Part shown: positions 1 to 64,000 of the stretch, one piece after another | Numbering within the stretch: the first letter of the stretch is position 1 | Layout: every line of letters begins with the position of its first letter | Assembly (NCBI RefSeq): GCF_014200045.1 | Contig: NZ_JACHOV010000010.1 | Coordinates: 62,001 to 126,000, forward strand | From: Rhizorhapis suberifaciens | Lineage (GTDB): Bacteria > Pseudomonadota > Alphaproteobacteria > Sphingomonadales > Sphingomonadaceae | DNA: 64,000 bases | Direction: 5' to 3' | Position numbers and translations under genes: made by a program | The notes under the pieces: generated by a model | Told to the model about the DNA's origin: nothing | The model's database searches: none | What the model saw: the letters and a program-made list of their open reading frames with translations, nothing else

Positions 1-59
1 TCTATCCGGCGTTCAAGGCCGCCAATACCGATCCGGTCCAGGTGCTCCGCTATGAGTGA
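1..59 (+). CDS. Lipoprotein-release ABC permease (LolC/LolE family), C-terminal end only
   Basis: Only the last 18 codons lie in the window, read in the frame that ends at the TGA at 57-59. The peptide ends in DPVQVLRYE, the usual C-terminus of LolC/LolE/MacB-type permeases, which help extract lipoproteins from the inner membrane. The stop overlaps the start of lolD (ATG at 52), so the two are very probably translationally coupled. The assignment rests on this tail and on the adjacent ATPase; LolC and LolE cannot be told apart here. Confidence 0.75.
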
Positions 60-723
60 GATTTTGAAGGTTCAGGATCTTCGCCGCAGCTTCACACAGG
101 GCGAAGAGACGATCGAGGTGTTGCGGGGGGTTCATCTGTCGATCGTGCCGGGTGAGATCGTGGCCTTGCTCGGCCCTTCAGGGTCCGGCAAATCGACGCT
201 GCTGCAGGCGGTAGGTTTGTTGGAGGGCGGATTCCAAGGCTCGATCGAAATTCAGGGGGAAGAGGCCGCGCGCTTGCCGAATGACGGCCGAACGCGCCTT
301 CGTCGCGACGCGCTTGGGTTCGTCTATCAGTTTCACCATCTGCTGCCCGACTTCAATGCCGTAGAAAATGTCATTCTACCGCAGATGATCAGGGATGTGG
401 AACCGGCTGCGGCGCGCGCCCGGGCCGAAAGTCTGTTGGGCTCGCTTGGCCTTGTCCATCGCCTTCACCATCGGCCCAGCCAATTGTCCGGCGGTGAGCA
501 ACAACGCGTCGCCGTCGCCAGGGCATTGGCCAATCGCCCTGCTTTGATCTTGGCGGATGAGCCTACCGGCAATCTGGACGAGCATACAGCGGACGTCGTC
601 TTCGCCGAATTCCTGCGGTTGGTGCGAGAGGAAGGTTCAGCGGCTCTAGTGGCGACCCACAATGAGCGTTTGGCCCGAAAAATGGATCGTGTGTTGCGCT
701 TGCATGAAGGGGTGCTTGAATAA
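52..723 (+). CDS. lolD: Lipoprotein-releasing system ATP-binding protein LolD
   Basis: This 223-residue ABC ATPase would power release of outer-membrane lipoproteins from the inner membrane together with a LolC/E permease. Walker A is GPSGSGKST at residues 41-49, the signature LSGGEQ at 145-150, and Walker B with the catalytic glutamate is [12 protein letters not shown] at about 165-176. Length and the DFNAVENV segment after the Q-loop fit the LolD/MacB/FtsE group. The start overlaps the end of the upstream permease gene, which supports LolD over FtsE. Confidence 0.93.
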
Positions 724-747
724 CGCCGTTTTCTTGAGGAATAGCCG

Positions 748-1224
748 ATGGATGTGCATGCGTTTTCGGTAAATGCCGCAGATGGGGAAGTGGTGCCGCT
801 TTCGCGCTATGCCGGTAAGGTTCTGCTGATCGTCAATGTCGCCAGCAAATGCGGATTTACACCGCAATATGCTGGGCTGGAGGCATTGTACCGGAAATAT
901 AAAAGTCGCGATTTTGAGGTTCTGGCCTTTCCCTGTAATCAATTCGGGGGTCAGGAGCCCGGAAACGCTAAGGAAATTGTCAGTTTCTGCAAGCTTACAT
1001 ATGACGTGACTTTTCCGTTGCTGGCCAAAATCGAGGTAAATGGTGAAGGGGCCGATCCGCTCTTCGCCTATATGAAGCAGGTGAAGCCGGGGGTGTTTGG
1101 CTCCAAGACGGTCAAATGGAACTTCACCAAGTTCCTGGTCGATCGTCAGGGCAAGGTGACGGCACGCTTCGCACCAACTACGAAACCCGAGTGGTTAGAG
1201 GGTAAAATCGAAAAGCTGCTGTGA
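748..1224 (+). CDS. Glutathione peroxidase (cysteine type)
   Basis: A 158-residue protein of the thioredoxin-fold glutathione peroxidase family, which reduces hydroperoxides using glutathione or thioredoxin. The active-site segment NVASKCGFTPQY places the peroxidatic residue at Cys35, a cysteine rather than selenocysteine. The family motif FPCNQFGGQEPG follows at about 61-72, and WNFTKF near residue 124 supplies the conserved Trp/Asn. It has no signal peptide, so a cytoplasmic enzyme is expected. It follows lolD by 24 bases and may share its transcript. Confidence 0.93.
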   Translation: MDVHAFSVNAADGEVVPLSRYAGKVLLIVNVASKCGFTPQYAGLEALYRKYKSRDFEVLAFPCNQFGGQEPGNAKEIVSFCKLTYDVTFPLLAKIEVNGEGADPLFAYMKQVKPGVFGSKTVKWNFTKFLVDRQGKVTARFAPTTKPEWLEGKIEKLL

Positions 1225-1308
1225 AGGCCCGCATCCAAAATCTCCCCCTTCAAAAACATGACCCCGGCGTCTAGGAAGGCGAGCAAACTGCCTCGAAGAA
1301 GAGCGTGA

Positions 1309-2874
1309 ATGTCCAAACCCTTCTATATTACCACTGCCATCGCTTATCCCAACGGCGCTCCTCATATTGGTCATGCCTATGAAGCGATCGCTACCGATGC
1401 GGTTGCACGTTTCCAGCGCTTGATGGGGCGTAAGGTGCGATTCCAAACGGGGACCGACGAGCATGGGTTGAAAATGGCTCAGACCGCTCGGGGCAAGGAC
1501 ATGGAGCCCCGCGCCCTTGCCGATGAAATGTCGGCCTATTTCAAAGAAATGGATGACACCCTCAACATCAGTTACGATCGCTTCATTCGGACGAGCGAAC
1601 CCGCGCACCATCTTGCCAGCCAGGCGATCTGGAAAGCGATGGCGGACAATGGCGACCTTTACCTCGGCCGTTACGAGGGTTGGTACTCGGTCCGCGACGA
1701 AGCTTTTTACGATGAAAAGGAACTGGTCGACGGGGAGGGGGGCGCCCGTTTGTCGCCTCAGGGCACCCCAGTAGAATGGACCGTGGAAGAAAGCTGGTTC
1801 TTCAAACTTTCCAAATATCAGCAGCCATTGCTGGACCTGTATAACCGCCGGCCCGAATTCATTCAGCCCGACAGCCGGCGAAACGAAATCATGCGTTTTG
1901 TCGAAGGAGGACTGTCGGACCTCAGCATTTCCCGCACCAGCTTCGATTGGGGCGTGAAGGTGCCGGGCAGCGACGGCCACGTCATGTATGTGTGGGTCGA
2001 CGCCCTCACCAATTATCTGACCGGGCTTGGATATCCTCAAGACACTGATGATTGGCAGACCTTCTGGAGCGAAGGGGGGGACATTTTCCATATCATCGGC
2101 AAAGATATCGTTCGATTTCATGCCGTTTATTGGCCAGCCTTTTTGATGAGTGCGAAGCTGCCGCTGCCGAAGCAGGTATTCGGTCATGGCTTCCTGCTCA
2201 ACAGGGGCGAGAAAATGTCGAAGTCGGTCGGCAATGTGGCGGACCCGTTGGAACTGGCCGAGGATTTCGGCGTGGATCAGCTCCGCTATTTCCTGCTTAG
2301 CGAAGTGACGTTCGGTAATGATGGAAGCTATAGCCCGGAGGCCATTGTTCAAAAAGCCAATAGTGATTTGGCGAACAGCTTTGGCAATCTCGCTCAGCGC
2401 ACACTGAGCTTCATTGCCAAAAACCTGGATGGACGTTTGCCGCAAGGTGAGCGCCAGGCGGAAGATGAAGAGTTGATGGCGCTGGTCACGCGCATGGTGA
2501 GTGTGGATTTTCCCGCCGCAATGGAGGAAATGGCCATTTCACAGGCAATTGAATCGTGGATGCGCGCTGTCTTTGCCTGCAACGCCTATATCGATGCGCA
2601 AGCTCCTTGGGCATTGCGCAAGACCGATCCTGCGCGGATGGAGGCGGTACTTGCCACGCTTTATGAAGCGATCGGCAATTTGGCGATGGCAATACAGCCC
2701 ATTATCCCGGCAAGCGCGACGGCATTGCTGGACCAAATGGGCATTTCGCCAAGCCTGCGATGCTATGCGGCGGCACAGGACGCCGCCTGGTTCAAGGACC
2801 TGCTGAGCAGCGGTTTTACCCTTGCTCCGCCAAAGCCGCTTTTCCCTCGCCTTGAACTGCCGGCGCAATCCTGA
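1309..2874 (+). CDS. metG: Methionyl-tRNA synthetase
   Basis: A 521-residue class I aminoacyl-tRNA synthetase that charges tRNA-Met. The nucleotide-binding HIGH motif is intact at residues 19-22, and KMSKS is exact at 302-306. The connective-peptide region has no Cys-X-X-Cys zinc knuckles, and there is no C-terminal tRNA-binding/dimerisation domain, so this is the short zinc-free form common in alphaproteobacteria. It is followed at about 50 bases by a tatD-type gene, a frequent neighbour of metG. Confidence 0.97.
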   Translation: MSKPFYITTAIAYPNGAPHIGHAYEAIATDAVARFQRLMGRKVRFQTGTDEHGLKMAQTARGKDMEPRALADEMSAYFKEMDDTLNISYDRFIRTSEPAHHLASQAIWKAMADNGDLYLGRYEGWYSVRDEAFYDEKELVDGEGGARLSPQGTPVEWTVEESWFFKLSKYQQPLLDLYNRRPEFIQPDSRRNEIMRFVEGGLSDLSISRTSFDWGVKVPGSDGHVMYVWVDALTNYLTGLGYPQDTDDWQTFWSEGGDIFHIIGKDIVRFHAVYWPAFLMSAKLPLPKQVFGHGFLLNRGEKMSKSVGNVADPLELAEDFGVDQLRYFLLSEVTFGNDGSYSPEAIVQKANSDLANSFGNLAQRTLSFIAKNLDGRLPQGERQAEDEELMALVTRMVSVDFPAAMEEMAISQAIESWMRAVFACNAYIDAQAPWALRKTDPARMEAVLATLYEAIGNLAMAIQPIIPASATALLDQMGISPSLRCYAAAQDAAWFKDLLSSGFTLAPPKPLFPRLELPAQS

Positions 2875-2926
2875 TTAGCAAACGGGCGGACGTGACTATG
2901 GCGGAAGAGCATCCTATATCCGTCTG

Positions 2927-3718
2927 ATGCTGATCGATAGTCATTGCCATCTGAATTATAAGGGCTTGGTTGAAGACCAGGCTGCAGTGCTCAACCGCGC
3001 CAGAGAGGCTGGGGTGGGCACGATGCTGAATATATCTACCCGGGAAAATGAGTGGAACGCAGTGCTTGGCACGGCCGAGCGCAATGCCGATGTGTGGGCC
3101 ACTATAGGCATTCATCCGCATGAGGCGGATGCTCATCCGGAGATGGACACCGCCAAGCTCGTAGAACGGGCGCAACATCCCAAAGTTGTGGGCATCGGGG
3201 AAACCGGTCTCGATTATTATTACGACCATAGCGATCGCGAACAGCAAAAGCGCAGTTTCCGCGCTCATATCGCGGCGGCCCGGGAAACCGGCCTGCCGCT
3301 GATCGTCCACACGCGGGACGCGGAAGACGACACTATCGAGATACTGACGGACGAAATGGGAAAGGGCCCGTATAAGGGCGTGATACACTGCTTTACTGCC
3401 AGCGGCGGTTTCGCCGACAAGGCGATGGCGTTGGGTCTCTATATCAGCATTTCCGGCATCGTTACTTTCAAGAACGCCAAAGATTTGCAGGAAACCGCGG
3501 CCCGCCTGCCAAAAGACAGACTGCTTATAGAGACGGACTCACCATTTTTAGCGCCCGTCCCGCATCGAGGGCGGACTTGCGAACCGGCATATGTCGCTGA
3601 TACGGCGCGCTTCCTGGCTGCGCTTCGGGGCGAGGATGTGGCGGAGCTACAGAATTATACGAGCCGTAATTTTACCGTCTTGTTCGATAAGGTATCCGTT
3701 AACGAGGCGATGGCGTGA
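2927..3718 (+). CDS. TatD family metal-dependent deoxyribonuclease
   Basis: A 263-residue TIM-barrel hydrolase. Metal ligands are visible as the N-terminal His-X-His (residues 6 and 8, in DSHCHLN), the GIGETGLDYYYD segment with its glutamate near 94, and a late ETDSPFLAPVPHRG segment with the catalytic Asp. TatD/YcfH-type enzymes act on DNA 3' ends or aminoacyl conjugates; the exact substrate cannot be read from the sequence. It overlaps the next gene by four bases (ATGA type), so the downstream pair is coupled to it. Confidence 0.92.
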   Translation: MLIDSHCHLNYKGLVEDQAAVLNRAREAGVGTMLNISTRENEWNAVLGTAERNADVWATIGIHPHEADAHPEMDTAKLVERAQHPKVVGIGETGLDYYYDHSDREQQKRSFRAHIAAARETGLPLIVHTRDAEDDTIEILTDEMGKGPYKGVIHCFTASGGFADKAMALGLYISISGIVTFKNAKDLQETAARLPKDRLLIETDSPFLAPVPHRGRTCEPAYVADTARFLAALRGEDVAELQNYTSRNFTVLFDKVSVNEAMA

Positions 3719-4482
3719 AGCTTACCATATTAGGTTGCGGCACGTCCTCTGGCGTCCCTCGCATTGGCAATGAATGGGGCGCTTGCGATCCGAAAGATCC
3801 TCGGAATCGCAGGACGAGGGTTTCGATCCTGGTAGAAACCGCTGAAACTCGCATTTTGGTAGATACTTCTCCTGATTTGCGGGAGCAGTTGCTGGCAGCT
3901 GACATTGCCGATGTGGACGCAATTTTGTGGACGCACGACCATGCCGACCACTGCCATGGGATCGATGATGTCAGGCAAATCTTTCATTATCGCGGTTCAC
4001 CCGTACCCGCCTATGCGCGGCGACAAACATTGGAGCATCTCCGCCGCCGCTTCGAATATGTTTTCGAAGGAAGATCCGGCTATCCTCCGATCATTGCGGG
4101 TCATATATTGCCGAACGAATTAAGGATCGGCGACATCCTCATTCGAAGTGTGGATCAACCGCACGGTGATATTTATTCGACCGGATTTCGCTTCGAAAAT
4201 GGTATATCTTCAATATCTTATTCGACGGACTTTCATGAATTCACCAGCGATATGCATGCGCTTTTTTCCGGCACCGACATTTGGGTGGTGGATGCGCTGC
4301 GGGAGCGGCCGCATCCCACCCATACGCATTTGGCGCTGACCCTGGGCGCGATAGCCACCGTTCAGCCAAAGCAAGCAGTCTTGACGCATATGGACCAGAG
4401 CATGGATTATTCGCGGTTATGCGAGACGCTGCCGAAGGGGGTGGTCCCCGGCTTTGATGGCTTGACCGTGGAGCTCATGTGA
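3715..4482 (+). CDS. MBL-fold metallohydrolase (PhnP/lactamase_B_2-like)
   Basis: A 255-residue metallo-beta-lactamase-fold hydrolase. The zinc-binding signature HDHADHCHG begins at residue 74 (His74, His76, Asp78, His79). The N-terminus, ILGCGTSSGVPR, is typical of the PhnP-like phosphodiesterase branch. Start and stop both overlap neighbouring genes by four bases, so it is the middle gene of a coupled trio. The association with TatD and with phosphodiester chemistry suggests nucleotide or nucleic-acid processing, but the true substrate is unknown. Confidence 0.88.
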   Translation: MKLTILGCGTSSGVPRIGNEWGACDPKDPRNRRTRVSILVETAETRILVDTSPDLREQLLAADIADVDAILWTHDHADHCHGIDDVRQIFHYRGSPVPAYARRQTLEHLRRRFEYVFEGRSGYPPIIAGHILPNELRIGDILIRSVDQPHGDIYSTGFRFENGISSISYSTDFHEFTSDMHALFSGTDIWVVDALRERPHPTHTHLALTLGAIATVQPKQAVLTHMDQSMDYSRLCETLPKGVVPGFDGLTVELM

Positions 4483-5081
4483 CGGGAGCACAGTCTGCGG
4501 AACTGATTTGGCTGATCCTTGCCATCATATTGGTGGGCAGCGCCTTGATATCCAGGCGCTGGTCGCTGACGGGCGCGCTCAGCATGGCGCTGTGGTGGGT
4601 GGCGATATTCGTAATTGCACTCGCGCTATTCAGCTACCGAACGGAATTGGGATTCGTTGCGGATCGCGTCAAATCGGAAATATCTGGAGAGGCGCAGCAA
4701 CGCATCGTCGGATCGACATTGCGGATTAACAAATCGATCGACGGTCATTTTTGGGTCCAGGCAATGGTCAACGGTCATAAAATGCGATTTTTGGTCGACA
4801 GTGGCGCCAGCATCACGGCTGTTTCTGAAAGCGCGGCGACGGCTGTCGGGTTAAATGTCGACCAACACGGCTTTCCAATGATTTTGACCACCGCAAATGG
4901 AGCGATCGAGGCTCGTCGTTCAAATATCGCAACGCTTGAGATCGGACCTTTGAAGGCCAGCGATCTCGCAATCGTTGTGTCGCCGGCGTTTGGCGATGTG
5001 AACGTGCTGGGCATGAATTTTCTATCGCAACTAAGAAGTTGGCGGGTGGAAGGTGATGAGATGATTTTGGAGCCTGCCTGA
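4479..5081 (+). CDS. Membrane-anchored retropepsin-like aspartic protease (TIGR02281 type)
   Basis: A 200-residue protein with two hydrophobic N-terminal helices (about residues 8-25 and 33-52) followed by a soluble domain holding the aspartic-protease triad Asp107-Ser-Gly in FLVDSGAS. A single D-S/T-G motif in a domain this small means the active enzyme would be a homodimer, as in retropepsins. The catalytic domain is probably periplasmic. It overlaps the MBL-fold gene by four bases. The substrate is unknown. Confidence 0.85.
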   Translation: MTGAQSAELIWLILAIILVGSALISRRWSLTGALSMALWWVAIFVIALALFSYRTELGFVADRVKSEISGEAQQRIVGSTLRINKSIDGHFWVQAMVNGHKMRFLVDSGASITAVSESAATAVGLNVDQHGFPMILTTANGAIEARRSNIATLEIGPLKASDLAIVVSPAFGDVNVLGMNFLSQLRSWRVEGDEMILEPA

Positions 5082-5301
5082 ACGCCCCTCTCCGGCTAAT
5101 GGCAGTCGATTTAACATAATATATATTATCGAACTAACTAGTGTAAGCGCCATTCGGAGAAGCGCCGGGCAACTTCCCAAACTTGATGACTCCGCGCTCC
5201 GGGAGTCTCATTTCAAATGTGCGAGGAAGAATCCCTTGCCAAAAGCGCTGTACCAGGCGCGATTGATATTTATGATTCCCGCTGCCAGCAGAAAGTAGTT
5301 C

Positions 5302-6084
5302 ATGACGGAAAGCGACGCTCCAGACATCACCTTGCTCACTGATATCATGGCCCGATTGCGCCATCCACAGTTGGGCTGCGCTTGGGATTTGAAGCAGGAT
5401 TTCGCGACAATCGCTCCCTATACGATCGAAGAAGCCTATGAAGTCGCGGACGCCATCGCCAGGAACGACATGGAGGCCCTTTCAGACGAACTGGGCGACC
5501 TTCTGCTTCAGGTCGTTTTCCACAGCCGCATGGCTGAAGAATGCGGTTATTTTTCCCTTCAGACCGTTATCTTGGGTATTTGCGACAAGATGACGCGCCG
5601 CCATCCCCATATTTTCGGCGAGGAGGATGGCGAGTTTCCGGGCTGGGAAAATATCAAAGCGGCAGAGCGGCAGAATCTTGCGGACAAAAGCGCCATGGCT
5701 GGAGTGGCGGTCGCCCTGCCCGCGCTCCTTCGAGCAGAGAAATTGCAAAAGCGTGCTGCAAGAGTTGGCTTCGATTGGCCCGACACTCAGGGCGTCATGG
5801 AAAAGATAAATGAGGAAATTGAAGAAGTTGTTTCAGCCTCCTCTCAGGCTGAGAAAGAAGAGGAAGTGGGTGATTTGCTCTTCGCGGTAGTGAACCTCGC
5901 CCGCCATTTGAAGGTGGATGCCGAACAGGCCCTTCGTGCGGCTAATGTGAAGTTCGAGCAGCGTTTCCGCTTGATGGAAGAAATCGCGGGACCCGAATTT
6001 CCGGAACTTTCTTTGGCGGAGCAGGAGTCCTGTTGGCAGCGTGCCAAGGCAAAGGCTCAGTCGCGGGACAGGAACCGCGCATAA
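5302..6084 (+). CDS. mazG: Nucleoside triphosphate pyrophosphohydrolase MazG
   Basis: A 260-residue all-alpha NTP pyrophosphatase with two MazG repeats. The first carries the metal-binding EEAYEVADAI and DELGDLLLQVVFH segments, the second EIEEV and EEVGDLLFAVVNLARH. MazG hydrolyses NTPs/dNTPs to monophosphates and moderates stringent-response signalling. It is preceded by 220 bases in which I see no gene, and its 3' end overlaps the 3' end of hflX on the other strand by 28 bases. Confidence 0.96.
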   Translation: MTESDAPDITLLTDIMARLRHPQLGCAWDLKQDFATIAPYTIEEAYEVADAIARNDMEALSDELGDLLLQVVFHSRMAEECGYFSLQTVILGICDKMTRRHPHIFGEEDGEFPGWENIKAAERQNLADKSAMAGVAVALPALLRAEKLQKRAARVGFDWPDTQGVMEKINEEIEEVVSASSQAEKEEEVGDLLFAVVNLARHLKVDAEQALRAANVKFEQRFRLMEEIAGPEFPELSLAEQESCWQRAKAKAQSRDRNRA

Positions 6085-7352
6085 TCCGCATCGGATATGC
6101 GAACGCTGATATACACGGCATCGCCCTCATGTTTGGCGTCCAGCACTTCCCCATTGGCGTGAAGCCAGGCCAGCGCTGCGCCATCGCTTCCGGACAAGGT
6201 AAGTTCCCTCAGACGACTGCCCGTTGTCAGCTTGGCGCCTATCGAGCGCGTGAAGTCATCCACGCCGGTACCATCCAAAGCTGAAATCAGAACAACATCG
6301 TCTCTTCGGGCGGCGATCTCCCGTGCATATGTCGCTTCGTCAGCACCAAGGAGGTCGACCTTGTTCCAAACTTCAATAACAGGCGAAAAACCCTCCCCCG
6401 CTAGCCCGAGTTCATCAAGAACATTGAGCACATCGTCGCGTTGAGCGTCCGTATCCGGATGAGAAATGTCGCGCACGTGTACGATCAGGTCCGCCGACAC
6501 GACCTCTTCCAGCGTAGCGCGGAATGCCGCGATCAGTTGCGTAGGCAAATCTGACACAAAGCCCACGGTGTCGGACAGGATCGCCTTGTCCAAGCCCGGC
6601 AGCGAAATCTGGCGCATTGTGGGATCCAGAGTCGCGAAAAGCAGATCTTCCGCCATGACGTTAGCGCCGGTCAAGCGATTGAATAAGGTAGACTTTCCGG
6701 CATTTGTGTAGCCCACCAGCGCAATGATTGGCCAAGGCGCCCGTTTCCGTCGCTCCCGATGCAGCCCCCGTGTGCGGCTGACCTGATCAAGTTCCCGACG
6801 CAATTTTGCCATGCGGTCACGGATCATGCGCCGGTCGGCCTCGATCTGCGTCTCGCCCGGGCCGCCGAGGAAGCCAAAACCGCCCCGCTGCCTTTCCAGG
6901 TGAGTCCAACTCCGGACCAGGCGACCGGCCTGATAATCTAGATGAGCTAGTTCTACCTGTAGGCGTCCCTCCGCCGTGGCGGCCCTCTCACCAAAGATTT
7001 CCAGGATCAGGCCGGTGCGATCTATTACCTTAGCCTCGGTGGCCTTTTCGAGATTGCTTTGCTGCACTGGTGTCAAACTATTGTCGACGATGACGAGTTC
7101 GGCTTCGTTTTCTTCGACAAGGTTATGGATTTGCTCCACTTGTCCGCTGCCGAAGAGCGTGGAAGGCCGGGGGTTGCGAAGGCGAAAGGCTTGGCTGGCC
7201 TGCACGTCGATGCCGATGGCCGCAGCCAGCCCCGCAGCCTCCTCTATGCGAGCGTCGACATCACGCCCGCCACGCATCTGATCACCATGGACAATGATGG
7301 CGCGGGTGCCGCGGGTTACCCCGTCATCCGCCTCACGATCGAAAACGCTCAA
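6057..7352 (-). CDS. hflX: GTPase HflX (ribosome rescue/splitting factor)
   Basis: A 431-residue translational GTPase of the Obg-HflX family. The N-terminal HflX domain is followed by a [15 protein letters not shown]-type linker at about 157-171. G1 is GYTNAGKST at 214-222, G3 is DTVGF at 261-265, and an NKVD G4 motif lies further on. HflX splits stalled 70S ribosomes, especially in stress. Its start overlaps the stop of hfq by four bases; the hfq-hflX pairing is widespread in proteobacteria and supports both calls. Confidence 0.96.
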
Positions 7353-7846
7353 TCGTCGTCCACATCCCCGTCTTCACCCTCGACCGTAAGATCGAGTGGA
7401 TGGGCGGGCTGCACGGTGGAAATGGCATGCTTGTAGACAAGTTGAGCCATGCCGTCGCGTTCCAGCAGCATGCAGAACAGGTCATAGGCGGCGATTTCGC
7501 CCTGAAGCATGACGCCATTCACCAGGAACATGGTTACCGAGTGGCCCGACTTTCTCACCGCATTCAGAAAAATCTCCTGAAGCAGACGAGGTTTGCGATG
7601 ATTATCCTCAAACGTCTTGCGAATTTCGCCCAAGTCCATGGGCTGTGCCGGCATGACCGTGGAAATCGCATGCTTGTATACAAGCTGGGACTGGCCATCG
7701 CGCCGCAGGAGGACCGAGAAATTATCGAACCAGGTAATGATGCCCTGAAGCTTAACACCTTTGACCAGGAACATCGTGACGGGGGTTTTGGACTTACGAA
7801 GGGAATTCAGGAAGATGTCCTGAAGATTATTTACTTTCTCGGCCAT
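7349..7846 (-). CDS. hfq: Tandem (two Sm-domain) RNA chaperone Hfq
   Basis: This 165-residue protein is about twice the length of a normal Hfq core because it contains two Sm/Hfq domains, at about residues 7-67 and 88-148. Each has its own Sm1 strand region ([10 protein letters not shown] and [10 protein letters not shown]) and its own YKHAISTV Sm2 motif. Proximal-face residues equivalent to E. coli Gln8 are kept in both halves (Gln9 and Gln90). A 20-residue basic linker joins them and the C-terminus is acidic (GEDGDVDDD). If it assembles like ordinary Hfq, three copies would form a pseudo-hexamer with two alternating kinds of RNA site. It lies in a four-base overlap upstream of hflX. Confidence 0.95.
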
Positions 7847-8099
7847 ATATATAGCTCCGTTATTGGCGAGTCATGGCTCGCGTCGCGCCGTTGCATGGCG
7901 TCTGCCGTCCCCGCGCATCGGGAGATCTGTCCATAGGCATAACTCGATTCGCGGCGCAGGTCTATTGTGCAGGTGCGATAATTATGGATTGAAATGGTTC
8001 CACTACTCATTTCAGGTTCGAATCAGTCAAGCAAAACCCTAGGATGCTGGGCATCAGGCGACAAAATCAAAAAGTCACTCCACCTTCGCGATAGCACAA

Positions 8100-9479
8100 T
8101 TATTCATCTTCGCCTTTGTTGTCACTGATACCCAGCAGCTTCAATTTCCGGTGGAGAGCCGATCGCTCCATGCCTATAAAAGTGGCGGTGCGGGAAATAT
8201 TTCCTGAAAAGCGCTTTATCTGGATTTTCAAATATTCGCGTTCGAAACTTTCACGCGCCTCACGCAGTGGGGCACCCATGATCGCGGTTTGGCTGACGCC
8301 ATCATGAGAGCCACGGCCAGTGATCTCCGGCGGCAACAGGTCTAGATCGATGCGGCCGATGCGGTCGCCGGGCGCCAGGATCATCGTTCGTTCAATAACG
8401 TTCCGAAGTTGCCGCACATTTCCTGGCCACTCATATGCCTGGAGGGCGGCCATGGCGTCAGTGGCTATGTCTGGTCCACGCACGCGGCGTTCCGCAGCAT
8501 AGCGGGCGAGATAATGTTCGACCAATGCAGGAATATCGTCCCGCCGCTCGCTGAGCGGTGGAATACCGACGGGAACGACATTGAGGCGATAGAAGAGATC
8601 TTCCCGAAAGCGCTTTTGCTCTATTTCGACGGCAAGCTGCCGGGCTGTAGACGATATGACGCGCACATCGACCTTCACGAGACGCTGACCGCCCACGCGC
8701 GTAAAACTTTGATCCGTCAGCACGCGCAGGATCTTGCCCTGCGCAGTGATCGGCATATCGGCGATCTCATCGAGATAGAGAGTGCCCCCGTGGGATTGTT
8801 CGAGAAGCCCCGGCCGCACCAAGCCGTTACTGTCCTCAATGCCGAACAGTTCCTCTTCCACCCTGTCCGGCGTCATTCGCGCGGCGGCGACGATGATGAA
8901 CGGGGCTTCGGCTCTGCCGCTCCAGGCGTGCAGCATCCGGGCGGCCACCTCCTTGCCCACACCGGCCGGACCGGAAATGAGTACGCGGCTGCCCGTACCA
9001 GCCACGCGCTTCAATGTGGCGCGCACTGAATTGATGGCGCTGCTGTTGCCGGTCAGCTCATCGCCCTGCCCCACCCTGGCTCGCAGCGCTTCATTCTCGC
9101 GGCGCAGCCGGTCGGTTTCCGTGGCGCGGGATACCAGGTGAAGCAGCTTGTCGGCTTCAAATGGCTTTTCAATGAAATCGACCGCGCCCTTGCGGATCGC
9201 CGCTACCGCTGTGTCTATGTTGCCGTGGCCGGATATGACCAGCACCGGGAGCGAAGGATCGCGGTTCTTGATTTGATCGAGCAGGTCAAGACCGTCGAGC
9301 CTGGATCCTTGCAGCCAGACGTCCAATAATACGAGTGAAGGGCGGCGTTCATCGATCGCGTTGAGAGCAGCGTCACTATCGGCTGCGGTTCGCGCCTGAT
9401 ACCCCTCATCCTCGAGCACTCCGGAAACGAGCTCGCGAATGTCTTCTTCGTCATCGACAATCAGGATATCAAGCGCCAT
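8100..9479 (-). CDS. ntrX: Response regulator NtrX (NtrC family, GAFTGA loop absent)
   Basis: A 459-residue regulator with receiver domain (DD at 9-10, phosphoacceptor Asp53), AAA+ domain (Walker A GPAGVGKE at 170-177, Walker B LYLDEI) and a C-terminal Fis-type helix-turn-helix. The sigma-54-contacting GAFTGA loop is missing: after ELFGIED the sequence runs directly to a LVRPGLLEQ segment. Loss of this loop is known for NtrX of several alphaproteobacteria and implies it does not remodel sigma-54 holoenzyme. Its start overlaps ntrY by 11 bases, so the pair is coupled. Confidence 0.93.
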   Translation of the reverse strand: MALDILIVDDEEDIRELVSGVLEDEGYQARTAADSDAALNAIDERRPSLVLLDVWLQGSRLDGLDLLDQIKNRDPSLPVLVISGHGNIDTAVAAIRKGAVDFIEKPFEADKLLHLVSRATETDRLRRENEALRARVGQGDELTGNSSAINSVRATLKRVAGTGSRVLISGPAGVGKEVAARMLHAWSGRAEAPFIIVAAARMTPDRVEEELFGIEDSNGLVRPGLLEQSHGGTLYLDEIADMPITAQGKILRVLTDQSFTRVGGQRLVKVDVRVISSTARQLAVEIEQKRFREDLFYRLNVVPVGIPPLSERRDDIPALVEHYLARYAAERRVRGPDIATDAMAALQAYEWPGNVRQLRNVIERTMILAPGDRIGRIDLDLLPPEITGRGSHDGVSQTAIMGAPLREARESFEREYLKIQIKRFSGNISRTATFIGMERSALHRKLKLLGISDNKGEDE

Positions 9480-11724
9480 CTGTGGTCATTACCTTATCTT
9501 CAGTCTTGCCGTCCGTGCTGCCTTCAAGCCGGTCGAGCATTTGCGGGTCGAGGATGATGCGGACGCACGTGCCGCCGTCGGGAGCGTCGTCCAACTGGAT
9601 CGTTCCCAGATGTTCCTCAATGATCTTCTTGACAATGGCCAGGCCGAGTCCAGTGCCTTTCTGGCGCGTGGTCATATAGGGTTCCAAAATGCGATCGCGT
9701 TCGGGAGGGAGGCCGATGCCATTGTCCTGGACCTCTATGAGAACTTGTCCATCCTCGCACTTGGAGAGGCGCATGACAATGGCATTGAAACCCGATCTTT
9801 CCTGTTTTTGTTCAATTGCTTCTACAGCATTTTTAACGACATTTGTCAGCGCTTGCCCGATCTGGCGGCGATCGCACACAATATCGATTGGGCCCGCTTC
9901 ATTATCGAATGCGAAGGCAATGTCGGGATGAGCCACTTCATGCAGGAAAAGCGAATGGCGGGCTATATCGGCAAGGGCCTCCCGTCGAAATACCGGCTTA
10001 GGCATGCGAGCAAAGGAGGAAAATTCATCGACGATGCGGCGCAGGTCACCCACTTGGCGCACGATTGTGCCCGTTAAACGCTTGAAGGTAGGCTGATCAC
10101 TGGTCACCTCCTCTGCATAGCGACGCTGAAGACGCTCGGCGGCAAGCTGGATCGGTGTCAGCGGGTTCTTGATCTCATGAGCGATCCTCCGCGCCACGTC
10201 GGACCATGCGGCGCGGCGCTGGTCGGAAAGCTGCTGCGTGATGTCATCGAAGGTGAGGACGTGACCGGATGCGTCCTTCACAACCTTGACGGCAAGCGTT
10301 CGGAGTTCCCCAAGCACCTTGACCTGAACAATGGCGGCGCTTTCATCCGATTCCAGCAGTTCTGCGAGTTCCACGGAAAGCGTCGAAAGCGGCTGTCCCA
10401 CAATGGCCGTATCGTCATTTTGCAATATCGCCTTGGCCGAGCTGTTGAGCAACTGAATGGCGCCGCTCTGATCGACCGAAAGCACGCCCGCCGTCACACC
10501 TGAAAGAACGGCCTCAATGAAGGCGCGGCGGTTGTCGAGCTGGCTGTTGGCATTGACGAGAGCTCGCGTCTGGGCTTCCAGCCTTTGCGTCATCCGATTG
10601 AAGGCGCTGGCGAGCGTGCCGACTTCGTCCCGGGTGTGAGGACCAGGCACACGTGCCGAAAGATCGCCAGCGGTAATCTTTCGAGCGGTGTCGACCAGTT
10701 CCGCCACCGGCCGGACCAGACGGTCGGCGACAGCAAGGGCAATCCAGACCGCAATGCCGACCAGCAGCAAGGATCCCACAAACAGGGCGGCGTTGAATTG
10801 CAGCTGAAGCGCGCGGGAGCGCTGCGTGAAGTCATCATAATCGGCGAGCACCGCCCTCGCCCGTTCCATCTGGCTGAACGCCGGAACATCAGAATCCCGC
10901 GAGGCATAGAGATAGATACGAGCTTTTGGGTCAAGCAGCGTCGCTGCCTCGATCCGGTCAGCCCGCGCCTTCACTACCACGTTCTCGCCTTTGTTCAGGC
11001 GCTCTACCACATCGGGCGTGATGCGATTTTCAGCCGCTCGATTGTCCGGATCGACCATGGCGGCGGTTCGGGCCACACCGTCAGTTCCGATCTGGATGAT
11101 CGCGGATTCGTTCAATTTTCGAGTCACGACCTGAAAGATATAACCTTCGGCGAACTCGGGGCTGCTGACCGATGCCTGCGACAGATAATCGCGGAGGTCC
11201 CCAGCCATGGTTGCGGTTTCGTCCCCGACTTCCTTCTTATTCTGTTCATAATAGCCCCGTGCGAGGCCGCTGGCGTTCTGAAGCATGGTACGGGCATTGT
11301 CGGAAAACCAGAATTGGACGCCATATTGGAAGAGCAGCGATGCAAAGATGACGACCAGCAGCATGGGCACGCTGGCGATAATGGAGAAGATCGCCACCAA
11401 GCGCACATGCAGTTGCCCGTCGCCGCCGATCAACGAATGGGCCGCCCGCTTTTTCGCCACGCGCCGTCCAAGCAGAACGAGTAGAGCGATGGCTGGAACC
11501 AGATTGGCAACCAGCAACAAGGCGACCAAGGGCGGGGTCAGCAGTCTGTCCGGCTGATCCTGTCCTGAAATGATGAAATAGGTAATGATAACGATGGCGA
11601 GAAATATCAGAAGAGTGCCGATTTCCACGAAACTTGCCAGGCGTGGATTGCCGCGGATTAGCGCCCACCTCATACGCCATGACGTCATTTCTTCGTCATG
11701 CTGAATATCCGCCAAGCCGTCCAT
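9469..11724 (-). CDS. ntrY: Membrane sensor histidine kinase NtrY
   Basis: A 751-residue sensor kinase. The N-terminal half has three hydrophobic segments in the first about 140 residues, an extracytoplasmic stretch of about 150 residues, and a fourth membrane helix leading into HAMP (near ADRLVRPVAELVDTA). A PAS region, HisKA with RIAHEIKNPLTPIQL, and a full HATPase with the N-box NVVKNAVEAI and GTGLGLAIVKKI follow. It is the cognate partner of NtrX and is linked to envelope, redox or nitrogen sensing in alphaproteobacteria. About 75 bases separate it from the end of ntrC. Confidence 0.95.
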   Translation of the reverse strand: MDGLADIQHDEEMTSWRMRWALIRGNPRLASFVEIGTLLIFLAIVIITYFIISGQDQPDRLLTPPLVALLLVANLVPAIALLVLLGRRVAKKRAAHSLIGGDGQLHVRLVAIFSIIASVPMLLVVIFASLLFQYGVQFWFSDNARTMLQNASGLARGYYEQNKKEVGDETATMAGDLRDYLSQASVSSPEFAEGYIFQVVTRKLNESAIIQIGTDGVARTAAMVDPDNRAAENRITPDVVERLNKGENVVVKARADRIEAATLLDPKARIYLYASRDSDVPAFSQMERARAVLADYDDFTQRSRALQLQFNAALFVGSLLLVGIAVWIALAVADRLVRPVAELVDTARKITAGDLSARVPGPHTRDEVGTLASAFNRMTQRLEAQTRALVNANSQLDNRRAFIEAVLSGVTAGVLSVDQSGAIQLLNSSAKAILQNDDTAIVGQPLSTLSVELAELLESDESAAIVQVKVLGELRTLAVKVVKDASGHVLTFDDITQQLSDQRRAAWSDVARRIAHEIKNPLTPIQLAAERLQRRYAEEVTSDQPTFKRLTGTIVRQVGDLRRIVDEFSSFARMPKPVFRREALADIARHSLFLHEVAHPDIAFAFDNEAGPIDIVCDRRQIGQALTNVVKNAVEAIEQKQERSGFNAIVMRLSKCEDGQVLIEVQDNGIGLPPERDRILEPYMTTRQKGTGLGLAIVKKIIEEHLGTIQLDDAPDGGTCVRIILDPQMLDRLEGSTDGKTEDKVMTTDGA

Positions 11725-11798
11725 CGTTGCAGGGATACAACAATGGCGTTGCCATTAAAACACAGTTTTTAGGATAGCATCGCAGAAAATCGGATTAA

Positions 11799-13262
11799 TC
11801 AATCGCCTCGACGAAGACCGGCGGGGTCAAGTCCATAACCGGTAAGCTTTTTCCGCAAAGTGTTGCGGTTGATACCCAATATTTGTGCTGCCTTGATCTG
11901 ATTTCCATCCAGGCTGAGCAGCGCCTCTTTTAATAACACGGGTTCGACCACGGACAAGAGCGCTTCGTGGAGAATGTCGTCCTCAACGGAATTGACCGAG
12001 CCCGTTCCTCCAACCGAGAGATTTTCCCTGGTCCAGTTGCGAACCGCGCTCCGCAGCTGTTCTACAGCTTCGCCATAATGTTCCTGAGACATTGGCGAGG
12101 CGGGAAGTATCTGCCGGATAACGCCCGCGTTAATCACATCCTCGCGGCTCAGGACGGATAATCGCTGCATAAGGTTTTGCAACTCGCGCACATTCCCAGG
12201 CCAACTATATTGCGAAAGGAGCCGGGCGGCATCTTCCGCAAGGGCCTTACGCGGCAGGCCGTCATTTGCGGCCAGCTCCAGAAAATGCCGCGCGAGGAGC
12301 GGCACATCATCCCTTCGTTCCCGCAGAGCGGGCAAATGGATCGGCACGACATTCAGGCGATAATAGAGATCTTCGCGAAATTTATTGTTGGCGATCAGGG
12401 CCGACAGGTCTTTGTTGGTGGCGGCGATGATCCGCACATCGACGCGAATGGAACTGGCACCGCCCACCGTGGTAAACTTGCCAGATTGCAGGACGCGCAG
12501 CAGCCGCGTTTGAGCTTCCATCGGCATGTCGCCAATTTCATCAAGGAACAGCGTTCCGCCCTGCGCCTGTTCGAACTTCCCAGCCGTACGGGCCTGCGCG
12601 CCGGTAAAAGCGCCCTTTTCGTGGCCAAATAGTTCGGATTCGATCAGCTCCCGCGGGATCGCCGCCATGTTGATCGCCACGAACGGCTTAGCCCTTCGCC
12701 TGCCAAGATTATGAATTGCTTCTGCTACAAGTTCTTTTCCTGTGCCGGACTCGCCCAAGACAAGGATGGTGAGATCGTTGGAGATCACTCGGGCAATCGT
12801 CCGGTACACCTCCTGCATGGCCGCGGAGCGCCCCACGAGCGGTAAGCCGTCATTTTCGTCTGCCGCCGGTTCCTCCCCGTCCCTGCCTTGCCGTTTCTGC
12901 GATAGGGCATCGCTGACCGCGCGGCTAAGCTCGTTAAGGTCGAATGGTTTGGGCAGATATTCGAAAGCGCCTTTTTCGGTGGCCCGGACGGCGGTGTTGA
13001 GCGTGTTTTGGGCCGACAAGATGATAACCCTGATACCAGGGTCCCATTTGATGATATTGGCGACATCATCGAGGCCGTCGCCATCTGGCAGCTTGACGTC
13101 AGTAATCAATATATCGGGCGCAAAGCTGCGCAGCAGTTGCGCGCGTTCGCTTATCGTGGCGGCGGTCTTCACCTTGTGACCGCCGCGCCTAAGCGCCTCC
13201 CCTACGACCATGCAGATCGCCTGATCGTCGTCTACGACCAATACGCGTCCTTTGTGGTTCAT
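11799..13262 (-). CDS. ntrC: Nitrogen regulation response regulator NtrC
   Basis: A 487-residue sigma-54 activator: receiver domain with phosphoacceptor Asp55 ([13 protein letters not shown]), AAA+ domain with GESGTGKE and an intact GAFTGA loop, and a C-terminal Fis-type helix-turn-helix ([20 protein letters not shown]). I chose the ATG at 13262 because [13 protein letters not shown] begins the receiver domain directly; it starts four bases after the ntrB stop. Upstream in-frame codons would put a non-conserved leader inside ntrB. With NtrB it controls nitrogen-limitation genes. Confidence 0.95.
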
Positions 13263-13266
13263 GCGC

Positions 13267-14361
13267 CTATCCCAATGCCATTGGCAGCAATATGCGAAAT
13301 ATACTGCGCCGATTGTCCTGGTCACGCGAATATTGGACAAGGCCATTCATGTCGCGAACCAGCTTGTCCACCAACGCAAGGCCCAGCCCCTGCCCGTCCC
13401 TTTTCGTAGAGATGAAGGGGTTGAACAGATGTTCTCTGATATGATCGGGGACGCCAGGCCCATTATCCGAAATCTGTATTTCGATCGGCAGCGAAGCATT
13501 GCCCCTCCCCTCTACCATCACGGATACGCCGTGGCGATAGGCGGTCGCAATTCGCACCTCTCCTTTCGTCATATTATCAAGAGCTTCTGCGGCATTTTTG
13601 ATAAGGTTCAATATGACCTGCACGAAAGCATCGCCATTGACGAGGGCGAAAGGCAACGAGGGGTCATATTGCCGCACAAGCTTGACATCGCGGGCGAAAC
13701 CAGCCGCCGCTAATTCCACGGCACGGTCCAGCAACGGATAGATATTTTCGTTCGTGCATTCCAACGGTTGCTCCGTGGTGAAATCCTGCATCCTGTCAAT
13801 CAGCGCAGCAATTCGATCCACTTCATTGCAGATGAGTTGGGTCAATGAACTGTCGCCCGCACTACCCTCCAGCAGCTGAGCCGCCCCGCGGATGCCTGAT
13901 AGCGGATTTTTGATTTCGTGTGCCAGGATTGCCGCTGCACCCATGGCGGAACGTGTGCCCCCGGTGGCTCGGCGATGCGCGATCTTCTGGGCCTGACTAT
14001 GCGCGTGGATGGCAACCACCCGCCATCCCTCCTGATCGGCAATGGGCGAGATCATAAGATCCACTTCCATGGCTGGCGTCCTGCCACAATGAACGCGGAT
14101 GTCATAGGCGGAAAGCGGCTTGTCCGTATTGAAGAAATCCATTCGTGCCGTCCTATCGGCAATACGGATTGTCCGGCCAACATCGCTGCCGATAATGGCT
14201 GATCTCGCCATATTGAACAGACTTTCGGCGCGGACGTTAGCGTTCACGATTATGTTGTCGGGACAGACCACAAGCGCCGCCACCGGCAGAGCAATGAATA
14301 TGTCGGCAAGGCCGGGCGGGTCCATATTCGTTCTTGCTGGTGGCGCGGGGGCGACCGGCAC
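13267..14361 (-). CDS. ntrB: Nitrogen regulation sensor kinase NtrB
   Basis: A cytoplasmic kinase/phosphatase of up to 364 residues: N-terminal PAS domain, HisKA with ILAHEIKNPLSGIRGAAQLL (His in AHEIKNPL), N-box NLIKNAAEAL, and GQGLGLALVDKL. No membrane helices. It phosphorylates NtrC and in other bacteria is controlled by PII. The start at 14361 is a GTG five bases past the dusB stop; an in-frame ATG at 14325 is an alternative that would remove 12 residues. The dusB-ntrB-ntrC order is the classic alphaproteobacterial nifR3-ntrBC operon. Confidence 0.94.
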   Translation of the reverse strand: MPVAPAPPARTNMDPPGLADIFIALPVAALVVCPDNIIVNANVRAESLFNMARSAIIGSDVGRTIRIADRTARMDFFNTDKPLSAYDIRVHCGRTPAMEVDLMISPIADQEGWRVVAIHAHSQAQKIAHRRATGGTRSAMGAAAILAHEIKNPLSGIRGAAQLLEGSAGDSSLTQLICNEVDRIAALIDRMQDFTTEQPLECTNENIYPLLDRAVELAAAGFARDVKLVRQYDPSLPFALVNGDAFVQVILNLIKNAAEALDNMTKGEVRIATAYRHGVSVMVEGRGNASLPIEIQISDNGPGVPDHIREHLFNPFISTKRDGQGLGLALVDKLVRDMNGLVQYSRDQDNRRSIFRILLPMALG

Positions 14362-14366
14362 CTTGT

Positions 14367-15365
14367 TCAGGCCGCTGCCCGGCTGAGCCAGGGTGAGTAG
14401 AAGCGCTCCAGCATGTCGAGCACCTTTGCTGCATCGGACACCTGATTGACGGCGTTACGAAACTCGGCCGAGCCGGTGAGGCCCTTGGTGTACCAGCCGA
14501 TATGCTTGCGGGCCATGTTGACGCCGATGAAAGGTCCATAATGATCGAGCATCGCCCGATAATGCTCTGTAATGACGGTATATTGTTCGTCGATAGACGG
14601 ATCGGCCCGGCGCTGGCCAGTGGCGAACCAATGCATCACCTGACCCAGCAGCCAGGGTTTTCCATAAGCGCCGCGCCCGATCATCACTCCGTCTGCGCCG
14701 CTCTGTTCCAAAGCCATCTCGGCATCCTCGACAGAACAGATGTCGCCATTGACGATTACCGGCAGCTTGACGGCATCCTTCACCTTGCGGACGAAGGCCC
14801 AATCGGCATGACCCTTATACATCTGGCAACGGGTGCGGCCGTGAATGGTGATGAGCTGCGCCCCTAGATCCTGAGCGATGCGCGCCAATTCCGGGGCGTT
14901 AAGGCTTGAGTGATCCCATCCCATACGCATTTTCACGGTGACAGGGACTTTTACGGCCTTGACCGTTGCCTCGATGAGCGAGGCAGCAAGCGGCAGATCT
15001 CTCATCAGGGCGCTGCCTGCTTCGCCATTCACCACCTTCTTGACCGGGCAGCCCATATTGATGTCGATGATGGCCGCGCCGCGATCTTCGTTGAGCTTCG
15101 CGGCTTCAGCCATTTCATGAGGCGAGCAGCCCGCAAGCTGCATCGACACGGGCTCCTCCACCGGGTGCCAGGCAGCCTTTTGCAATGACTGGCGCGTTTC
15201 CCGGATCATAGCTTGGCTAGCGATCATCTCCGTCACGTTCAGACCCGAGCCATAGCGGCGGACGAGGGTACGGAAGGGCATATCCGTAACCCCGGTCATC
15301 GGCGCCAGTATGACGGGCATGCCGATCTGCATCGGCCCTATCGAGATGGGATCTAATTTGCGCAT
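14367..15365 (-). CDS. dusB: tRNA-dihydrouridine synthase DusB (NifR3)
   Basis: A 332-residue FMN-dependent TIM-barrel enzyme that reduces specific uridines in the tRNA D-loop. Visible motifs are [13 protein letters not shown] near the N-terminus, the catalytic cysteine in [25 protein letters not shown], and the phosphate-binding [15 protein letters not shown]. It is first in the leftward dusB-ntrB-ntrC operon and is divergent from ispDF across 35 bases, so both promoters must be packed there or lie within the genes. Confidence 0.96.
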
Positions 15366-15400
15366 CGACCTGCCTAAAAAACAGGCACCCCATAGCCGTT

Positions 15401-16612
15401 ATGACGCTGGCGGGCAAGGGAGGCCTGCGCTATGGCCGCGCCATGATGCATCGGAACCGGAATGTGGCGCTGATCGTAGCGGCCGGACGCGGCGAGCGCG
15501 CGGGCGGAGCTGTGCCCAAGCAGTTTCGGCGCGTTGCTGGCAAGACCCTGATTGCGCATGCGGTGGATGCCTTTGCTGCCCATGAAACGATACACGATAT
15601 TATTCTGGTCATCGGCAAGACTCAGGAGCAGGAGGTCCAGGCGGCGCTTGGCTCTCGCGCGCTGCCCGATTGCGTAACGGGTGGAGCGACGCGTCAGCAG
15701 TCGGTCTATGCCGGGTTGGAACATATAGAAAAGCATGGCGGTGCAGGCCGGATTTTCATCCATGATGCGGCGCGCCCGTTCCTCCCTGCCCAGGTGATCG
15801 ACCGCTTGATGAATGGGCTGGATGAAGCGCCCGGCGCCATTCCCGTGCTGCCGGTCGTGGATACATTGGCGCGAGACGTCGGCGTGCTGGGAGATATAGT
15901 AGAACGATCTGGGCTGATTCGCGTCCAGACGCCCCAGGCCTTTGATTTTCATGCAATCCTCATGGCACACCGAAGCTGGCGGGGCGATGCGGACGCCAGT
16001 GATGATGCGCAGATCGCACGTGCCGCTGGCCTGGCGGTGGCTCTGGTCGAAGGAGACAGCATGCTGGAAAAGCTCACGCATCCGGCAGATTTCGCATTGG
16101 CGGAGGAACGGTTGGCGGGACAATTTTCTATCCGAACCGGCATGGGCTATGACGTTCACCGCCTGGTGGCTGAGGAAGAGTTGTGGCTTTGCGGCGTGCG
16201 GGTTGCGCATGATAGGGGCCTAAGCGGGCACAGCGACGCCGATGTTGCTCTCCACGCGCTGACCGATGCCCTGTTCGGGGCAATGGCCGATGGCGACATC
16301 GGCAGTCATTTTCCGCCGTCGGAGGCGCAATGGCGCGGTGCGGCGTCATCCCGATTCCTTGCTTATGCTAGGGATCGGGTGGCCGTTCGGGGCGGGCGGA
16401 TCGAGCATGTCGACCTCACCATCATCTGCGAAGCGCCCAAGATTGGGCCTCATCGCGACGCAATGCGGAGCCGGATAGCCGACATATTGGAAATTGATTT
16501 GGGACGCGTAAGCGTCAAGGCAACCACAACGGAGCGCCTGGGATTTGCAGGTCGCGGTGAAGGAATAGCGGCTCAGGCCATTGCCACGCTTTCCCTTCCG
16601 GGAGTATTCTAG
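15401..16612 (+). CDS. ispDF: Bifunctional IspD/IspF isoprenoid enzyme
   Basis: Two non-consecutive steps of the MEP pathway in one chain. The N-terminal half is IspD (cytidylyltransferase; LIVAAGRGERAGG and KQFR), the C-terminal half IspF (cyclodiphosphate synthase; GMGYDVHR and SGHSDADVALHALTDAL with metal-binding Asp/His). The fusion is usual in alphaproteobacteria. Starting at 15401 gives 403 residues; the paired ATGs from 15443 begin closer to the conserved domain, so the true start could be 42 bases downstream. The four-base gap to cinA suggests co-transcription. Confidence 0.95.
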   Translation: MTLAGKGGLRYGRAMMHRNRNVALIVAAGRGERAGGAVPKQFRRVAGKTLIAHAVDAFAAHETIHDIILVIGKTQEQEVQAALGSRALPDCVTGGATRQQSVYAGLEHIEKHGGAGRIFIHDAARPFLPAQVIDRLMNGLDEAPGAIPVLPVVDTLARDVGVLGDIVERSGLIRVQTPQAFDFHAILMAHRSWRGDADASDDAQIARAAGLAVALVEGDSMLEKLTHPADFALAEERLAGQFSIRTGMGYDVHRLVAEEELWLCGVRVAHDRGLSGHSDADVALHALTDALFGAMADGDIGSHFPPSEAQWRGAASSRFLAYARDRVAVRGGRIEHVDLTIICEAPKIGPHRDAMRSRIADILEIDLGRVSVKATTTERLGFAGRGEGIAAQAIATLSLPGVF

Positions 16613-16615
16613 GGC

Positions 16616-17134
16616 ATGGCAGACACTCTTCTTCCCACTGAGCTGGTCGAATCTGCGCGCCGCGTGATCGAGGCCAATCGCGCCGCCGGCCGTCGCGTGG
16701 CGGTGGCCGAAAGTTGCACCGGCGGCCTGGTTTCGGCGGCGCTTACGGAAATTGCCGGATCATCCGACGTGTTCGAGACGGGCTTTGTGACCTATTCGAA
16801 CGACTCCAAGATGGAACTTTTGAAGGTCAGCCTGGACGTGCTGGAAACCTTCGGCGCGGTATCGATCGCCGTGGCATGGGGCATGGCTCAAGGCGCACTC
16901 ACCAAATCAGGGGCGGACGTGGCGGTAGCGATCACCGGGATTGCGGGACCAGAAGGCGGAAGTGAGAAAAAGCCGGTTGGAACCGTTGTGTTCGCCAAGG
17001 CCGAACGGGAAGAGGACCCTCAGCAAATCGTTGCCGATACGCGACTGTTCGAGAATGAAGGCCGCGGGGCCGTCCGGCTTCAGGCGGCGCTGTGCGCGCT
17101 GGAACTGCTGATGCCGGGCGCTTTGGTGCCGTAA
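16616..17134 (+). CDS. CinA C-terminal domain protein (nicotinamide-nucleotide amidohydrolase, PncC)
   Basis: A 172-residue stand-alone CinA C-terminal domain. The ESCTGG motif (catalytic Ser, then CTGG) lies near residue 33, and the ITGIAGPEGGSEKKPVGTV block is characteristic. These proteins deamidate nicotinamide mononucleotide for NAD salvage. It starts four bases after ispDF. Its 3' end overlaps the 3' end of the Coq10-like gene on the opposite strand by 55 bases, a larger convergent overlap than usual for this window. Confidence 0.92.
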   Translation: MADTLLPTELVESARRVIEANRAAGRRVAVAESCTGGLVSAALTEIAGSSDVFETGFVTYSNDSKMELLKVSLDVLETFGAVSIAVAWGMAQGALTKSGADVAVAITGIAGPEGGSEKKPVGTVVFAKAEREEDPQQIVADTRLFENEGRGAVRLQAALCALELLMPGALVP

Positions 17135-17556
17135 AGGGCGTCAGCGCGGGTTTCAAAAGCGCCGATCATCTTGCGAAGCGCCTTGTCGAACATTTGTCCG
17201 GCCAGCATTTCGAACAAATGGCTTTTGAAAGCGAAGTCCACGGAAAATTCGACGAATGAGCCGCCTTTTCCATCCGGACGAAAGCGCCAGTGGTTGTGGA
17301 GGTGCTTCAGCGGACCTTCGAGATAATCGACGTCGACCTCCAAAGGCCGCACCTTGTGCACGCGGGAGGTGAAGGATTCGCGCAAAGCCTTGAACCCGAC
17401 GATTAAGTCCGCGACCATCGCGGTGTCATCATTCGACCTGATCCGAACCGCAGTAACCCAGGGCAGAAATTCAGGATAGCGTTTCACGTCCGAGACGAGG
17501 TCGAACATCTGCTCGGGAGTGTAAGGCAGATGACGGGTTTCGCTATGATGTGGCAT
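17080..17556 (-). CDS. Coq10/RatA-type START-domain protein
   Basis: A 158-residue polyketide_cyc2/START-fold protein. The N-terminus [20 protein letters not shown] and the [15 protein letters not shown] segment are typical of the Coq10/RatA family, which binds ubiquinone precursors in mitochondria; the E. coli member RatA was also reported to block ribosome association. I start at the ATG at 17556, which overlaps the end of lipA by 14 bases; further upstream codons lie deep inside lipA. The lipA-coq10 pairing recurs in alphaproteobacteria. Confidence 0.9.
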
Positions 17557-18505
17557 TGGTCTCACTGGCTTGGGCAGCCTTGGCGAGTTTAGCCTCGCGA
17601 GCCGCCCGCATTTGTTCAAAATCCTCGCCCGCATGATAGCTGGAGCGGGTAAGCGGACTGGACGCCACCTGCAGGAACCCCTTGGCGCGCGCAATTGCGG
17701 CATAGGCGCCAAAGGCCTGAGGCGTCACGAAATCGATCACCTTCGTGTGACGAGGGGTCGGTTGCAGATATTGGCCCATCGTGAGGAAATCGATATCGGC
17801 AGAACGCATGTCGTCCATCACCTGATGCACTTCAAGACGTTGTTCACCCAAACCGAGCATGATGCCAGATTTGGTGAAGATGGAGGGATCATGCCGCTTC
17901 ACGCTTTCAAGCAGGCGAAGCGAGGCATAATAGCGCGCTCCCGGCCGAATCGTGGGATAAAGCCGCGGCACCGTTTCAAGATTATGATTGTAGACGTCGG
18001 GCCGCGCCGCAACGATTGATTCCACCGCGGCGCCCGCCTTGTTACGGAAATCCGGGGTAAGAATTTCGATGGTCGTCTGCGGCGTCATATCCCGCAGCGC
18101 CCGAATCACTTTCACGAACTGGCTTGCCCCACCATCGGGCAGATCATCACGATCGACCGAAGTTATAACGATGTGGCTCAGCCCCATCTGCGCCGCTGCC
18201 TCGGCGACATGCTGGGGTTCAAGCTTGTCTACGGCGCGGGGCATGCCCGTTTTCACATTGCAAAAGGCGCAGGCCCGAGTGCAGGTGTCGCCGAGAATCA
18301 TGACCGTCGCATGCTTCTTGGTCCAACATTCTCCGATATTCGGGCATGCCGCCTCTTCGCAAACCGTGGCAAGATTTTTTGAACGCATCAGCCGCCGGGT
18401 TTCCGCAAAACCTGCGCTAGTCGGCGCCTTGACACGAATCCAGTCAGGCTTTCGTTGACGCTCCGGGCGCGGAGCTTCTGGCTCAATGCGGGTGATTTCG
18501 TTCAT
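17543..18505 (-). CDS. lipA: Lipoyl synthase
   Basis: A 320-residue radical-SAM enzyme that inserts two sulfurs into octanoyl groups. Both iron-sulfur sites are visible: the auxiliary cluster cysteines in [12 protein letters not shown] and the radical-SAM CTRACAFC (C-X3-C-X2-C). The essential C-terminal serine region [12 protein letters not shown] is present. The ATG at 18505 is chosen over an in-frame TTG three codons upstream. It overlaps the START-domain gene and is divergent from the carbonic anhydrase gene. Confidence 0.96.
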
Positions 18506-18569
18506 GGTGTGCAAATAGCGTGGTCAGTCCGGACTTGCCACCCCCCTTTATCTGAGACTATGCGAGGGC

Positions 18570-19208
18570 ATGACTGACTTTGCAGATATGTTGTCCGGTT
18601 ATCGCCGGTTCCGGGAATTGGGTTGGGCGCAGCAGCGCGAAAGATGGGATGAATTGCGGGACGGGCAAAGTCCCAAGGTGATGGTCATCGCCTGTTCGGA
18701 CAGCCGCGTCGATCCGGCGCAGATATTCGATACCAATCCTGGCGAAATTTTCGTGGTGCGCAATGTGGGCGCATTGGTGCCCCCCTTCGAAACCACCCCC
18801 GGCCGGCACGGCGTTTCCGCAGCGCTCGAATTTGCCGTTCAGGTGCTTAAGGTCGGGGAGATATTGGTCATGGGACACGGCCGGTGCGGCGGATGCCAGG
18901 CTGCGCTCACCCAGGAGTTGAAAGACGCGCCTCCGGGCGAAGGCGGCTTTATCGCCCACTGGATCGACCTGCTGGACGAAGCGCGCGAGAAGGTTATCGC
19001 ACAATTTGGCGACGATCATGGTGCTGCCTCCTTGCGTGCGATGGAGCAGGAGGCGGTTAAGGTCAGCCTGGAAAATCTCCGGACCTTTCCTTGCATTCAG
19101 GAAAAGGAGGGTGACGGATCACTGCGATTGGTGGGAGCGTATTTCGCCATCTCGGACGGCTTGCTACATGTGCTGGACGAAGACAGCGGGCAGTTTTCAC
19201 CGGCCTGA
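18570..19208 (+). CDS. Beta-class carbonic anhydrase
   Basis: A 212-residue zinc enzyme interconverting CO2 and bicarbonate. Zinc ligands are visible as Cys42 (ACSDSRVDP, with the Asp44/Arg46 dyad), His103 and Cys106 (GHGRCGGC). The FVVRNVGALVPP block follows at about 61-72. It has no signal peptide, so it is cytoplasmic. It is divergent from lipA with 64 bases between the starts and is followed by the acylphosphatase gene. Confidence 0.95.
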   Translation: MTDFADMLSGYRRFRELGWAQQRERWDELRDGQSPKVMVIACSDSRVDPAQIFDTNPGEIFVVRNVGALVPPFETTPGRHGVSAALEFAVQVLKVGEILVMGHGRCGGCQAALTQELKDAPPGEGGFIAHWIDLLDEAREKVIAQFGDDHGAASLRAMEQEAVKVSLENLRTFPCIQEKEGDGSLRLVGAYFAISDGLLHVLDEDSGQFSPA

Positions 19209-19286
19209 GTTCGATTGTCGTGCTGGACAGAGTGCTGCCGAAACAGGATAATGGCCCCTTCCCTGCCGCTGGGGAAGCAACAGAAC

Positions 19287-19562
19287 ATGACCGCACGCCG
19301 CTTACGCATTCATGGTAGAGTTCAGGGCGTCTGCTATCGCGACTGGACGGAGCGAACAGCCCGATCGCTCGGCCTTTCGGGCTGGGTCCGTAACCGCATG
19401 GATGGCACAGTCGAGGCCGTCGTGGCGGGCGACATAGATGTAATTAAGCGCTTCATCGCACTGGCCCATGACGGACCGCCGGCGGCACGAGTGTCGCATA
19501 TTGATGAGATCCACGAGTTAGAGACAGAGTTGAGCGGCTTTCAGCAACACGCCACGGAATGA
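19287..19562 (+). CDS. Acylphosphatase
   Basis: A 91-residue acylphosphatase that hydrolyses acyl-phosphates. The catalytic arginine is in GRVQGVCYRDW and the catalytic asparagine in GWVRNRMDGTVEA. The ATG at 19287 is used because the first beta strand of the fold (RRLRIHGRVQG) begins just after it and the length then matches the family; earlier in-frame codons add an unrelated leader. Confidence 0.93.
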   Translation: MTARRLRIHGRVQGVCYRDWTERTARSLGLSGWVRNRMDGTVEAVVAGDIDVIKRFIALAHDGPPAARVSHIDEIHELETELSGFQQHATE

Positions 19563-19583
19563 CGCGTCCAAGACGGCTTCTGA

Positions 19584-20063
19584 CTATCTTTCCTTGGGTA
19601 ATGGAACGCCCGGCAGATTCTTTGACGTACGGATCGTAAGGGAGGTTTTTACGCTCACCACATTGGGGGCAGGTGTCAGTTGCGAGGTTAGAAACTGCTG
19701 AAAGCTCTGAAGATCCCTGGCCACCACCTTAAGAATGAAGTCGATTTCTCCGTTCAGCATATGGCATTCCCTAACCTCGGGCAGACTGGCAACATGCTCT
19801 TCAAAAGCGCGGAGATCGGCTTCGGCCTGACTCTTTAGACTGACCATGGCGAATACAGTGATGCTGTAACCCAATGACGCCGGATCGACCATGGCGTGAT
19901 AGGATTTGATCGCTCCGCTGGTTTCCAGGGAACGCACCCGGCGCAAGCAGGGGGGAGCCGTCAGCCCTACCTTTTTTGCCAATTCCACATTGGTCATACG
20001 GCCCTCATCCTGCAGTTCGGCCAGGATTTGCAGATCGATACCATCGATATTGGGGCCAGCCAT
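19584..20063 (-). CDS. Lrp/AsnC-family transcriptional regulator
   Basis: A 159-residue regulator with an N-terminal helix-turn-helix (DLQILAELQDEGRMTNVELA, about residues 9-28) and a C-terminal RAM/AsnC ligand-binding domain (EVRECHMLNGEIDFILKV). Such proteins sense amino acids and form octameric rings on DNA. The ATG at 20063 is preferred over one at 20102 because a purine-rich AGGAAAGG lies upstream of it. Target genes cannot be deduced. Transcription is convergent with acylphosphatase and divergent from the kinase gene at 20228. Confidence 0.9.
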   Translation of the reverse strand: MAGPNIDGIDLQILAELQDEGRMTNVELAKKVGLTAPPCLRRVRSLETSGAIKSYHAMVDPASLGYSITVFAMVSLKSQAEADLRAFEEHVASLPEVRECHMLNGEIDFILKVVARDLQSFQQFLTSQLTPAPNVVSVKTSLTIRTSKNLPGVPLPKER

Positions 20064-20227
20064 GAACTCGAAACAACCTTTCCTCTTAATGCGCGATACC
20101 ATAATTATATTTCAGACAAATGCAATTGTCCCACTATGCGACGTATCAAAGTGGAATATTTCCATTTGCCTTGAACAAGCATATTCCGGACGCTTAACGG
20201 TCCGTTAGGATTTTCCGGGAGTCGGAA

Positions 20228-21919
20228 TTGCGTTTCAACGACCAGTTGCACACCATCTTGGCTGCAAAACCGCCAGGGGCCGGGGGCGCGGTCACGCGTT
20301 GGCGGCAGTGTGTCGACATTTTGGCGCAATATGACCGCCCCTCCAGGGGAGGCATGAGCGATGCGGATCGAGAGGCAATCCTGGAAGAACTTGAGGCACT
20401 TCGGGACAAGGTCAACGAAAGGCAACGGATTTCGACCGTTGTAGATATCGGAACTCGTCTACGTTCTCCAGCCCTTGTCCGCTTTTTTGGAACCGACCGC
20501 CCTTCGATTTGCGCTGCCGCGATGGTGCGGGCACAGCTGCCTGACGGAATCTGGGCGGAGATGATCAAGGAGATCTCGCCCACGGCGCGGGGCGTGCTTC
20601 GACATCGGGAGGATATGGGGCCGCTTGCAAAGCGCGCGCTGGCGAGCTTTGGGTCCCATGACCTGGTGCTGACCACGTCCGTTCCGGCTGTTGAAGAACA
20701 AAAGCAGGAAGCGCCCGCACAAGCGCCTTCCGCCGGTGTAGATGAAAGCCAGATCCGCCGGCTGGTGGACCGGATCGAGCGATTTACGAGCGGGCGGGAG
20801 CTTGCGCCTTCGCTAGCCGACGACATTGCGGAAGTCGACGAGGAAGCGTCCCAACCGGTGCCGATTTCCGATCCGGAGGTGCGCGAGTTCAGCTTTGAGA
20901 CGGACGTCGACGGCGTGATCCATTGGGTGAAGGGGGCCGCGCGAGGCCAACTGATCGGCATGTCCATATCGCAGCCGCCGCCTTTCGCAAACGCAGGACC
21001 GGACGGCCATGTAGCCGGAGCGTTCAGGCATCGCACGGCATTCCGAAATGCCCGCTTCACCATTGAGGCCGGACGACTGGCGGGGGAATGGCGCATGTCG
21101 GCCATCCCCTATTTCCATCAGCAGACTGGGCGCTTCCTGGGCTATCGGGGCAATGCGAGACGTCCGCATTTGCACGAAGTGACCGGGGGAATACCGGGCG
21201 GCTTCTACGGTTCGTCCATGCGGACCGATTCACTGCGCGAGCTGATCCACGAACTGAGGACGCCGCTTAATGCCATTCTGGGTTTTGCGGAAATCATCGA
21301 CCATCAGCTTTTTGGCCCCGTCAGTAGCCAATATCGGGCTTTGGCGCAGGATATAGTGAATGATGCCCAGCAACTGCTCGGCACGTTCGACGATCTGGAC
21401 CTCGCAACCCGTATCGAGCGGGGTGATCTGGCTACCCAATCGGGAGCCGTGGATCCTGCTGAGCTGGTTTTGGGTCTGGCCGCACGGTTCAGCGATCATG
21501 GAGCGGCAGGAAGGCTGGATATCAGCGCCGCCGAGCACCTGCCGCCGCTGCGGCTCGACAGGATCGAGGCCGAACGCATGTTTCAGCATCTCCTGCGGAT
21601 TGTTCTTTCCGTTGCGGGGCCTGGTGAACAGATCCGTGGTCAATGCTGGTATAATGCGGGCCATCCGTACCACGCCATCGTCTTCGATATTGATCGCCCG
21701 GCTGCCTTGCGCGGCTTGGAAGAAACCGAAATGTTCGATTCTGGCTATGGACCAGATGGCGAGTGGCCGGATGCACCTTTGCTCGGCATCGGTTTTTCAC
21801 TGAGGCTGGTCCGCAACCTGGCCCGCAGCGGCGGCGGCAATTTCCACATTGAGGATGATCACTTCACCTTGGTTCTGCCGGCCCTGGTGGAAGCGGGAGA
21901 AAGCGGCACTGGCGGCTAG
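20228..21919 (+). CDS. PAS-HisKA sensor protein with degenerate ATP-binding domain
   Basis: A 563-residue soluble protein: an uncharacterised N-terminal region (1-210), a PAS-like domain at about 219-312 ending in FLGYRGNARRP, HisKA with intact phosphoacceptor His341 (LIHELRTPLNAILGF), and a C-terminal region where HATPase should be. There the N-box asparagine is missing (LLRIVLSVA, about 455-463), the DxGxG G1 box is replaced by FDIDRPAAL, and G2 is only partly kept (GIGFSLRLVRNL). It can probably be phosphorylated but may not bind ATP. The start is a TTG with GGGAG eight bases upstream; an in-frame ATG lies at 20354. Confidence 0.82.
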   Translation: MRFNDQLHTILAAKPPGAGGAVTRWRQCVDILAQYDRPSRGGMSDADREAILEELEALRDKVNERQRISTVVDIGTRLRSPALVRFFGTDRPSICAAAMVRAQLPDGIWAEMIKEISPTARGVLRHREDMGPLAKRALASFGSHDLVLTTSVPAVEEQKQEAPAQAPSAGVDESQIRRLVDRIERFTSGRELAPSLADDIAEVDEEASQPVPISDPEVREFSFETDVDGVIHWVKGAARGQLIGMSISQPPPFANAGPDGHVAGAFRHRTAFRNARFTIEAGRLAGEWRMSAIPYFHQQTGRFLGYRGNARRPHLHEVTGGIPGGFYGSSMRTDSLRELIHELRTPLNAILGFAEIIDHQLFGPVSSQYRALAQDIVNDAQQLLGTFDDLDLATRIERGDLATQSGAVDPAELVLGLAARFSDHGAAGRLDISAAEHLPPLRLDRIEAERMFQHLLRIVLSVAGPGEQIRGQCWYNAGHPYHAIVFDIDRPAALRGLEETEMFDSGYGPDGEWPDAPLLGIGFSLRLVRNLARSGGGNFHIEDDHFTLVLPALVEAGESGTGG

Positions 21920-21941
21920 ACTCTGCTGCCTCACATTCGTT

Positions 21942-21965
21942 CGTGTCGAGCGAAGTCGAGACACG
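21942..21965. repeat. Short palindromic (REP-like) element
   Basis: A 24-base near-palindrome whose outer 6 bases (CGTGTC and GACACG) are perfect complements, with GAGCGAAGTCGA in the middle. It sits between the kinase gene and mtnP, which converge, so it could act as a bidirectional terminator stem or be one copy of a dispersed intergenic repeat. The gap 21920-22052 holds nothing else I recognise. Confidence 0.5.
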
Positions 21966-22052
21966 TTGGTACAAGCCGATGTCCCTTGCACATTGCGCCG
22001 AGCTGGATCTCGCTAGCACTGAAAGAAGGAATCGCCCAAGGCGCAGAGCTTT

Positions 22053-22931
22053 TTATGCACCAGCTCTTTTGAGCACTCGGCCGGCGATACATTCTAGGCG
22101 AGCCGCAATTAGCGGATCGCGGGCCTCAGGCACCGTTATTATGGCGCGATCCAGGCAGGTATCGATTGGCGATGAATCTCTTCGCTCGGGCAACCGTGCG
22201 GCTAATTCGATCACCAATATTCTTGCCAGATCGGCGTTGAGGTGCAGCACCTTCAACACGTCCGCGACTTCAACTCCATCTTCCTCATCGCGCCAACCAT
22301 CATAATCCGTCACCATGCCGACAAGCGCATAGGGCAGCTCGGCTTCCCGCGCGAGCTTTGCCTCCGGCATCGCGGTCATGCCGATGATATCGCAGCCCCA
22401 GTCGCGGTACATTCGGCTTTCCGCGCGAGTGGAAAATTGGGGCCCTTCCATTGCGAGATAAGTTCCCCTGTCAATTACCTCTGCACCCGCTGCTCTGGCT
22501 GCGGCTCCAGCCAGATTCGCCAGACGTGGGCAGACAGGATCTGCCATGCTGACATGAGCTACCAGGCCTTCTCCAAAAAAGCTTTTTGGTCGAGCGAAAG
22601 TGCGATCAACAAACTGGTCAGCAATTACGAAGTGCCCTGGCGACAGTTCCTCACGCAAAGAACCCACGGCAGAAATAGAGAGAATATCCGTGCATCCTGC
22701 CCGCTTCATTGCGTCGATGTTGGCGCGAACATTTATGTCGGTCGGGGACAAGCGATGGCCCCTTCCGTGGCGGGGCAAGAACACGAATTTTACACCCTGA
22801 ATGTGCCCGATCAGCAGTTCGTCGGAGGGCTTCCCCCAAGGCGTGTCGATCGAAATCCATTGTGCATCTTCAAGGCCTTCGACCTGATATAGGCCCGACC
22901 CGCCGATAATACCAATAGTCCATTCGTTCAC
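22053..22931 (-). CDS. mtnP: S-methyl-5'-thioadenosine phosphorylase
   Basis: A 292-residue member of the PNP/MTAP family that cleaves methylthioadenosine to adenine and methylthioribose-1-phosphate in methionine salvage. Motifs are IGIIGGSGLY at the N-terminus, FLPRHGRGHR (phosphate site), SAVGSLREE, and YLAMEGPQFSTRAES followed by GMTAMPEAKLARE. It is transcribed in the same direction as the downstream Asp/Glu racemase and pnt genes, but about 120 bases separate it from its right-hand neighbour. Confidence 0.94.
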   Translation of the reverse strand: MNEWTIGIIGGSGLYQVEGLEDAQWISIDTPWGKPSDELLIGHIQGVKFVFLPRHGRGHRLSPTDINVRANIDAMKRAGCTDILSISAVGSLREELSPGHFVIADQFVDRTFARPKSFFGEGLVAHVSMADPVCPRLANLAGAAARAAGAEVIDRGTYLAMEGPQFSTRAESRMYRDWGCDIIGMTAMPEAKLAREAELPYALVGMVTDYDGWRDEEDGVEVADVLKVLHLNADLARILVIELAARLPERRDSSPIDTCLDRAIITVPEARDPLIAARLECIAGRVLKRAGA

Positions 22932-23029
22932 GGCGTCCGCCTCATGTTCGGCTCTCGTGCTGCTGCTTCTTAAGTGCCCTTCGCCACTGGGCAGACTTCA
23001 AATTAGGCGCATCGAACTGTCTGCAGGTC

Positions 23030-23722
23030 TCATTCTTCCAAAATATGAGCCACTGCCGCCTGCGCGTGCAGACTTGTGCCATCATAAATCGGCAGCACAT
23101 TGGCCCGCACATCGACGATCATTTCAAGTTCCGTACATGCCAGCACCACTGCCGGCACATGCGCCTGATAAATATTGGTAAAGATTGTCTTCATCGTACG
23201 TTCCGACGCGCGGGTCGCTTTCCCGACGGCAAGCTCCTCATAGATTATCCGGTCAATCTCCTGCGCCCATTGCATATCAGGCGGCATCAGGGAAATGCCG
23301 TGCGATACCAGCCGCTGCCGATAAAAGCGTTCCATCATGACATTATGCGTGCCGATCAAAGCGGCGCTTTTGACGCCGTCGGCCTTCATCTTTTCACCCA
23401 CTGCATCGGCAATATGCAGGATGGGCACCGAAACTGCCTGGGCTACTTCGTCGTAAACCCGGTGCATGCTGTTCGCGCAAATAATCAGCGCGGTCGCTCC
23501 GGCCGTTTCCAACCGATGCGCCGCGCCGATCAATATATCGGCCGTTCGGGCCCATTCCTCGTCAGTCTGGGCCTTTGCGACTTCCGCAAAATCCAGGCTC
23601 TCGATGAGCAGGGGAGCGCAATGCAGACCGCCCTTGCGCCTGCTGATCGCCTCGTTGATGATTTGGTAATAGCGGACGGTTGAGGTCCAGCTCATACCTC
23701 CAATAAGGCCGATCTTTCGCAT
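23030..23722 (-). CDS. Aspartate/glutamate racemase family protein
   Basis: A 230-residue cofactor-independent racemase-fold protein. The N-terminus KIGLIGGMSWTST and the two catalytic cysteines, in ICANSMHRV and VLACTELEMI, are in the expected places for the Asp/Glu racemase (RacX/YgeA) family, giving a two-cysteine acid/base pair. Whether it racemises aspartate, glutamate or another amino acid cannot be decided. It starts 12 bases after the pntB stop, so it may be the last gene of the leftward pnt transcript. Confidence 0.9.
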   Translation of the reverse strand: MRKIGLIGGMSWTSTVRYYQIINEAISRRKGGLHCAPLLIESLDFAEVAKAQTDEEWARTADILIGAAHRLETAGATALIICANSMHRVYDEVAQAVSVPILHIADAVGEKMKADGVKSAALIGTHNVMMERFYRQRLVSHGISLMPPDMQWAQEIDRIIYEELAVGKATRASERTMKTIFTNIYQAHVPAVVLACTELEMIVDVRANVLPIYDGTSLHAQAAVAHILEE

Positions 23723-23734
23723 TGCTACCCTTGC

Positions 23735-25147
23735 TTAGTCGAGATGTTTGACGATCTCCTCTACCATCTTCTTCGCGTCTGCAAGAAGCATCATGGTGTT
23801 ATCCATGTAGAAAACGTCATTATCAACGCCGGCATATCCCACGCCGCCCATGGAGCGTTTCACGAAGAGCACGGTTTTGGCCTTCGATACGTCGAGGATG
23901 GGCATGCCATAGATGGGTGAGGACTTGTCGGTTTTTGCCGCCGGGTTGGTGACATCGTTTGCCCCGATGACGAAGGCGACGTCGGTCTGAGAGAATTCGC
24001 TATTGATATCCTCCAGTTCGAATACCTCGTCATAAGGTACGCTGGCTTCAGCCAAAAGCACATTCATGTGCCCCGGCATACGGCCCGCCACCGGGTGAAT
24101 GGCATATTTCACCTTGACGCCTGCTTCCTTCAGCATGTCGCCCATTTCCCGCAGAGCGTGCTGTGCCTGCGCCACCGCCATGCCGTAACCCGGTACGATG
24201 ATGACTTGTTCGGCCTGATCCATCAGGAAAGCCGCATCTTCGGCCGAACCACGCTTCCAAGGCCGGTCTGTGGCGGCAGTTGCACCGCTTACGCCGCCTT
24301 CGGCACCGAAACCGCCAGCAATGACGCTGATGAAGCTGCGATTCATTGCCTTGCACATGATGTAGGACAGGATCGCGCCCGATGAACCCACCAGAGCGCC
24401 GGTGATGATCATCGCGCTGTTGCCCAGCGTAAAGCCCATCGCTGCCGCGGCCCAGCCCGAATAGCTGTTCAGCATGGAAACGACGACGGGCATGTCCGCC
24501 CCCCCGATGGGAATGATCAGCAAAAAGCCAATGGCAAAGCTGAGCGCCGTCACCGTCCAGAATACCCAGGGGCTCTGGTCGGTCAGGAAGTAGGCGATCA
24601 AGCCTATGATGCCTGCCAGTGTCCCGAGGTTGATGACGTGGCGAGCAGGCAGCATGATCGGGGCGCCCGACATATTGCCGTTTAGCTTTAGAAAGGCGAT
24701 GACCGATCCTGAAAAGGTGATGGCGCCAATCGCCGAACCCAGGCCCATTTCGACCCGGCTGACCAGATGGATCACACCGTCAGGCCCCGCAATGCCAAAG
24801 GCCTGCGGGCTCATGAACGCGCCCGCCGCCACCAGCACGGCGGCCATACCCACCAGGCTGTGAAAGGCAGCCACCAACTGTGGCATCGCCGTCATGGCGA
24901 TCTTCCGCGCGATGATGAAGCCGACCACGCCACCAACCGCAATGGCGATGACGATTTCGGTAATGCTCGCAATGTCATGCGTCACGAGCGTCGTGCCGAC
25001 CGCGATTGTCATGCCGATCATACCGAAACGGTTGCCCCGACGGCTCGACGCCGGGCTGGACAGCCCGCGCAAGGCGAGGATGAAACAGACGCCCGCAATC
25101 AGATAGGCGAGCGCGACCCAGGAAGGAACCCCAGCAACTTCGTGCAT
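23735..25147 (-). CDS. pntB: NAD(P) transhydrogenase subunit beta
   Basis: A 470-residue protein: about nine hydrophobic helices in the first 280 residues, then the soluble NADP(H)-binding domain III with VPGYGMAVAQAQH and a FVIGANDVTNPAAKTDKSSP segment. It is part of the proton-translocating transhydrogenase that makes NADPH from NADH using proton-motive force. The neighbouring pnt genes are split in the three-subunit Rhodospirillum arrangement. It starts two bases after the stop of the small alpha subunit. Confidence 0.96.
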   Translation of the reverse strand: MHEVAGVPSWVALAYLIAGVCFILALRGLSSPASSRRGNRFGMIGMTIAVGTTLVTHDIASITEIVIAIAVGGVVGFIIARKIAMTAMPQLVAAFHSLVGMAAVLVAAGAFMSPQAFGIAGPDGVIHLVSRVEMGLGSAIGAITFSGSVIAFLKLNGNMSGAPIMLPARHVINLGTLAGIIGLIAYFLTDQSPWVFWTVTALSFAIGFLLIIPIGGADMPVVVSMLNSYSGWAAAAMGFTLGNSAMIITGALVGSSGAILSYIMCKAMNRSFISVIAGGFGAEGGVSGATAATDRPWKRGSAEDAAFLMDQAEQVIIVPGYGMAVAQAQHALREMGDMLKEAGVKVKYAIHPVAGRMPGHMNVLLAEASVPYDEVFELEDINSEFSQTDVAFVIGANDVTNPAAKTDKSSPIYGMPILDVSKAKTVLFVKRSMGGVGYAGVDNDVFYMDNTMMLLADAKKMVEEIVKHLD

Positions 25148-25148
25148 G

Positions 25149-25430
25149 TCAGCGCTCCTTCTTCTTGTACATGGCCAGCATGCGTTCGGTCACGGCGAAG
25201 CCGCCGAAAATATTGACCGAAGCCATTGCGACAGCAACAAGGCCGAGCCACTTGGCGGTCTCGCTGCTTGCCTCGGCGCTTGCGATCAGCGCGCCCACTA
25301 TGATGACCGAAGAAATGGCGTTGGTGACCGCCATCAACGGCGTGTGCAGCGCCGGCGTCACCGACCAGACCACATAATAGCCGACGAAACACGCCAGCAC
25401 GAAAATCGACAGGATGGAAATGAAGTCCAT
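25149..25430 (-). CDS. pntAB: NAD(P) transhydrogenase subunit alpha part 2 (membrane)
   Basis: A 93-residue protein with three hydrophobic segments (ILSIFVLACFVGYYVVW, AISSVIIVGALIASA, LVAVAMASVNIFGGFAV) and a short basic tail (MYKKKER). This is domain IIa of transhydrogenase, encoded separately from the soluble NAD-binding part as in other alphaproteobacteria. It lies two bases upstream of pntB and 74 bases downstream of pntAA; that gap is filled by a palindromic repeat. Confidence 0.93.
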   Translation of the reverse strand: MDFISILSIFVLACFVGYYVVWSVTPALHTPLMAVTNAISSVIIVGALIASAEASSETAKWLGLVAVAMASVNIFGGFAVTERMLAMYKKKER

Positions 25431-25444
25431 ATTGGCCCCCTATT

Positions 25445-25499
25445 CGTCACCCCCGCAAAAGCGGGGTCCAGTTGGATTCCCGCTTCTGCGGGAATGACG
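25445..25499. repeat. Double-hairpin palindromic repeat between pntAA and pntAB
   Basis: This 55-base element starts CGTCA and ends TGACG. It contains two hairpins, CCCCGC-AAAA-GCGGGG and a second built on ATTCCCGC/GCGGGAAT. The same terminal sequence and hairpin type recur at about 34102. It lies inside an operon, so it would appear in the pnt mRNA between two cistrons and could affect stability or partial termination. Elements like this are dispersed in many GC-rich proteobacterial genomes. Confidence 0.75.
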
Positions 25500-25504
25500 G
25501 ACAA

Positions 25505-26629
25505 TTAAAGCAATTTTGCGTTTACGACCTTGCCGCCTTGTGTCAGGCGAATGCCCTGCACAATTTCGTCGTCATCGGGCAGCAGGGGCGCCTTCTTCTC
25601 TCCGTCCCAGAAGGCCGATAGGAAGTTGAAGAGGTTACGCGAATAGAGCGCGGATGCGTCCGCGGCGAGCCGGCTCGCCACATTCTTGTGGCCGACAATC
25701 TTGACGCCGTGCTTTACGACAACCTCGCCGAGCACCGCGCCTTCGACATTGCCGCCCTGTTCGACGGCAAGGTCAACGATTACGCTTCCTGGCTTCATCG
25801 TCGCTATCTGTGCATCACTGATTAGGCGCGGCGCAGGCCGCCCCGGGATCAGCGCGGTGGTAATGACGATGTCCTGCTTTGCGATGTGGCTGGATACCAG
25901 TTCAGCTTGCGCCTTTTGATATTCTTCCGACATTTCCGAAGCATAACCGCCAGAGCCTTCGCCCTCGATGCCAGCGACATTTTCTACAAAGATCGGCTTT
26001 GCGCCCAGCGACAGGATCTGCTCCTTGGTCGCCGAACGGACATCGGTGGCGGACACCTGAGCGCCCAGACGTCGGGCCGTCGCAATCGCCTGTAGTCCCG
26101 CGACGCCTACACCCATGATGAAAGCACGTGCAGCGGAAACCGTGCCTGCCGCCGTCATCATCATCGGAAAGGCCCGGCCATATTCGGCCGCCGCATCGAG
26201 CACCGCCTTATAACCCGACAGGTTCGACTGCGAAGACAATATGTCCATCGACTGGGCACGTGTGATGCGCGGCATCAACTCCATCGCCAGCGCCTCGAGC
26301 CCTGCCTCAGCGTAACTATCCACCCGCGCCCGCTCGCCAAAGGGATTTAAGCCCGCGACCAGCAAAGCGCTTGGCTTTACTCCGTTCAAGCTTGGCACTG
26401 TCGGACCTTGCACGCCAAGGATGATATCGGCATCCTTGAGCGCCTCTGCCCGGCTCGCGATTGTCGCGCCAGCAGCAGTATAATCCGCATCCGAAATGGA
26501 TGCCGAATCGCCAGCGCCCTGCTCAACGGTCAGGGCAGCGCCCAAACCAATGAACTTCTTGACCGTCTCAGGCGTAGCGGAAACCCGCCGCTCGCCTTCG
26601 GCCTGCTCTTTCAGAACAGCGATTTTCAT
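25505..26629 (-). CDS. pntAA: NAD(P) transhydrogenase subunit alpha part 1 (NAD-binding)
   Basis: A 374-residue soluble protein with the alanine-dehydrogenase/PNT fold: KIAVLKEQAEGERRVSATP at the N-terminus and the Rossmann site GVGVAGLQAIATARRLGAQV with its Asp acceptor in the following strand (VSATDVR). It provides domain I of transhydrogenase and binds NAD(H). It is the promoter-proximal gene of the leftward pnt set; the oxidase subunit IV gene ends 10 bases upstream of its start. Confidence 0.95.
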   Translation of the reverse strand: MKIAVLKEQAEGERRVSATPETVKKFIGLGAALTVEQGAGDSASISDADYTAAGATIASRAEALKDADIILGVQGPTVPSLNGVKPSALLVAGLNPFGERARVDSYAEAGLEALAMELMPRITRAQSMDILSSQSNLSGYKAVLDAAAEYGRAFPMMMTAAGTVSAARAFIMGVGVAGLQAIATARRLGAQVSATDVRSATKEQILSLGAKPIFVENVAGIEGEGSGGYASEMSEEYQKAQAELVSSHIAKQDIVITTALIPGRPAPRLISDAQIATMKPGSVIVDLAVEQGGNVEGAVLGEVVVKHGVKIVGHKNVASRLAADASALYSRNLFNFLSAFWDGEKKAPLLPDDDEIVQGIRLTQGGKVVNAKLL

Positions 26630-26639
26630 CGATTGAGCG

Positions 26640-26762
26640 TCAAGCGATCATGAGGATAACGAACGCCGCCACAGCGACGCTGACAACGGTGCCCCACTTC
26701 ATCAGCGCCAGGAAACCGTGGTAGGTTTTGACCTCCTGGTTCAAATTACCGTTCGCGGCCAT
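26640..26762 (-). CDS. aa3-type cytochrome c oxidase subunit IV
   Basis: A 40-residue protein starting MAANGNLNQEVKTYHGFLALMKWG with one membrane helix at its C-terminus (VVSVAVAAFVILMIA), matching the very short COX aa3 subunit IV family of alphaproteobacteria. The ATG at 26762 is preferred because GGAAAGGGAAAAA lies just upstream; longer in-frame readings add a non-conserved leader. It stands apart from any oxidase operon, next to pnt, and is divergent from a sigma-54 activator gene. Confidence 0.88.
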   Translation of the reverse strand: MAANGNLNQEVKTYHGFLALMKWGTVVSVAVAAFVILMIA

Positions 26763-26913
26763 AATTTTTCCCTTTCCGATATTCAAATTGGGGGCCTGTG
26801 TAACCTCATGCTTCCATGTCCACAAGCCTGCGTTATCAAAGAATCGCATTAGATTAATCGGCTCTTTACTTCAGTGGGTTATTGGGGAGATCTGTTCAAT
26901 TAAAGGGTTCCAC

Positions 26914-28347
26914 ATGGCGCAAAACGGCACGCCCCTGCTAATGCTGATTGATGACGAGCCGGCGCAGCGCCGGTTGATCGCCGCATTGGCTTCGCGGGCG
27001 GGCTGGAGGACTATCTTCGCCAGTGACGCGGAAACCGCAATCGCGACCCTTGGCACGCAGGACGGCATGCGGCTCGATGCAATATTGCTTGATCATTGGG
27101 TGCCTGAGTTCGACGCAGCTCAATTGATCGCCGACATCAAGGACCGCCGTCCCGCCCTGCCGATTCTGGTGCTTACGGCACAAAACAGCGTCGCTGCGGC
27201 TGTGGAAGCCATGCGGGCGGGCGCCACGGATTTCCTTTCAAAACCGATCGCGCCCGATCGGCTTTTGGCCGCCCTCCACGCCGCGATTTCTCTCGCGCCC
27301 GAGGTCGGCGAGTTGCGCCCTCTTTCGGAAAAGATGTCGGCGCCGCTGGCTTTTGAAGAGATTGTCGGATCGGCGCCCCAGTTCCGGACGGCGCTCGCCA
27401 TCGCCGCCAAGGCCGCGCGCGCCAGAATTCCAATCCTTATCGAAGGCGAAAGCGGCGTCGGCAAGGAAGTCATTGCGCAAGCCATCCATGCTGCGTCGCC
27501 TCGCTTCAAGCAGAAGATGGTCACAGTGAACTGCGGAGCCATTCCCGCAAATCTGGTGGAATCGGAACTGTTCGGACATGAACGCGGCGCTTTTACCGGC
27601 GCGTTTGAGCGTCAGGTTGGCCGGTTTATCGATGCCGATGGCGGCACGTTGTTCCTGGATGAGATTGGCGAGCTTCCCATGGACGCGCAGGTGAAGCTGC
27701 TCCGCGTCCTGGAAAATGGCGAGGCACAGCCCATCGGCGCGCGCATGCCCCAGCAAGTGGACGTCCGGGTTATCGCCGCCACTAACCGCAAGTTGCAGGA
27801 CGAAGTCGAGGCCGGCCGTTTCCGGGAGGACCTCTATTATCGCCTGAATGTCGTCCAGGTCACCATTCCCCCGCTTCGGGAACGCACTGGGGATATTCCA
27901 GCCCTGGCGCGCCATTTGCTCGCCCGTATCGCAACCCAACCGGGACTGCGGAGCCTGGGCATAACCGCCGAGGCAATCGGCCTGCTCATGGCGCATCAGT
28001 GGCCGGGGAACGTAAGGCAACTGCAAAACGCCCTCTTTCGTGCCGCCGTTCTATGCGAAGGCGACGCTTTGACTCCTGCGGATTTTCCTCAGATCGCAAC
28101 ACAGATCGAGGCGAAGCAGACCAGCGAAGCTCCGCGTGCGCGCCTGACGGATCATGGCGTAGGAATAACCTTATATGAAAGGGACGGTCATATCCGGGCC
28201 CTGGCGGCAATCGAAGCCGACGTCATCCGCCTTGCCATCGGCCATTATCGCGGCCGCATGACAGAGGTGGCCCGTCGCCTCGGGATTGGCCGCTCGACTC
28301 TTTATCGGAAACTTGCGGAACTAGGCATCGACAGCAGCGCTGCGTGA
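26914..28347 (+). CDS. Orphan NtrC-family sigma-54 response regulator
   Basis: A 477-residue regulator: receiver domain beginning at [11 protein letters not shown] with the acceptor Asp in [14 protein letters not shown]+ domain with GESGVGKE and an intact GAFTGA loop, Walker [11 protein letters not shown], and a C-terminal Fis-type helix-turn-helix ([24 protein letters not shown]). It should therefore activate sigma-54 promoters. No kinase gene is adjacent. ATG 26914 is used; upstream in-frame sequence extends into the divergent oxidase gene. It is convergent with kup, with 15 bases between the stops. Confidence 0.9.
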
Positions 28348-28362
28348 CGCGCTGAAGAAGTT

Positions 28363-30303
28363 CTATATCTCGACCTGACTGCCCAGCTCCACCACTCGGT
28401 TCGTGGGCAGGCGGAAGAATTCCATCGCGCTTTCTGCATTGCGCAACATCCAGGCGAAAATCTTTTCGCGCCACAAGGCCATACCGGGACGGGCAGAAGG
28501 CAGCAGAGTCTGCCGCGCGAGGAAGAAGCTCGTCTCCATCATTTTAAACTCCGCACCACATTGCGTAATCTGCTTGAGTGCAGCCGGCACATCCGGCTCC
28601 TGCATGAAACCATATTTCAGCACAAGCCGGAAAAATCCGCGCCCCAGATCCTCCAGCTTGCAACGGCCATCATCTTCCACAAAGGGCTCGTCGGCGATCT
28701 TGACGGTCAGCAGGATTACCCGTTCGTGCAACACCTTATTATGTTTCAAATTGTGAAGAAGCGCGTGAGGGACGCCATCTGGCGTGGATGTCATGAACAC
28801 CGCCGTCCCAGGCACACGCACGGCGCTGTTTGCCGCCGAAGCGACGAAGATCGGAATTGGCATGGCTGCCTCCCGCATGCGCTCCATCATCAGCTGCCGT
28901 CCCCTCGCCCATGTGGTGAGCAGGGTGAATATCACCAAACCGACCAGCAACGGGAACCAGCCGCCATCGGGCACCTTCGTCAGGTTCGCCGCGAAATATG
29001 CGGTATCGACAATATAGAAGACGCTTAGCAGCAAGGCTGCCCAGATAGGCGGCCATTTCCACAAACGGAATATCAGCACGGTCAGGAGGGCCGTATCGAT
29101 CAGCATCGCGCCCGTAACCGCAATGCCATATGCCGATGTCAGGCCAGACGAGTTCTGGAAGCTGAGGACCAGCAGGATGACCATCGCCATCAGGCCCCAA
29201 TTGACCAGCGGGATATAGATTTGACCCGCCGTCGAGGCGCTGGTGTGCGAAATGCGCAGGCGCGGCATGAAGCCAAGCTGGATGGCCTGCTGCGTTACGG
29301 AAAACGCGCCGGAAATCACGGCCTGGCTGGCAATGATGGCAGCCAGCGTGGCGATGCCCACCAAAGGCAGCCGGAACCATGTGGGCGCCAAATTGTAGAA
29401 CGGGCTGTCGAGCGCCGGAATTCCTTCGCGGAACAGAAGTGCGCCCTGCCCCATATAGTTCATCATCAAGGCCGGCAGCACGAAGAACAACCATGAAACC
29501 CGGATAGGTTTGCGTCCGAAATGCCCCATGTCCGCATAAAGCGCCTCTGCGCCGGTAACCGCCAACACGACCGAGCCCAAGGCAAGGAAGGCCGCGAACC
29601 CGTCGATCATGAAAAAGTTGATCGCCCACCAGGGATTGAAAGCGATCAGAATGTGCGGCGTATGCCAGACACTGACGACGCCCAGGACGGAAATGGTAAG
29701 GAAATACACCATCATGATGGGCCCGAACATGGCCGCGACGCGGTGGGTCCCCCCCTGCTGAATGGCAAACAGTCCGACCAGCAAAATAACGGCGATCGGC
29801 AGAATCAAAGGATCCAGACCCGGGTTTACGACTGCGAGACCTTCTACCGCCGACAAAACGGAGACGGCGGGGGTAATCATGCTGTCGCCATAAAAGAGCG
29901 ACGTTGCGAACACGCCCAACATGATGATGCCGCGTGACCAACGCTGGGTTTTGGTCCGACCGCTGATCAATGCCAGCAGGGCCAGGCTGCCGCCCTCCCC
30001 CTTGTTATCCGCCCGCATGATGATCGTGACATATTTCAGGGTCACCACCAGCATCATCGACCAGAACATCAGGCTGATCACGCCCAGGATATGCTCTGGA
30101 TCCAGCGTTAGCTTATGATGCCCGGCAAAAGTTTCTCGAAAAGCATAAAGTGGGCTGGTGCCGATGTCGCCGAATACGATGCCGATAGCACCAACGGCAA
30201 GCTTCAGCAGGGCCTTGTCGTCGTGCCCATGATGGGCCTGCGGCAAGCCTATGGCATCGTCCAAGGATGCCGACGTGGCGCCTTCGGTGGATGCATCAGC
30301 CAT
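28363..30303 (-). CDS. kup: Low-affinity potassium uptake protein Kup
   Basis: A 646-residue KUP/HAK/KT transporter, a proton-coupled potassium importer of the inner membrane. The N-terminal [20 protein letters not shown] signature is present, followed by about twelve hydrophobic helices up to about residue 450 and a C-terminal cytoplasmic domain. Length matches the family (about 620-650). The 129 bases upstream of its start (30304-30432) contain no gene. Confidence 0.96.
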
Positions 30304-30432
30304 TGTTAAAGGAATCCAGCGTCATAATCGCTCTTTGCGTCCCCGCACGTCCCACGAAAAGGGGACCTTACCGGCAATGACCGCGCGCCCTAGCATGGCT
30401 GCTGGTGCGGTGCAACAAGTGGTCCCAAGGCC

Positions 30433-31119
30433 TCATTGTTCCAGAGCCCCCGTTCCATTTTCGGACAGGGAGCTATCGCCTTGCGCGGGAGCAGCGCCGC
30501 CATTCAGCGACCGTTCCAATATTCCTAAATTAGTTTCGAGGTCTCCCCGCCATTCGGCATCGGCAGAAGTGCGTTTAAGCAAATCGCGCCAAATTTTCTC
30601 CGCTTGTTGCGGCTGACCCGATTGCGCCAGCGCTAGGCCATAAAAATAAGCGGGGGCAGGCATTTCAGGCGCAAGCTTGATCGCCCTCCGAAAAGCGAAT
30701 TCAGCGGCAGGAGACATCACGCCGCCACCGTGCACCATCAACGCGTTGCCGAGACCAAGCCAGAGATTCGGATCATCGGGATATTGCCGCAAGCCCACGC
30801 GCAGCACATTCGCCGCTTCCTCATTCTTGCCGCGGCGGTTGAACGCATCGGAAAGCACCAGCCACTGTCCGGCCTGGCTGAAGCGTTCTCCCATTTCCTT
30901 GCGCTGTTTTGCGACATCTTCGTCAAAGGCGCTGTCCTGCCCAGCGACCTTGACGGGAAAACCCCGCTGCGACGGACTTCCCTGCCAAGCATAGCCTGCA
31001 AGTCCTATGAGCAATGCGGCGGCGACCAGTTCGAAAGTCGCTCGCTCTGCCCTACCGAAACGGATTATGGCGGCGCCGGCCAGCGCCGTCAGAACGACGA
31101 TTATGAACCATCCGTTCAC
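30433..31119 (-). CDS. ccmI: Cytochrome c maturation TPR protein CcmI/CycH (short form)
   Basis: A 228-residue protein with two N-terminal hydrophobic segments (WFIIVVLTALAGAAII, LVAAALLIGLAGYAW) and a TPR-rich C-terminal part (FAFRRAIKLAPEMPAPAYFYGLALAQ). CcmI/CycH chaperones apocytochrome c to the haem ligation complex. Many proteobacterial CcmI proteins are about 400 residues; this one is close to half that, with a single TPR block. It is the last gene of the leftward ccm operon, overlapping ccmH by four bases. Confidence 0.85.
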   Translation of the reverse strand: MNGWFIIVVLTALAGAAIIRFGRAERATFELVAAALLIGLAGYAWQGSPSQRGFPVKVAGQDSAFDEDVAKQRKEMGERFSQAGQWLVLSDAFNRRGKNEEAANVLRVGLRQYPDDPNLWLGLGNALMVHGGGVMSPAAEFAFRRAIKLAPEMPAPAYFYGLALAQSGQPQQAEKIWRDLLKRTSADAEWRGDLETNLGILERSLNGGAAPAQGDSSLSENGTGALEQ

Positions 31120-31625
31120 GCCCGGCCATCCTTCCCCTTGCGACGCTTCAGCCGCCCCCGCAGCAGCACGTAACCGACCGCAAGCAACAGCACCGGCGCA
31201 GCCCAGAGCGGCCAGGTCAACGGCTCAAGCGGCGGCTCATAGGTCACCCAGGCACCATAGCGCTCGATCAGCCATTTGCGGATATGCTCGGGCTTTTCCC
31301 CCACCAGGATACGCTGCCGAATTTGCGAACGCATGTCGCCCGCCATGCTGGCATTGCTGTCGGCAATGGACTGGCTTTGGCAGACGAGGCAACGAATCGT
31401 TTCCATCAAAGCGCTCGCCTGCGCCTCCAGCTTCGGGTCATCGAGCTGACGATCCGCATAGGGCGCTGGCGGCACCGCCGTTTGGGCGGCCGCGGACGTG
31501 GAAGCCAATATCACCAGCAGCGCCATCGTACCTGCCAAGACACGGACCCAGCTGTTTTTGACAAAATCGACCAAAAAGAAGCGGAGTTCCTGTTTTTCCA
31601 AGGACAACAGGGTAACAGCAGCCAT
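31116..31625 (-). CDS. ccmH: Cytochrome c maturation protein CcmH/CycL
   Basis: A 169-residue periplasmic thiol reductase that keeps the CXXCH motif of apocytochrome c reduced. The signature RCLVCQSQSIADSNA carries the redox pair Cys-X-X-Cys. A hydrophobic signal/anchor (VLAGTMALLVILASTSAAA) lies at about residues 29-47, and a C-terminal membrane helix (WPLWAAPVLLLAVGYVLL) anchors it. The start overlaps the ccmG stop (TAATG); the long N-terminal leader leaves open a later start. Confidence 0.93.
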   Translation of the reverse strand: MAAVTLLSLEKQELRFFLVDFVKNSWVRVLAGTMALLVILASTSAAAQTAVPPAPYADRQLDDPKLEAQASALMETIRCLVCQSQSIADSNASMAGDMRSQIRQRILVGEKPEHIRKWLIERYGAWVTYEPPLEPLTWPLWAAPVLLLAVGYVLLRGRLKRRKGKDGRA

Positions 31626-32152
31626 TACCGCGCCTCTCGCAATTTCTGGAGCAGTATTGGCACATCCTCTTCGCGGATCTCGCCGATATGCTGGTAGGCG
31701 ATAAGCCCCCTGCCATTGATCACGAATGTCTCCGGCACGCCAGAGGAGCCAAGCGCGATTTGCACACTGCTGTCCACATCCGACCCGATAGTGGCATAGG
31801 GATTGCCCCAGCGGCCGAGAAAACGGGAAAGGTCTTCCCGACTGTCGCGGATCGCCACCCCGTCAATCTTCACGCCTGCCTCTTTCAATGTCGCGAGCTG
31901 CGCCGCTTCTGCTGCGCAGGGAACACACCAACTTGCAAAAATGTTGAGCAGCCGCGGCTTGCCCCGGGCGAAATCCGCGCTCCTCAGCCCAGGCCGTTCC
32001 GCCACCCCGGCTGGAAGAGCGAATTGGGGTAAAGGCTTGCCGATCATGCGGGACTGAATCGTCCGGTCGGACGGCTTGATGATTCCCGACGCGAATATCG
32101 CGAAGAAAATTGCAAACAGCGCCAGCGGCACCCACAATATCCAACGGCTCAT
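31625..32152 (-). CDS. ccmG: Thiol:disulfide interchange protein CcmG/DsbE
   Basis: A 175-residue membrane-tethered thioredoxin-fold protein. The N-terminal helix (WVPLALFAIFFAIFASGI) anchors it in the inner membrane, and the active-site pair is in FASWCVPCAAE. The conserved cis-proline region (GSSGVPETFVINGRG) follows. It delivers reductant for haem attachment to cytochrome c. The ATG at 32152 overlaps the ccmF stop by four bases and is preferred over a longer reading that would run into ccmF. Confidence 0.94.
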   Translation of the reverse strand: MSRWILWVPLALFAIFFAIFASGIIKPSDRTIQSRMIGKPLPQFALPAGVAERPGLRSADFARGKPRLLNIFASWCVPCAAEAAQLATLKEAGVKIDGVAIRDSREDLSRFLGRWGNPYATIGSDVDSSVQIALGSSGVPETFVINGRGLIAYQHIGEIREEDVPILLQKLREAR

Positions 32153-34083
32153 GCGTAGGCTCTCCTGATCGCCGCCGTCCAGGACCTGCGCACTCTTCCG
32201 ACCAGCGCCAGTGCGCCGCCCAGCGCGATCATGATGCCGCCTGCCCAGATCAGCGTCACAAACGGCTTCCACCAGATGCGAAGCTGCCACCGGTCATCAT
32301 CCACCTGCTCCCCGAGCACGACATAAAGCTGGCCGTCCCAGCGAGTAAGCAGCGCCGCCTCAGTTGTCGGCGTCGGCGGCGAAGGGAAAAAACGGGCCTG
32401 CGGGTGCATCTCCACCGGCTCATCGCCGCCGCGGCTTGCATGCATGACAGCTTCAAGGGCAGTCCAATTGGGCCCGGCGAGCGGCGATATGCTGTCGAAG
32501 GTCACCGTCCAACCGGCGATCTCAACCTTGTCTCCAGGGCGAGCAGCGACGAGCTTTTCATGGTTGAAAGCGCTTTCAGACGCCATTCCGGCAAGACTTA
32601 CGGCCACACCCAGATGCGCGATGACCATACCCCAGGTAAAAAGCGGCGTGCGGCGCAAATTACGCTTCCACAGAGGCGCAAGGCTGGCGACGCCCACTCC
32701 ACCAGCGAGGGTCAACCCCAGAAGCGGCAGAACCCCGATATGGCCCGCCGCCAACGTCAGCAGCAGGGCGAGACCGATCACCGTCGCAACAGCCGGAATC
32801 AGCAGGCGTTTGCCAACGATAGCCGCCCTGTCCTTCTGCCATCGCGTTACGGGGCCCGCCGCCATGATCACGACCATCAGCAGAGCCAAGGGCCCTGCGG
32901 CGGTGTTGAAATAAGGCGGTCCGACCGACAGCTTCTCCCCCGTCACCGCTTCGACGCCCAGAGGATAGAGAGTGCCGATAAGCACAATGCCCAAAATCGC
33001 CGACAGCAACAGGTTGTTGACGACCAGAGCTCCTTCCCGGCTGACCGCCTCGAACTGTTTGCCCTCCCTTACCGTACCCACGCGCAGCGCAAACAGCGCC
33101 AGCGCCCCACCGATATAGAGCGTCAGCAGCGCCAGTATGAAACTGCCGCGCTCCGGATCGACCGCAAAGGCATGGACGCTGGTCAATATCCCCGATCTGA
33201 CAAGGAAAGTTCCTACCATAGACATGGAAAAGGCGACCACCGCCAGCATGATCGTCCACGCGCGCAGCCCATCGCGGGTCGCCAGCACCGTAACGCTATG
33301 GAGCAGCGCCGTCGCCGCCAACCACGGCATCAGCGAGGCATTCTCCACCGGGTCCCAGAACCACCAGCCGCCCCAGCCCAGTTCATAATAAGCCCAATAG
33401 CTACCGGCCGTGATTCCTAGGGTCAGGAATATCCATGAAGCCAACACCCAGGGCCGCATGGCTCGCGCAAAGGCCGCGTCAACATTGCGGGTCAGCAGCG
33501 CGCCTACGGCAAAGGAAAAGGCCACGGACAAGCCGACATAGCCGAAATAGAGCGTTGGCGGGTGAAAGGCGAGGCCTGGGTCTTGCAGGAGGGGATTGAG
33601 GCCTTGTCCATCCTGCGCCGGCGGATTGAGCCGCTCAAACGGATTGGATGAAAACAGCAGGAAGGCATAGAAGCCGAGGCTGATCACCGCCTGGGCGCCA
33701 AGCGTGGCCATATGAGTGTCCCGTCGCAGCATCCGCTCGAACAGCGCCACTGCCCCCCCCGCCAGGCCCATGATGGTCACCCACAGCAGCATCGAGCCTT
33801 CATGATTGCCCCATGTTCCTGCAATCTTGTAAAGCATCGGTTTCAGCGAATGGCTGTTCATCGCCACCAGTTTCACCGACATGTCGGATCGCACGAACAA
33901 CAGGATCAGCAACCCGAAGGCGATAGCGCATAGCAATCCCTGTACAACCGCCACCGGCCGGACGGCGGTCAACAGCTGCTCCTTCGCGCCCCTTACGCCC
34001 GCAAGCACAAGGCCGAATTGAAGCGCCGCCAGCGCCGCGGCCAGCCAAAGTGCGGCGAGACCTGCCTCAGCTATCATGGGCAT
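32149..34083 (-). CDS. ccmF: Cytochrome c haem lyase subunit CcmF
   Basis: A 644-residue multi-helix membrane protein carrying the haem-handling tryptophan-rich (WWD) signature GWGGWWFWDPVENASLMPWL, plus the earlier segment GTWGNHEGSMLLWV. It forms the haem ligation complex with CcmH and CcmI. It sits between ccmE (125-base gap holding a palindromic repeat) and ccmG (four-base overlap). Confidence 0.96.
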   Translation of the reverse strand: MPMIAEAGLAALWLAAALAALQFGLVLAGVRGAKEQLLTAVRPVAVVQGLLCAIAFGLLILLFVRSDMSVKLVAMNSHSLKPMLYKIAGTWGNHEGSMLLWVTIMGLAGGAVALFERMLRRDTHMATLGAQAVISLGFYAFLLFSSNPFERLNPPAQDGQGLNPLLQDPGLAFHPPTLYFGYVGLSVAFSFAVGALLTRNVDAAFARAMRPWVLASWIFLTLGITAGSYWAYYELGWGGWWFWDPVENASLMPWLAATALLHSVTVLATRDGLRAWTIMLAVVAFSMSMVGTFLVRSGILTSVHAFAVDPERGSFILALLTLYIGGALALFALRVGTVREGKQFEAVSREGALVVNNLLLSAILGIVLIGTLYPLGVEAVTGEKLSVGPPYFNTAAGPLALLMVVIMAAGPVTRWQKDRAAIVGKRLLIPAVATVIGLALLLTLAAGHIGVLPLLGLTLAGGVGVASLAPLWKRNLRRTPLFTWGMVIAHLGVAVSLAGMASESAFNHEKLVAARPGDKVEIAGWTVTFDSISPLAGPNWTALEAVMHASRGGDEPVEMHPQARFFPSPPTPTTEAALLTRWDGQLYVVLGEQVDDDRWQLRIWWKPFVTLIWAGGIMIALGGALALVGRVRRSWTAAIRRAYA

Positions 34084-34101
34084 CCAACCATTTCATTAGC
34101 T

Positions 34102-34190
34102 CGTCATTCCCGCGATGGCGGGAACCCATCTCCTGATCCATCAGCGCATCCGAATGTCGAAAAATGAATCCCAGCCTTCCGAGGGTGACG
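34102..34190. repeat. Palindromic repeat between ccmE and ccmF
   Basis: It begins CGTCATTCCCGC and contains the hairpin TTCCCGC-GATG-GCGGGAA (34107-34124); a TGACG terminus lies at 34186-34190. The ends and hairpin type match the element at 25445-25499, so I take it as a second, more diverged or longer copy of the same dispersed repeat. The right boundary is uncertain. It fills most of the ccmE-ccmF gap. Confidence 0.6.
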
Positions 34191-34208
34191 GAGGAATAAC
34201 GAGCCCTT

Positions 34209-34655
34209 TCATCTTTCCGCCTTCATCTCATGGGTCTTGGTGTCGTAGCTCATTCCCTCAAGCTCACGAGGCATGTAGCGCTCATCATGCTTGGCGAGCA
34301 GGTTGCTGGCGACGAAAGTGCCCGTGCGGTCGAACGATCCTTCCGCCACAACGCCGGAGCCTTCCTTGAACAGATCGGGTGCGATGCCGCTGAACCTGGC
34401 CGGAACAATAGCTTTGCCGTCCGTGACGTTGAAGCGAATAGTCACCCCGTCCGCTTCCCGTTTTAAACTTCCCGGGATTACCATGCCGCCCAGGCGAATC
34501 GCCTTTCCGGGCTCCACTCCTTTGGTCTTCACATCACTAGGGGCGTAAAAATAGGCGGCCTCGTCCTTCAGCGCGGACGCCGCCAGCAACCCGGCACCAA
34601 CCAGTGCGACGAGCGCAATGAGCGCGAGGATCAACCGCTGATGCTTCGCCTTCAT
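34209..34655 (-). CDS. ccmE: Cytochrome c maturation haem chaperone CcmE
   Basis: A 148-residue periplasmic haem chaperone with an N-terminal membrane anchor (LILALIALVALVGAGLLAAS) and an OB-fold domain. The haem-binding histidine and its tyrosine partner are in LLAKHDERYMP, the family HxxxY motif. It hands haem from CcmC/D to CcmF. ATG 34655 gives the usual length; it starts 10 bases after the ccmD stop. Confidence 0.95.
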   Translation of the reverse strand: MKAKHQRLILALIALVALVGAGLLAASALKDEAAYFYAPSDVKTKGVEPGKAIRLGGMVIPGSLKREADGVTIRFNVTDGKAIVPARFSGIAPDLFKEGSGVVAEGSFDRTGTFVASNLLAKHDERYMPRELEGMSYDTKTHEMKAER

Positions 34656-34665
34656 CGCCACTGGC

Positions 34666-34797
34666 TCAACCCTCCCGCGCGATCTGGCGAGACCGATGTT
34701 CCGCCCGGCGCATCGTGACAAAAGCCCATAGGCATACGCCGCCCGTGCCAATGAAGGTCAGCCCGTAGGCCGCGATGATGAAAAGCCAGTGATTCAC
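34666..34797 (-). CDS. ccmD: Haem exporter protein CcmD (GTG start)
   Basis: A 43-residue single-helix protein found by reading the gap between ccmC and ccmE. It starts with GTG at 34797 and reads NHWLFIIAAYGLTFIGTGG, a membrane helix, then a basic tail (RRAEHRSRQIAREG) and TGA. Position, size and topology match CcmD, which helps release holo-CcmE from CcmC. It lies eight bases downstream of ccmC and 10 upstream of ccmE. Confidence 0.9.
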   Translation of the reverse strand: MNHWLFIIAAYGLTFIGTGGVCLWAFVTMRRAEHRSRQIAREG

Positions 34798-34805
34798 GTG
34801 CAATC

Positions 34806-35537
34806 CTACCCCCGCGCCAGCCTTTGCAGCCGCGCCTCAACCTTGTTCTGCGCCAGCAGCGCCCGCATTCGCATCAAGACGATTGCACCGAAGAGAAGGC
34901 TGAAGCCCAGCACCGTAAACCACAGCGGCCACAGGATCGAGCTATCGATTGTCGACCCCGACAAGGTAATGCTCGGCCCTTGATGCAGGCTGTTCCACCA
35001 CACAACCGAGCGGTTGATGATCGGAATATTGATCGCCCCGACAAGGCCGAATATTGCCGTGACCCTGCTGACGCTACCTCGGTTGCCTGGGCCTTCGCCG
35101 CTACTTGCATTGGCGAGCGCGATATAGCCCAGATACAGAAACAACAGCACCAGCATGCTGGTCATCCGCCCGTCCCATTCCCACCATGTGCCCCAGGTAA
35201 GCCGCCCCCATATCGACCCTGTCGCGAGGCAGATCGCCGTAAACAGTGCGCCTGGAACCGCAATCGCCCGTGCAGCCACTCCAGCGAGCGGATGCCGCCA
35301 CACGATCTGCATCAGACTGGCAATCGCCAGGCTTGTCCATCCCCCCATGCCAAGCCATGCAGCAGGCACGTGGACATACATGATTCGAACGCTATCCCCC
35401 TGAAGATAGTCTGCCGGAGTATAGAACAGCCCCGCCGCAGTGCCGATCAGAAGCAGCGATAAGCCGCCCCAGAACAGCCAAGGGGTCAAGGGCCGCCCAA
35501 TGGATAGAAACCGCGTAGGATTAGCCAAAACATGCAT
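34806..35537 (-). CDS. ccmC: Haem exporter permease CcmC
   Basis: A 243-residue, roughly six-helix membrane protein with the tryptophan-rich haem-handling motif TWGTWWEWDGRMTSML and flanking histidine VHVPAAWLGMGGW. It loads haem on CcmE. ATG 35537 (MHVLANPTRFLSIGRP) is chosen; a longer in-frame reading would run into the SRP RNA region. It is the first gene of the leftward ccmCDEFGHI set; no ccmA/ccmB is present in this cluster. Confidence 0.94.
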   Translation of the reverse strand: MHVLANPTRFLSIGRPLTPWLFWGGLSLLLIGTAAGLFYTPADYLQGDSVRIMYVHVPAAWLGMGGWTSLAIASLMQIVWRHPLAGVAARAIAVPGALFTAICLATGSIWGRLTWGTWWEWDGRMTSMLVLLFLYLGYIALANASSGEGPGNRGSVSRVTAIFGLVGAINIPIINRSVVWWNSLHQGPSITLSGSTIDSSILWPLWFTVLGFSLLFGAIVLMRMRALLAQNKVEARLQRLARG

Positions 35538-35629
35538 ATTCGGCAGGCTCTTTAGTCGAGGTGGAAGCGCATGGCCAGCGGACTTTGCGCCCCCTTGCAC
35601 CCTCGCCTCAAATCCCCCATATGGCCCGC

Positions 35630-35719
35630 GGGAGTCGGGCGGACGTAGCACTCGCCAACTTGGTCAGGTCCTGACGGAAGCAGCCACAACGAATTCGCTG
35701 CGGGTCGTTCCGGCTCCCA
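35630..35719 (+). ncRNA. ffs: Signal recognition particle RNA (small bacterial 4.5S type)
   Basis: The universally conserved SRP RNA core GGTCAGGTC...CGGAAGCAGCC is at about 35661-35683. The flanks GGGAGTCGG (from 35630) and CCGGCTCCC (to 35718) can pair to close a single long hairpin of about 90 bases, the expected size and shape of the small bacterial form. It binds Ffh and targets membrane proteins to FtsY/SecYEG. The exact 5' and 3' ends are estimates from the pairing. Confidence 0.88.
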
Positions 35720-36006
35720 CCTCTTCTTACATGGCCTGCACCAGGTTTGTTGGTCGCCAGCCCCTCCACTGCCTGCAAGGCCTGCGATCGAGACGGACTT
35801 CAGCCGAAGAAGTCGAGCATCTGTCTTTGGCGTAGATCTGTATAGAGATTCCCTCCCCACCATTAAACGCCGGGCGCAAATACGGGGCGCAGCGCGGCCT
35901 CGAAGGTCAGCGCCTTCCTTGCCCAATGGGGCTTGGCGATGAGCTTGGTGCCCGGCTTCCCCCAGCCCGACCGCAAGCTTGACGAGCCTTGATTCGTTTC
36001 CTATAC
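35720..36006. other. Gap between SRP RNA and lexA promoter
   Basis: About 290 bases with no supported gene. On the minus strand a short unstarted reading of about 36-45 codons ends at the TAA at 35863-35865 in LRPVFAPGV; it lacks an ATG and a ribosome-binding site. The right end leads into the lexA promoter. Open frames of up to about 190 codons on the minus strand pass through the SRP RNA and are not credible. Confidence 0.5.
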
Positions 36007-36021
36007 GTTCCCTGTCCGTTC
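36007..36021 (+). promoter_or_regulatory. LexA-binding SOS box, alphaproteobacterial type
   Basis: An exact GTTC-N7-GTTC (GTTCCCTGTCCGTTC) lies 18 bases upstream of the lexA start codon. This direct-repeat operator is the established LexA site of alphaproteobacteria, distinct from the CTG-N10-CAG palindrome of gammaproteobacteria. Its position implies autoregulation of lexA. Confidence 0.92.
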
Positions 36022-36039
36022 CACAAAAAGGGGTCCGCC

Positions 36040-36708
36040 ATGTTGACGCCCAAGCAGCATGAACTGCTTTGTTATATCCATCGCAAGCTAGAGGAAACCG
36101 GGGTTTCGCCAAGCTTCGAGGAAATGAAGGAAGCGCTTGACCTGAAATCCAAATCTGGAATTCATCGTCTCGTAAACGCTTTAGAGGAACGGCAGTTCAT
36201 CCGTCGCCTACCCAACCGCGCGCGTGCGTTGGAAGTGTTGAAGCTTGCCGAAGGCATGGACCGGGCAAAGCCGGTCATCATTGAGACTGCACCCAAGCTT
36301 CCGGAAATCCCGATCGCCGCGAATGACGTCATCGATATCCCCTTACATGGCCGTATCGCCGCTGGTGTGCCCATCGAAGCTCTTGAAGGCCACAATATGC
36401 TGTCCGTGCCGGCAGCCTTACTGGGTTCGGGCGAACATTATGCGCTCGAAGTGGCGGGCGATTCGATGATTGAAGCAGGGATATTGGACGGCGATTTCGC
36501 ACTTATCCAGCGGACCGAAGTGGCGCGCGACGGACAGATTGTGGTGGCCCTTATTGACGAAGACGAGGCTACGCTCAAATATTTTCATCGGGACGGTCCC
36601 CGCGTTCGGCTCGATCCAGCAAACGCTGCATATGAGCCACAGGTTTATAATGCCTCTCAGGTGCGGGTGCAGGGCAAATTGGCCGGACTGCTGCGCCGGT
36701 ATAATTGA
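36040..36708 (+). CDS. lexA: SOS repressor LexA
   Basis: A 222-residue repressor with an N-terminal winged helix (about 1-65) and a C-terminal S24 peptidase-like domain. The self-cleavage Ala-Gly bond is at residues 108-109 ([11 protein letters not shown]), the nucleophile is Ser142 (GDSMIEAG), and the general base is Lys180 (EDEATLKYF). ATG 36040 is preceded by a GTTC-N7-GTTC SOS box. It is convergent with comEC. Confidence 0.97.
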
Positions 36709-36799
36709 TCGGGGCTTTTGGATCGCTTCTTACGGCGAGATCCCCATCCCCTACACTGCTGTCCCTGCAAGGCTTTCTATTTAATTTGGCCCAATGTGG

Positions 36800-38938
36800 T
36801 CACCGAACGGCTCGCCAGGGATGTCGATCCTGAGGATCGATCGCGGTTCGCACTTGGCGCTTTTCAAAGCTCACCGAGACACCGCCATGCCGCCGCAGAA
36901 ACGGGCGATCGAGCTTTAACCATCGCGGAATGCAACCTCGTGGCAATTTGCGATCGCTAATCACAATATCGGCCTCACTGCATTGTGCGGCAAGTTGCCG
37001 CCATGGAAGCAAGTAACCGCTGCGCGTGGCCAATATCCGCAAATCCCGATTGTCTGCACTGGTCGTGACGGCGCACATGTCCGCACTGCAACGGGAATTT
37101 GGCAACTTAGCGACTTCGGTCAGGTCTCCGTCATACCCGGCATTCTCGCTCAGCATGTCTCGTACGTAATCACCGGCCTTCCCTCGCAACAACGCCAGGC
37201 CGCCATCGCCGGTTCTAACAACCATGTGTCGTCCATCGCCCGTCACCAGCAGGTCGGGGGCGGGTGACATCAGCATTACAGCCAGTCCGGGCATTATCGC
37301 GGCAAGGCCGTACCAGCGCGCGCCGGTTCGCCACAGGCTCACCCAAAGCGCGCCCGCCACGACAAGACCGAAGGCCCACCCCGGAAATACGGGTAGCATC
37401 GCTACCGCTCCGGGCCGACTTGCCACGAAATGCGCAACCCATAAAAGCAGGCTCAGCGCTTTCCCCACCAGCCACCAGGCCGGGGCGCCAAGTCCCGCAA
37501 TGTCCAGGAAAAGTGCCAATGCCTCTAGCGGCATGATCACGAACGTCGTCAGAGGAATAGCGATCATATTGGCCGACGCGCCATAAAGACCTGTCTGATG
37601 AAAATGGTATAGCGCAATGGGAGCAAGCACCACTTCAACAGCCACACCTGTAAGGAAGAGGGCAGCCAAACCCCGGACCAACCGCACCAGCAGCCAGTCT
37701 TCCTCTCGCCGCTGCACTATCTTTCGAAAACCGGCGTGCTCATGCAGAGCCACAATCGCAACGACAGCAGCAAAACTCAGCTGAAAGCTGGGTCCTACCA
37801 CAGCCTCTGGCCAAAATATCAGTACGAAGACCGCCCCCGCCGCCACTAAGCGCAATGTGATTGCGTCCCGCCCTAGCGCTAGGCCGCCCAGCACGAGCAG
37901 TGCCGCCACACAGGACCGGACGGTAGGCACCTCGGCTCCGGTCAGCAATGTATATCCAATTCCGGCGATGGCGCCTGCACCAGCGGCGATCAGCAGTAGT
38001 GGCCAACGAAGCGCCAGCCGAGGGCTAAGAGCCATCATCCGGAAAAGGATGAACATCACGCCGCCGACCAGGGCAGTGACGTGAAGGCCGCTGATCGACA
38101 GCAAATGGGCCAGGCCGCTCCGACGCATGGCTTCTGCGTCTTCTTCGCTGATCCCGCCTTGGTCGCCGGTCGCCAGCGTAGCGGCAATAGCCCCCGCCCC
38201 GCCATCCACCCTCTGCTGAATATGAGCTGAGAGCCCGTGACGGAGCGAAGGAGGGCCGCCTCCCGGTGCGCGCCCAAGCAACACAATAGGCGGCAACGCG
38301 CGTCCTGTGGCCCCAATCCCATCAAACCAAGCCCGTTGGGAGAAATCATAGGCACCTGGAACAGCGGGGTCCGCCGGCGGCATGAGTCGCGCCTGAAGAC
38401 TTATCCGGTTTCCTTCGGTCAGTCCCTGAGGGGCGTCCTTGTCGGCAATATTGATCCGTACATTTGGAGGAAGGTCAGGTCTGTCGATAGGCTGCAACAT
38501 AACGCGTATCATCGAACGCCCACCCATTGGCTGCAGATCAGTGATGAGAGCGTTAAAGGTCGTGAACTGCGGCCGCTTGAGCACTGGTTCGGCAACGATT
38601 TCCGACTTACTCCAGACAAGGGCACAACCCAGTGCGCCCAGCAGTCCGGCCGCCAGCAGGATGCGACCGAACCGCATTTCCAACGGCAGCAGAAGGGCCA
38701 ACGCCGCAAGGCCCAGGCACGCGCTGATCCAGGCCAGCCAAGCCATGGGGACCGGTAAGGAAAACCAGGCCGCTATGCCAATGCCAAGCCCTACCGGAAG
38801 CCAAAGGGCAACATGATCTCTCTCCCGCTCCAGCCAGTCTTCAACTTGGTGCGATATGGCGCGAAAAAACAGTCCCGCGCTCACCCATCGGGGGGTTTGT
38901 GGAACCTCAAAAGCCATGCTAGGGGCGTCACCGGTCAT
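36800..38938 (-). CDS. ComEC/Rec2 family DNA-uptake channel
   Basis: A 712-residue polytopic membrane protein with the competence-domain core: LLSISGLHVTALVGGVMFI, then FWPEAVVGPSFQLSFAAVVAIVAL and several further helices. The DUF4131 region precedes it. ComEC carries single-stranded DNA across the inner membrane during transformation. The C-terminal metallo-beta-lactamase-like part is present but short and lacks an obvious HxHxDH metal motif. No other competence genes are nearby. Confidence 0.9.
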   Translation of the reverse strand: MTGDAPSMAFEVPQTPRWVSAGLFFRAISHQVEDWLERERDHVALWLPVGLGIGIAAWFSLPVPMAWLAWISACLGLAALALLLPLEMRFGRILLAAGLLGALGCALVWSKSEIVAEPVLKRPQFTTFNALITDLQPMGGRSMIRVMLQPIDRPDLPPNVRINIADKDAPQGLTEGNRISLQARLMPPADPAVPGAYDFSQRAWFDGIGATGRALPPIVLLGRAPGGGPPSLRHGLSAHIQQRVDGGAGAIAATLATGDQGGISEEDAEAMRRSGLAHLLSISGLHVTALVGGVMFILFRMMALSPRLALRWPLLLIAAGAGAIAGIGYTLLTGAEVPTVRSCVAALLVLGGLALGRDAITLRLVAAGAVFVLIFWPEAVVGPSFQLSFAAVVAIVALHEHAGFRKIVQRREEDWLLVRLVRGLAALFLTGVAVEVVLAPIALYHFHQTGLYGASANMIAIPLTTFVIMPLEALALFLDIAGLGAPAWWLVGKALSLLLWVAHFVASRPGAVAMLPVFPGWAFGLVVAGALWVSLWRTGARWYGLAAIMPGLAVMLMSPAPDLLVTGDGRHMVVRTGDGGLALLRGKAGDYVRDMLSENAGYDGDLTEVAKLPNSRCSADMCAVTTSADNRDLRILATRSGYLLPWRQLAAQCSEADIVISDRKLPRGCIPRWLKLDRPFLRRHGGVSVSFEKRQVRTAIDPQDRHPWRAVR

Positions 38939-39004
38939 TCTGGCCTGTCATCCCCGATATCTGCGGCAGGATGTCTGAAGCCGGGCTTATTGAGGAATTA
39001 GTGC

Positions 39005-40429
39005 GTGAGCGCAACAATCGAGAATAAGGGCGTCGTCACGCGTTTTGCCCCTTCTCCGACCGGCTATCTGCATATCGGCGGGGCACGGACCGCTTTGTTC
39101 AATTGGTTGTTCGCGCGGCACCATGGCGGGAAATTTCTTCTGCGCATTGAGGATACGGACCGCGCACGTTCGACCGACGCTGCAATTGACGCCATTTTCG
39201 ACGGTCTTGGATGGCTGGACCTGGCGGGCGATGAACCGGCGGTGTTCCAATATGATCGCGCTTGGCGGCACGCTGAGGTAGCGAAGCAATTGCTGGAAGA
39301 AGGCAAGGCATATCGTTGCTATGCGACGGCAGAGGAACTGGAACAGATGCGCGCGGCGCAGCGCGCGGCCAAGCAGCCGATCCGCTATGACCGACGCTGG
39401 CGGGACAGGAGCCCTGCCGAAGCACCAGAAGGTGCTCCTTATGTTATCCGGTTAAAAGCGCCAACCGACGGCGAAACGACGATTGCCGACCGCGTGCAAG
39501 GTGAAGTGACGGTACAAAATGCCGAAATAGACGATTTCATATTGCTGCGATCGGACGGTTCGCCGACCTATATGCTTTCCGTGGTTGTCGACGATTATGA
39601 CATGGGCATCACCCATATCATTCGCGGCGATGATCATCTTAACAATGCCTTCCGCCAGCTCGCGCTCATTCGCGCAATGGGCTGGCCGGAACCAATTTAT
39701 GCCCATGTGCCGCTGATCCATGGTGCCGATGGCGCAAAGCTGTCCAAGCGCCACGGAGCAATGGGAGTCGATGCCTATCGTGACGAAATGGGCATGCTTC
39801 CAGAGGCCCTTTCCAATTACCTCCTTCGGCTGGGCTGGGGCCATGGCGACGAGGAATTCATTTCTCGAGAGAGGGCCGTTGAGCTGTTCGATCTGGACGG
39901 CGTGGGTCGGTCGCCATCTCGTTTCGACCTGAAGAAGCTCGAGAATCTAAACGGTCATTATATTCGCGAGGCAGATGACGTGCGTCTCGCGCAACTGGTC
40001 GCGCCTCGAACGAAAACGCTATTGGGTCGAGAATTGACCTCGGAGGAAGGCAGTTTGTTGGCCAAAGCGATGGTCTCGTTGAAGCCAAGGGCCAAGGATC
40101 TCAATGAGTTAGCTGACGCGGCCACCTTCCTTTTTAAAAATCGTCCACTTGATCTCGACGAGAAGGCGAAAGCTTTGCTAGATGAGCCGGCTCGCGCACT
40201 CATCGGGAAAACCCGGGCATCGCTGTCGGACGTGCAGGAATGGTCGATAGCGAAGCTTGAAGAAAAAGTGCGGAGTGTGGCGGAGGAAGCGGAAACTGGC
40301 CTTGGAAAGGTGGCTCAGCCCCTGCGCGCAGCGCTAACGGGCAGGACCACCTCACCGGGAATTTTCGACGTCCTCTTTCTCCTTGGGAAAGAAGAGACGC
40401 TAGGGCGCTTGTCGGACGCGGAACGGTAA
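39005..40429 (+). CDS. gltX: Glutamyl-tRNA synthetase
   Basis: A 474-residue class I synthetase. The HIGH-type motif is in [18 protein letters not shown] and the KMSKS equivalent is KLSKRHG. Length fits the discriminating bacterial GluRS. The start is GTG at 39005 (GTG AGC GCA), since the conserved N-terminus begins a few residues later and no ATG is suitably placed. It is divergent from comEC (66 bases) and is followed by gltA after about 30 bases. Confidence 0.96.
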
Positions 40430-40459
40430 CGACGGGCTGACGATTGGATGGAGAAAAAA

Positions 40460-41746
40460 ATGGGTGAACGCGACGCCGCATTGAACATTGGCGGAAAGTC
40501 ACAGGATTATGCGATCTTGTCGGGGTCTGTTGGGCCGGATGTGCTCGACATCCGAAAACTGTATGCCAATACCGGGATGTTCACCTACGACCCCGGCTTC
40601 ACCTCAACCGCCAGCTGCGAATCGGCCCTGACCTATATTGACGGTGATGAAGGTGTGCTGCTCCACCGCGGCTATCCTATCGAGCAATTGGCCGAACAGA
40701 GCAGTTTCATGGAGGTCTGCTACCTCCTGCTGAGGGGTGAGCTTCCATCGCAGCAGGAATTGCAGGGCTTCACGCAGACCATTTCCCGGCACACGATGGT
40801 GCATGAGCAGCTATCGACATTTTACCGCGGTTTTCGTCGGGATGCACACCCGATGGCGATTATGTGCGGCGTGGTGGGCGCCCTCTCCTCATTCTATCAT
40901 GACTCGACGGACATCAATGATCCGCACCAGCGCATGGTCGCCAGCCACCGCCTGATTGCAAAAATGCCAACAATTGCGGCGATGGCGTATAAATATTCCA
41001 TCGGCCAGCCCTTCGTCTATCCGCGCAATGATTTGAGCTACACCGGCAATTTCCTGCGCATGACCTTTTCGGTCCCTGCGGAGGAATATGAGGTGGATCC
41101 TGTGGTCGAGTCGGCGATGGACAAGATCTTCATTCTTCACGCCGATCATGAACAAAATGCTTCGACCTCGACTGTTCGCCTGGCAGGTTCTTCAGGAGCG
41201 AACCCCTTCGCCTGCATCGCAGCCGGCATTGCCTGCCTTTGGGGTCCGGCGCATGGTGGCGCCAACGAAGCGGCGCTCAACATGCTTCGGGAGATCGGAT
41301 CGGTTGATCGCATTCCTGAATATATCGCACGCGCCAAGAACAAGGACGACCCGTTCCGCCTGATGGGCTTCGGGCACCGGGTCTATAAGAATTACGACCC
41401 ACGCGCGAAGGTCATGCAGAAGACGGCAAACGAGGTGCTGGACAAACTGGGTGTCAAGGACCCCATCTTCGACGTCGCCCGCGAGCTTGAGCAGATTGCG
41501 CTCAATGATGATTATTTCGTGGAAAAGAAGCTCTATCCCAATGTAGACTTCTACAGCGGCGTGATCCTGTCTGCGATCGGTTTCCCGACAGACATGTTCA
41601 CCGTGCTCTTCGCGCTGGCCCGCACTGTGGGCTGGGTCGCGCAGTGGAACGAAATGATCTCCGATCCAGCCCAGCGCATCGGCCGCCCGCGCCAGCTCTA
41701 CACCGGGCCGGCGGCACGCGACTATACGCCGATCACCCAACGCTGA
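40460..41746 (+). CDS. gltA: Citrate synthase (type II, hexameric class)
   Basis: A 428-residue entry enzyme of the TCA cycle. Active-site segments are [33 protein letters not shown] and [16 protein letters not shown], with the catalytic His and Asp residues typical of the gram-negative type. I prefer ATG 40460 over ATG 40448 because GGATGGAG lies at a good distance ahead of it; the upstream codon would add only four residues. A strong terminator follows. Confidence 0.96.
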
Positions 41747-41765
41747 ACGGCAAGCATGAAGAAAG

Positions 41766-41794
41766 CGGCGCCCCCTATTGGGGCGCCGTTTTTG
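41766..41794 (+). terminator. Rho-independent terminator after gltA
   Basis: A perfect 9-bp GC stem (CGGCGCCCC / GGGGCGCCG, 41766-41774 and 41780-41788) with a 5-base loop is followed by a T-rich run (TTTTTG). It lies 19 bases past the gltA stop. The rest of the gap to 42015 shows no gene. Confidence 0.93.
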
Positions 41795-42014
41795 TTTTGG
41801 CGATGATTAGATTCGGCAATCGACCATTGCAGACGCTAGAGAATCTTTGACCTTATGGAGTTAGTGGACATAAATTTTTGAGGCTAACGGGAGGCGAACG
41901 GCGGTTTGTCGATGCATCTGCCCCGAAAGCTGACTGTCGCTTAGCCACCCCAAGGCGAAAGTTCTGTGCACGCGGCCAAGCAAGTTGGCCAAGAGCCGAC
42001 AGCTGCCCCACAGC

Positions 42015-43400
42015 TTATCCTTCGCCGCGGGCTTTCATGCTTAGCGTAAACCGGGCCCCCTCTCCCGGCGCGCTTTGGACGGTGACGTCGCCCTGCATGG
42101 CTCGGGCGAGCCTGCGCGAGATGTAGAGGCCCAGGCCGCTTCCCCCGGCCTCATCCCGCCCTAGCCGTTCGAACTTGTCGAAGATTTTTTCTTGATCTTC
42201 GGGCGCTATGCCCCGCCCCTCGTCAGTGACGTTGACTTTGGCCCATTCACCGTCGCGTTCGCAGCGAATGGAGACAACGGAGTTTTCGGGCGCATAGCGG
42301 ATAGCGTTGCCCACCAGGTTGACCAGAATCTGCAATGATCGCCGGAATTCCCCTGTTGCAGGGAGGCTTTCGTCCGGACCTGGCGCCTCGATCCTGATCT
42401 TGCGATCAGATGCTTTTACCGCCAGCAACCCCACCGTGCGTCGGGCAATATCGGCCAGGTCGACATCCTCCATTACCGGATTGAAGTCGGGACGCTCGAT
42501 GGCTTGCAAATCGGCCAGGTCATCGACCAGTTCCATCAGGTGCCGGCCCGCAGCGGCAATGTCACTGGCGTAATTGGCGTAATCCCGCCGCAAAGGGCCC
42601 TGAAGCTGACCGCTAATAGTCTCAGCATTGGCGATTATTCGCCCGAGCGGCTTGCGCAGCGCTCGGTCCAGTCGCTGACCGAACATATGGGCATAAGCTC
42701 CATGTTCGGGCGTGGGAGTGCCGTTGGCCGATGGCGGGCCAGAATATGCGGCAGCTTTGCCGCGATAGCCCACCAGGCCGCCGTGCGTGTCGAAAATAGG
42801 AAATCCTGAAAGCACGTATCGCTCCAACGGGCGGTCGCGCACCGTTGCTTTTTGATCGAGAAACGGCACCCGGTCGGCCATGGCCTTCAGGATCGGGAAA
42901 TGATGGTCTTCGCCTTCCTCCAGTTTGAAGAAGTAGGTAAGCAGCGTTCCCGCCTCCGGCCAATTCTCCCCATTGGTCACAGGGGCGATCCGGGGCATTG
43001 CAAGAAAGCGCAATTCACTATCGATGCGCCAGTTCCATCCTTCGGCGGCCCTTACCAGATCCGACTGCCGTTCCTGCTCGATGACCGGACTTTGCGGCTC
43101 TACGTCCCGTTCTTTCCAGTCCAGGATTGTCAATGTGACCATGCCATGGTCCGGCCGGGCCCGAACCCACATGTCGATGTCGACGTCTCGGTCGGCTGCT
43201 AGAACCGGACGGGAAATCAGCGTATTGAGCCGCAATGCCAACCTAGCGAGCGCGGCCAATTGGGGAATCGCAAGCGGTCCTCCTTCCTCTCCGCCTGCGC
43301 GTAATTGCAGGTTCATGAGCAAGGGGTCGGCCGACACCAGCTCTCCTTGAGCGCTGACAACGGCCTGGATAGATGTATGCCCTGCAGGCAGAGCGGTCAT
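42015..43400 (-). CDS. PAS-HATPase sensor protein lacking the phosphoacceptor histidine
   Basis: A 461-residue soluble kinase-like protein. A PAS-like segment ends in FDTHGGLVGYRGKA (about 203-216), matching the PAS of the protein at 20228. The HisKA position reads RLDRALRKPLGRIIANAE, so where H-E-L-R-T-P-L is expected there is Arg246-Ala. The HATPase domain is intact: N-box NLVGNAIRYA (Asn365), G1 VTDEGRGIAPED, G2 GGSGLGLYISRRLA. It may bind ATP but cannot use the normal histidine. Its start overlaps the DUF2336 gene by four bases, so the two form a unit. Confidence 0.82.
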   Translation of the reverse strand: MTALPAGHTSIQAVVSAQGELVSADPLLMNLQLRAGGEEGGPLAIPQLAALARLALRLNTLISRPVLAADRDVDIDMWVRARPDHGMVTLTILDWKERDVEPQSPVIEQERQSDLVRAAEGWNWRIDSELRFLAMPRIAPVTNGENWPEAGTLLTYFFKLEEGEDHHFPILKAMADRVPFLDQKATVRDRPLERYVLSGFPIFDTHGGLVGYRGKAAAYSGPPSANGTPTPEHGAYAHMFGQRLDRALRKPLGRIIANAETISGQLQGPLRRDYANYASDIAAAGRHLMELVDDLADLQAIERPDFNPVMEDVDLADIARRTVGLLAVKASDRKIRIEAPGPDESLPATGEFRRSLQILVNLVGNAIRYAPENSVVSIRCERDGEWAKVNVTDEGRGIAPEDQEKIFDKFERLGRDEAGGSGLGLYISRRLARAMQGDVTVQSAPGEGARFTLSMKARGEG

Positions 43401-44518
43401 TTGGCGCTCCGGCCCGGCAAGCCGACGCCATAAAGCATCGCCGATTTGTCGCGGTAGGTTTGGGGCAAGAGAACAGCCATGGACTCTCTGTTCGCCTGTT
43501 CCTTGTCGAGCGCGCCATATTGCCGGGCGAGATCAATGAGCCTTGAGTCGGTCAAATCCCCCCGCACCATCTGCAAATCCAGCAGCAAGCGGCTTGCCTC
43601 TTCCCCCTCCATGTCCTGCCGCCGCATGATCGCGAGCAACAATTCGGGGTCTTCGCTGCATAAAAGGGCGAACAGCCGATCCATCGGCACGTCCTGCTTC
43701 AACGATACGAAGGCCATCAGCAGCAAATAGCGCTGTTGGCGCAGCGCCTGAGTCTGGCTCTCCGCCACGTCCCGCCTGTCCCTGATCAGTCGCGCCAGCT
43801 TGGCTGCCAGCGCAAACGGGCCTTTTTCTTCGTCATATTGACGCAGCATCGATATGCCGATCTCACCCAGCAAGGTGTCGATCTTGCGAGAGGACGCTAT
43901 GCCTGTCCTGGTTAGCGCTCCCGCCAGGATGGCGGCAATTGTCCAGATCAGGTCCGAATAAATTTCGGCAGGCACGTCAGCGCGGACCAGCACGAACTCC
44001 TGATCGGGCTCGGCCCACCGATTCTCAGTAAGGAACAGGGCAAGCGCGGTGTCGGCAATCGCCCGGTCAGGATCGTCAAGCAACCAGGAAAGGCTGCTTT
44101 CTGCAGGGCCATCGACCGCAAGGCTGCCGCCGTTGCGCGCCAGAATCGAAATACAGGCCCGGTGACGCATGTGGGACACAAGCTCCGGGCTTGCCAGGGC
44201 CGGGTGCAGTTGAAGCGTGCGCCAGCTATAGCCGTGACCCAGAGTCTCGACTGCATCAGGCAACAGCGACGCCACCTCCCCCGCCTTGGTGCGCAGGGCC
44301 AGGAGCATGCCTGTTTCGACCGTCGTTACGCAACCTTCCAGATGGCGCCGCATCTCCGTCACCATCGCGTCCGGCATCTTTCGGTCGTTCGCGCGGAAAA
44401 GATCCGTTAGATCAAGCAGATGACGGCTAAGATGCGCGGCGTCATGTCCGCCCGGCGCAAAAACGCCGTTGGACTGGGCGGCTCCTCCTCCATTCGGCTG
44501 ATGATTGCGGGCAGTCAT
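43397..44518 (-). CDS. DUF2336 domain protein
   Basis: A 373-residue, largely helical soluble protein with HEAT-like repeats (SPELVSHMRHRACISIL, DPDRAIADTALALFL), assigned to the alphaproteobacterial DUF2336 family by overall pattern. The family is frequently encoded beside PAS/histidine-kinase genes, and here it is coupled by a four-base overlap to a kinase-like gene without its histidine. Function is unknown; a role in signal transduction is inference from context. The prophage begins just upstream of its start. Confidence 0.72.
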   Translation of the reverse strand: MTARNHQPNGGGAAQSNGVFAPGGHDAAHLSRHLLDLTDLFRANDRKMPDAMVTEMRRHLEGCVTTVETGMLLALRTKAGEVASLLPDAVETLGHGYSWRTLQLHPALASPELVSHMRHRACISILARNGGSLAVDGPAESSLSWLLDDPDRAIADTALALFLTENRWAEPDQEFVLVRADVPAEIYSDLIWTIAAILAGALTRTGIASSRKIDTLLGEIGISMLRQYDEEKGPFALAAKLARLIRDRRDVAESQTQALRQQRYLLLMAFVSLKQDVPMDRLFALLCSEDPELLLAIMRRQDMEGEEASRLLLDLQMVRGDLTDSRLIDLARQYGALDKEQANRESMAVLLPQTYRDKSAMLYGVGLPGRSAK

Positions 44519-44527
44519 AATTGCACC

Positions 44528-44555
44528 TTAGGGCTGCGTGGTTAATTTGCCCTAA
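44528..44555. repeat. Inverted repeat at the left prophage boundary
   Basis: TTAGGGC (44528-44534) and GCCCTAA (44549-44555) are perfect 7-base complements with a 14-base spacer, placed between the integrase stop and the DUF2336 start. It may be the core-type site for the tyrosine integrase (part of attL), or a stem limiting integrase read-through. The right-hand copy needed to decide is outside the window. Confidence 0.4.
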
Positions 44556-44563
44556 ACGACAAC

Positions 44564-45625
44564 TCACGCTTTTCCGCCTTTTTCCGAAGAGTTTTCCATA
44601 CCGTTTGAAAGTTCCATTTCTGTTCCGCCCCATAATTTCATGGCCGAACGGGCAAGAGATGACTGGCTGCGGCGTCGAGCATAATACTCGACCATCCTGA
44701 GCGACTGCCCGCTGATTGCCGCAGTCTGGGCGACAGAGCAGCCGACCTCCAGCAACGCATTGACCGCGTTCTTGCGAAGGCCGTGGGGGACGATCTTCAC
44801 CCCCCGCCCCTTTGCCCAATTCTGGATCACGCGCCGCAACGTTCCTTCATTGAAGGCTTTGCCGTCATCATTGAGCAAGATCGTCCGCAAGTCCCTATCC
44901 CGGCTATCAAGTTCGCGGCACAGTGCCGGGTGTAGCGGGATCACCATGTCCTTGCGCGTCTTCTGCTGGCGAATGGTCAACACGCCGTCGCTGATCATCG
45001 ACCAGCGCATTGCCGCTACATCGCCGATCCGCTGCGCCGTGTAGTAGAGAAGATGCACCGCCATGCGAACGGTCGGATCATCGCTTTCCAGCGCAGCGCG
45101 CAACAATTCATCGGGCCAGGGCTCATGCTCGCCAAGGTCGTTCTCGTCGATGTCATCCGCTGGCCGATTCGTGACCAGCCCCGCGCGCCGTCCCCACCGA
45201 TACAGCGCTGAAACCGAAGCAATGAGCATGTTGGCCGCGCCCGGTGTCTTGGACGACATCCGATCGAACAAGGTGACAATATCCAACCGCTCTATTCGAT
45301 CGGCTGGGGCCGTCGGCAGCATGTCGGCAAAGCGGCCTTGATAGATGCGATACAGCTTTTGCGTGGATGGCTGGAGCTTCAAGAACTTCTGGCTGGCATG
45401 ATATTGCTCGACGAACGCCTTGACGGTCAGGGCGCCATGCTCTGTCCGCCTCTCCCGGTGGCCAAGCATCGCCGCATAGACCGAACCGAACGACTTGTCG
45501 GACGGGCTGGGCAGCGGCTTGTAGATCACCTTGCCGCGCGCGTCCTTCTCGCCAGTGTCGAAATAGACATAGACCTTGCCCTTGGCGCGGACGGTCTTGG
45601 TATAGGCGAGTCCCTTGCGGCGCAT
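44564..45625 (-). CDS. int: Phage tyrosine integrase
   Basis: A 353-residue tyrosine recombinase. The C-terminal catalytic domain shows the first Arg in TAQRIGDVAAMRW, the H-X-X-R box in PHGLRKNAVNALLE and the tyrosine nucleophile in MVEYYARR. The N-terminal part has an AP2-like arm-binding region and a SAM-like core-binding domain. It is the last gene of the leftward transcript and sits at the host junction, as expected for int next to attP/attL. An excisionase is not obvious. Confidence 0.95.
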   Translation of the reverse strand: MRRKGLAYTKTVRAKGKVYVYFDTGEKDARGKVIYKPLPSPSDKSFGSVYAAMLGHRERRTEHGALTVKAFVEQYHASQKFLKLQPSTQKLYRIYQGRFADMLPTAPADRIERLDIVTLFDRMSSKTPGAANMLIASVSALYRWGRRAGLVTNRPADDIDENDLGEHEPWPDELLRAALESDDPTVRMAVHLLYYTAQRIGDVAAMRWSMISDGVLTIRQQKTRKDMVIPLHPALCRELDSRDRDLRTILLNDDGKAFNEGTLRRVIQNWAKGRGVKIVPHGLRKNAVNALLEVGCSVAQTAAISGQSLRMVEYYARRRSQSSLARSAMKLWGGTEMELSNGMENSSEKGGKA

Positions 45626-45630
45626 GACGG

Positions 45631-45834
45631 TTATCCCTGTCCTGAGTAAAGTGGCTGATTGCGCCGCCAGTCATCAGCGGCAGGAGGCGCTACCTCTTCC
45701 GATTCGCCGATGATGACCTCAATCCGCTGCTTCTCCAAATCCATGACGATTCGCGCGCGCTCGTAGCCCCCAGCCTTCACGGCCTTTACGGCACGCTCCA
45801 TGTCGGCCTGGCTGATGCGCGCGGCGGCTGTCAT
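45631..45834 (-). CDS. Small conserved phage protein upstream of integrase
   Basis: A 67-residue protein (TAAARISQADMERAVKAV..., then an ARIVMDLEKQRIEVIIGESE strand-rich part). It looks like an alpha-beta small domain rather than a classical helix-turn-helix excisionase. It overlaps the gene upstream by four bases and ends five bases before int, so a role in integration/excision is possible, but this is context only. Function not recognised. Confidence 0.7.
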   Translation of the reverse strand: MTAAARISQADMERAVKAVKAGGYERARIVMDLEKQRIEVIIGESEEVAPPAADDWRRNQPLYSGQG

Positions 45835-46061
45835 AGCCTCTCCGCCTCCTCAACCGTCAGCTTCCGCTCAACCCCATCGGCCCGAACGATATGGATATGG
45901 TCGATGGCATCCCAATTCGGCCCGCGCTCCACCAGGTCCTGCAGGTCCTCCAGCTCCTCAATGTCATGCTGGACGTCGACGAGACCGTTTTCGGTTCGGT
46001 AGTGAACCGTGGCGATCCAGCGGACGAACTTGACGTGGGGGCGGTCTAGGACTTCAGGCAT
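45831..46061 (-). CDS. Small hypothetical phage protein
   Basis: A 76-residue acidic protein (MPEVLDRPHVKFVRWIATVHYR..., ending VEEAERL) predicted as two beta-rich segments around DIEELEDLQDLVERGP. ATG 46061 lies inside the 3' end of the DUF5131 gene (eight-base overlap), and the stop overlaps the next gene, so it is one of the coupled string. No family recognised. Confidence 0.65.
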   Translation of the reverse strand: MPEVLDRPHVKFVRWIATVHYRTENGLVDVQHDIEELEDLQDLVERGPNWDAIDHIHIVRADGVERKLTVEEAERL

Positions 46062-46953
46062 TGGTCGCGTCCTCCTGCCCCACGCCGGGAAACCCATTAT
46101 GCTCGACGCCATCCAGCAGGCGGCCGGCGGCTTTCTTGCCGACTCGATAGGTATAGAGGGCGTCGTCAAAATAGGTGATTCCACGCGATGCTGCGGCAAT
46201 TCTGGCGGAATCTAATACCTGATTGGCCGGAAGCCACTCCCCCCACTGCTTGAACAGGAACGGCACCTCGGCCGCCGCACATTGGTCCCGCAGGCTCCGC
46301 GCCCACTCCGGATGAATCCGCCGGGCCTTCGCGCCAGATTCCCCGCCCAAAATGACCCAATCCAGCGCTGCCAGCCATTCCGGCTTCAGAACCACCGCCC
46401 CAAGCAGCGGTTCCATGGACAATCCCACCCAAGGAATGCTCAGCCTCTGCTTCAGGTCGATGAGCCGCGGAATATCTCGGTCCGCTTCTTCCTGATTGAC
46501 CACCGAAATGATGAGCCCGGCATGCCTGGGCCATGTCTTACCGATCGCAGCAAGGCGCTTCTCCACGATGGAAACCCGCTTGGTGACGATCTGGATTTCG
46601 AGCCGATCGCAGGCTTCGATATGCTGCCAAGCCTCCGCGAACCACTCCAGCGGCACCTCATTGTCAAACAGGTCCGACATGGACTGGATGAAGACGCGTC
46701 GCCTCCAATTGGGATGGAGCTTGCCGATCAGGGCATCGGCCGCCCACCAAGAATAATCATTGTCCAGCTTGTGGATTAGCTTGACCGCACCTTTGATCTT
46801 CCGGCGCGGCGCACCCACGCCCCAAAGACCACCGCCGAAGCGTTTCGACCAGGTTTCAGCATAGCACCCGTCGCAGCCCGGACCGACCTTGGTGCAGCCC
46901 CACCAGAAATTGACGGTGGCGTCGGTCCATTCGATAGAGGTCCTGTCAGCCAT
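46054..46953 (-). CDS. DUF5131 / phage Gp37-Gp68 family protein
   Basis: A 299-residue protein beginning MADRTSIEWTDATVNFWWGC, the usual start of the phage Gp37/Gp68 (PF07505, DUF5131) family. A three-cysteine motif C-X6-C-X2-C (GCTKVGPGCDGCYAETW, about residues 19-31) resembles a radical-SAM cluster site, followed by RVFIQSMSDLFDNEVPLEW and WVILGGESGAKARRIHPEW. The family is widespread in phages; a radical-SAM-like reaction has been suggested, but the substrate is unknown. The usual TcmP partner is not seen here. Confidence 0.88.
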   Translation of the reverse strand: MADRTSIEWTDATVNFWWGCTKVGPGCDGCYAETWSKRFGGGLWGVGAPRRKIKGAVKLIHKLDNDYSWWAADALIGKLHPNWRRRVFIQSMSDLFDNEVPLEWFAEAWQHIEACDRLEIQIVTKRVSIVEKRLAAIGKTWPRHAGLIISVVNQEEADRDIPRLIDLKQRLSIPWVGLSMEPLLGAVVLKPEWLAALDWVILGGESGAKARRIHPEWARSLRDQCAAAEVPFLFKQWGEWLPANQVLDSARIAAASRGITYFDDALYTYRVGKKAAGRLLDGVEHNGFPGVGQEDATNA

Positions 46954-47233
46954 TTGCCGCCCTTTCCTGATTGTAATAGCTCCGCTCGCCATCCGGTGCC
47001 GCCTCATCCGGCTCGTCGAAACAGGCCCGAACATCGTCAGCGAGCATGCGGAGCAGCCGCCGAAAATAGGCGCTCCGGTTCCGCTCCGTGGATTTGCGCT
47101 CGAGCCATGCAACGATATTGGGCCGCGCCTGCATCGCCCGCACAATCTCCGCCGCATCAGCAGCGCTATGGGTGTCGGCAAAATGCTCGCCATTGCGTAG
47201 GACTTGCTGGGCGTTGGCGGTGTATTCAGGCAT
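46946..47233 (-). CDS. Small helical phage protein
   Basis: A 95-residue protein (MPEYTANAQQVLRNGEHFADTH..., ending in an acidic FDEPDEAAPDGERSYYNQERAANG tail). Mostly predicted helical. Coupled on both sides: eight-base overlap with the PD-(D/E)XK gene upstream and with the DUF5131 gene downstream. ATG 47233 chosen from these overlaps. Not recognised. Confidence 0.7.
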   Translation of the reverse strand: MPEYTANAQQVLRNGEHFADTHSAADAAEIVRAMQARPNIVAWLERKSTERNRSAYFRRLLRMLADDVRACFDEPDEAAPDGERSYYNQERAANG

Positions 47234-48011
47234 TTGCGATCTCCCCAAACAGATTGGCGACAGGGTCGGCAAATAGGTCCGGCGCCATGAGCCTGCCCCA
47301 CTGGTCGAACTCAGCCTCGATTTGGGCATAGTTGACGGGGTGCTGCGCCTTTAGATCTGGCGTGGTTTCAGACCGGACATAACCATGCTCAGACTTGGCG
47401 AGGAAACCTTGATAGGCATCGGTCCATCGTGACGGGCTGATCTGGATAGCCTTCATGTCCGCGCGGGTGACATAACCACGGCGCTCCAGAATAATCATGA
47501 GCCGGATGGCCTTGATCTTCCACTCCGTCAGCTTCACCGGCGAGGCGTGACCTGCTTCGACATCAGGAATATAGTCCGGAAGCGGGCAGCGCTCAGCCGG
47601 AAGCCAGTTCGGCCAGTCAGGCCCATAGGACTCCGATGGAAGCCCGAAGCTACGGTAAACACCGCGCTCCATCGGTTCCACCGTCACGATGCCAATACCA
47701 ACGGCCTTGCATATCCGGGTCAAATGGCGCTGCAGCCCAGCAGAAGGAACCAAGACACCACGATAATCCGGGCCCTGTGTTCGCCAGGTGCTGTGCTGCT
47801 GGTCCAGTGCTTGATCAATGACCTTGGCATTAAGGCTCAGCTTCGCCTCAAGCCCAAGCTGGAAACCGTCTTTATGGACCATAAGCAGGTCCCAATCAGC
47901 GGTTTCCGCATATACGGTCCATTTGCTGCCGTCGCCGTTCTTACGGTTCAGTTGTGCCAAGAAATCACGCACTAAATCAGCCTCGGTGGCGTAGGGGCGG
48001 GCCTTAGCCAT
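47226..48011 (-). CDS. Predicted PD-(D/E)XK nuclease-like phage protein
   Basis: A 261-residue protein whose N-terminal half has the layout of a PD-(D/E)XK nuclease core: Glu36, Asp41 (AETADWDLLMV) and Glu55-Ala-Lys57 (LGLEAKLSLNAKVIDQA), i.e. E...D...ExK, followed by a helix carrying Gln. The C-terminal part (RLMIILERRGYVTRADMKAI) resembles a winged helix that could bind DNA. ATG 48011 has AAGGGGA eight bases upstream. The nuclease call is by motif only; it could be a degenerate, non-catalytic member. Confidence 0.65.
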   Translation of the reverse strand: MAKARPYATEADLVRDFLAQLNRKNGDGSKWTVYAETADWDLLMVHKDGFQLGLEAKLSLNAKVIDQALDQQHSTWRTQGPDYRGVLVPSAGLQRHLTRICKAVGIGIVTVEPMERGVYRSFGLPSESYGPDWPNWLPAERCPLPDYIPDVEAGHASPVKLTEWKIKAIRLMIILERRGYVTRADMKAIQISPSRWTDAYQGFLAKSEHGYVRSETTPDLKAQHPVNYAQIEAEFDQWGRLMAPDLFADPVANLFGEIANA

Positions 48012-48648
48012 CGATATTCCCCTTTCGAACATCGAACGACACCGCGACAACCCAAGGATTTTCGTCCCAAGCATCAATGCCGTTGATCATATCCCAGAGG
48101 TAGCGATAGGACGGGATCGCCAAATCCTTGCTGTGGAAACATCCGCAGTCATGTTCGGATGTGCCATCGATCGGGCCAGTGCCGCATATGTAGCAGGATA
48201 CCCCCTCAGCGATCGCATCTTCCTCGCTGATGTCCTGCAACCGCTGCACCCGAACGTCAGTCACGGTCAGGGTCAGGCGGGAGGCCCAACGGGGCATGTG
48301 CATGCCAGCGCGACGGCGGCCGAACGGTGAGCCGATGGTGTCCGATGGCGACCATTCGTAGGTCCCCCGGTAATAGACCGGCGTGCCGACACCAAGGTCG
48401 CGCGGAGCCATCGGGTCAACGCTTGGATGTGTTGACCACTCCTCGCGCACATAGAGGCGGTCGCTTACCGCGAAGCGCGGCGCGAACCGATAGGCTGTGC
48501 CGCCAAAGCGCGGACCCTCAAAGATGAGGATCTGACCTGGCGCCATATCCTTGCCCGTGGTGGTAATGATACGCCGCGTCTGCGTCTTGCGCCCATCGAG
48601 CAAAGCCCGAACCATCGGCGCTGAAAATAATATTGGGCGATCAGCCAT
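48004..48648 (-). CDS. ASCH-like phage protein
   Basis: A 214-residue protein beginning MADRPILFSAPMVRALLDGRK then TQTRRI, a pattern characteristic of a large family of phage proteins related to the ASCH/PUA-like fold, with LYVREEWS and later VRVQRLQDISEEDAIAEG and WVVAVSFDV segments. A Cys/His cluster (CYICGTGP ... HDCGCFH) suggests a bound metal. PUA-like folds read modified bases or RNA; the precise job is unknown. It overlaps both neighbours by eight bases. Confidence 0.78.
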   Translation of the reverse strand: MADRPILFSAPMVRALLDGRKTQTRRIITTTGKDMAPGQILIFEGPRFGGTAYRFAPRFAVSDRLYVREEWSTHPSVDPMAPRDLGVGTPVYYRGTYEWSPSDTIGSPFGRRRAGMHMPRWASRLTLTVTDVRVQRLQDISEEDAIAEGVSCYICGTGPIDGTSEHDCGCFHSKDLAIPSYRYLWDMINGIDAWDENPWVVAVSFDVRKGNIDG

Positions 48649-48904
48649 TACGCGGCCCCTTCCATTGCTCGTAGGTTTTGGCGTGTTCCGCGCACAGGTC
48701 TTTGTCCGGTGCTGGTGATGTGGTGCATCGGTCACACAAAGGTTTGTCGCAGGTTCCCGATTTCCGCACCGTTGCGTCCTTGGGCAATTTCCAATCGCAA
48801 AGTAGGGTGGCTATGCGTCCGCAGCGGCACCGATCATAGGCACGGCGCGGTCCGCACACTATGGCGACCCCACCCCCTGGCATAGTGACGCGCTCGCACG
48901 TCAT
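48641..48904 (-). CDS. Small cysteine-rich phage protein
   Basis: An 87-residue protein with paired cysteines (CRCGRIATLLCDWKL, CDKPLCDRC) consistent with one or two zinc sites, ending in a His-containing tail (CAEHAKTYEQWKGPRNG). ATG 48904 overlaps the stop of the upstream gene (ATGA). Resembles small phage zinc-finger proteins of unknown function. Confidence 0.7.
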   Translation of the reverse strand: MTCERVTMPGGGVAIVCGPRRAYDRCRCGRIATLLCDWKLPKDATVRKSGTCDKPLCDRCTTSPAPDKDLCAEHAKTYEQWKGPRNG

Positions 48905-49122
48905 ACCGCCACCCTCATATCCCCATAGACCATCGCCATTGTGGATAGCGGCAGAACGCAGCCGCAGAAGGCGCATTCGGATGTCTGCCTGCCAACGGTC
49001 CAATTCGACCGGGTACAGGCCGGACAATGGTTCGTCTCGCCTTGGCGATAGAGAATGGCGTATCCCCGTTCCGGCATTGGCTGGCGTTTTTGCCTGACAG
49101 GCTTGCGGATGTGTCTTGGCAT
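48901..49122 (-). CDS. Small zinc-ribbon phage protein
   Basis: A 73-residue basic protein with two knuckles, CPAC and CAFCGC, that would form a zinc ribbon, and a basic N-terminus (MPRHIRKPVRQKRQPMPER). Coupled by a four-base overlap to the cysteine-rich gene downstream. Likely binds nucleic acid or protein; no named family. Confidence 0.65.
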   Translation of the reverse strand: MPRHIRKPVRQKRQPMPERGYAILYRQGETNHCPACTRSNWTVGRQTSECAFCGCVLPLSTMAMVYGDMRVAV

Positions 49123-49130
49123 GGTTCCTC

Positions 49131-49628
49131 CTATGATGCCTTCGCAGGCTTGCCGCCGTAGAAGCGGTCCAGAATCTTGAGCGGGTCATTGTCCCGCGCG
49201 ATCATTTCCTCGACCATCCGGCGCGCCTCGACCGCGCTGGCATTCCTGCTGCGCCAGAGTTCCCTGTAGAGGTCGCGATATTCGGGCGGACACCATGCCA
49301 GCACCGTATCGCTACGCGCCCTGCCTGCTTGAGCCCTGACCTCTGGCGACAGGTTCTTTGCCCGCACGTCCGGCCGGGACAGCACATCTCGATAGATGCG
49401 CCGCCCATGCTCGCGCTTGCGTTCGACCATCTCCGGGTCGGCCATGACGCGCTTCGTCAGATCCTGAACTTTCTTGCGCGCCTTGGCCCTATTGTCCGGG
49501 TCGTCGTAGTGGGCGCGGATATTCTGCACCCGCTTGGTATGGATCGCCGGGTCGCTGTTCATCCACTTGGCGGCACAGGACCAGCAACGCTTGGCCTTGC
49601 GGCTTTTCGGATGGGTGCATTCGGTCAC
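49131..49628 (-). CDS. Hypothetical phage protein with N-terminal Cys/His motif
   Basis: A 165-residue very basic protein. The N-terminus (ECTHPKSRKAKRCWSCAAKW) has a Cys-His-Cys-Cys arrangement that could bind zinc; the middle is rich in Arg/Lys helices; the C-terminus reads WCPPEYRDLYRELWRS, then helices ending IARDNDPLKILDRFYGG. Probably nucleic-acid binding. It overlaps the acyl carrier protein gene by four bases. Not recognised. Confidence 0.65.
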   Translation of the reverse strand: MTECTHPKSRKAKRCWSCAAKWMNSDPAIHTKRVQNIRAHYDDPDNRAKARKKVQDLTKRVMADPEMVERKREHGRRIYRDVLSRPDVRAKNLSPEVRAQAGRARSDTVLAWCPPEYRDLYRELWRSRNASAVEARRMVEEMIARDNDPLKILDRFYGGKPAKAS

Positions 49629-49870
49629 GCCGGCACACCCATTTTCTTGGCTACCATGTCGACGAGATCACCGACGGTCTTGCATCCCTGAGCCTCAAGG
49701 TCCGAGAAATGCAGGCCGTGCGCGTCTTCGATCATCATCACGATCTCCAGCATGTCGAGGCTGTCGCCGCCCAGGTCGCACTGGATGTCGGCGTTCGGGT
49801 TGCTGGCTTGCTCATCGGTGACGCCAAGGCATTCCTTGACGGCGGTGGCTACGATTTCGGTGGGGGTCAT
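49625..49870 (-). CDS. Phage-encoded acyl carrier protein
   Basis: An 81-residue protein with the acyl-carrier-protein fold pattern: helix I (PTEIVATAVKECLGV), then the phosphopantetheine attachment site Ser37 in DLGGDSLDMLEIVM, then an acidic helix II and a final TVGDLVDMVAKKM helix. It is embedded in the leftward block with start and stop overlapping neighbours, so it is a bona fide phage gene. No fatty-acid or polyketide enzyme accompanies it in the window. Its role could be to carry an acyl group for lipoylation or acylation, or to bind a host partner; unknown. Confidence 0.85.
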   Translation of the reverse strand: MTPTEIVATAVKECLGVTDEQASNPNADIQCDLGGDSLDMLEIVMMIEDAHGLHFSDLEAQGCKTVGDLVDMVAKKMGVPA

Positions 49871-50526
49871 CAGAATTCGTCCTCGTCCGCAAAAGCCTCG
49901 CCCCGCTGCTCGTCTGCTGGCCCTTCGACAGCCAGGTCGAGACGGCGCGCGTGCAAAACGTCGGCGCAATCCCGGTGCAGTTCCGGACGCTTGGCCTTGA
50001 GCTCGTCCAGCTTGGCCGCCTTATCGGCGGCGAACGCCTCCAGTTCGTCGAGGCTGTTGAAGCTGTTGACCTTGCCGATGTAGGCGCTTGCCCATTTGGC
50101 GGCGGGGTCGTCATTGGCTCGTTGTACTGGAGCATTGGCGAGCGGCTTGACGGTGTAGGGTGCGCGCTTGCCGCGCGTGGCGGTCAAAGCCATCACCATT
50201 TCGCGATCGATGTCAGAAAGGTGACTGATACGGATACCGCCCACTTCCATGCCGCCCCATTTCACCTTTGGATCGCGATAGAGCGTGACGGCGCGCCCGA
50301 CATATGCTTTTGCATCCGGACCCCATGCAGCGACGAGAACGCGACACATAGACTTGCACGGCTTCCACGGGCGTCCGCCGTCGTCATCATAGTGAATCGT
50401 TACCGGCTGCTCTGTGCCGGGCCGGATATCCACTTCGGCAATCCGGATCGTGAGCGGTCCTGCGATCAGGTCGTCGGCGGATATCTGGTCGCTTTTAGGC
50501 ACAATGACTGGCGTCATGTCGTTCAT
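49870..50526 (-). CDS. Phage recombination-associated protein (exonuclease partner)
   Basis: A 218-residue protein with a beta-rich N-terminal part (LIAGPLTIRIAEVDIRPG, PVTIHYDDDGGRPWKPCKSM, VGRAVTLYRDPKVKWGG, GGIRISHLS), followed by a flexible linker and helices (SLDELEAFAADKAAKLDELKAK), and an acidic tail (EAFADEDEF). An acidic C-terminal tail after an OB-like beta domain is typical of single-strand DNA-binding proteins. It is encoded directly after the YqaJ-type exonuclease, where phages often carry a RecT or SSB-like partner. Function is inference. Confidence 0.7.
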   Translation of the reverse strand: MNDMTPVIVPKSDQISADDLIAGPLTIRIAEVDIRPGTEQPVTIHYDDDGGRPWKPCKSMCRVLVAAWGPDAKAYVGRAVTLYRDPKVKWGGMEVGGIRISHLSDIDREMVMALTATRGKRAPYTVKPLANAPVQRANDDPAAKWASAYIGKVNSFNSLDELEAFAADKAAKLDELKAKRPELHRDCADVLHARRLDLAVEGPADEQRGEAFADEDEF

Positions 50527-50538
50527 GGTCTTTTCCCT

Positions 50539-51294
50539 TCAAACAAACATTTCTTGTTCAACGCGGCGCTCGGTCGCGATCATCTTGCGCGCGGCAACCG
50601 TCGCCTCGTAGATCGCCAGCTTGTCGGCGAGTTTGGCTTCAAAGGCTGCGGCCGCCGTCTCGATGGCTTCCTGAATGACCGGATCGGCATGCACCCGCAT
50701 GACCGCCATGGGCAGGCCGCCACTGTACGAAACGAGGTCGCACCAGGCGCGCTCTGTCACGAGCATTCCGGTCTGGCACTGGATCACGTAATCGGCGGGG
50801 ATTGTCTCACCCTTGTCCACGCCGACATTCTCGACGATCGTCTGCACCTGATATTTCTGCCGGCGGCTCTTGCATTCAATCAGGCCATCGTCACCGACCA
50901 ACGCATCCGGGCTGTAACCGATCGTAAAGCCCCATTTATCGTTGGTGATGAACCCAATTTCTTTCACCGGCGCGAAATTCTTGTGGTAGAGCATCCGGGC
51001 CTCGGTCTCGTCATCACGCCCGCGCAGCATGTCATCTGAGATGTAGTGCGGCTCGACATAGCCGGTGATGCGCTGGCCAAGGAGTTCGTAAAGGTGCGCG
51101 CGCGTCTTGTCGTTGTCAGCAACCTTGAGCGTCGGCGTGATAATCAATTTCATCTCGCTCGCCGTGAGTAAGCCGCAGCGCTCAGCCAGCCATTCATCCG
51201 AACCCTGGATCAAGTCTTTGTGATAGGTGATGTGGGAGCCAGCAAGGGGAAGGTTATTGGCCTTCCCCCCTCCCTGCTGAGAAACTTGGGTCAC
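50539..51294 (-). CDS. YqaJ/lambda-type recombination exonuclease
   Basis: A 251-residue nuclease of the YqaJ/lambda Exo group. Motifs are GSDEWLAERCGLLTASE (28-47 region), GRDDETEARMLY, and the catalytic Asp130 and Glu140-Cys-Lys142 (GYSPDALVGDDGLIECKS). It would degrade one strand of double-stranded DNA ends for annealing-type recombination. The stop is 12 bases from the 218-residue partner, and its start overlaps the Cys-repeat gene by four bases. Confidence 0.92.
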   Translation of the reverse strand: MTQVSQQGGGKANNLPLAGSHITYHKDLIQGSDEWLAERCGLLTASEMKLIITPTLKVADNDKTRAHLYELLGQRITGYVEPHYISDDMLRGRDDETEARMLYHKNFAPVKEIGFITNDKWGFTIGYSPDALVGDDGLIECKSRRQKYQVQTIVENVGVDKGETIPADYVIQCQTGMLVTERAWCDLVSYSGGLPMAVMRVHADPVIQEAIETAAAAFEAKLADKLAIYEATVAARKMIATERRVEQEMFV

Positions 51295-52070
51295 AGTGCG
51301 GCCTCTGCCTCTGCAAGCTTGCGCATGTCCTCAAGCGCGGCTTCGTTGCCGTCATAGAAGCGGCACGGATTGATCGGCGCTCCGCTTTCACGGTAGATCA
51401 GCATTGCTGCCAGTTCAGTGTTGAAGCGCGTTTCGAGCGCCTTACCCTTCTCACCAGCCAGAGTAACCACCCAACCGGCCCGGCAATGCGTCGTCTCGCA
51501 GGTGTGCCACGTATCCATATCCAAGGCGTTTGGCTGCGATACGGCGGCGTAGACCTTGCTATGAATGTTATCGATGGTCGGTATTTCAACCGACTCGCTG
51601 GCGGTGCCTTTTTTGTCCGAGCAGTCCGAGCAGCGCGAGCAGTACGAGCAGTCCGAGCAGTCCGAGCAGTACGAGCAGCGCGAGCAGTCCGAGCAGTCCG
51701 AGCAGTACGAGCAGCGCGAGCAGTCCGAGCAGCGCGAGCAGTACGAGCAGTACGAGCAGCGCGAGCAGTGCGAGCAGCCCGAGCAGTCCGAGCAGTCCGA
51801 GCAGTACGAGCAGTCCGAGCAGTCCGAGCAGCGCGAGCAGTCCGAGCAGTCCGAGCAGCGCGAGCAGTCCGAGCAGTCCGAGCAGTCCGAGCAGTACGAG
51901 CAGTCCGAGCAGTCCGAGCAGTCCGAGCAGTACGAGCAGTTGATACAATTATCGCAATCGATCAGCGAACGAATTGCTTCTTCTGCGGCCTCACGCGAAC
52001 CATAGCGCGCGATCTCATTGCGGTTGCCGCGCTCATCCCAAAGCCAGCCTTCCTTTTCGGTGATGTTCAT
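51291..52070 (-). CDS. Phage protein with 38 Cys-X-X triplets
   Basis: A 259-residue protein in three parts. N-terminal 38 residues (MNITEKEGWLWDERGNRNE...). Residues 39-152: 38 consecutive triplets starting with Cys, almost all Cys-Ser-Asp, Cys-Ser-Tyr or Cys-Ser-Arg. C-terminal domain of about 100 residues (TWHTCETTHCRAGWVV, ETRFNTELAAMLIYRESG) that looks like a normally folded phage domain. A cysteine at every third residue would suit a stack of disulfides or metal sites along a helix. It overlaps the exonuclease gene by four bases. Function unknown. Confidence 0.8.
   Translation of the reverse strand: MNITEKEGWLWDERGNRNEIARYGSREAAEEAIRSLIDCDNCINCSYCSDCSDCSDCSYCSDCSDCSDCSRCSDCSDCSRCSDCSDCSYCSDCSDCSGCSHCSRCSYCSYCSRCSDCSRCSYCSDCSDCSRCSYCSDCSDCSYCSRCSDCSDKKGTASESVEIPTIDNIHSKVYAAVSQPNALDMDTWHTCETTHCRAGWVVTLAGEKGKALETRFNTELAAMLIYRESGAPINPCRFYDGNEAALEDMRKLAEAEAAL
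51615..51956. repeat. 9-bp tandem repeat array inside the Cys-rich gene
   Basis: On the plus strand the unit is nnCGAGCAG-like, in which GAGCAG is constant and three bases vary (mainly TCC, TAC or CGC, giving GAGCAGTCC, GAGCAGTAC, GAGCAGCGC). On the coding strand this is TGC TCG NNC, where NNC is GAC, TAC, CGC and rarely CAC or GGC. About 36 units preserve frame. Slippage would add or remove whole triplets without a frameshift. Confidence 0.95.
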
Positions 52071-52090
52071 ATTTCCTCCTGAAAATCAGT

Positions 52091-52315
52091 TCAAAGCGTG
52101 GCCTGGGCCACCTCCCACAGAATTTGAGCAGCTATGGCGAACCCCATAACGAACACGAAAAGACCGGCGACAACCCAACCGATCACGCCTGAGGGTTCGT
52201 CGGCGCTCTCACAGTCCTCCTGTTCAGCCTTCATCCGAAGTGCATCACGAAGTTTGTCTGCGGCTGCGTCAACGTGTGGCGCGGTCCAGCGGTCAACGGG
52301 GGTTTGCATGGTCAT
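52091..52315 (-). CDS. Small single-helix membrane protein
   Basis: A 74-residue protein with a soluble, acidic N-terminal half (AADKLRDALRMKAEQEDCESAD) and one C-terminal membrane helix (VIGWVVAGLFVFVMGFAIAAQ). It sits between the Cys-repeat gene and a 115-residue gene, all leftward. A membrane role (host interference or superinfection exclusion) would be guesswork. Confidence 0.6.
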   Translation of the reverse strand: MTMQTPVDRWTAPHVDAAADKLRDALRMKAEQEDCESADEPSGVIGWVVAGLFVFVMGFAIAAQILWEVAQATL

Positions 52316-52318
52316 GCC

Positions 52319-52666
52319 TCAACCCTTCACCGGCAAGGCATCGACAGCATCCCGGAAGCTAGCCGGGGCCGCATCATGCTCGCGGATCAAATTGAGAACC
52401 GCTTCCTTGCATTCCGCGGCCGTCTTGAGAACCTTCTGCTGTTCCTTCGCCTTCTCGACCTTAGCCCACATATCGGCTATCGCGGCTTCCAGTGTGTAGC
52501 CTCTGCCATGACAGCCAGTGTCGCGAATAACATCGCCCTTTGGCCAGTAGCAGGAAGCACCCCAATTACCGGTCGCATTCGGAGCGAATACACAAAATCC
52601 TGGTGCATCAATCGCGCCAATGAATTCATGCGCGATTTGGGCATAAGTCTTCGTCATCGTGGTCAT
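52319..52666 (-). CDS. Hypothetical phage protein
   Basis: A 115-residue protein (MTTMTKTYAQIAHEFIGAID..., ASCYWPKGDVIRDTGCHGRG, helical AIADMWAKVEKAKEQQKVL). Several Cys/Trp residues in the middle, helical C-terminus. The ATG at 52666 is preferred because GGAG lies six bases ahead; in-frame ATGs at 52672 and 52678 are alternatives, and the last overlaps the upstream gene. Not recognised. Confidence 0.6.
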   Translation of the reverse strand: MTTMTKTYAQIAHEFIGAIDAPGFCVFAPNATGNWGASCYWPKGDVIRDTGCHGRGYTLEAAIADMWAKVEKAKEQQKVLKTAAECKEAVLNLIREHDAAPASFRDAVDALPVKG

Positions 52667-52668
52667 GT

Positions 52669-52896
52669 TCATCTCCATTCACTAGGTTCAGGGCGCACCG
52701 AAACAGGCTCACGGCCATGCGCCAGCGCTGAAAGACGCTTGATCTCGCCCACAGCCGACTGCGGAACATCGCGGCGATCCAGAAGCTCGCCCAATATCCA
52801 GAGGGCGTGACAGCCGTCATTGGTCAGGCTCGCTTCGAATAGTTCGTTGGCAATGTGACGGACGGCTCCAATCAGGAGAAAGCGCTCATGGCTCAT
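52669..52896 (-). CDS. Small hypothetical phage protein
   Basis: A 75-residue helical protein ([20 protein letters not shown]..., ALWILGELLDRRDVPQSAV). ATG 52896 overlaps the stop of the upstream gene by four bases. No motif; function unknown. Confidence 0.6.
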   Translation of the reverse strand: MSHERFLLIGAVRHIANELFEASLTNDGCHALWILGELLDRRDVPQSAVGEIKRLSALAHGREPVSVRPEPSEWR

Positions 52897-53123
52897 GACG
52901 CACCTCCAACAACCTTGCCCCACTCTTCCCGGCCAAAGATCGCGATGCCAGCGGCCCTAATGCGATCATTGATGACCATGGGTGGAGACGGGCGCGCCTG
53001 GATAAGCTGGTCGACCGTCATCCCGTTCTCGCGGGCAGTGTCGAGTAGATCGACGTCGCCGCGTTCTGTGTGAACCAGCCTGATCGTCTCTAGGGCGTCT
53101 GCCTTGCGGAGTGCGGGTTGCAT
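52893..53123 (-). CDS. Small hypothetical phage protein
   Basis: A 76-residue protein ([20 protein letters not shown]...). The segment [17 protein letters not shown] followed by [18 protein letters not shown] could form helix-turn-helix-like helices, but no strong family match is visible. The stop overlaps the next gene; its start is at the stop of the repeat-protein gene. Unknown function. Confidence 0.6.
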
Positions 53124-53783
53124 TTAAGCCTCCACACGGTCCAGAGCGGAGACCATGCCGTCCGCAAGACGCTTCCAGGCGTAGGCGTAGGCGTAGGCGT
53201 AGGCGTCGGCGTAGGCGTAGGCGTTGGCGTTGGCGTTGGCGTCGGCGTCGGCGTAGGCGTAGGCGTAGGCGTAGGCGTCGGCGTAGGCGTAGGCGTTGGC
53301 GTTGGCGTCGGCGTCGGCGCTTTTCAGAACTGGTCGCCACTCATCTGCGCCGGTCTTCTCGCCAGCCAAGGCCCGCTGGTGAAGCGCCTGCAATGCCTTG
53401 TGCGGGGCTGTATCGCGTTTGCGGATTTCAGAAGCTTCAATGCCCAACTGGCAGACCGTGTTTGCATGCCAATCGTGAATGACGCTGAAGGGAACATTGC
53501 CGCCGATCCGGTCGAGCGCCTTGTAGAAGCGTAGGCCCCAGTCCTTGGCATCGTCGAACTTCTGCCGGTCGAAAAATCCGGGAACCATCTGTGCCAGCCA
53601 GCGCGGCATGATCGCCGCAGGGCATTGCGCAGGGCCGTCCACCACATCGCCCAGAACACCAAGCGCGCAAGCGAGCTGCCGTCCGTCCAGTTCGGTGTGC
53701 CACTGCTGTTGGATAAGGCGCTCTTCGTTGAAAGCCGCTTCGTAGCGGGCAAGAGCTTCAGCGGTCGTCGTCGCAATGTCCAT
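53124..53783 (-). CDS. Phage protein with Ala-(Tyr/Asp/Asn) dipeptide array
   Basis: A 219-residue protein, first gene of the leftward operon. The N-terminal about 155 residues look like a normal globular domain ([51 protein letters not shown]). Then come about 23 consecutive Ala-X dipeptides where X is Tyr, Asp or Asn, and a short helical tail ([17 protein letters not shown]). ATG 53783 is favoured: GGGGA lies six bases ahead of it, whereas the ATG at 53789 has almost no spacing. Function unknown. Confidence 0.78.
53178..53318. repeat. Hexanucleotide tandem array with a higher-order duplication
   Basis: A GTNGGC hexamer array (plus strand), with N = A, C or T. On the coding strand this is GCC NAC, giving Ala then Tyr, Asp or Asn. 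The order of units is itself duplicated: ADADANAN followed by [14 protein letters not shown] occurs twice, so a block of about 66-72 bp was copied after the basic array formed. Confidence 0.93.
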
Positions 53784-53825
53784 CTTCATTCCCCATCACC
53801 GGTTGGTGTCTATGGGGAAAGCATA

Positions 53826-53841
53826 TATGCGCATACGCATA
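53826..53841. promoter_or_regulatory. Putative phage operator O1 (leftward promoter)
   Basis: An interrupted palindrome, TATGCG-CATA-CGCATA, 43 bases ahead of the first leftward gene's start. Both half-sites are exact. Variants of the same site occur twice in the immunity region, so the phage repressor or Cro protein probably binds here to control the leftward operon. Confidence 0.6.
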
Positions 53842-53856
53842 AGCGCAATGCAAATT

Positions 53857-53872
53857 TATGCGTTCATGCATT
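53857..53872. promoter_or_regulatory. Putative phage operator O2 (degenerate)
   Basis: TATGCG-TTCA-TGCATT: one half-site exact and the other with two mismatches. It is 31 bases (about three DNA turns) from O1, measured start to start. Together they suggest cooperative binding at the leftward promoter. The remaining stretch to 54010 holds no gene. Confidence 0.4.
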
Positions 53873-54010
53873 TTTTATTTTGGTCGGCTAAATGTCGTCG
53901 GTATGACATAGTAGCAGCGTGCACGTTACGCAGCCGTCATCAATCCTCCACTGGACATGTTGGAGATTGGTTGAAAGAACGTTTGATGAACATTGCGGAC
54001 GGGGATAGGT

Positions 54011-54304
54011 ATGCGGATAGAACAATATTTACATCAGCAGTTGCCGGGCTGCGATAAAGGCTGCCCAAATTGCACTGTTAGATGTTCCGTTGCCGCAATG
54101 ATGTTTAATGTACTGGAAACTGAAGTTAATCGTCTTCGGAAACGGGTGGAAGTGTTTCACGATGATGGCGCGGAAGACGAGCTACGGTTTGCGCTAAAGC
54201 ACCTGGAAGCATCTGAGCAAGCCTTCGAGCGATTACGTCAGGATCGGCCTCACCAAGCGATTCGAGTATTTGCGAAAACATCTCAGTCAGCACGTCTGAA
54301 TTAG
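54011..54304 (+). CDS. Small Cys-rich protein antisense to repressor 3' end (uncertain)
   Basis: A possible 97-residue protein from ATG 54011, with GGGGATA just upstream. The N-terminal part has a cysteine cluster (GCDKGCPNCTVRCSVA) and then a charged, coiled-coil-like helix (FNVLETEVNRLRKRVEVF). Its last 179 bases are antisense to the repressor gene. If real it would be transcribed rightward from the operator region into the repressor, and could reduce repressor expression. It may instead be a shadow. Confidence 0.4.
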   Translation: MRIEQYLHQQLPGCDKGCPNCTVRCSVAAMMFNVLETEVNRLRKRVEVFHDDGAEDELRFALKHLEASEQAFERLRQDRPHQAIRVFAKTSQSARLN

Positions 54305-54602
54305 GCAAGTGGACAGGCAGCATTAGCGTGCTGCCCTCGTAGGCGAATGTGGGAGTCAGGGCCTTCCCGTTATCCTCTGCTATAAGTCTCGTGGTGAGTT
54401 CATGGACCGAACGACCGGCGTGGGCAGCCAGCTTTACGAGTTGCTCACCCTTAGGCTCAGCGCCCCCTTCCCATCTTGACACGGTTCCTTGGCTGACGCC
54501 GATCAACTCAGCGAACAGTTCCTGCTTCAGCCCGCTAGTCAGCCTGAGGTGTTTTACGTTTGCCGCCAAAATTTCGTTCATGGCCGCAGATAAGCCACCC
54601 AT
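54126..54602 (-). CDS. Phage repressor (CI-like, XRE helix-turn-helix)
   Basis: A 158-residue protein with an N-terminal XRE helix-turn-helix (LKQELFAELIGVSQGTVSRWEGG, about residues 24-46) and a helical C-terminal region (EMFSQILESLGEADPDVIARRL). It has no S24 peptidase Ser/Lys pair, so it would not self-cleave with RecA like lambda CI. ATG 54602 has a perfect AGGAGG seven bases upstream. It diverges from the Cro-like gene and is the likely immunity repressor. Confidence 0.8.
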   Translation of the reverse strand: MGGLSAAMNEILAANVKHLRLTSGLKQELFAELIGVSQGTVSRWEGGAEPKGEQLVKLAAHAGRSVHELTTRLIAEDNGKALTPTFAYEGSTLMLPVHLPNSDVLTEMFSQILESLGEADPDVIARRLAQMLPGALAQTVARLPRHHRETLPPVSEDD

Positions 54603-54614
54603 TGCGAATCCTCC

Positions 54615-54630
54615 TATTCGCTTATGCATA
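54615..54630. promoter_or_regulatory. Putative operator O3 (immunity region)
   Basis: TATTCG-CTTA-TGCATA matches the O1 palindrome with one change in each half-site. It lies 13 bases in front of the repressor start, where binding would overlap the repressor's ribosome-binding site and shut off its expression. Confidence 0.5.
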
Positions 54631-54646
54631 ACATGCTTGACCTTCA

Positions 54647-54662
54647 TATTCGCATGCGCATA
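54647..54662. promoter_or_regulatory. Putative operator O4 (immunity region)
   Basis: TATTCG-CATG-CGCATA, one mismatch from the O1 consensus, 10 bases ahead of the Cro-like start. A further CGCATA half-site at 54667-54672 overlaps that start codon. O3 and O4 are 32 bases apart, matching the 31-base O1-O2 spacing. Confidence 0.55.
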
Positions 54663-54671
54663 ATAGCGCAT

Positions 54672-54872
54672 ATGGATTACATCCGAGCAATACGCCGAAA
54701 GATTGGCCTCTCCCAAGCTGAGCTGGGGGCGGCCCTTGGTCTCCACCAAACCAGCATTTCCCGAATGGAAACAGGGGATTTGCCGGTCGATGCGCGCACG
54801 AAACTTGCACTGGACGCGCTACTTCAGAGGTTCAACGCAGGAGAGTTAGGCAAGAAGGATAGGGCGGCATGA
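54672..54872 (+). CDS. Cro-like XRE regulator
   Basis: A 66-residue protein made almost entirely of one XRE helix-turn-helix (IRRKIGLSQAELGAALGLHQ, TSISRMETGDLPVD), with short flanks. It is divergent from the repressor across an operator region and is the first gene of the rightward block, the classical cro position. ATG 54672 is used; the in-frame sequence upstream overlaps the operators. It should control the lysis/lysogeny choice. Confidence 0.78.
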   Translation: MDYIRAIRRKIGLSQAELGAALGLHQTSISRMETGDLPVDARTKLALDALLQRFNAGELGKKDRAA

Positions 54873-54958
54873 TCGATCCACTGATCATCTTCTGCTTCGC
54901 CCTCGTCGCGCAAGCATTCGCCGCTTTCCCGTTCCTCGTCTTCATGCCGAGGCTGTGA
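54869..54958 (+). CDS. 29-residue hydrophobic peptide
   Basis: MIDPLIIFCFALVAQAFAAFP then FLVFMPRL and TGA. One strongly hydrophobic helix. The ATG overlaps the cro-like stop by four bases, which argues for translation by coupling. Possible membrane peptide (toxin-like, or superinfection-related); no evidence beyond position and hydrophobicity. Confidence 0.45.
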   Translation: MIDPLIIFCFALVAQAFAAFPFLVFMPRL

Positions 54959-55339
54959 ATGGGTGCCGCGGTCATCTCTTTCAGTTGGGCCATTCCCGGC
55001 CCAGGCGCGGCGGCTGTCATCGCAACGGCTCCCCGCCGCGCCAACCCTATACCCGTCCCCTCCTTTCACAGCCGACCGCCAGCGCGGCTGAAACGTCCGG
55101 CATGCGCATTGCGTCAACGCGGTGGGGTCAACGGGTTTGGATACACGGCCGCGAATGTCGGAAAGCTGGCAACTTTTCAGAAAACCGGCACGGGCCGGGT
55201 CGCACTTGTCCCGTGCCGGTTCCCCATGATCGCGGCCGAAACCGCGAAGCCTTCCCTCGGGTCGCTCCAGAGGGTGGCGGGAGCGGAGATCATTCGCCCC
55301 GCCGCTTTGGTTTTTAACTCCTTTCATCATGGAGCGTAA
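54959..55339 (+). CDS. Doubtful 126-codon frame / structured leader
   Basis: An open frame starts directly after the preceding stop and ends 11 bases inside the next gene. Its translation is rich in Ala, Pro and Arg, with no fold-like pattern, and the DNA contains several strong inverted repeats, including the 11-bp stem at 55184-55220. I think an untranslated regulatory leader at least as likely as a protein. A longer open frame on the opposite strand (54824-55528) is considered a shadow. Confidence 0.3.
   Translation: MGAAVISFSWAIPGPGAAAVIATAPRRANPIPVPSFHSRPPARLKRPACALRQRGGVNGFGYTAANVGKLATFQKTGTGRVALVPCRFPMIAAETAKPSLGSLQRVAGAEIIRPAALVFNSFHHGA
55184..55220. repeat. 11-bp perfect inverted repeat
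   Basis: ACCGGCACGGG (55184-55194) and CCCGTGCCGGT (55210-55220) are perfect complements around a 15-base loop. No T-run follows directly, so it is not a simple terminator; it could be a regulatory stem in the leader of the rightward transcript or an operator for another regulator. Confidence 0.55.
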
Positions 55340-55808
55340 ATTGACGCAGCGCAGCAACATTGTCGTTCCGAAACGACAGAAGCCGGACGAACAGCAGTTC
55401 CATGCGCTCATGGTCGCCGGACTGGCGCGCACGGCGGCCAAAGTCGGTCGTGGAACGCTGGCCGACAGCATGGGCCGTACGGTGCGCGCGCTCGATAAGG
55501 TCTTTGCTGGGTCATGCCCTGAACCCAAGGCGCTGTTCGATCTGCTGGTGGACGAGCCACAAGCGCTGGACGAACTTTACGCCCGCTACGGCTTCAAGCT
55601 GGCCCCTCTCACCGCTGATGCCGCAAACGACTTCCATACCGCCGCTGATCTGGCGCGTGCGGCCGGCGCATTCATGGACGCATTGAGTGACGGGCAGCGG
55701 GATCATCTGGAGACTCTGGCTCTCGGCGCGCTGTTTCGGGATTTACTGCCGCGCATCCAGGCCGTGGTGAGTGACGCGGATCGGATCAGGTCGGGGGTGG
55801 CGGCGTGA
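55329..55808 (+). CDS. Hypothetical phage protein
   Basis: A 159-residue protein: basic N-terminus (KLTQRSNIVVPKRQKPDEQQ), then a helix-turn-helix-like segment (AAKVGRGTLADSMGRTVRALDKVF) and helices to the end (ADLARAAGAFMDALSDGQR). The layout suggests a DNA-binding regulator of the early rightward operon, perhaps CII-like in position, but no family is certain. Coupled to the methyltransferase gene by a TGATG overlap. Confidence 0.65.
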   Translation: MERKLTQRSNIVVPKRQKPDEQQFHALMVAGLARTAAKVGRGTLADSMGRTVRALDKVFAGSCPEPKALFDLLVDEPQALDELYARYGFKLAPLTADAANDFHTAADLARAAGAFMDALSDGQRDHLETLALGALFRDLLPRIQAVVSDADRIRSGVAA

Positions 55809-56392
55809 TGCGCAGCGGCGGCACCGTCTATGCGTTGGCGCAAACCGACGATCCCGCGCAGAGGGAGGCGCACGACTTCTATCCGACGCATCCCGGCGCA
55901 ACGCGGGCGCTGTTGACTGTTGAGCAGTTCGATGGACCGATTTGGGAGCCGGCATGTGGCGCGGGTGATATGTCCCGCGTCCTTGAAGGCGCTGGCTACG
56001 ATGTCATTTCCACTGACCTTATCGATCGTGGCTATGGTGAGGGCGGCCGCGACTTCCTGATGGAATGGTCCGCGCGCGCGCCAAACATCGTCACGAATCC
56101 TCCCTTCCGCTGGGCGATCGAATTCACCGACCGCGCCTTGATGCTGACGACCGGCAAGGTCGCGCTGTTCCTGCGCCTCGCCTTTCTGGAAGGCGTAGAG
56201 CGCGGGAAATGGTTCAAGCAAGTTCCACTTGCCCGCGTGTGGGTGATGTCCCGTCGTGTGCCGATGCAGCGCGGCAAGCTGCAGGAGGAAGGCGACGGAC
56301 ATGGCGTGATCGCTTTTGCCTGGTTCGTCTTTGAGCACGGGCACGAAGGCCAGCCAACACTCGGCTTCCTTGATTGGAAGGCCGCAGCATGA
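55808..56392 (+). CDS. Phage N6-adenine DNA methyltransferase-like protein
   Basis: A 194-residue SAM-dependent methyltransferase fold. SAM-binding motif I is IWEPACGAGDMSRVL (about 45-59), and the catalytic motif IV is NPPF at 97-100 (IVTNPPFRWAIEF). The size and NPPF (rather than DPPY) motif match small orphan phage DNA adenine methyltransferases. No restriction endonuclease gene is adjacent, so it more likely protects or marks phage DNA. Start ATG 55808; a GTG at 55805 is in frame. Confidence 0.85.
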   Translation: MRSGGTVYALAQTDDPAQREAHDFYPTHPGATRALLTVEQFDGPIWEPACGAGDMSRVLEGAGYDVISTDLIDRGYGEGGRDFLMEWSARAPNIVTNPPFRWAIEFTDRALMLTTGKVALFLRLAFLEGVERGKWFKQVPLARVWVMSRRVPMQRGKLQEEGDGHGVIAFAWFVFEHGHEGQPTLGFLDWKAAA

Positions 56393-56517
56393 CCCAGCCC
56401 GAACTCCTCCTCACCCCCGACATGGACGCCCGTAACATCCTTGCCCGCATGTGCCAGGAAACCCTCAACCGCAAGACCCGCAATCGCAGGGAAGCGCAGC
56501 GGAGGCGGCGGGCATGA
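56389..56517 (+). CDS. Small basic phage protein
   Basis: 42 residues (MTQPELLLTPDMDARNILAR..., ending REAQRRRRA), strongly basic at the C-terminus. Start and stop both overlap neighbouring genes by four bases (ATGA), the pattern of genuine coupled genes here. Possible nucleic-acid binding; not recognised. Confidence 0.55.
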   Translation: MTQPELLLTPDMDARNILARMCQETLNRKTRNRREAQRRRRA

Positions 56518-56998
56518 ACGGGGGCGGCTCCAGGCAACTCCGCGAATTCCGTATCGCCGTGCGGGATGGGGCGACCATGGAGGCCGCCGCCGGGCTGGCT
56601 GGAATCAGCCTCACAGAAGCGAAACTCATTTTGGAAGCGGACCGCGCCGATCTCCCGCCTCCTGAATGTTACCTGCCGATCGGCGTCGGGCACAATTCAC
56701 AGGAGAAAGAACCTATGAGCGAGAACGTAGCAGCCGACCAGTTGCGCCTGTTCGTCGAACGCATTGAGCGCCTTGAGGATGAAAAAAGGGCATCGCCGAC
56801 GACATCAAGGACGTCTATGCTGAAGCTAAAAGCCAAGGTTATGACACCAAGACCATGCGCGAGATCATCCGTCTGCGCAAGATGGAGGCCAACGCCAGGC
56901 AGGAGCGAGAAGCGCTGCTCGAAACCTACATGATAGCACTCGGCATGCTTTCTGATTTGCCTCTTGGCCAAGCGGCTATGCGGAGCATCGCGGCATGA
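56514..56998 (+). pseudogene. GapR-like (DUF2312) protein gene, frameshifted
   Basis: The frame starting at 56514 gives a 67-residue helical leader (REFRIAVRDGATMEAAAGLA) then the DUF2312/GapR start (MSENVAADQLRLFVERIERL, ATG 56715 with AGGAG upstream). At the run of six A (56782-56787) the reading must shift by one base to continue the family sequence ([19 protein letters not shown] ... [20 protein letters not shown] ...), which ends at TGA 56996. Without a shift the frame runs on into unrelated residues to 56933. A lost A in the run, a sequencing error, or slippage would all explain it. GapR proteins bind overtwisted AT-rich DNA near replication forks. Confidence 0.75.
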
Positions 56999-57501
56999 CG
57001 GATATTGCAGATCAGTTCTGGGATAATGTTGACCAGTCTAGCGGCCCTGATGGCTGCTGGCCTTGGCAACGGGCCATTGTCCGCAGTGGATATGGGAGTT
57101 TGTGGGTTCGGGGAAGGTCTGTAGGCGCGCACCGACATGCATACACGCTGGCCAATGGACATATCCCGGATGGACCAGGCTATCATGGTTATGTCGTAAT
57201 GCACATGTGCGACAACCGAAAATGCTGCAACCCAGCCCACTTAAGGCTTGGAACTCAAGCTGAAAACAATGCGGATAGGGACGCTAAAGGCAGGGCTGAT
57301 GCGCGCCCCAAGGGGGAAGAGAACCCGAACGCACGCTTGTCGCAGGATGATGTCCGGGCAATCCGCAAGATGCGCTCTGACGGCCTGAGTTATGGCAAAA
57401 TTATGTCGGCTACAGGAGTGTCAAAGTCACAGGTTTGGCGAATTTGTAAATGCCAATCGTGGGGCTGGCTGGGTGACTATGCGGCGAGCAGGGCGGCCTG
57501 A
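56995..57501 (+). CDS. HNH endonuclease (homing-type)
   Basis: A 168-residue protein with an HNH_3-type core: [31 protein letters not shown], and [19 protein letters not shown], in which the Cys pairs hold a structural zinc and the His residues the catalytic metal. The C-terminal half ([20 protein letters not shown], then [12 protein letters not shown]) is a helix-turn-helix of the kind found in free-standing homing endonucleases. Its start overlaps the stop of the GapR-like gene. Codon choice looks less GC-biased than its neighbours, suggesting it was inserted recently. Confidence 0.88.
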
Positions 57502-57504
57502 GAT

Positions 57505-57804
57505 ATGCACGCTGACACCCGCGCCAAGATCGCGACATTATGCCGCCTCAACTATCTCAGCGACGAACGCATAGCCCGCTATGTTGCCGCGCCGCATGAG
57601 GGTGTGACGGCAGCAAATGTTGCCGCGGTCCGAAAGACTGCTTCAGGCAATGCCAACACAGGCAAAGGCCGGGCGCGGGGTCAGTTCGTCCGCGACTGCG
57701 AGGATTACGCCACGCTCGAATATGAGCGCCGATGCTTTGATGCGGCGCTGTCTTCCCGGCGCATGCTGGAGAAGCTGCGGCAATACCAAGTGGGGGCATG
57801 CTGA
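57505..57804 (+). CDS. Hypothetical phage protein
   Basis: A 99-residue protein (MHADTRAKIATLCRLNYLSD..., ending MLEKLRQYQVGAC). The N-terminal half could be a helix-turn-helix (LSDERIARYVAAPHEGVTAANVAAV); the middle is Gly/Lys rich. Starts three bases after the HNH stop and overlaps the next gene. A DNA-binding role is plausible but unproven. Confidence 0.65.
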   Translation: MHADTRAKIATLCRLNYLSDERIARYVAAPHEGVTAANVAAVRKTASGNANTGKGRARGQFVRDCEDYATLEYERRCFDAALSSRRMLEKLRQYQVGAC

Positions 57805-57998
57805 TGCGCATGCGCCATGCCGACACGAAAACGATAACAGCGGCCGCGGCGAAGGCCCAGCTCAAGATGATGCTGACCTGCGCCCGGTCGATCGATCATC
57901 TGACGGTGGATGGCCTGGCGCGCATGTACCGCGTGCGCCCGAAGGAAATCGAGATTGAGCTGACTGCCGAACGCGAACGCCGGGAGCGGCTGATCTGA
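57798..57998 (+). CDS. Small hypothetical phage protein
   Basis: A 66-residue helical protein (ITAAAAKAQLKMMLTCARSI, DGLARMYRVRPKEIEIELTA). The C-terminal half resembles a helix-turn-helix. Two in-frame ATGs (57798 and 57804) are possible; the first overlaps the preceding stop and is chosen. Stop overlaps the next ATG by one base. Confidence 0.6.
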   Translation: MLMRMRHADTKTITAAAAKAQLKMMLTCARSIDHLTVDGLARMYRVRPKEIEIELTAERERRERLI

Positions 57999-58429
57999 TG
58001 GACGCGCTCGCATCCCTCCTGATTGAAGACGCCGCCGATCTAGATTGGTGGATCGATCCCAAGGACGCGGACCCGCGCGACGAGGTGACGCGGCAATCGG
58101 CGTTCATCCGGGATGCGCGCATTATCTGCCCGGCTGTGGACATCGTAGCCATCCCCAATGCCGCAAAACGCAGCCAGTGGGCGGCGCGCAAAGCCAAGCG
58201 CGAAGGTATGGTGGCCGGCGCGCTGGATTTGTTCTGCACCTGGCACTGCGGCGGTGTCGCCTTTCTGGAGTGGAAGGACGGCACCAAAATGCCGGACGCC
58301 AACCAGCGGGACCGGCTTAACCTATACACCCGCCAAGGTCATCTCTGTGGCGTCTTCCGGCAGGAGACGAGCGCGCTGGAGTTTCTGCGGCGGCATGGAG
58401 CGCCCTTCATTGACCGGAGGGGTTTATGA
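57998..58429 (+). CDS. VRR-NUC domain nuclease
   Basis: A 143-residue protein whose C-terminal two thirds is a VRR-NUC (PD-(D/E)XK) nuclease: Asp77 in GALDLFC, Glu91-Trp-Lys93 in VAFLEWKDG, and Gln103 (DANQRDRL). The segment AFIRDARIICPAVDIVAIPN is the expected first strand/helix. Phage VRR-NUC proteins act as structure-specific nucleases, including Holliday-junction resolution. Its position just before the replication ATPase fits a replication or recombination role. Confidence 0.88.
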   Translation: MDALASLLIEDAADLDWWIDPKDADPRDEVTRQSAFIRDARIICPAVDIVAIPNAAKRSQWAARKAKREGMVAGALDLFCTWHCGGVAFLEWKDGTKMPDANQRDRLNLYTRQGHLCGVFRQETSALEFLRRHGAPFIDRRGL

Positions 58430-59037
58430 CGGCGGACCTGTTCGATCGACAGGACGCGCTTGCTTGGGCGCGCGAGGTCAAGAACCCGCTCAACATCGAA
58501 ATGCAGGCCGCGAGTCAGCGTCTGCAATTGCGCCAGATGAACCTCTTGCGCGGGCTCGGCCTAAACGCGCCGGCACTCCTGACAGATAACATGATCGGCA
58601 CCGTCTCCACGGAAGTCCTCAACAAAGATTTCTGGCAGCAGGAGGAGAGTGGAAAGCCGATGCTCGTAGTGCCGCTCATTGAAGATGGGCAGACCATCGA
58701 CCTTATCGCCTTCGACCCGCTCGACCCCAATGGCTGGTATCTGAAGACCGGCCACGGTTTTGCGCTTGGGGCGGAAGCGATCACCGACGCGGTACAGGGA
58801 TGGGATGCCTCGGACCAGCGCCTGCGAATGCATGCCACACCATTGGACTGGCTGCGCAGCGGCTGCGATGGCTGTTGCGTGGTGCAATGGACTGATGAGG
58901 CCCGCGCCGAAGTGCGCCACGTCCGGACTCTGGAAGTTTCCAGTCCGACGCTTGCCCGCGCGCTCCGCCTCGAACTGACGCGCCCGCCGCGCATCCCTGA
59001 AATTGAAGTGAAGGGGATGCGTTCCCGTGCCGCGTAA
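58426..59037 (+). CDS. Replication-associated phage protein (unknown)
   Basis: A 203-residue protein overlapping the nuclease gene and the RepA-like gene. A region of beta strands (KPMLVVPLIEDGQTIDLIAF, DPLDPNGWYLKTGHG) and Cys residues (SGCDGCCVVQWTDEA) is visible; the N-terminus is helical. It could be a small primase-like or zinc-binding replication factor, but I see no clear primase or Toprim signature. Confidence 0.65.
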   Translation: MTADLFDRQDALAWAREVKNPLNIEMQAASQRLQLRQMNLLRGLGLNAPALLTDNMIGTVSTEVLNKDFWQQEESGKPMLVVPLIEDGQTIDLIAFDPLDPNGWYLKTGHGFALGAEAITDAVQGWDASDQRLRMHATPLDWLRSGCDGCCVVQWTDEARAEVRHVRTLEVSSPTLARALRLELTRPPRIPEIEVKGMRSRAA

Positions 59038-60538
59038 TATTGAAGACGATCTTGAACTGGACGGTCCGCCCGCATGGATGGCGGAAGCAGAGGCCTCTCG
59101 CTTCATTGAGGAGCCGCGCGAACCTGCCCCGCCGCTGGCGCTAATCGACCCTGCTGCATGGCTCAACACAGAGCCCCCGGAGCGATCTTGGAAGGTCAAG
59201 GACTATATTCCTGACCGCCAGGCCACCCTCCTGACCGGCAAGGGCGCAGCGGGCAAGTCTCTTGTCTCGCAGCAACAATGCACCTGCGTTGCGCTTGGCC
59301 TGCCGTTCCTGGGCATAGAGACGACGCAGACGGTTGCAATCTACATCACCTGCGAAGACGACGCGGACGAACTCCACCGCCGCCAGAAGGCGATATGTGA
59401 TAGTCTGGGCGTCAGCCTTGAAGATCTCAGCGGCAAGCTTTTCCTGCTGTCCCTGCAGGGCGAAATGAACAACGAGCTTGCCACCTTCGACCGTGAAGGC
59501 CGCATGTTCATCGGGCCGCGCTACGAACAGATTGTTGCGGCATGCGAGGCATCGGGCGCTGGATTCGTCGTCCTCGATAATACCGCCCACACCTATTCCG
59601 GGAACGAGAACGACCGGCACCAGGTCGCCGGTTTCATCAACCTGTGCAACCGTCTCGCGCTTCATATCAATGGCGCGGTTGTCATTGTCGGCCACCCCAA
59701 CAAGGCCGGAGACAGTTATTCCGGATCGACGGCCTGGGAAAATCAGGTCCGCTCACGCCTGTTCATGGAGATCCCGGTCAACGACGAAGGCGTCGCCACA
59801 GACCCCGATGCACGTGTCATGCGCCGCGAAAAATCCAACTATGCCCAGCGTGGCGGCGACCTCAATTTCATATGGTTCAAGGGGGCTTTTGTTCTGCCTG
59901 AATCCATCCCGGAAGAGAGCCGCTTCAACGTCGATGGCATCGCCCAGGCATCACTTGAAAACGACCTGTTCCTCAGGTGCCTGGCAAAGGCCGCAGTGAC
60001 GAAGCGCGCGGTCAGTCACGTCAATGGCATCAACTATGCCCCCCGCATATTCGCCCATATGCCAGAGGCAAAAGGGGCGGGTGAGAGCGCCTTCCGGGGG
60101 GCCATGGAACGCCTCATCAGTTTGGGCAAAATTGAACTCGACGCCCCACTCTGGAGAGGGCCAAATCGGGTGATGAAGCATGGAATTATCGCCACCAACA
60201 CTCAAAATAATCTGCACGAACCCCCCTTAGAAAATGGCGGAAAACCGTGCACCAACCCTGCACGAACCCCCTGCACCGACCCGCACAAACCCCACTCCCA
60301 AGTCATTGAAAACATTGCACCGACCCTGCACTGCACGAACCCCTATATAGATAAATCTATATACCCTGCCGGTGCCGCTGGGGCTCTACCGGCAGGAGGT
60401 GACTGGGAATCGAACCCGCTGTTGCGCCCCTTGTCCGAGGTGAAGCGCGACACTCCAGAGTGGATCGATGAGGCACCCCCGATTGGTGAGGATGACACCT
60501 ATTTCGATTTTGACCGGGGAGATGACCATGCCCCCTAA
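59027..60538 (+). CDS. RepA-like hexameric ATPase/helicase (phage replication initiator)
   Basis: A 503-residue protein of the RepA/DnaB-like RecA fold: Walker A GKGAAGKS at 71-78 (QATLLTGKGAAGKSLVSQ), Walker B in GFVVLDNTAHTYSG, then NGAVVIVGHPNKAG and GSTAWENQVRSRLF. It starts with GTG at 59027, AAGGGG lying about 10 bases upstream. Residues 396-446 are a low-complexity Pro/Thr/Cys tract whose DNA carries seven direct repeats and an AT-rich palindrome, a probable replication origin inside the gene. It probably unwinds phage DNA at that origin. Confidence 0.85.
   Translation: MPRNIEDDLELDGPPAWMAEAEASRFIEEPREPAPPLALIDPAAWLNTEPPERSWKVKDYIPDRQATLLTGKGAAGKSLVSQQQCTCVALGLPFLGIETTQTVAIYITCEDDADELHRRQKAICDSLGVSLEDLSGKLFLLSLQGEMNNELATFDREGRMFIGPRYEQIVAACEASGAGFVVLDNTAHTYSGNENDRHQVAGFINLCNRLALHINGAVVIVGHPNKAGDSYSGSTAWENQVRSRLFMEIPVNDEGVATDPDARVMRREKSNYAQRGGDLNFIWFKGAFVLPESIPEESRFNVDGIAQASLENDLFLRCLAKAAVTKRAVSHVNGINYAPRIFAHMPEAKGAGESAFRGAMERLISLGKIELDAPLWRGPNRVMKHGIIATNTQNNLHEPPLENGGKPCTNPARTPCTDPHKPHSQVIENIAPTLHCTNPYIDKSIYPAGAAGALPAGGDWESNPLLRPLSEVKRDTPEWIDEAPPIGEDDTYFDFDRGDDHAP
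60213..60363. other. Probable phage replication origin (iterons and AT-rich palindrome)
   Basis: Seven direct repeats related to TGCAC[G/C][A/G]ACCC[C] begin at 60213, 60248, 60259, 60272, 60282, 60316 and 60332. The last runs into a perfect inverted repeat, TATATAGAT-AA-ATCTATATA (60344-60363), the most AT-rich short stretch in the neighbourhood. Iterons followed by an AT-rich segment inside the coding sequence of the initiator is the layout of lambda ori in gene O. Confidence 0.65.
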
Positions 60539-60713
60539 CCCCGGCTTCAACCCCTTCGCCACCCAGGACAATGCTCCCATGTGTGACCTGAAATACCGCA
60601 ACGAATGGATCGTTCGAAGGGTGAACCCGAACAAGTTTCGGTGGAAGCCGTGGAAACCAGGGTATCAGTCACCTGGGGATATCATCAGCTATCAGATTGC
60701 TAAGGGGGAATAG
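60528..60713 (+). CDS. Small hypothetical phage protein
   Basis: 61 residues (MPPNPGFNPFATQDNAPMCD..., ending YQSPGDIISYQIAKGE), rich in Pro, Asn and Trp/Arg. It overlaps the end of the RepA-like gene. ATG 60528 has GGGGAG at the right distance; ATG 60522 is in frame but too close. Not recognised. Confidence 0.55.
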   Translation: MPPNPGFNPFATQDNAPMCDLKYRNEWIVRRVNPNKFRWKPWKPGYQSPGDIISYQIAKGE

Positions 60714-60866
60714 ATGATCGCTTCCCATAAGGATAGATTGGGGCGGACCGTCAGGATAGACCCCTGGTGGCTCAGGTTTACATGGTGCCGCTACGGGTGG
60801 AGCCTCTACATATTGCGGCGGCGCATCGCCTGTAAGCCAATCGACTACACAAAGACACCACACTGA
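60714..60866 (+). CDS. Small basic phage protein
   Basis: 50 residues from the ATG immediately after the preceding stop (MIASHKDRLGRTVRIDPWWL ..., TWCRYGWSLYILRRRIACKP). Basic and aromatic, one marginal hydrophobic stretch. Supported only by spacing (GGGGGAA upstream) and lack of any other gene in the gap. Confidence 0.45.
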   Translation: MIASHKDRLGRTVRIDPWWLRFTWCRYGWSLYILRRRIACKPIDYTKTPH

Positions 60867-60886
60867 CAAACAACAGGGGTCGCACA

Positions 60887-61084
60887 ATGGCAAAGAGCCG
60901 CAGGGGTCGCAAACCCGGATTGATGACACATAGGCGCAGGCAGGTATTCCAAGAGATCGTAGCCAGTATGGCCAACGGCGAAACAGTTTCGCTTGCTAGC
61001 CTCGCGCGTCGTTGCGGCTTGTATGATTACCGACAAGCGCGCAGGATCATGAAGGATTTGGAGAAGATGGGCATCGTGAATTAA
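60887..61084 (+). CDS. Small winged/helix-turn-helix phage protein
   Basis: A 65-residue protein: basic N-terminus (MAKSRRGRKPGLMTHRRRQV) and a helix-turn-helix (SLASLARRCGLYDYRQARRI) ending MKDLEKMGIVN. Probably a DNA-binding regulator near the switch from replication to late genes. Confidence 0.65.
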   Translation: MAKSRRGRKPGLMTHRRRQVFQEIVASMANGETVSLASLARRCGLYDYRQARRIMKDLEKMGIVN

Positions 61085-61130
61085 TGTACCGTGCCCGTGC
61101 CTTGAAATATGCGCTAATTGGTTGCCCACC

Positions 61131-61472
61131 ATGCCAACGGCGCAAAAAGCAAAAGTAGCAAAAGCGACACGCGGATCAAAGCCGGGCGAGCGCCGTGGGG
61201 GCCGAGTTAAGGGTGTTCCGAACAAGGCCACTCGCGAAATTAAGGCGATCGCACAGCAGTATTCGGTTAAGGCTGTCAAGGCTCTCGTTGAGGTTATGGA
61301 GAGCGGGGAGAGTGAGGCGGCTCGCGTGTCTGCTGCCAACGCTATCCTTGACCGCGCATATGGAAAGCCCAGCCAGAGTGTCGAGCATAGCGGCGTTGAT
61401 GGTGCCCCGATCCAACATGCCTTAGATGTCAGTGATGAGGTTCTCGCCTCCATAGCGTTGGGCAAAAAGTAA
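61131..61472 (+). CDS. Terminase small subunit-like protein
   Basis: A 113-residue protein directly in front of, and overlapping, the large terminase gene. The basic N-terminus (GSKPGERRGGRVKGVPNKAT) and helix REIKAIAQQYSVKAVKAL, then AANAILDRAYGKPSQSVEH, match DUF5681-type or short terminase small subunits that recognise phage DNA for packaging. ATG 61131 is chosen over a TTG three codons earlier. Confidence 0.75.
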   Translation: MPTAQKAKVAKATRGSKPGERRGGRVKGVPNKATREIKAIAQQYSVKAVKALVEVMESGESEAARVSAANAILDRAYGKPSQSVEHSGVDGAPIQHALDVSDEVLASIALGKK

Positions 61473-63028
61473 TGCTGTATCAGGCCATTACACCACAGAT
61501 CGCCGCAGCAGAGCTTCTTCGCCGCCGCAACGCCCGCTCTAATCTCGTTGACTATGCTCGCTACATCGAAGTGCCAGGGGCTCCTCTGACGGAAGATGAT
61601 GATACAGAGGAATTTGCGCCGGTAGAGACGGTTTTAGCCCAGCACCACGAGATTATCCTGAACGCTACCCAGCGCTGCATTGAGCGGCATCGTGGGCGGA
61701 CGATGCTGTTTCTTCCCCCAGGCAGCGCCAAATCAACTTACGCCACTGTGGTCAGCCCTACATGGGCGATGGGCAAACGTCCCGGCTTCAAGGTTATTGG
61801 CGTAAGCTACGGATCTGACCTTGCCCGCAAGTTTGGCCGGCGCATGCGCTCAGTCGTCAAGCAGCGGGCTTTCGAAAAGTTGTTCAGCACGTCCCTGAGT
61901 GCCGACAGCACGGCGGCGGATGAATGGGCCCTCGCCAACGGTTCCGAATATATGGGCGGCGGTATCCTGTCCGGGATCACCGGCAACCGCGCGGACTTCA
62001 TCCCGATTGATGACCCGATCAAGGGCAGGCAGGAGGCTGATTCCGAAGTCACCCGCAAGCGCACAGTTGAGGCTTATCAAGACGATATCCTGACACGCCT
62101 TAAGCCGGGCGGTTCGGTTATGATCACGCAGACTCGTTGGAATGAGGGCGATCTAGCCGGGTCCATCCTGCCTGAAAATTGGGCAGGCCAAAGCGGTATG
62201 ATCGAATGCCGCGATGGCGAGACGTGGGAGGTTATCTGCATCCCGGCGAAGTGCGAGCGTCATGATGATCCTCTTGGCCGCGCCATTGGCGAGTACATCT
62301 GGCCAGAATGGTTCACGGAGGATCACTGGAAAGTTTTCGAGCGGATTCCGCGTACATGGTCTGCGCTCTACCAGCAGCGACCGGCGCCAGACACTGGCGA
62401 CTATTTCAAGCGCGAATGGATCATCCCCGTCGATGTGATCCCGCCGCGCGAGACGATGACGATCTATGGCGGATCTGACTATGCCGTGACGGCCGATGGT
62501 GGTGACTACACCGTCCATGCTGTTGTTGGCGTAGATCATACAGGGCGCATGTATCTCCTCGACTTGTGGCGCGCCCAAGCCTCCTCTGATGTATGGGTAG
62601 ATGCCTTCTGCCAGCTCGTCCGCAAGTGGAAGCCGATCGGTTGGGCTGAAGAAACCGGCCAGATCAAGTCCGGCGTAGGTCCGTTCCTCGTCAAGCGCAT
62701 GCTGGAGACCGGCTCCTACACCGTTCGCGAGCAGTTCCCGACGCGTGGTGACAAGGCGGTTCGGGCACAGTCTATTCGTGGCCGTATGGCGATGCAGGGC
62801 CTTCATGTGCCTCGTGAGGCTCCGTGGCTGTCCGATCTTATCTCAGAAATGATGAGCTTTCCCGTGGGCGTCCATGATGACCAGGCGGATGCCTTAGGTC
62901 TCTGCGGCCAGCTGATGGACCGTATGGGCATGGGTGATGCACCGAAGGACGAGACGCGGCCGCGTGTAACGACTGTGGTTAGTGATGGCGTGATTGCTGC
63001 GCCGCTCAAGATGCGGGGGCGGCGATGA
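61472..63028 (+). CDS. terL: Terminase large subunit
   Basis: A 518-residue packaging motor. The N-terminal ATPase shows Walker A PPGSAKST at 82-89 and an acidic Walker B-like IPIDDPIKG. The C-terminal RNase H-fold nuclease begins near IYGGSDYAVTADGGDYTVHAV, with acidic residues in GVHDDQADALGLCGQL near the end. It cuts concatemeric phage DNA and drives it into proheads. Neighbouring genes for the small subunit and portal confirm the module. Confidence 0.94.
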   Translation: MLYQAITPQIAAAELLRRRNARSNLVDYARYIEVPGAPLTEDDDTEEFAPVETVLAQHHEIILNATQRCIERHRGRTMLFLPPGSAKSTYATVVSPTWAMGKRPGFKVIGVSYGSDLARKFGRRMRSVVKQRAFEKLFSTSLSADSTAADEWALANGSEYMGGGILSGITGNRADFIPIDDPIKGRQEADSEVTRKRTVEAYQDDILTRLKPGGSVMITQTRWNEGDLAGSILPENWAGQSGMIECRDGETWEVICIPAKCERHDDPLGRAIGEYIWPEWFTEDHWKVFERIPRTWSALYQQRPAPDTGDYFKREWIIPVDVIPPRETMTIYGGSDYAVTADGGDYTVHAVVGVDHTGRMYLLDLWRAQASSDVWVDAFCQLVRKWKPIGWAEETGQIKSGVGPFLVKRMLETGSYTVREQFPTRGDKAVRAQSIRGRMAMQGLHVPREAPWLSDLISEMMSFPVGVHDDQADALGLCGQLMDRMGMGDAPKDETRPRVTTVVSDGVIAAPLKMRGRR

Positions 63029-63231
63029 GCCCTTTCCATAACGTAGTCCTTGCGTCATCCCGCCGTCTTAACGTCACGCTCCCAGATAACTGGCAAAATG
63101 AAATTGCCCCTCCCGCAACAGTTATTTGCGGCGAGAACGCGTTTTCCGCTGAACAGAAATTGGCGGACGAAATTTACGCAAGGATAGCGATCGATAGAAT
63201 CGAAGAATATTTCAAAGGCCTAATGACATGA
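63025..63231 (+). CDS. Small hypothetical phage protein between terminase and portal
   Basis: 68 residues (MSPFHNVVLASSRRLNVTLP..., AEQKLADEIYARIAIDRIEE). The start overlaps terL by four bases and the stop overlaps the portal gene start, so it is translated as part of the packaging operon. Function not recognised. Confidence 0.6.
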   Translation: MSPFHNVVLASSRRLNVTLPDNWQNEIAPPATVICGENAFSAEQKLADEIYARIAIDRIEEYFKGLMT

Positions 63232-64000
63232 GGGCCGAAGACGAAGACGAGCCATTCGTGGGCCCTGAGCCCAAATCATCCGCCGCCATCCTTTCCGCGC
63301 TCAAGAAGTCGGAGCGTGAGTTTGAGGAGTGGCAGGCGACATGCCATGATATTGACGATATCTACAGCCTGCATGGCACCGGTTATGGCGGCATCCGAGG
63401 TGAACTCGATAGCTATGGCTGGCAGGACACCAAGCTAGACCTGTTTTGGGCATCCTATGAAATCCTGAAGCCAGCGGTTTACGCGCGCCCTCCAGTGCCC
63501 GCAGTCAAGCCGCTGTTTTCCGATAACAAGCCGCTTCAGAACACAACCGCAGAACTGCTTGAGCGCGCGGCCATATCGACCTTCACCCGCACTGGCATTG
63601 ATGATGTCATGATTGAGGTCAGGGACGACCTGATATTCGCCGGACGCGGCGTGCCATGGGTGCGCTATGATACCGACGATGGGCAAAATGTCTGTGTTGA
63701 GCATCTTGACCGCACTGATTTTCGCCATGAGCCCGCCCGCAAATGGGCTGAGGCTGGTTGGGTTGCACGCCAAGCCTGGATGACGAAGCGCGAGATGCGC
63801 AAGCGTTTCCGCAAGTTCAGCGGGGATGCGTACAAAGACGCCAAGTTCATGACCAAGCGGGACGATGAGCATGGCGAAGACCAGCAATCCCAGACCCGCA
63901 AGGCTGGTGTTTGGGAAGTCTGGCACAAGGCTGACAACAAGGTTTATTGGGTCACTGAGGGCGTTGATGTCCTGCTGGACAGCGACGAGCCGGAACTGAA
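63228..64000 (+). CDS. Phage portal protein, N-terminal part (cut by window end)
   Basis: The frame opens at ATG 63228 (MRAEDEDEPFVGPEPKSSAA) and stays open to the window edge (257 codons). Segments such as TKLDLFWASYEILKPAVYAR, the acidic/aromatic GRGVPWVRYDTDDG and LDRTDFRHEPARKW resemble the N-terminal wing of P22/podovirus-type portal proteins, the ring through which DNA enters the head. Placement after terminase supports this. The family assignment is by pattern, not certain. Confidence 0.78.
   Translation, partial: MRAEDEDEPFVGPEPKSSAAILSALKKSEREFEEWQATCHDIDDIYSLHGTGYGGIRGELDSYGWQDTKLDLFWASYEILKPAVYARPPVPAVKPLFSDNKPLQNTTAELLERAAISTFTRTGIDDVMIEVRDDLIFAGRGVPWVRYDTDDGQNVCVEHLDRTDFRHEPARKWAEAGWVARQAWMTKREMRKRFRKFSGDAYKDAKFMTKRDDEHGEDQQSQTRKAGVWEVWHKADNKVYWVTEGVDVLLDSDEPEL

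Follow-up and report, generated by a model that had tools for sequence, protein, structure and literature searches.

A repeat array and two hairpins at the end of a RepA-type helicase gene as the probable replication origin of a Rhizorhapis suberifaciens prophage

Within a stretch of 64,000 nucleotides from Rhizorhapis suberifaciens (the window; contig NZ_JACHOV010000010.1, positions 62,001 to 126,000), a prophage helicase gene carries towards its 3' end a tract of short repeats that is followed by a palindrome, which raises the question of whether this tract exists for the protein that it encodes or for the DNA itself. A first-pass annotation had suggested a probable phage origin in a RepA-like gene. 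Our analysis supports this suggestion, origin function being what we infer from it, and judging from the sequence patterns described below, the array together with its two hairpins is very probably the place where copying of the prophage DNA starts.

The gene (59027-60538, forward strand) encodes a protein of 503 amino acids that comprises an AAA_25 helicase domain, a winged helix (WH), and a disordered tail containing the array. AAA_25 was matched at residues 34-229 (Pfam, E 5.5e-37), and RSF1010 RepA (1g8y) was found as a profile match of the same protein (E 3.1e-24). The top Foldseek matches of the AF2 model were 1nlf, 1olo, and 1g8y, so that RSF1010 RepA is the nearest solved relative with respect to both sequence profile and fold. 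By fold model and sequence, the gene product is classified as an RSF1010-RepA-type RecA-fold helicase, for which a hexamer is predicted. The C-terminal tail is predicted to be disordered, with an AF2 pLDDT below 50 over residues 403-502. Genes for the terminase large subunit and the portal lie downstream of the helicase gene in the same prophage. Immediately 5' of the helicase gene and overlapping its start, an ORF of 203 amino acids (58426-59034) is found, which remained unmatched in Pfam, PHROG, and NCBIfam (E up to 0.01) and whose product is possibly a partner of the helicase. Upstream of the replication genes, ORF 55805-56392 matches a phage DNA methyltransferase family (phrog_799). A primase of the window's prophage was not identified, and we count this absence against the reading of the locus as an origin.

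The array itself (60213-60342, forward strand) consists of seven 11-bp units starting at 60213, 60248, 60259, 60272, 60282, 60316, and 60332, which are divided into three groups by gaps of 35 and 34 nt. All starts except 60282 carry the exact TGCACNNACCC, while CGCACAAACCC at 60282-60292 deviates by one mismatch and represents the seventh unit. The seven copies that had been noted initially are thus recovered as six exact units and one with a single mismatch, spanning 130 bases, and the residues assigned to them in the initiator (396-446) are the same ones that the tract encodes in ORF 59027-60538. A partial TGCAC is present at 60327, and the first gap contains the spacer GAAAATGGCGGAAAACCG (60230-60247, forward strand), to which similar strings occur in the gaps of some relatives. 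Across the 3.36-Mb genome, the TGCACNNACCC pattern was found at 18 places, six of them in the array, compared to seven places for the reversed control pattern. Within the 300 nt behind the WH, the best 9-mer (allowing up to 1 mismatch) reached 8 copies, including a degenerate one at 60193, whereas 200 dinucleotide-preserving shuffles of the same 300 nt yielded 4 copies at most. This copy count is not unique within the window, since 2 of 210 control windows scored higher (12 and 30 copies), as expected given two in-frame stretches of tandem repeats (51615-51940 and 53177-53319). The former contains 36 copies of a 9-bp repeat encoding CSDCSDCSY-type repeats in a minus-strand ORF (51291-52070); the latter contains about 24 copies of a 6-bp, protein-coding repeat in another minus-strand ORF (53124-53789). 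Both periods are divisible by three, unlike the iteron spacing, and the 9-bp repeat is for this reason regarded as a protein repeat.

The relatives compared here originate from viral contigs, from GTDB genomes, and from the family to which the host belongs. The starting set of 210 loci plus the window, 211 entries in all, lost 14 entries that fell short of the WH end and 3 with fewer than 200 nt behind the WH; the remaining 194 were collapsed at 90% identity to 147 non-redundant relatives, with L011, L035, and L141 falling into the window's cluster and counted once together with it. The array score was defined as the number of copies of some 9-mer within 300 nt behind the WH coding end. At least 5 copies were found in 102 of the 147 relatives, window included (0.73% of control windows of the same loci), at least 4 copies in 129 (4.8% of control windows), and 108 of 147 scored above every control window of their own locus. 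By this count, 18 of 147 have at most 3 units. The counter gives low scores to arrays of mixed units, as for L019 and L064, which both score 3. The unit varies among relatives and includes TGCACSRACCC, TGCGCYRACCC, CCGGAAACC, TTCCGAACC, CGCACAACG, TGCGGGNAAC, and TCCGATGACC, among others. Most records bear the names of sphingomonads, while others belong to further Alphaproteobacteria or, in a few cases, to MAGs with different names.

The layout is present in a full prophage as well as in shorter elements. Many of the IMG/VR contigs L149-L183 (about 8-14 kb) carry rep, array, HNH, and terminase and look like small satellites, putatively of the capsid-forming PICI-like kind. In 4 distant relatives (L028, L031, L032, and L034), direct units seem, as read by eye, to precede the hairpin and inverted units to follow it, so that their layout is symmetric and the window's one-sided. 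A fused N-terminal module was detected by profile match in 37 of 147 relatives and an adjacent one in 2. The profile was built from five members and its Toprim-like label was given by eye; a Toprim-like identity is weakly supported by Pfam, as Toprim_3 appeared below the Pfam cut-off in 2 of 4 members scanned and the other 2 were without a match.

If the repeats served the protein, they would be expected in one reading frame. This follows from the view that the repeats are a by-product of a low-complexity, Pro/Thr-rich tail acting as a linker, and indeed every unit lies in the open frame in 57 of the 102 arrays with at least 5 copies. However, a further 19 arrays are mixed and 26 lie wholly behind the stop codon, and coding units are distributed evenly over the three frames (133/130/129), with all three frames used in 48 of the 61 arrays that have at least 4 coding units. 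The spacing of neighboring units is about one helical turn and multiples thereof, and not divisible by three: distances of 10-13 nt (n = 316), 21-24 nt (n = 57), and 33-35 nt (n = 39) prevail over 14-20 nt (n = 35) and 25-32 nt (n = 16), with spacings below 9 excluded by the counting method. Furthermore, codon-position bias disappears within the array. For the pair formed by the window and L012, the differences at codon positions 1/2/3 amount to.14/.12/.46 in the helicase part compared to.20/.20/.20 in the array, and the loss is alike or weaker for window-L013, window-L020, and L012-L013, the test covering these 4 pairs of close relatives. Together with the predicted disorder of the tail, these results already contradict the linker reading, whose probability we regard as negligible. 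The earlier expectation that DNA function rather than protein function shaped the tract is thereby borne out by equal frames, non-coding arrays, and lost codon bias, and the alignment of homologs that had been recommended as a check reveals array DNA that persists and co-varies with the initiator, the peptide being immaterial.

This co-variation can be assigned to one part of the initiator. For the 102 of 147 loci with at least 5 units, the distance between units correlated with WH distance (r = 0.458) more strongly than with helicase distance (r = 0.253). The partial correlation of unit and WH given the helicase was 0.397 (p = 0.001; null maximum 0.122), compared to 0.040 (p = 0.067) for unit and helicase given the WH. 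Protein segments before the WH gave r values of 0.07 to 0.29, while the first WH segment reached 0.444; such a stepwise rise at the WH border is unlike the slope that linkage alone would tend to give. It should be noted that the WH and the array are neighbors on the DNA, so that joint inheritance alone could account for part of the correlation. The nearest WH neighbor had the closer unit in 61 loci and the nearest helicase neighbor in 15, with the two neighbors being the same or tied in 26. L076 and L091 have similar helicases (distance 0.12), divergent WHs (0.62), and different units, whereas L181 and L060 have divergent helicases (0.64), similar WHs (0.15), and an identical unit. Pairs of this kind indicate that natural swaps of the helicase versus the WH plus unit exist in both directions. 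Across these comparisons, the unit sequence appears to track the WH and not the helicase, and we infer that the iterons are read by the helicase's own WH.

The proposed reader comprises about residues 296-391 (59912-60199, forward strand), as delimited by AF2, and is proposed as reader because of its co-variation with the unit. In the full-protein model, its pLDDT ranges from 86 to 98 in ten-residue blocks, and modeled alone the domain has a mean pLDDT of 90.2. The latter model gave winged-helix structural matches, the best VIA-align hit being the SAMD1 WH with DNA (Z 8.3, 71 aligned residues, rmsd 2.6), a result that identifies a winged helix and nothing narrower. The window's WH remained without a Pfam match (E up to 0.1), other members gave scattered weak ones, and Foldseek returned zero matches at E ≤ 0.001.

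Directly behind the array, the perfect palindrome that had been noted earlier is present at 60344-60363 (TATATAGATAAATCTATATA, 20 nt, forward strand) and corresponds to hairpin 1, with stem TATATAGA and loop TAAA. It is followed at 60365-60396 (forward strand) by hairpin 2, a GC-rich stem-loop (CCTGCCGGTGCC...ACCGGCAGG), and both together fold at -14.6 kcal/mol with DNA parameters, compared to -6.3 ± 1.8 for 200 shuffles. Hairpin 2, like the two gaps of the array and the IHF-like core described below, goes beyond the features noted earlier. Hairpin 1 with a CTACG or TAAA loop was found in 76 of 129 arrays. When the first CTACG at most 90 nt from the last unit was taken, with no stem required, a stem of at least 4 pairs surrounded it in 45 of 55 loci, compared to 2 of 756 sites elsewhere in the same loci; for TAAA, the corresponding numbers are 30 of 40 and 5 of 871. 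As many as four kinds of pairs occur at a stem position, and stems range from all A-T to mostly G-C. Behind the 76 loci with hairpin 1, hairpin 2 was measured over the next 55 nt, where the mean fold was -23.9, compared to -15.4 for random windows of the same locus, with 46 of 76 below the 5th percentile. Loop class had no clear link to the fused N-terminal module (CTACG, 13 fused and 33 none found; TAAA, 11 and 19).

A loop that stays fixed while the stems vary freely speaks for a structure and not for a melting sequence or a site read in the duplex, and the loop of hairpin 1 would serve helicase entry or priming. An AT-rich melting site is not the best reading of the palindrome, and such a role is unsupported, since many relatives form the same hairpin with G-C stems. 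The AT-content plot that had been proposed as a check has no peak at the array: positions 60299-60365 are 58% AT, and with 60-nt windows elsewhere in the prophage reaching up to 67%, they are not the AT-richest. The cumulative GC skew across the prophage has its minimum at 52.5 kb, further lows up to 60 kb, and its maximum at 84.5 kb; it does not single out the array, and because it is confounded by gene direction, it supports neither side.

The second, 34-nt gap of the array contains an IHF-like core (YAAN4TTGA), CAAGTCATTGA, at 60299-60309 (forward strand), which is one mismatch from the full consensus YAAN4TTGATW. The published IHF consensus is TAAnnnnTTGATW / WATCAAnnnnTTR (PMC10380432). 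The motif was first noticed in these loci and then compared with this consensus, and the same loci underlie both steps. The full motif occurs in 19 of 129 array regions on the forward strand and in 0 of 129 on the other, with 0.13% and 0.34% in control windows; the core occurs in 31 of 129 and 6 of 129, respectively, with 1.8% in each control, leaving 98 of 129 arrays without even the core on the forward strand. The motif is concentrated in gaps of 32-38 nt (18 of 52, compared to 1 of 500 shorter gaps). In the 102 arrays, the 45 gaps of this length have a mean AT content of 0.483, compared to 0.387 for their loci, and many arrays have no gap in this range.

We consider it highly likely that 60213-60396 is the replication origin of the prophage, although the 18 relatives with at most 3 units and the 98 arrays without the IHF-like core count against it. 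From gene 59027-60538, a self-loading RSF1010-RepA-type helicase with a fused WH would be made, whose WH domains would bind the 11-bp iterons on one face of the DNA, about one turn apart. IHF would probably bend the DNA at the 34-nt gap and thereby unite the iteron groups. One or more helicase rings would then be seated next to the hairpins, where the strands would be opened and priming would start, with hairpin 1, whose loop is conserved, serving as a single-strand structure. Such an origin is housed in the sequence for the initiator's own disordered tail, so that the WH and the iterons would move as one cassette, with specificity changing jointly.

Two other readings assign a different function to the array. 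In the first, it is a packaging site (cos/pac), with the repeats bound by the small terminase encoded downstream, and the gene order is compatible with this, as a terS-like ORF starts at 61122 and terL (Pfam Terminase_6N/6C) at 61472, both downstream of the array. Moreover, of the 111 relatives whose sequence extends at least 2.5 kb downstream, 41 have an HNH family behind the array and 37 a terminase large subunit family; the families were defined by clustering, with a Pfam check of 3 loci per family. A phmmer search with the window's own proteins recovered TerL from no more than 3 of 111 loci (the window among them), as the terminase of many relatives belongs to another family. However, the unit tracks the WH and not the terminase (32 loci; partial r = 0.565, p = 0.001 for the WH compared to 0.131, p = 0.069 for the terminase given the WH), and in comparison with HNH (35 loci), the WH keeps 0.566 with an HNH residual of 0.157 (p = 0.047). 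The unit thus seems to follow terminase or HNH weakly, and the higher scores of the WH argue against a packaging site, with a small linkage signal remaining. In addition, window-like units in L078, L171, and L176 stand beside TerL_ATPase/TerL_nuclease instead of Terminase_6N/6C, and in the Wolbachia phage WO and plasmid pVL1_6, the repeats lie behind the helicase gene with no terminase named in the listed stretch. A packaging site is accordingly very unlikely.

In the second reading, the WH controls its own or downstream genes via the repeats, or hairpins in the transcript act as an RNA element. The DNA-binding domain does adjoin its presumed sites, and the sense strand has two stable hairpins. 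Nevertheless, consensus scans of 60100-61200 revealed no sigma-70-like promoter and no terminator-like site, of which few are expected by chance as well, and an Rfam scan (E up to 0.1) was without a match. Helical phasing and co-variation with the WH are signs of duplex DNA, and the array stays with the helicase although the downstream genes vary. As an explanation of the locus, an operator or RNA element is therefore very unlikely, while a regulatory role in addition to origin function is possible.

Further support for the array as a replication origin comes from plasmids and the Wolbachia phage WO. The circular plasmid pVL1_6 of Methylobacterium indicum (31.5 kb) has genes for a toprim protein and a RepA-family helicase, with repeats directly after the stop codon; a ParA gene is present, and no other initiator is named among its 39 listed genes. 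The circular, phage-like Caenibius p1 (38.1 kb) has an array of TTGCGGAAGT and the hairpin CTCCCCCTACGGGGGAG behind an AAA ATPase gene, and its gene list, too, names no further replication initiator. Since the two proteins are distantly related (28.6% and 27.4% identity across roughly half of the query), many genes are hypothetical, and the PLSDB gene lists are incomplete, these replicons provide support and not proof. In the Wolbachia phage WO, repeats lie directly behind the gene of a RepA-like ATPase; the 12 genes listed around it include no terminase. In Rhodoferax phage P26218, CTGCTACAAC repeats start about 290 nt behind the RepA gene, past one small gene, with the terminase farther downstream.

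The locus shares individual features with several known systems. In the lambda ori, iterons lie mid-gene inside the coding sequence of gene O, and O is not a helicase. The initial comparison with lambda, which assumed the same logic with an unrelated initiator, holds insofar as the iterons are inside the coding sequence of the initiator; however, the initiator is here a helicase and the array lies at the 3' end of its gene, so that the nearest parallel is the rep-ori of SaPI/PICI, located behind a helicase-initiator. RSF1010 has a RepC initiator, a RepB' primase, and an oriV with ssi hairpins, and IncQ iterons are long, about 20 bp, and read by the separate RepC. Common to RSF1010 and the present locus are the RepA-type helicase and the occurrence of iterons together with hairpins, whereas the units here are 11 bp long, the proposed reader is a WH fused to the helicase, and the origin lies behind the gene.

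In SaPI/PICI, the origin is located directly behind the gene of a self-loading helicase, whose C-terminal domain binds the iterons (PMC7581432, PMC6092414). Here, too, the gene of the initiator helicase, or the folded part of it, is directly followed by short repeats (102 of 147 relatives). The C-terminal WH co-varies with the unit and is predicted to bind it. In contrast, the helicase is of the AAA_25/RSF1010-RepA type instead of DUF927 or D5/Primase_C, the array overlaps coding sequence, and the element is a full prophage with its own terminase large subunit and portal, not a helper-dependent satellite. The one AT-rich block between two iteron sets appears to be replaced here by a hairpin with a conserved loop and, in some relatives, an IHF-like site. 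Because of the different helicase type and the full prophage, the locus is not counted as a SaPI/PICI member. pRN1/BIP-1 has a multidomain replication protein with a winged helix and a required stem-loop behind the replication gene (required in pRN1) that is kept in shape, not in sequence (PMC4234260). A winged helix in the replication protein and a stem-loop 3' of the gene are thus common to both, while pRN1/BIP-1 differs in its AEP primase, SF3 helicase, and stem-loop of about 100 nt, with no iteron origin reported there. By analogy, the present case would resemble SaPI/PICI in its working, with pRN1 features.

No description of the helicase-WH-array layout was found in the open-licence literature. 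We tentatively propose, with a little less than even confidence, that the locus belongs to a widespread and apparently undescribed class of self-loading replicons with an RSF1010-RepA-type helicase, an exchangeable WH, and an origin cassette at the gene end. The WH and iterons would be swapped between helicases as one module, giving each phage or satellite its own replication specificity, and the conserved-loop hairpin, with a stem of A-T pairs alone or largely of G-C pairs, would provide a dedicated single-strand structure at which the helicase enters or priming begins, and would not be a melting site. A SaPI/PICI-like layout occurs here with another helicase type. With more than 100 natural pairs of WH and unit, the recognition code of an origin-binding domain can be tested at once, and the hairpin with fixed loop and free stem is a clean target for studying how self-loading helicases open DNA. 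Furthermore, these rep-ori cassettes could serve genera for which few vectors are available.
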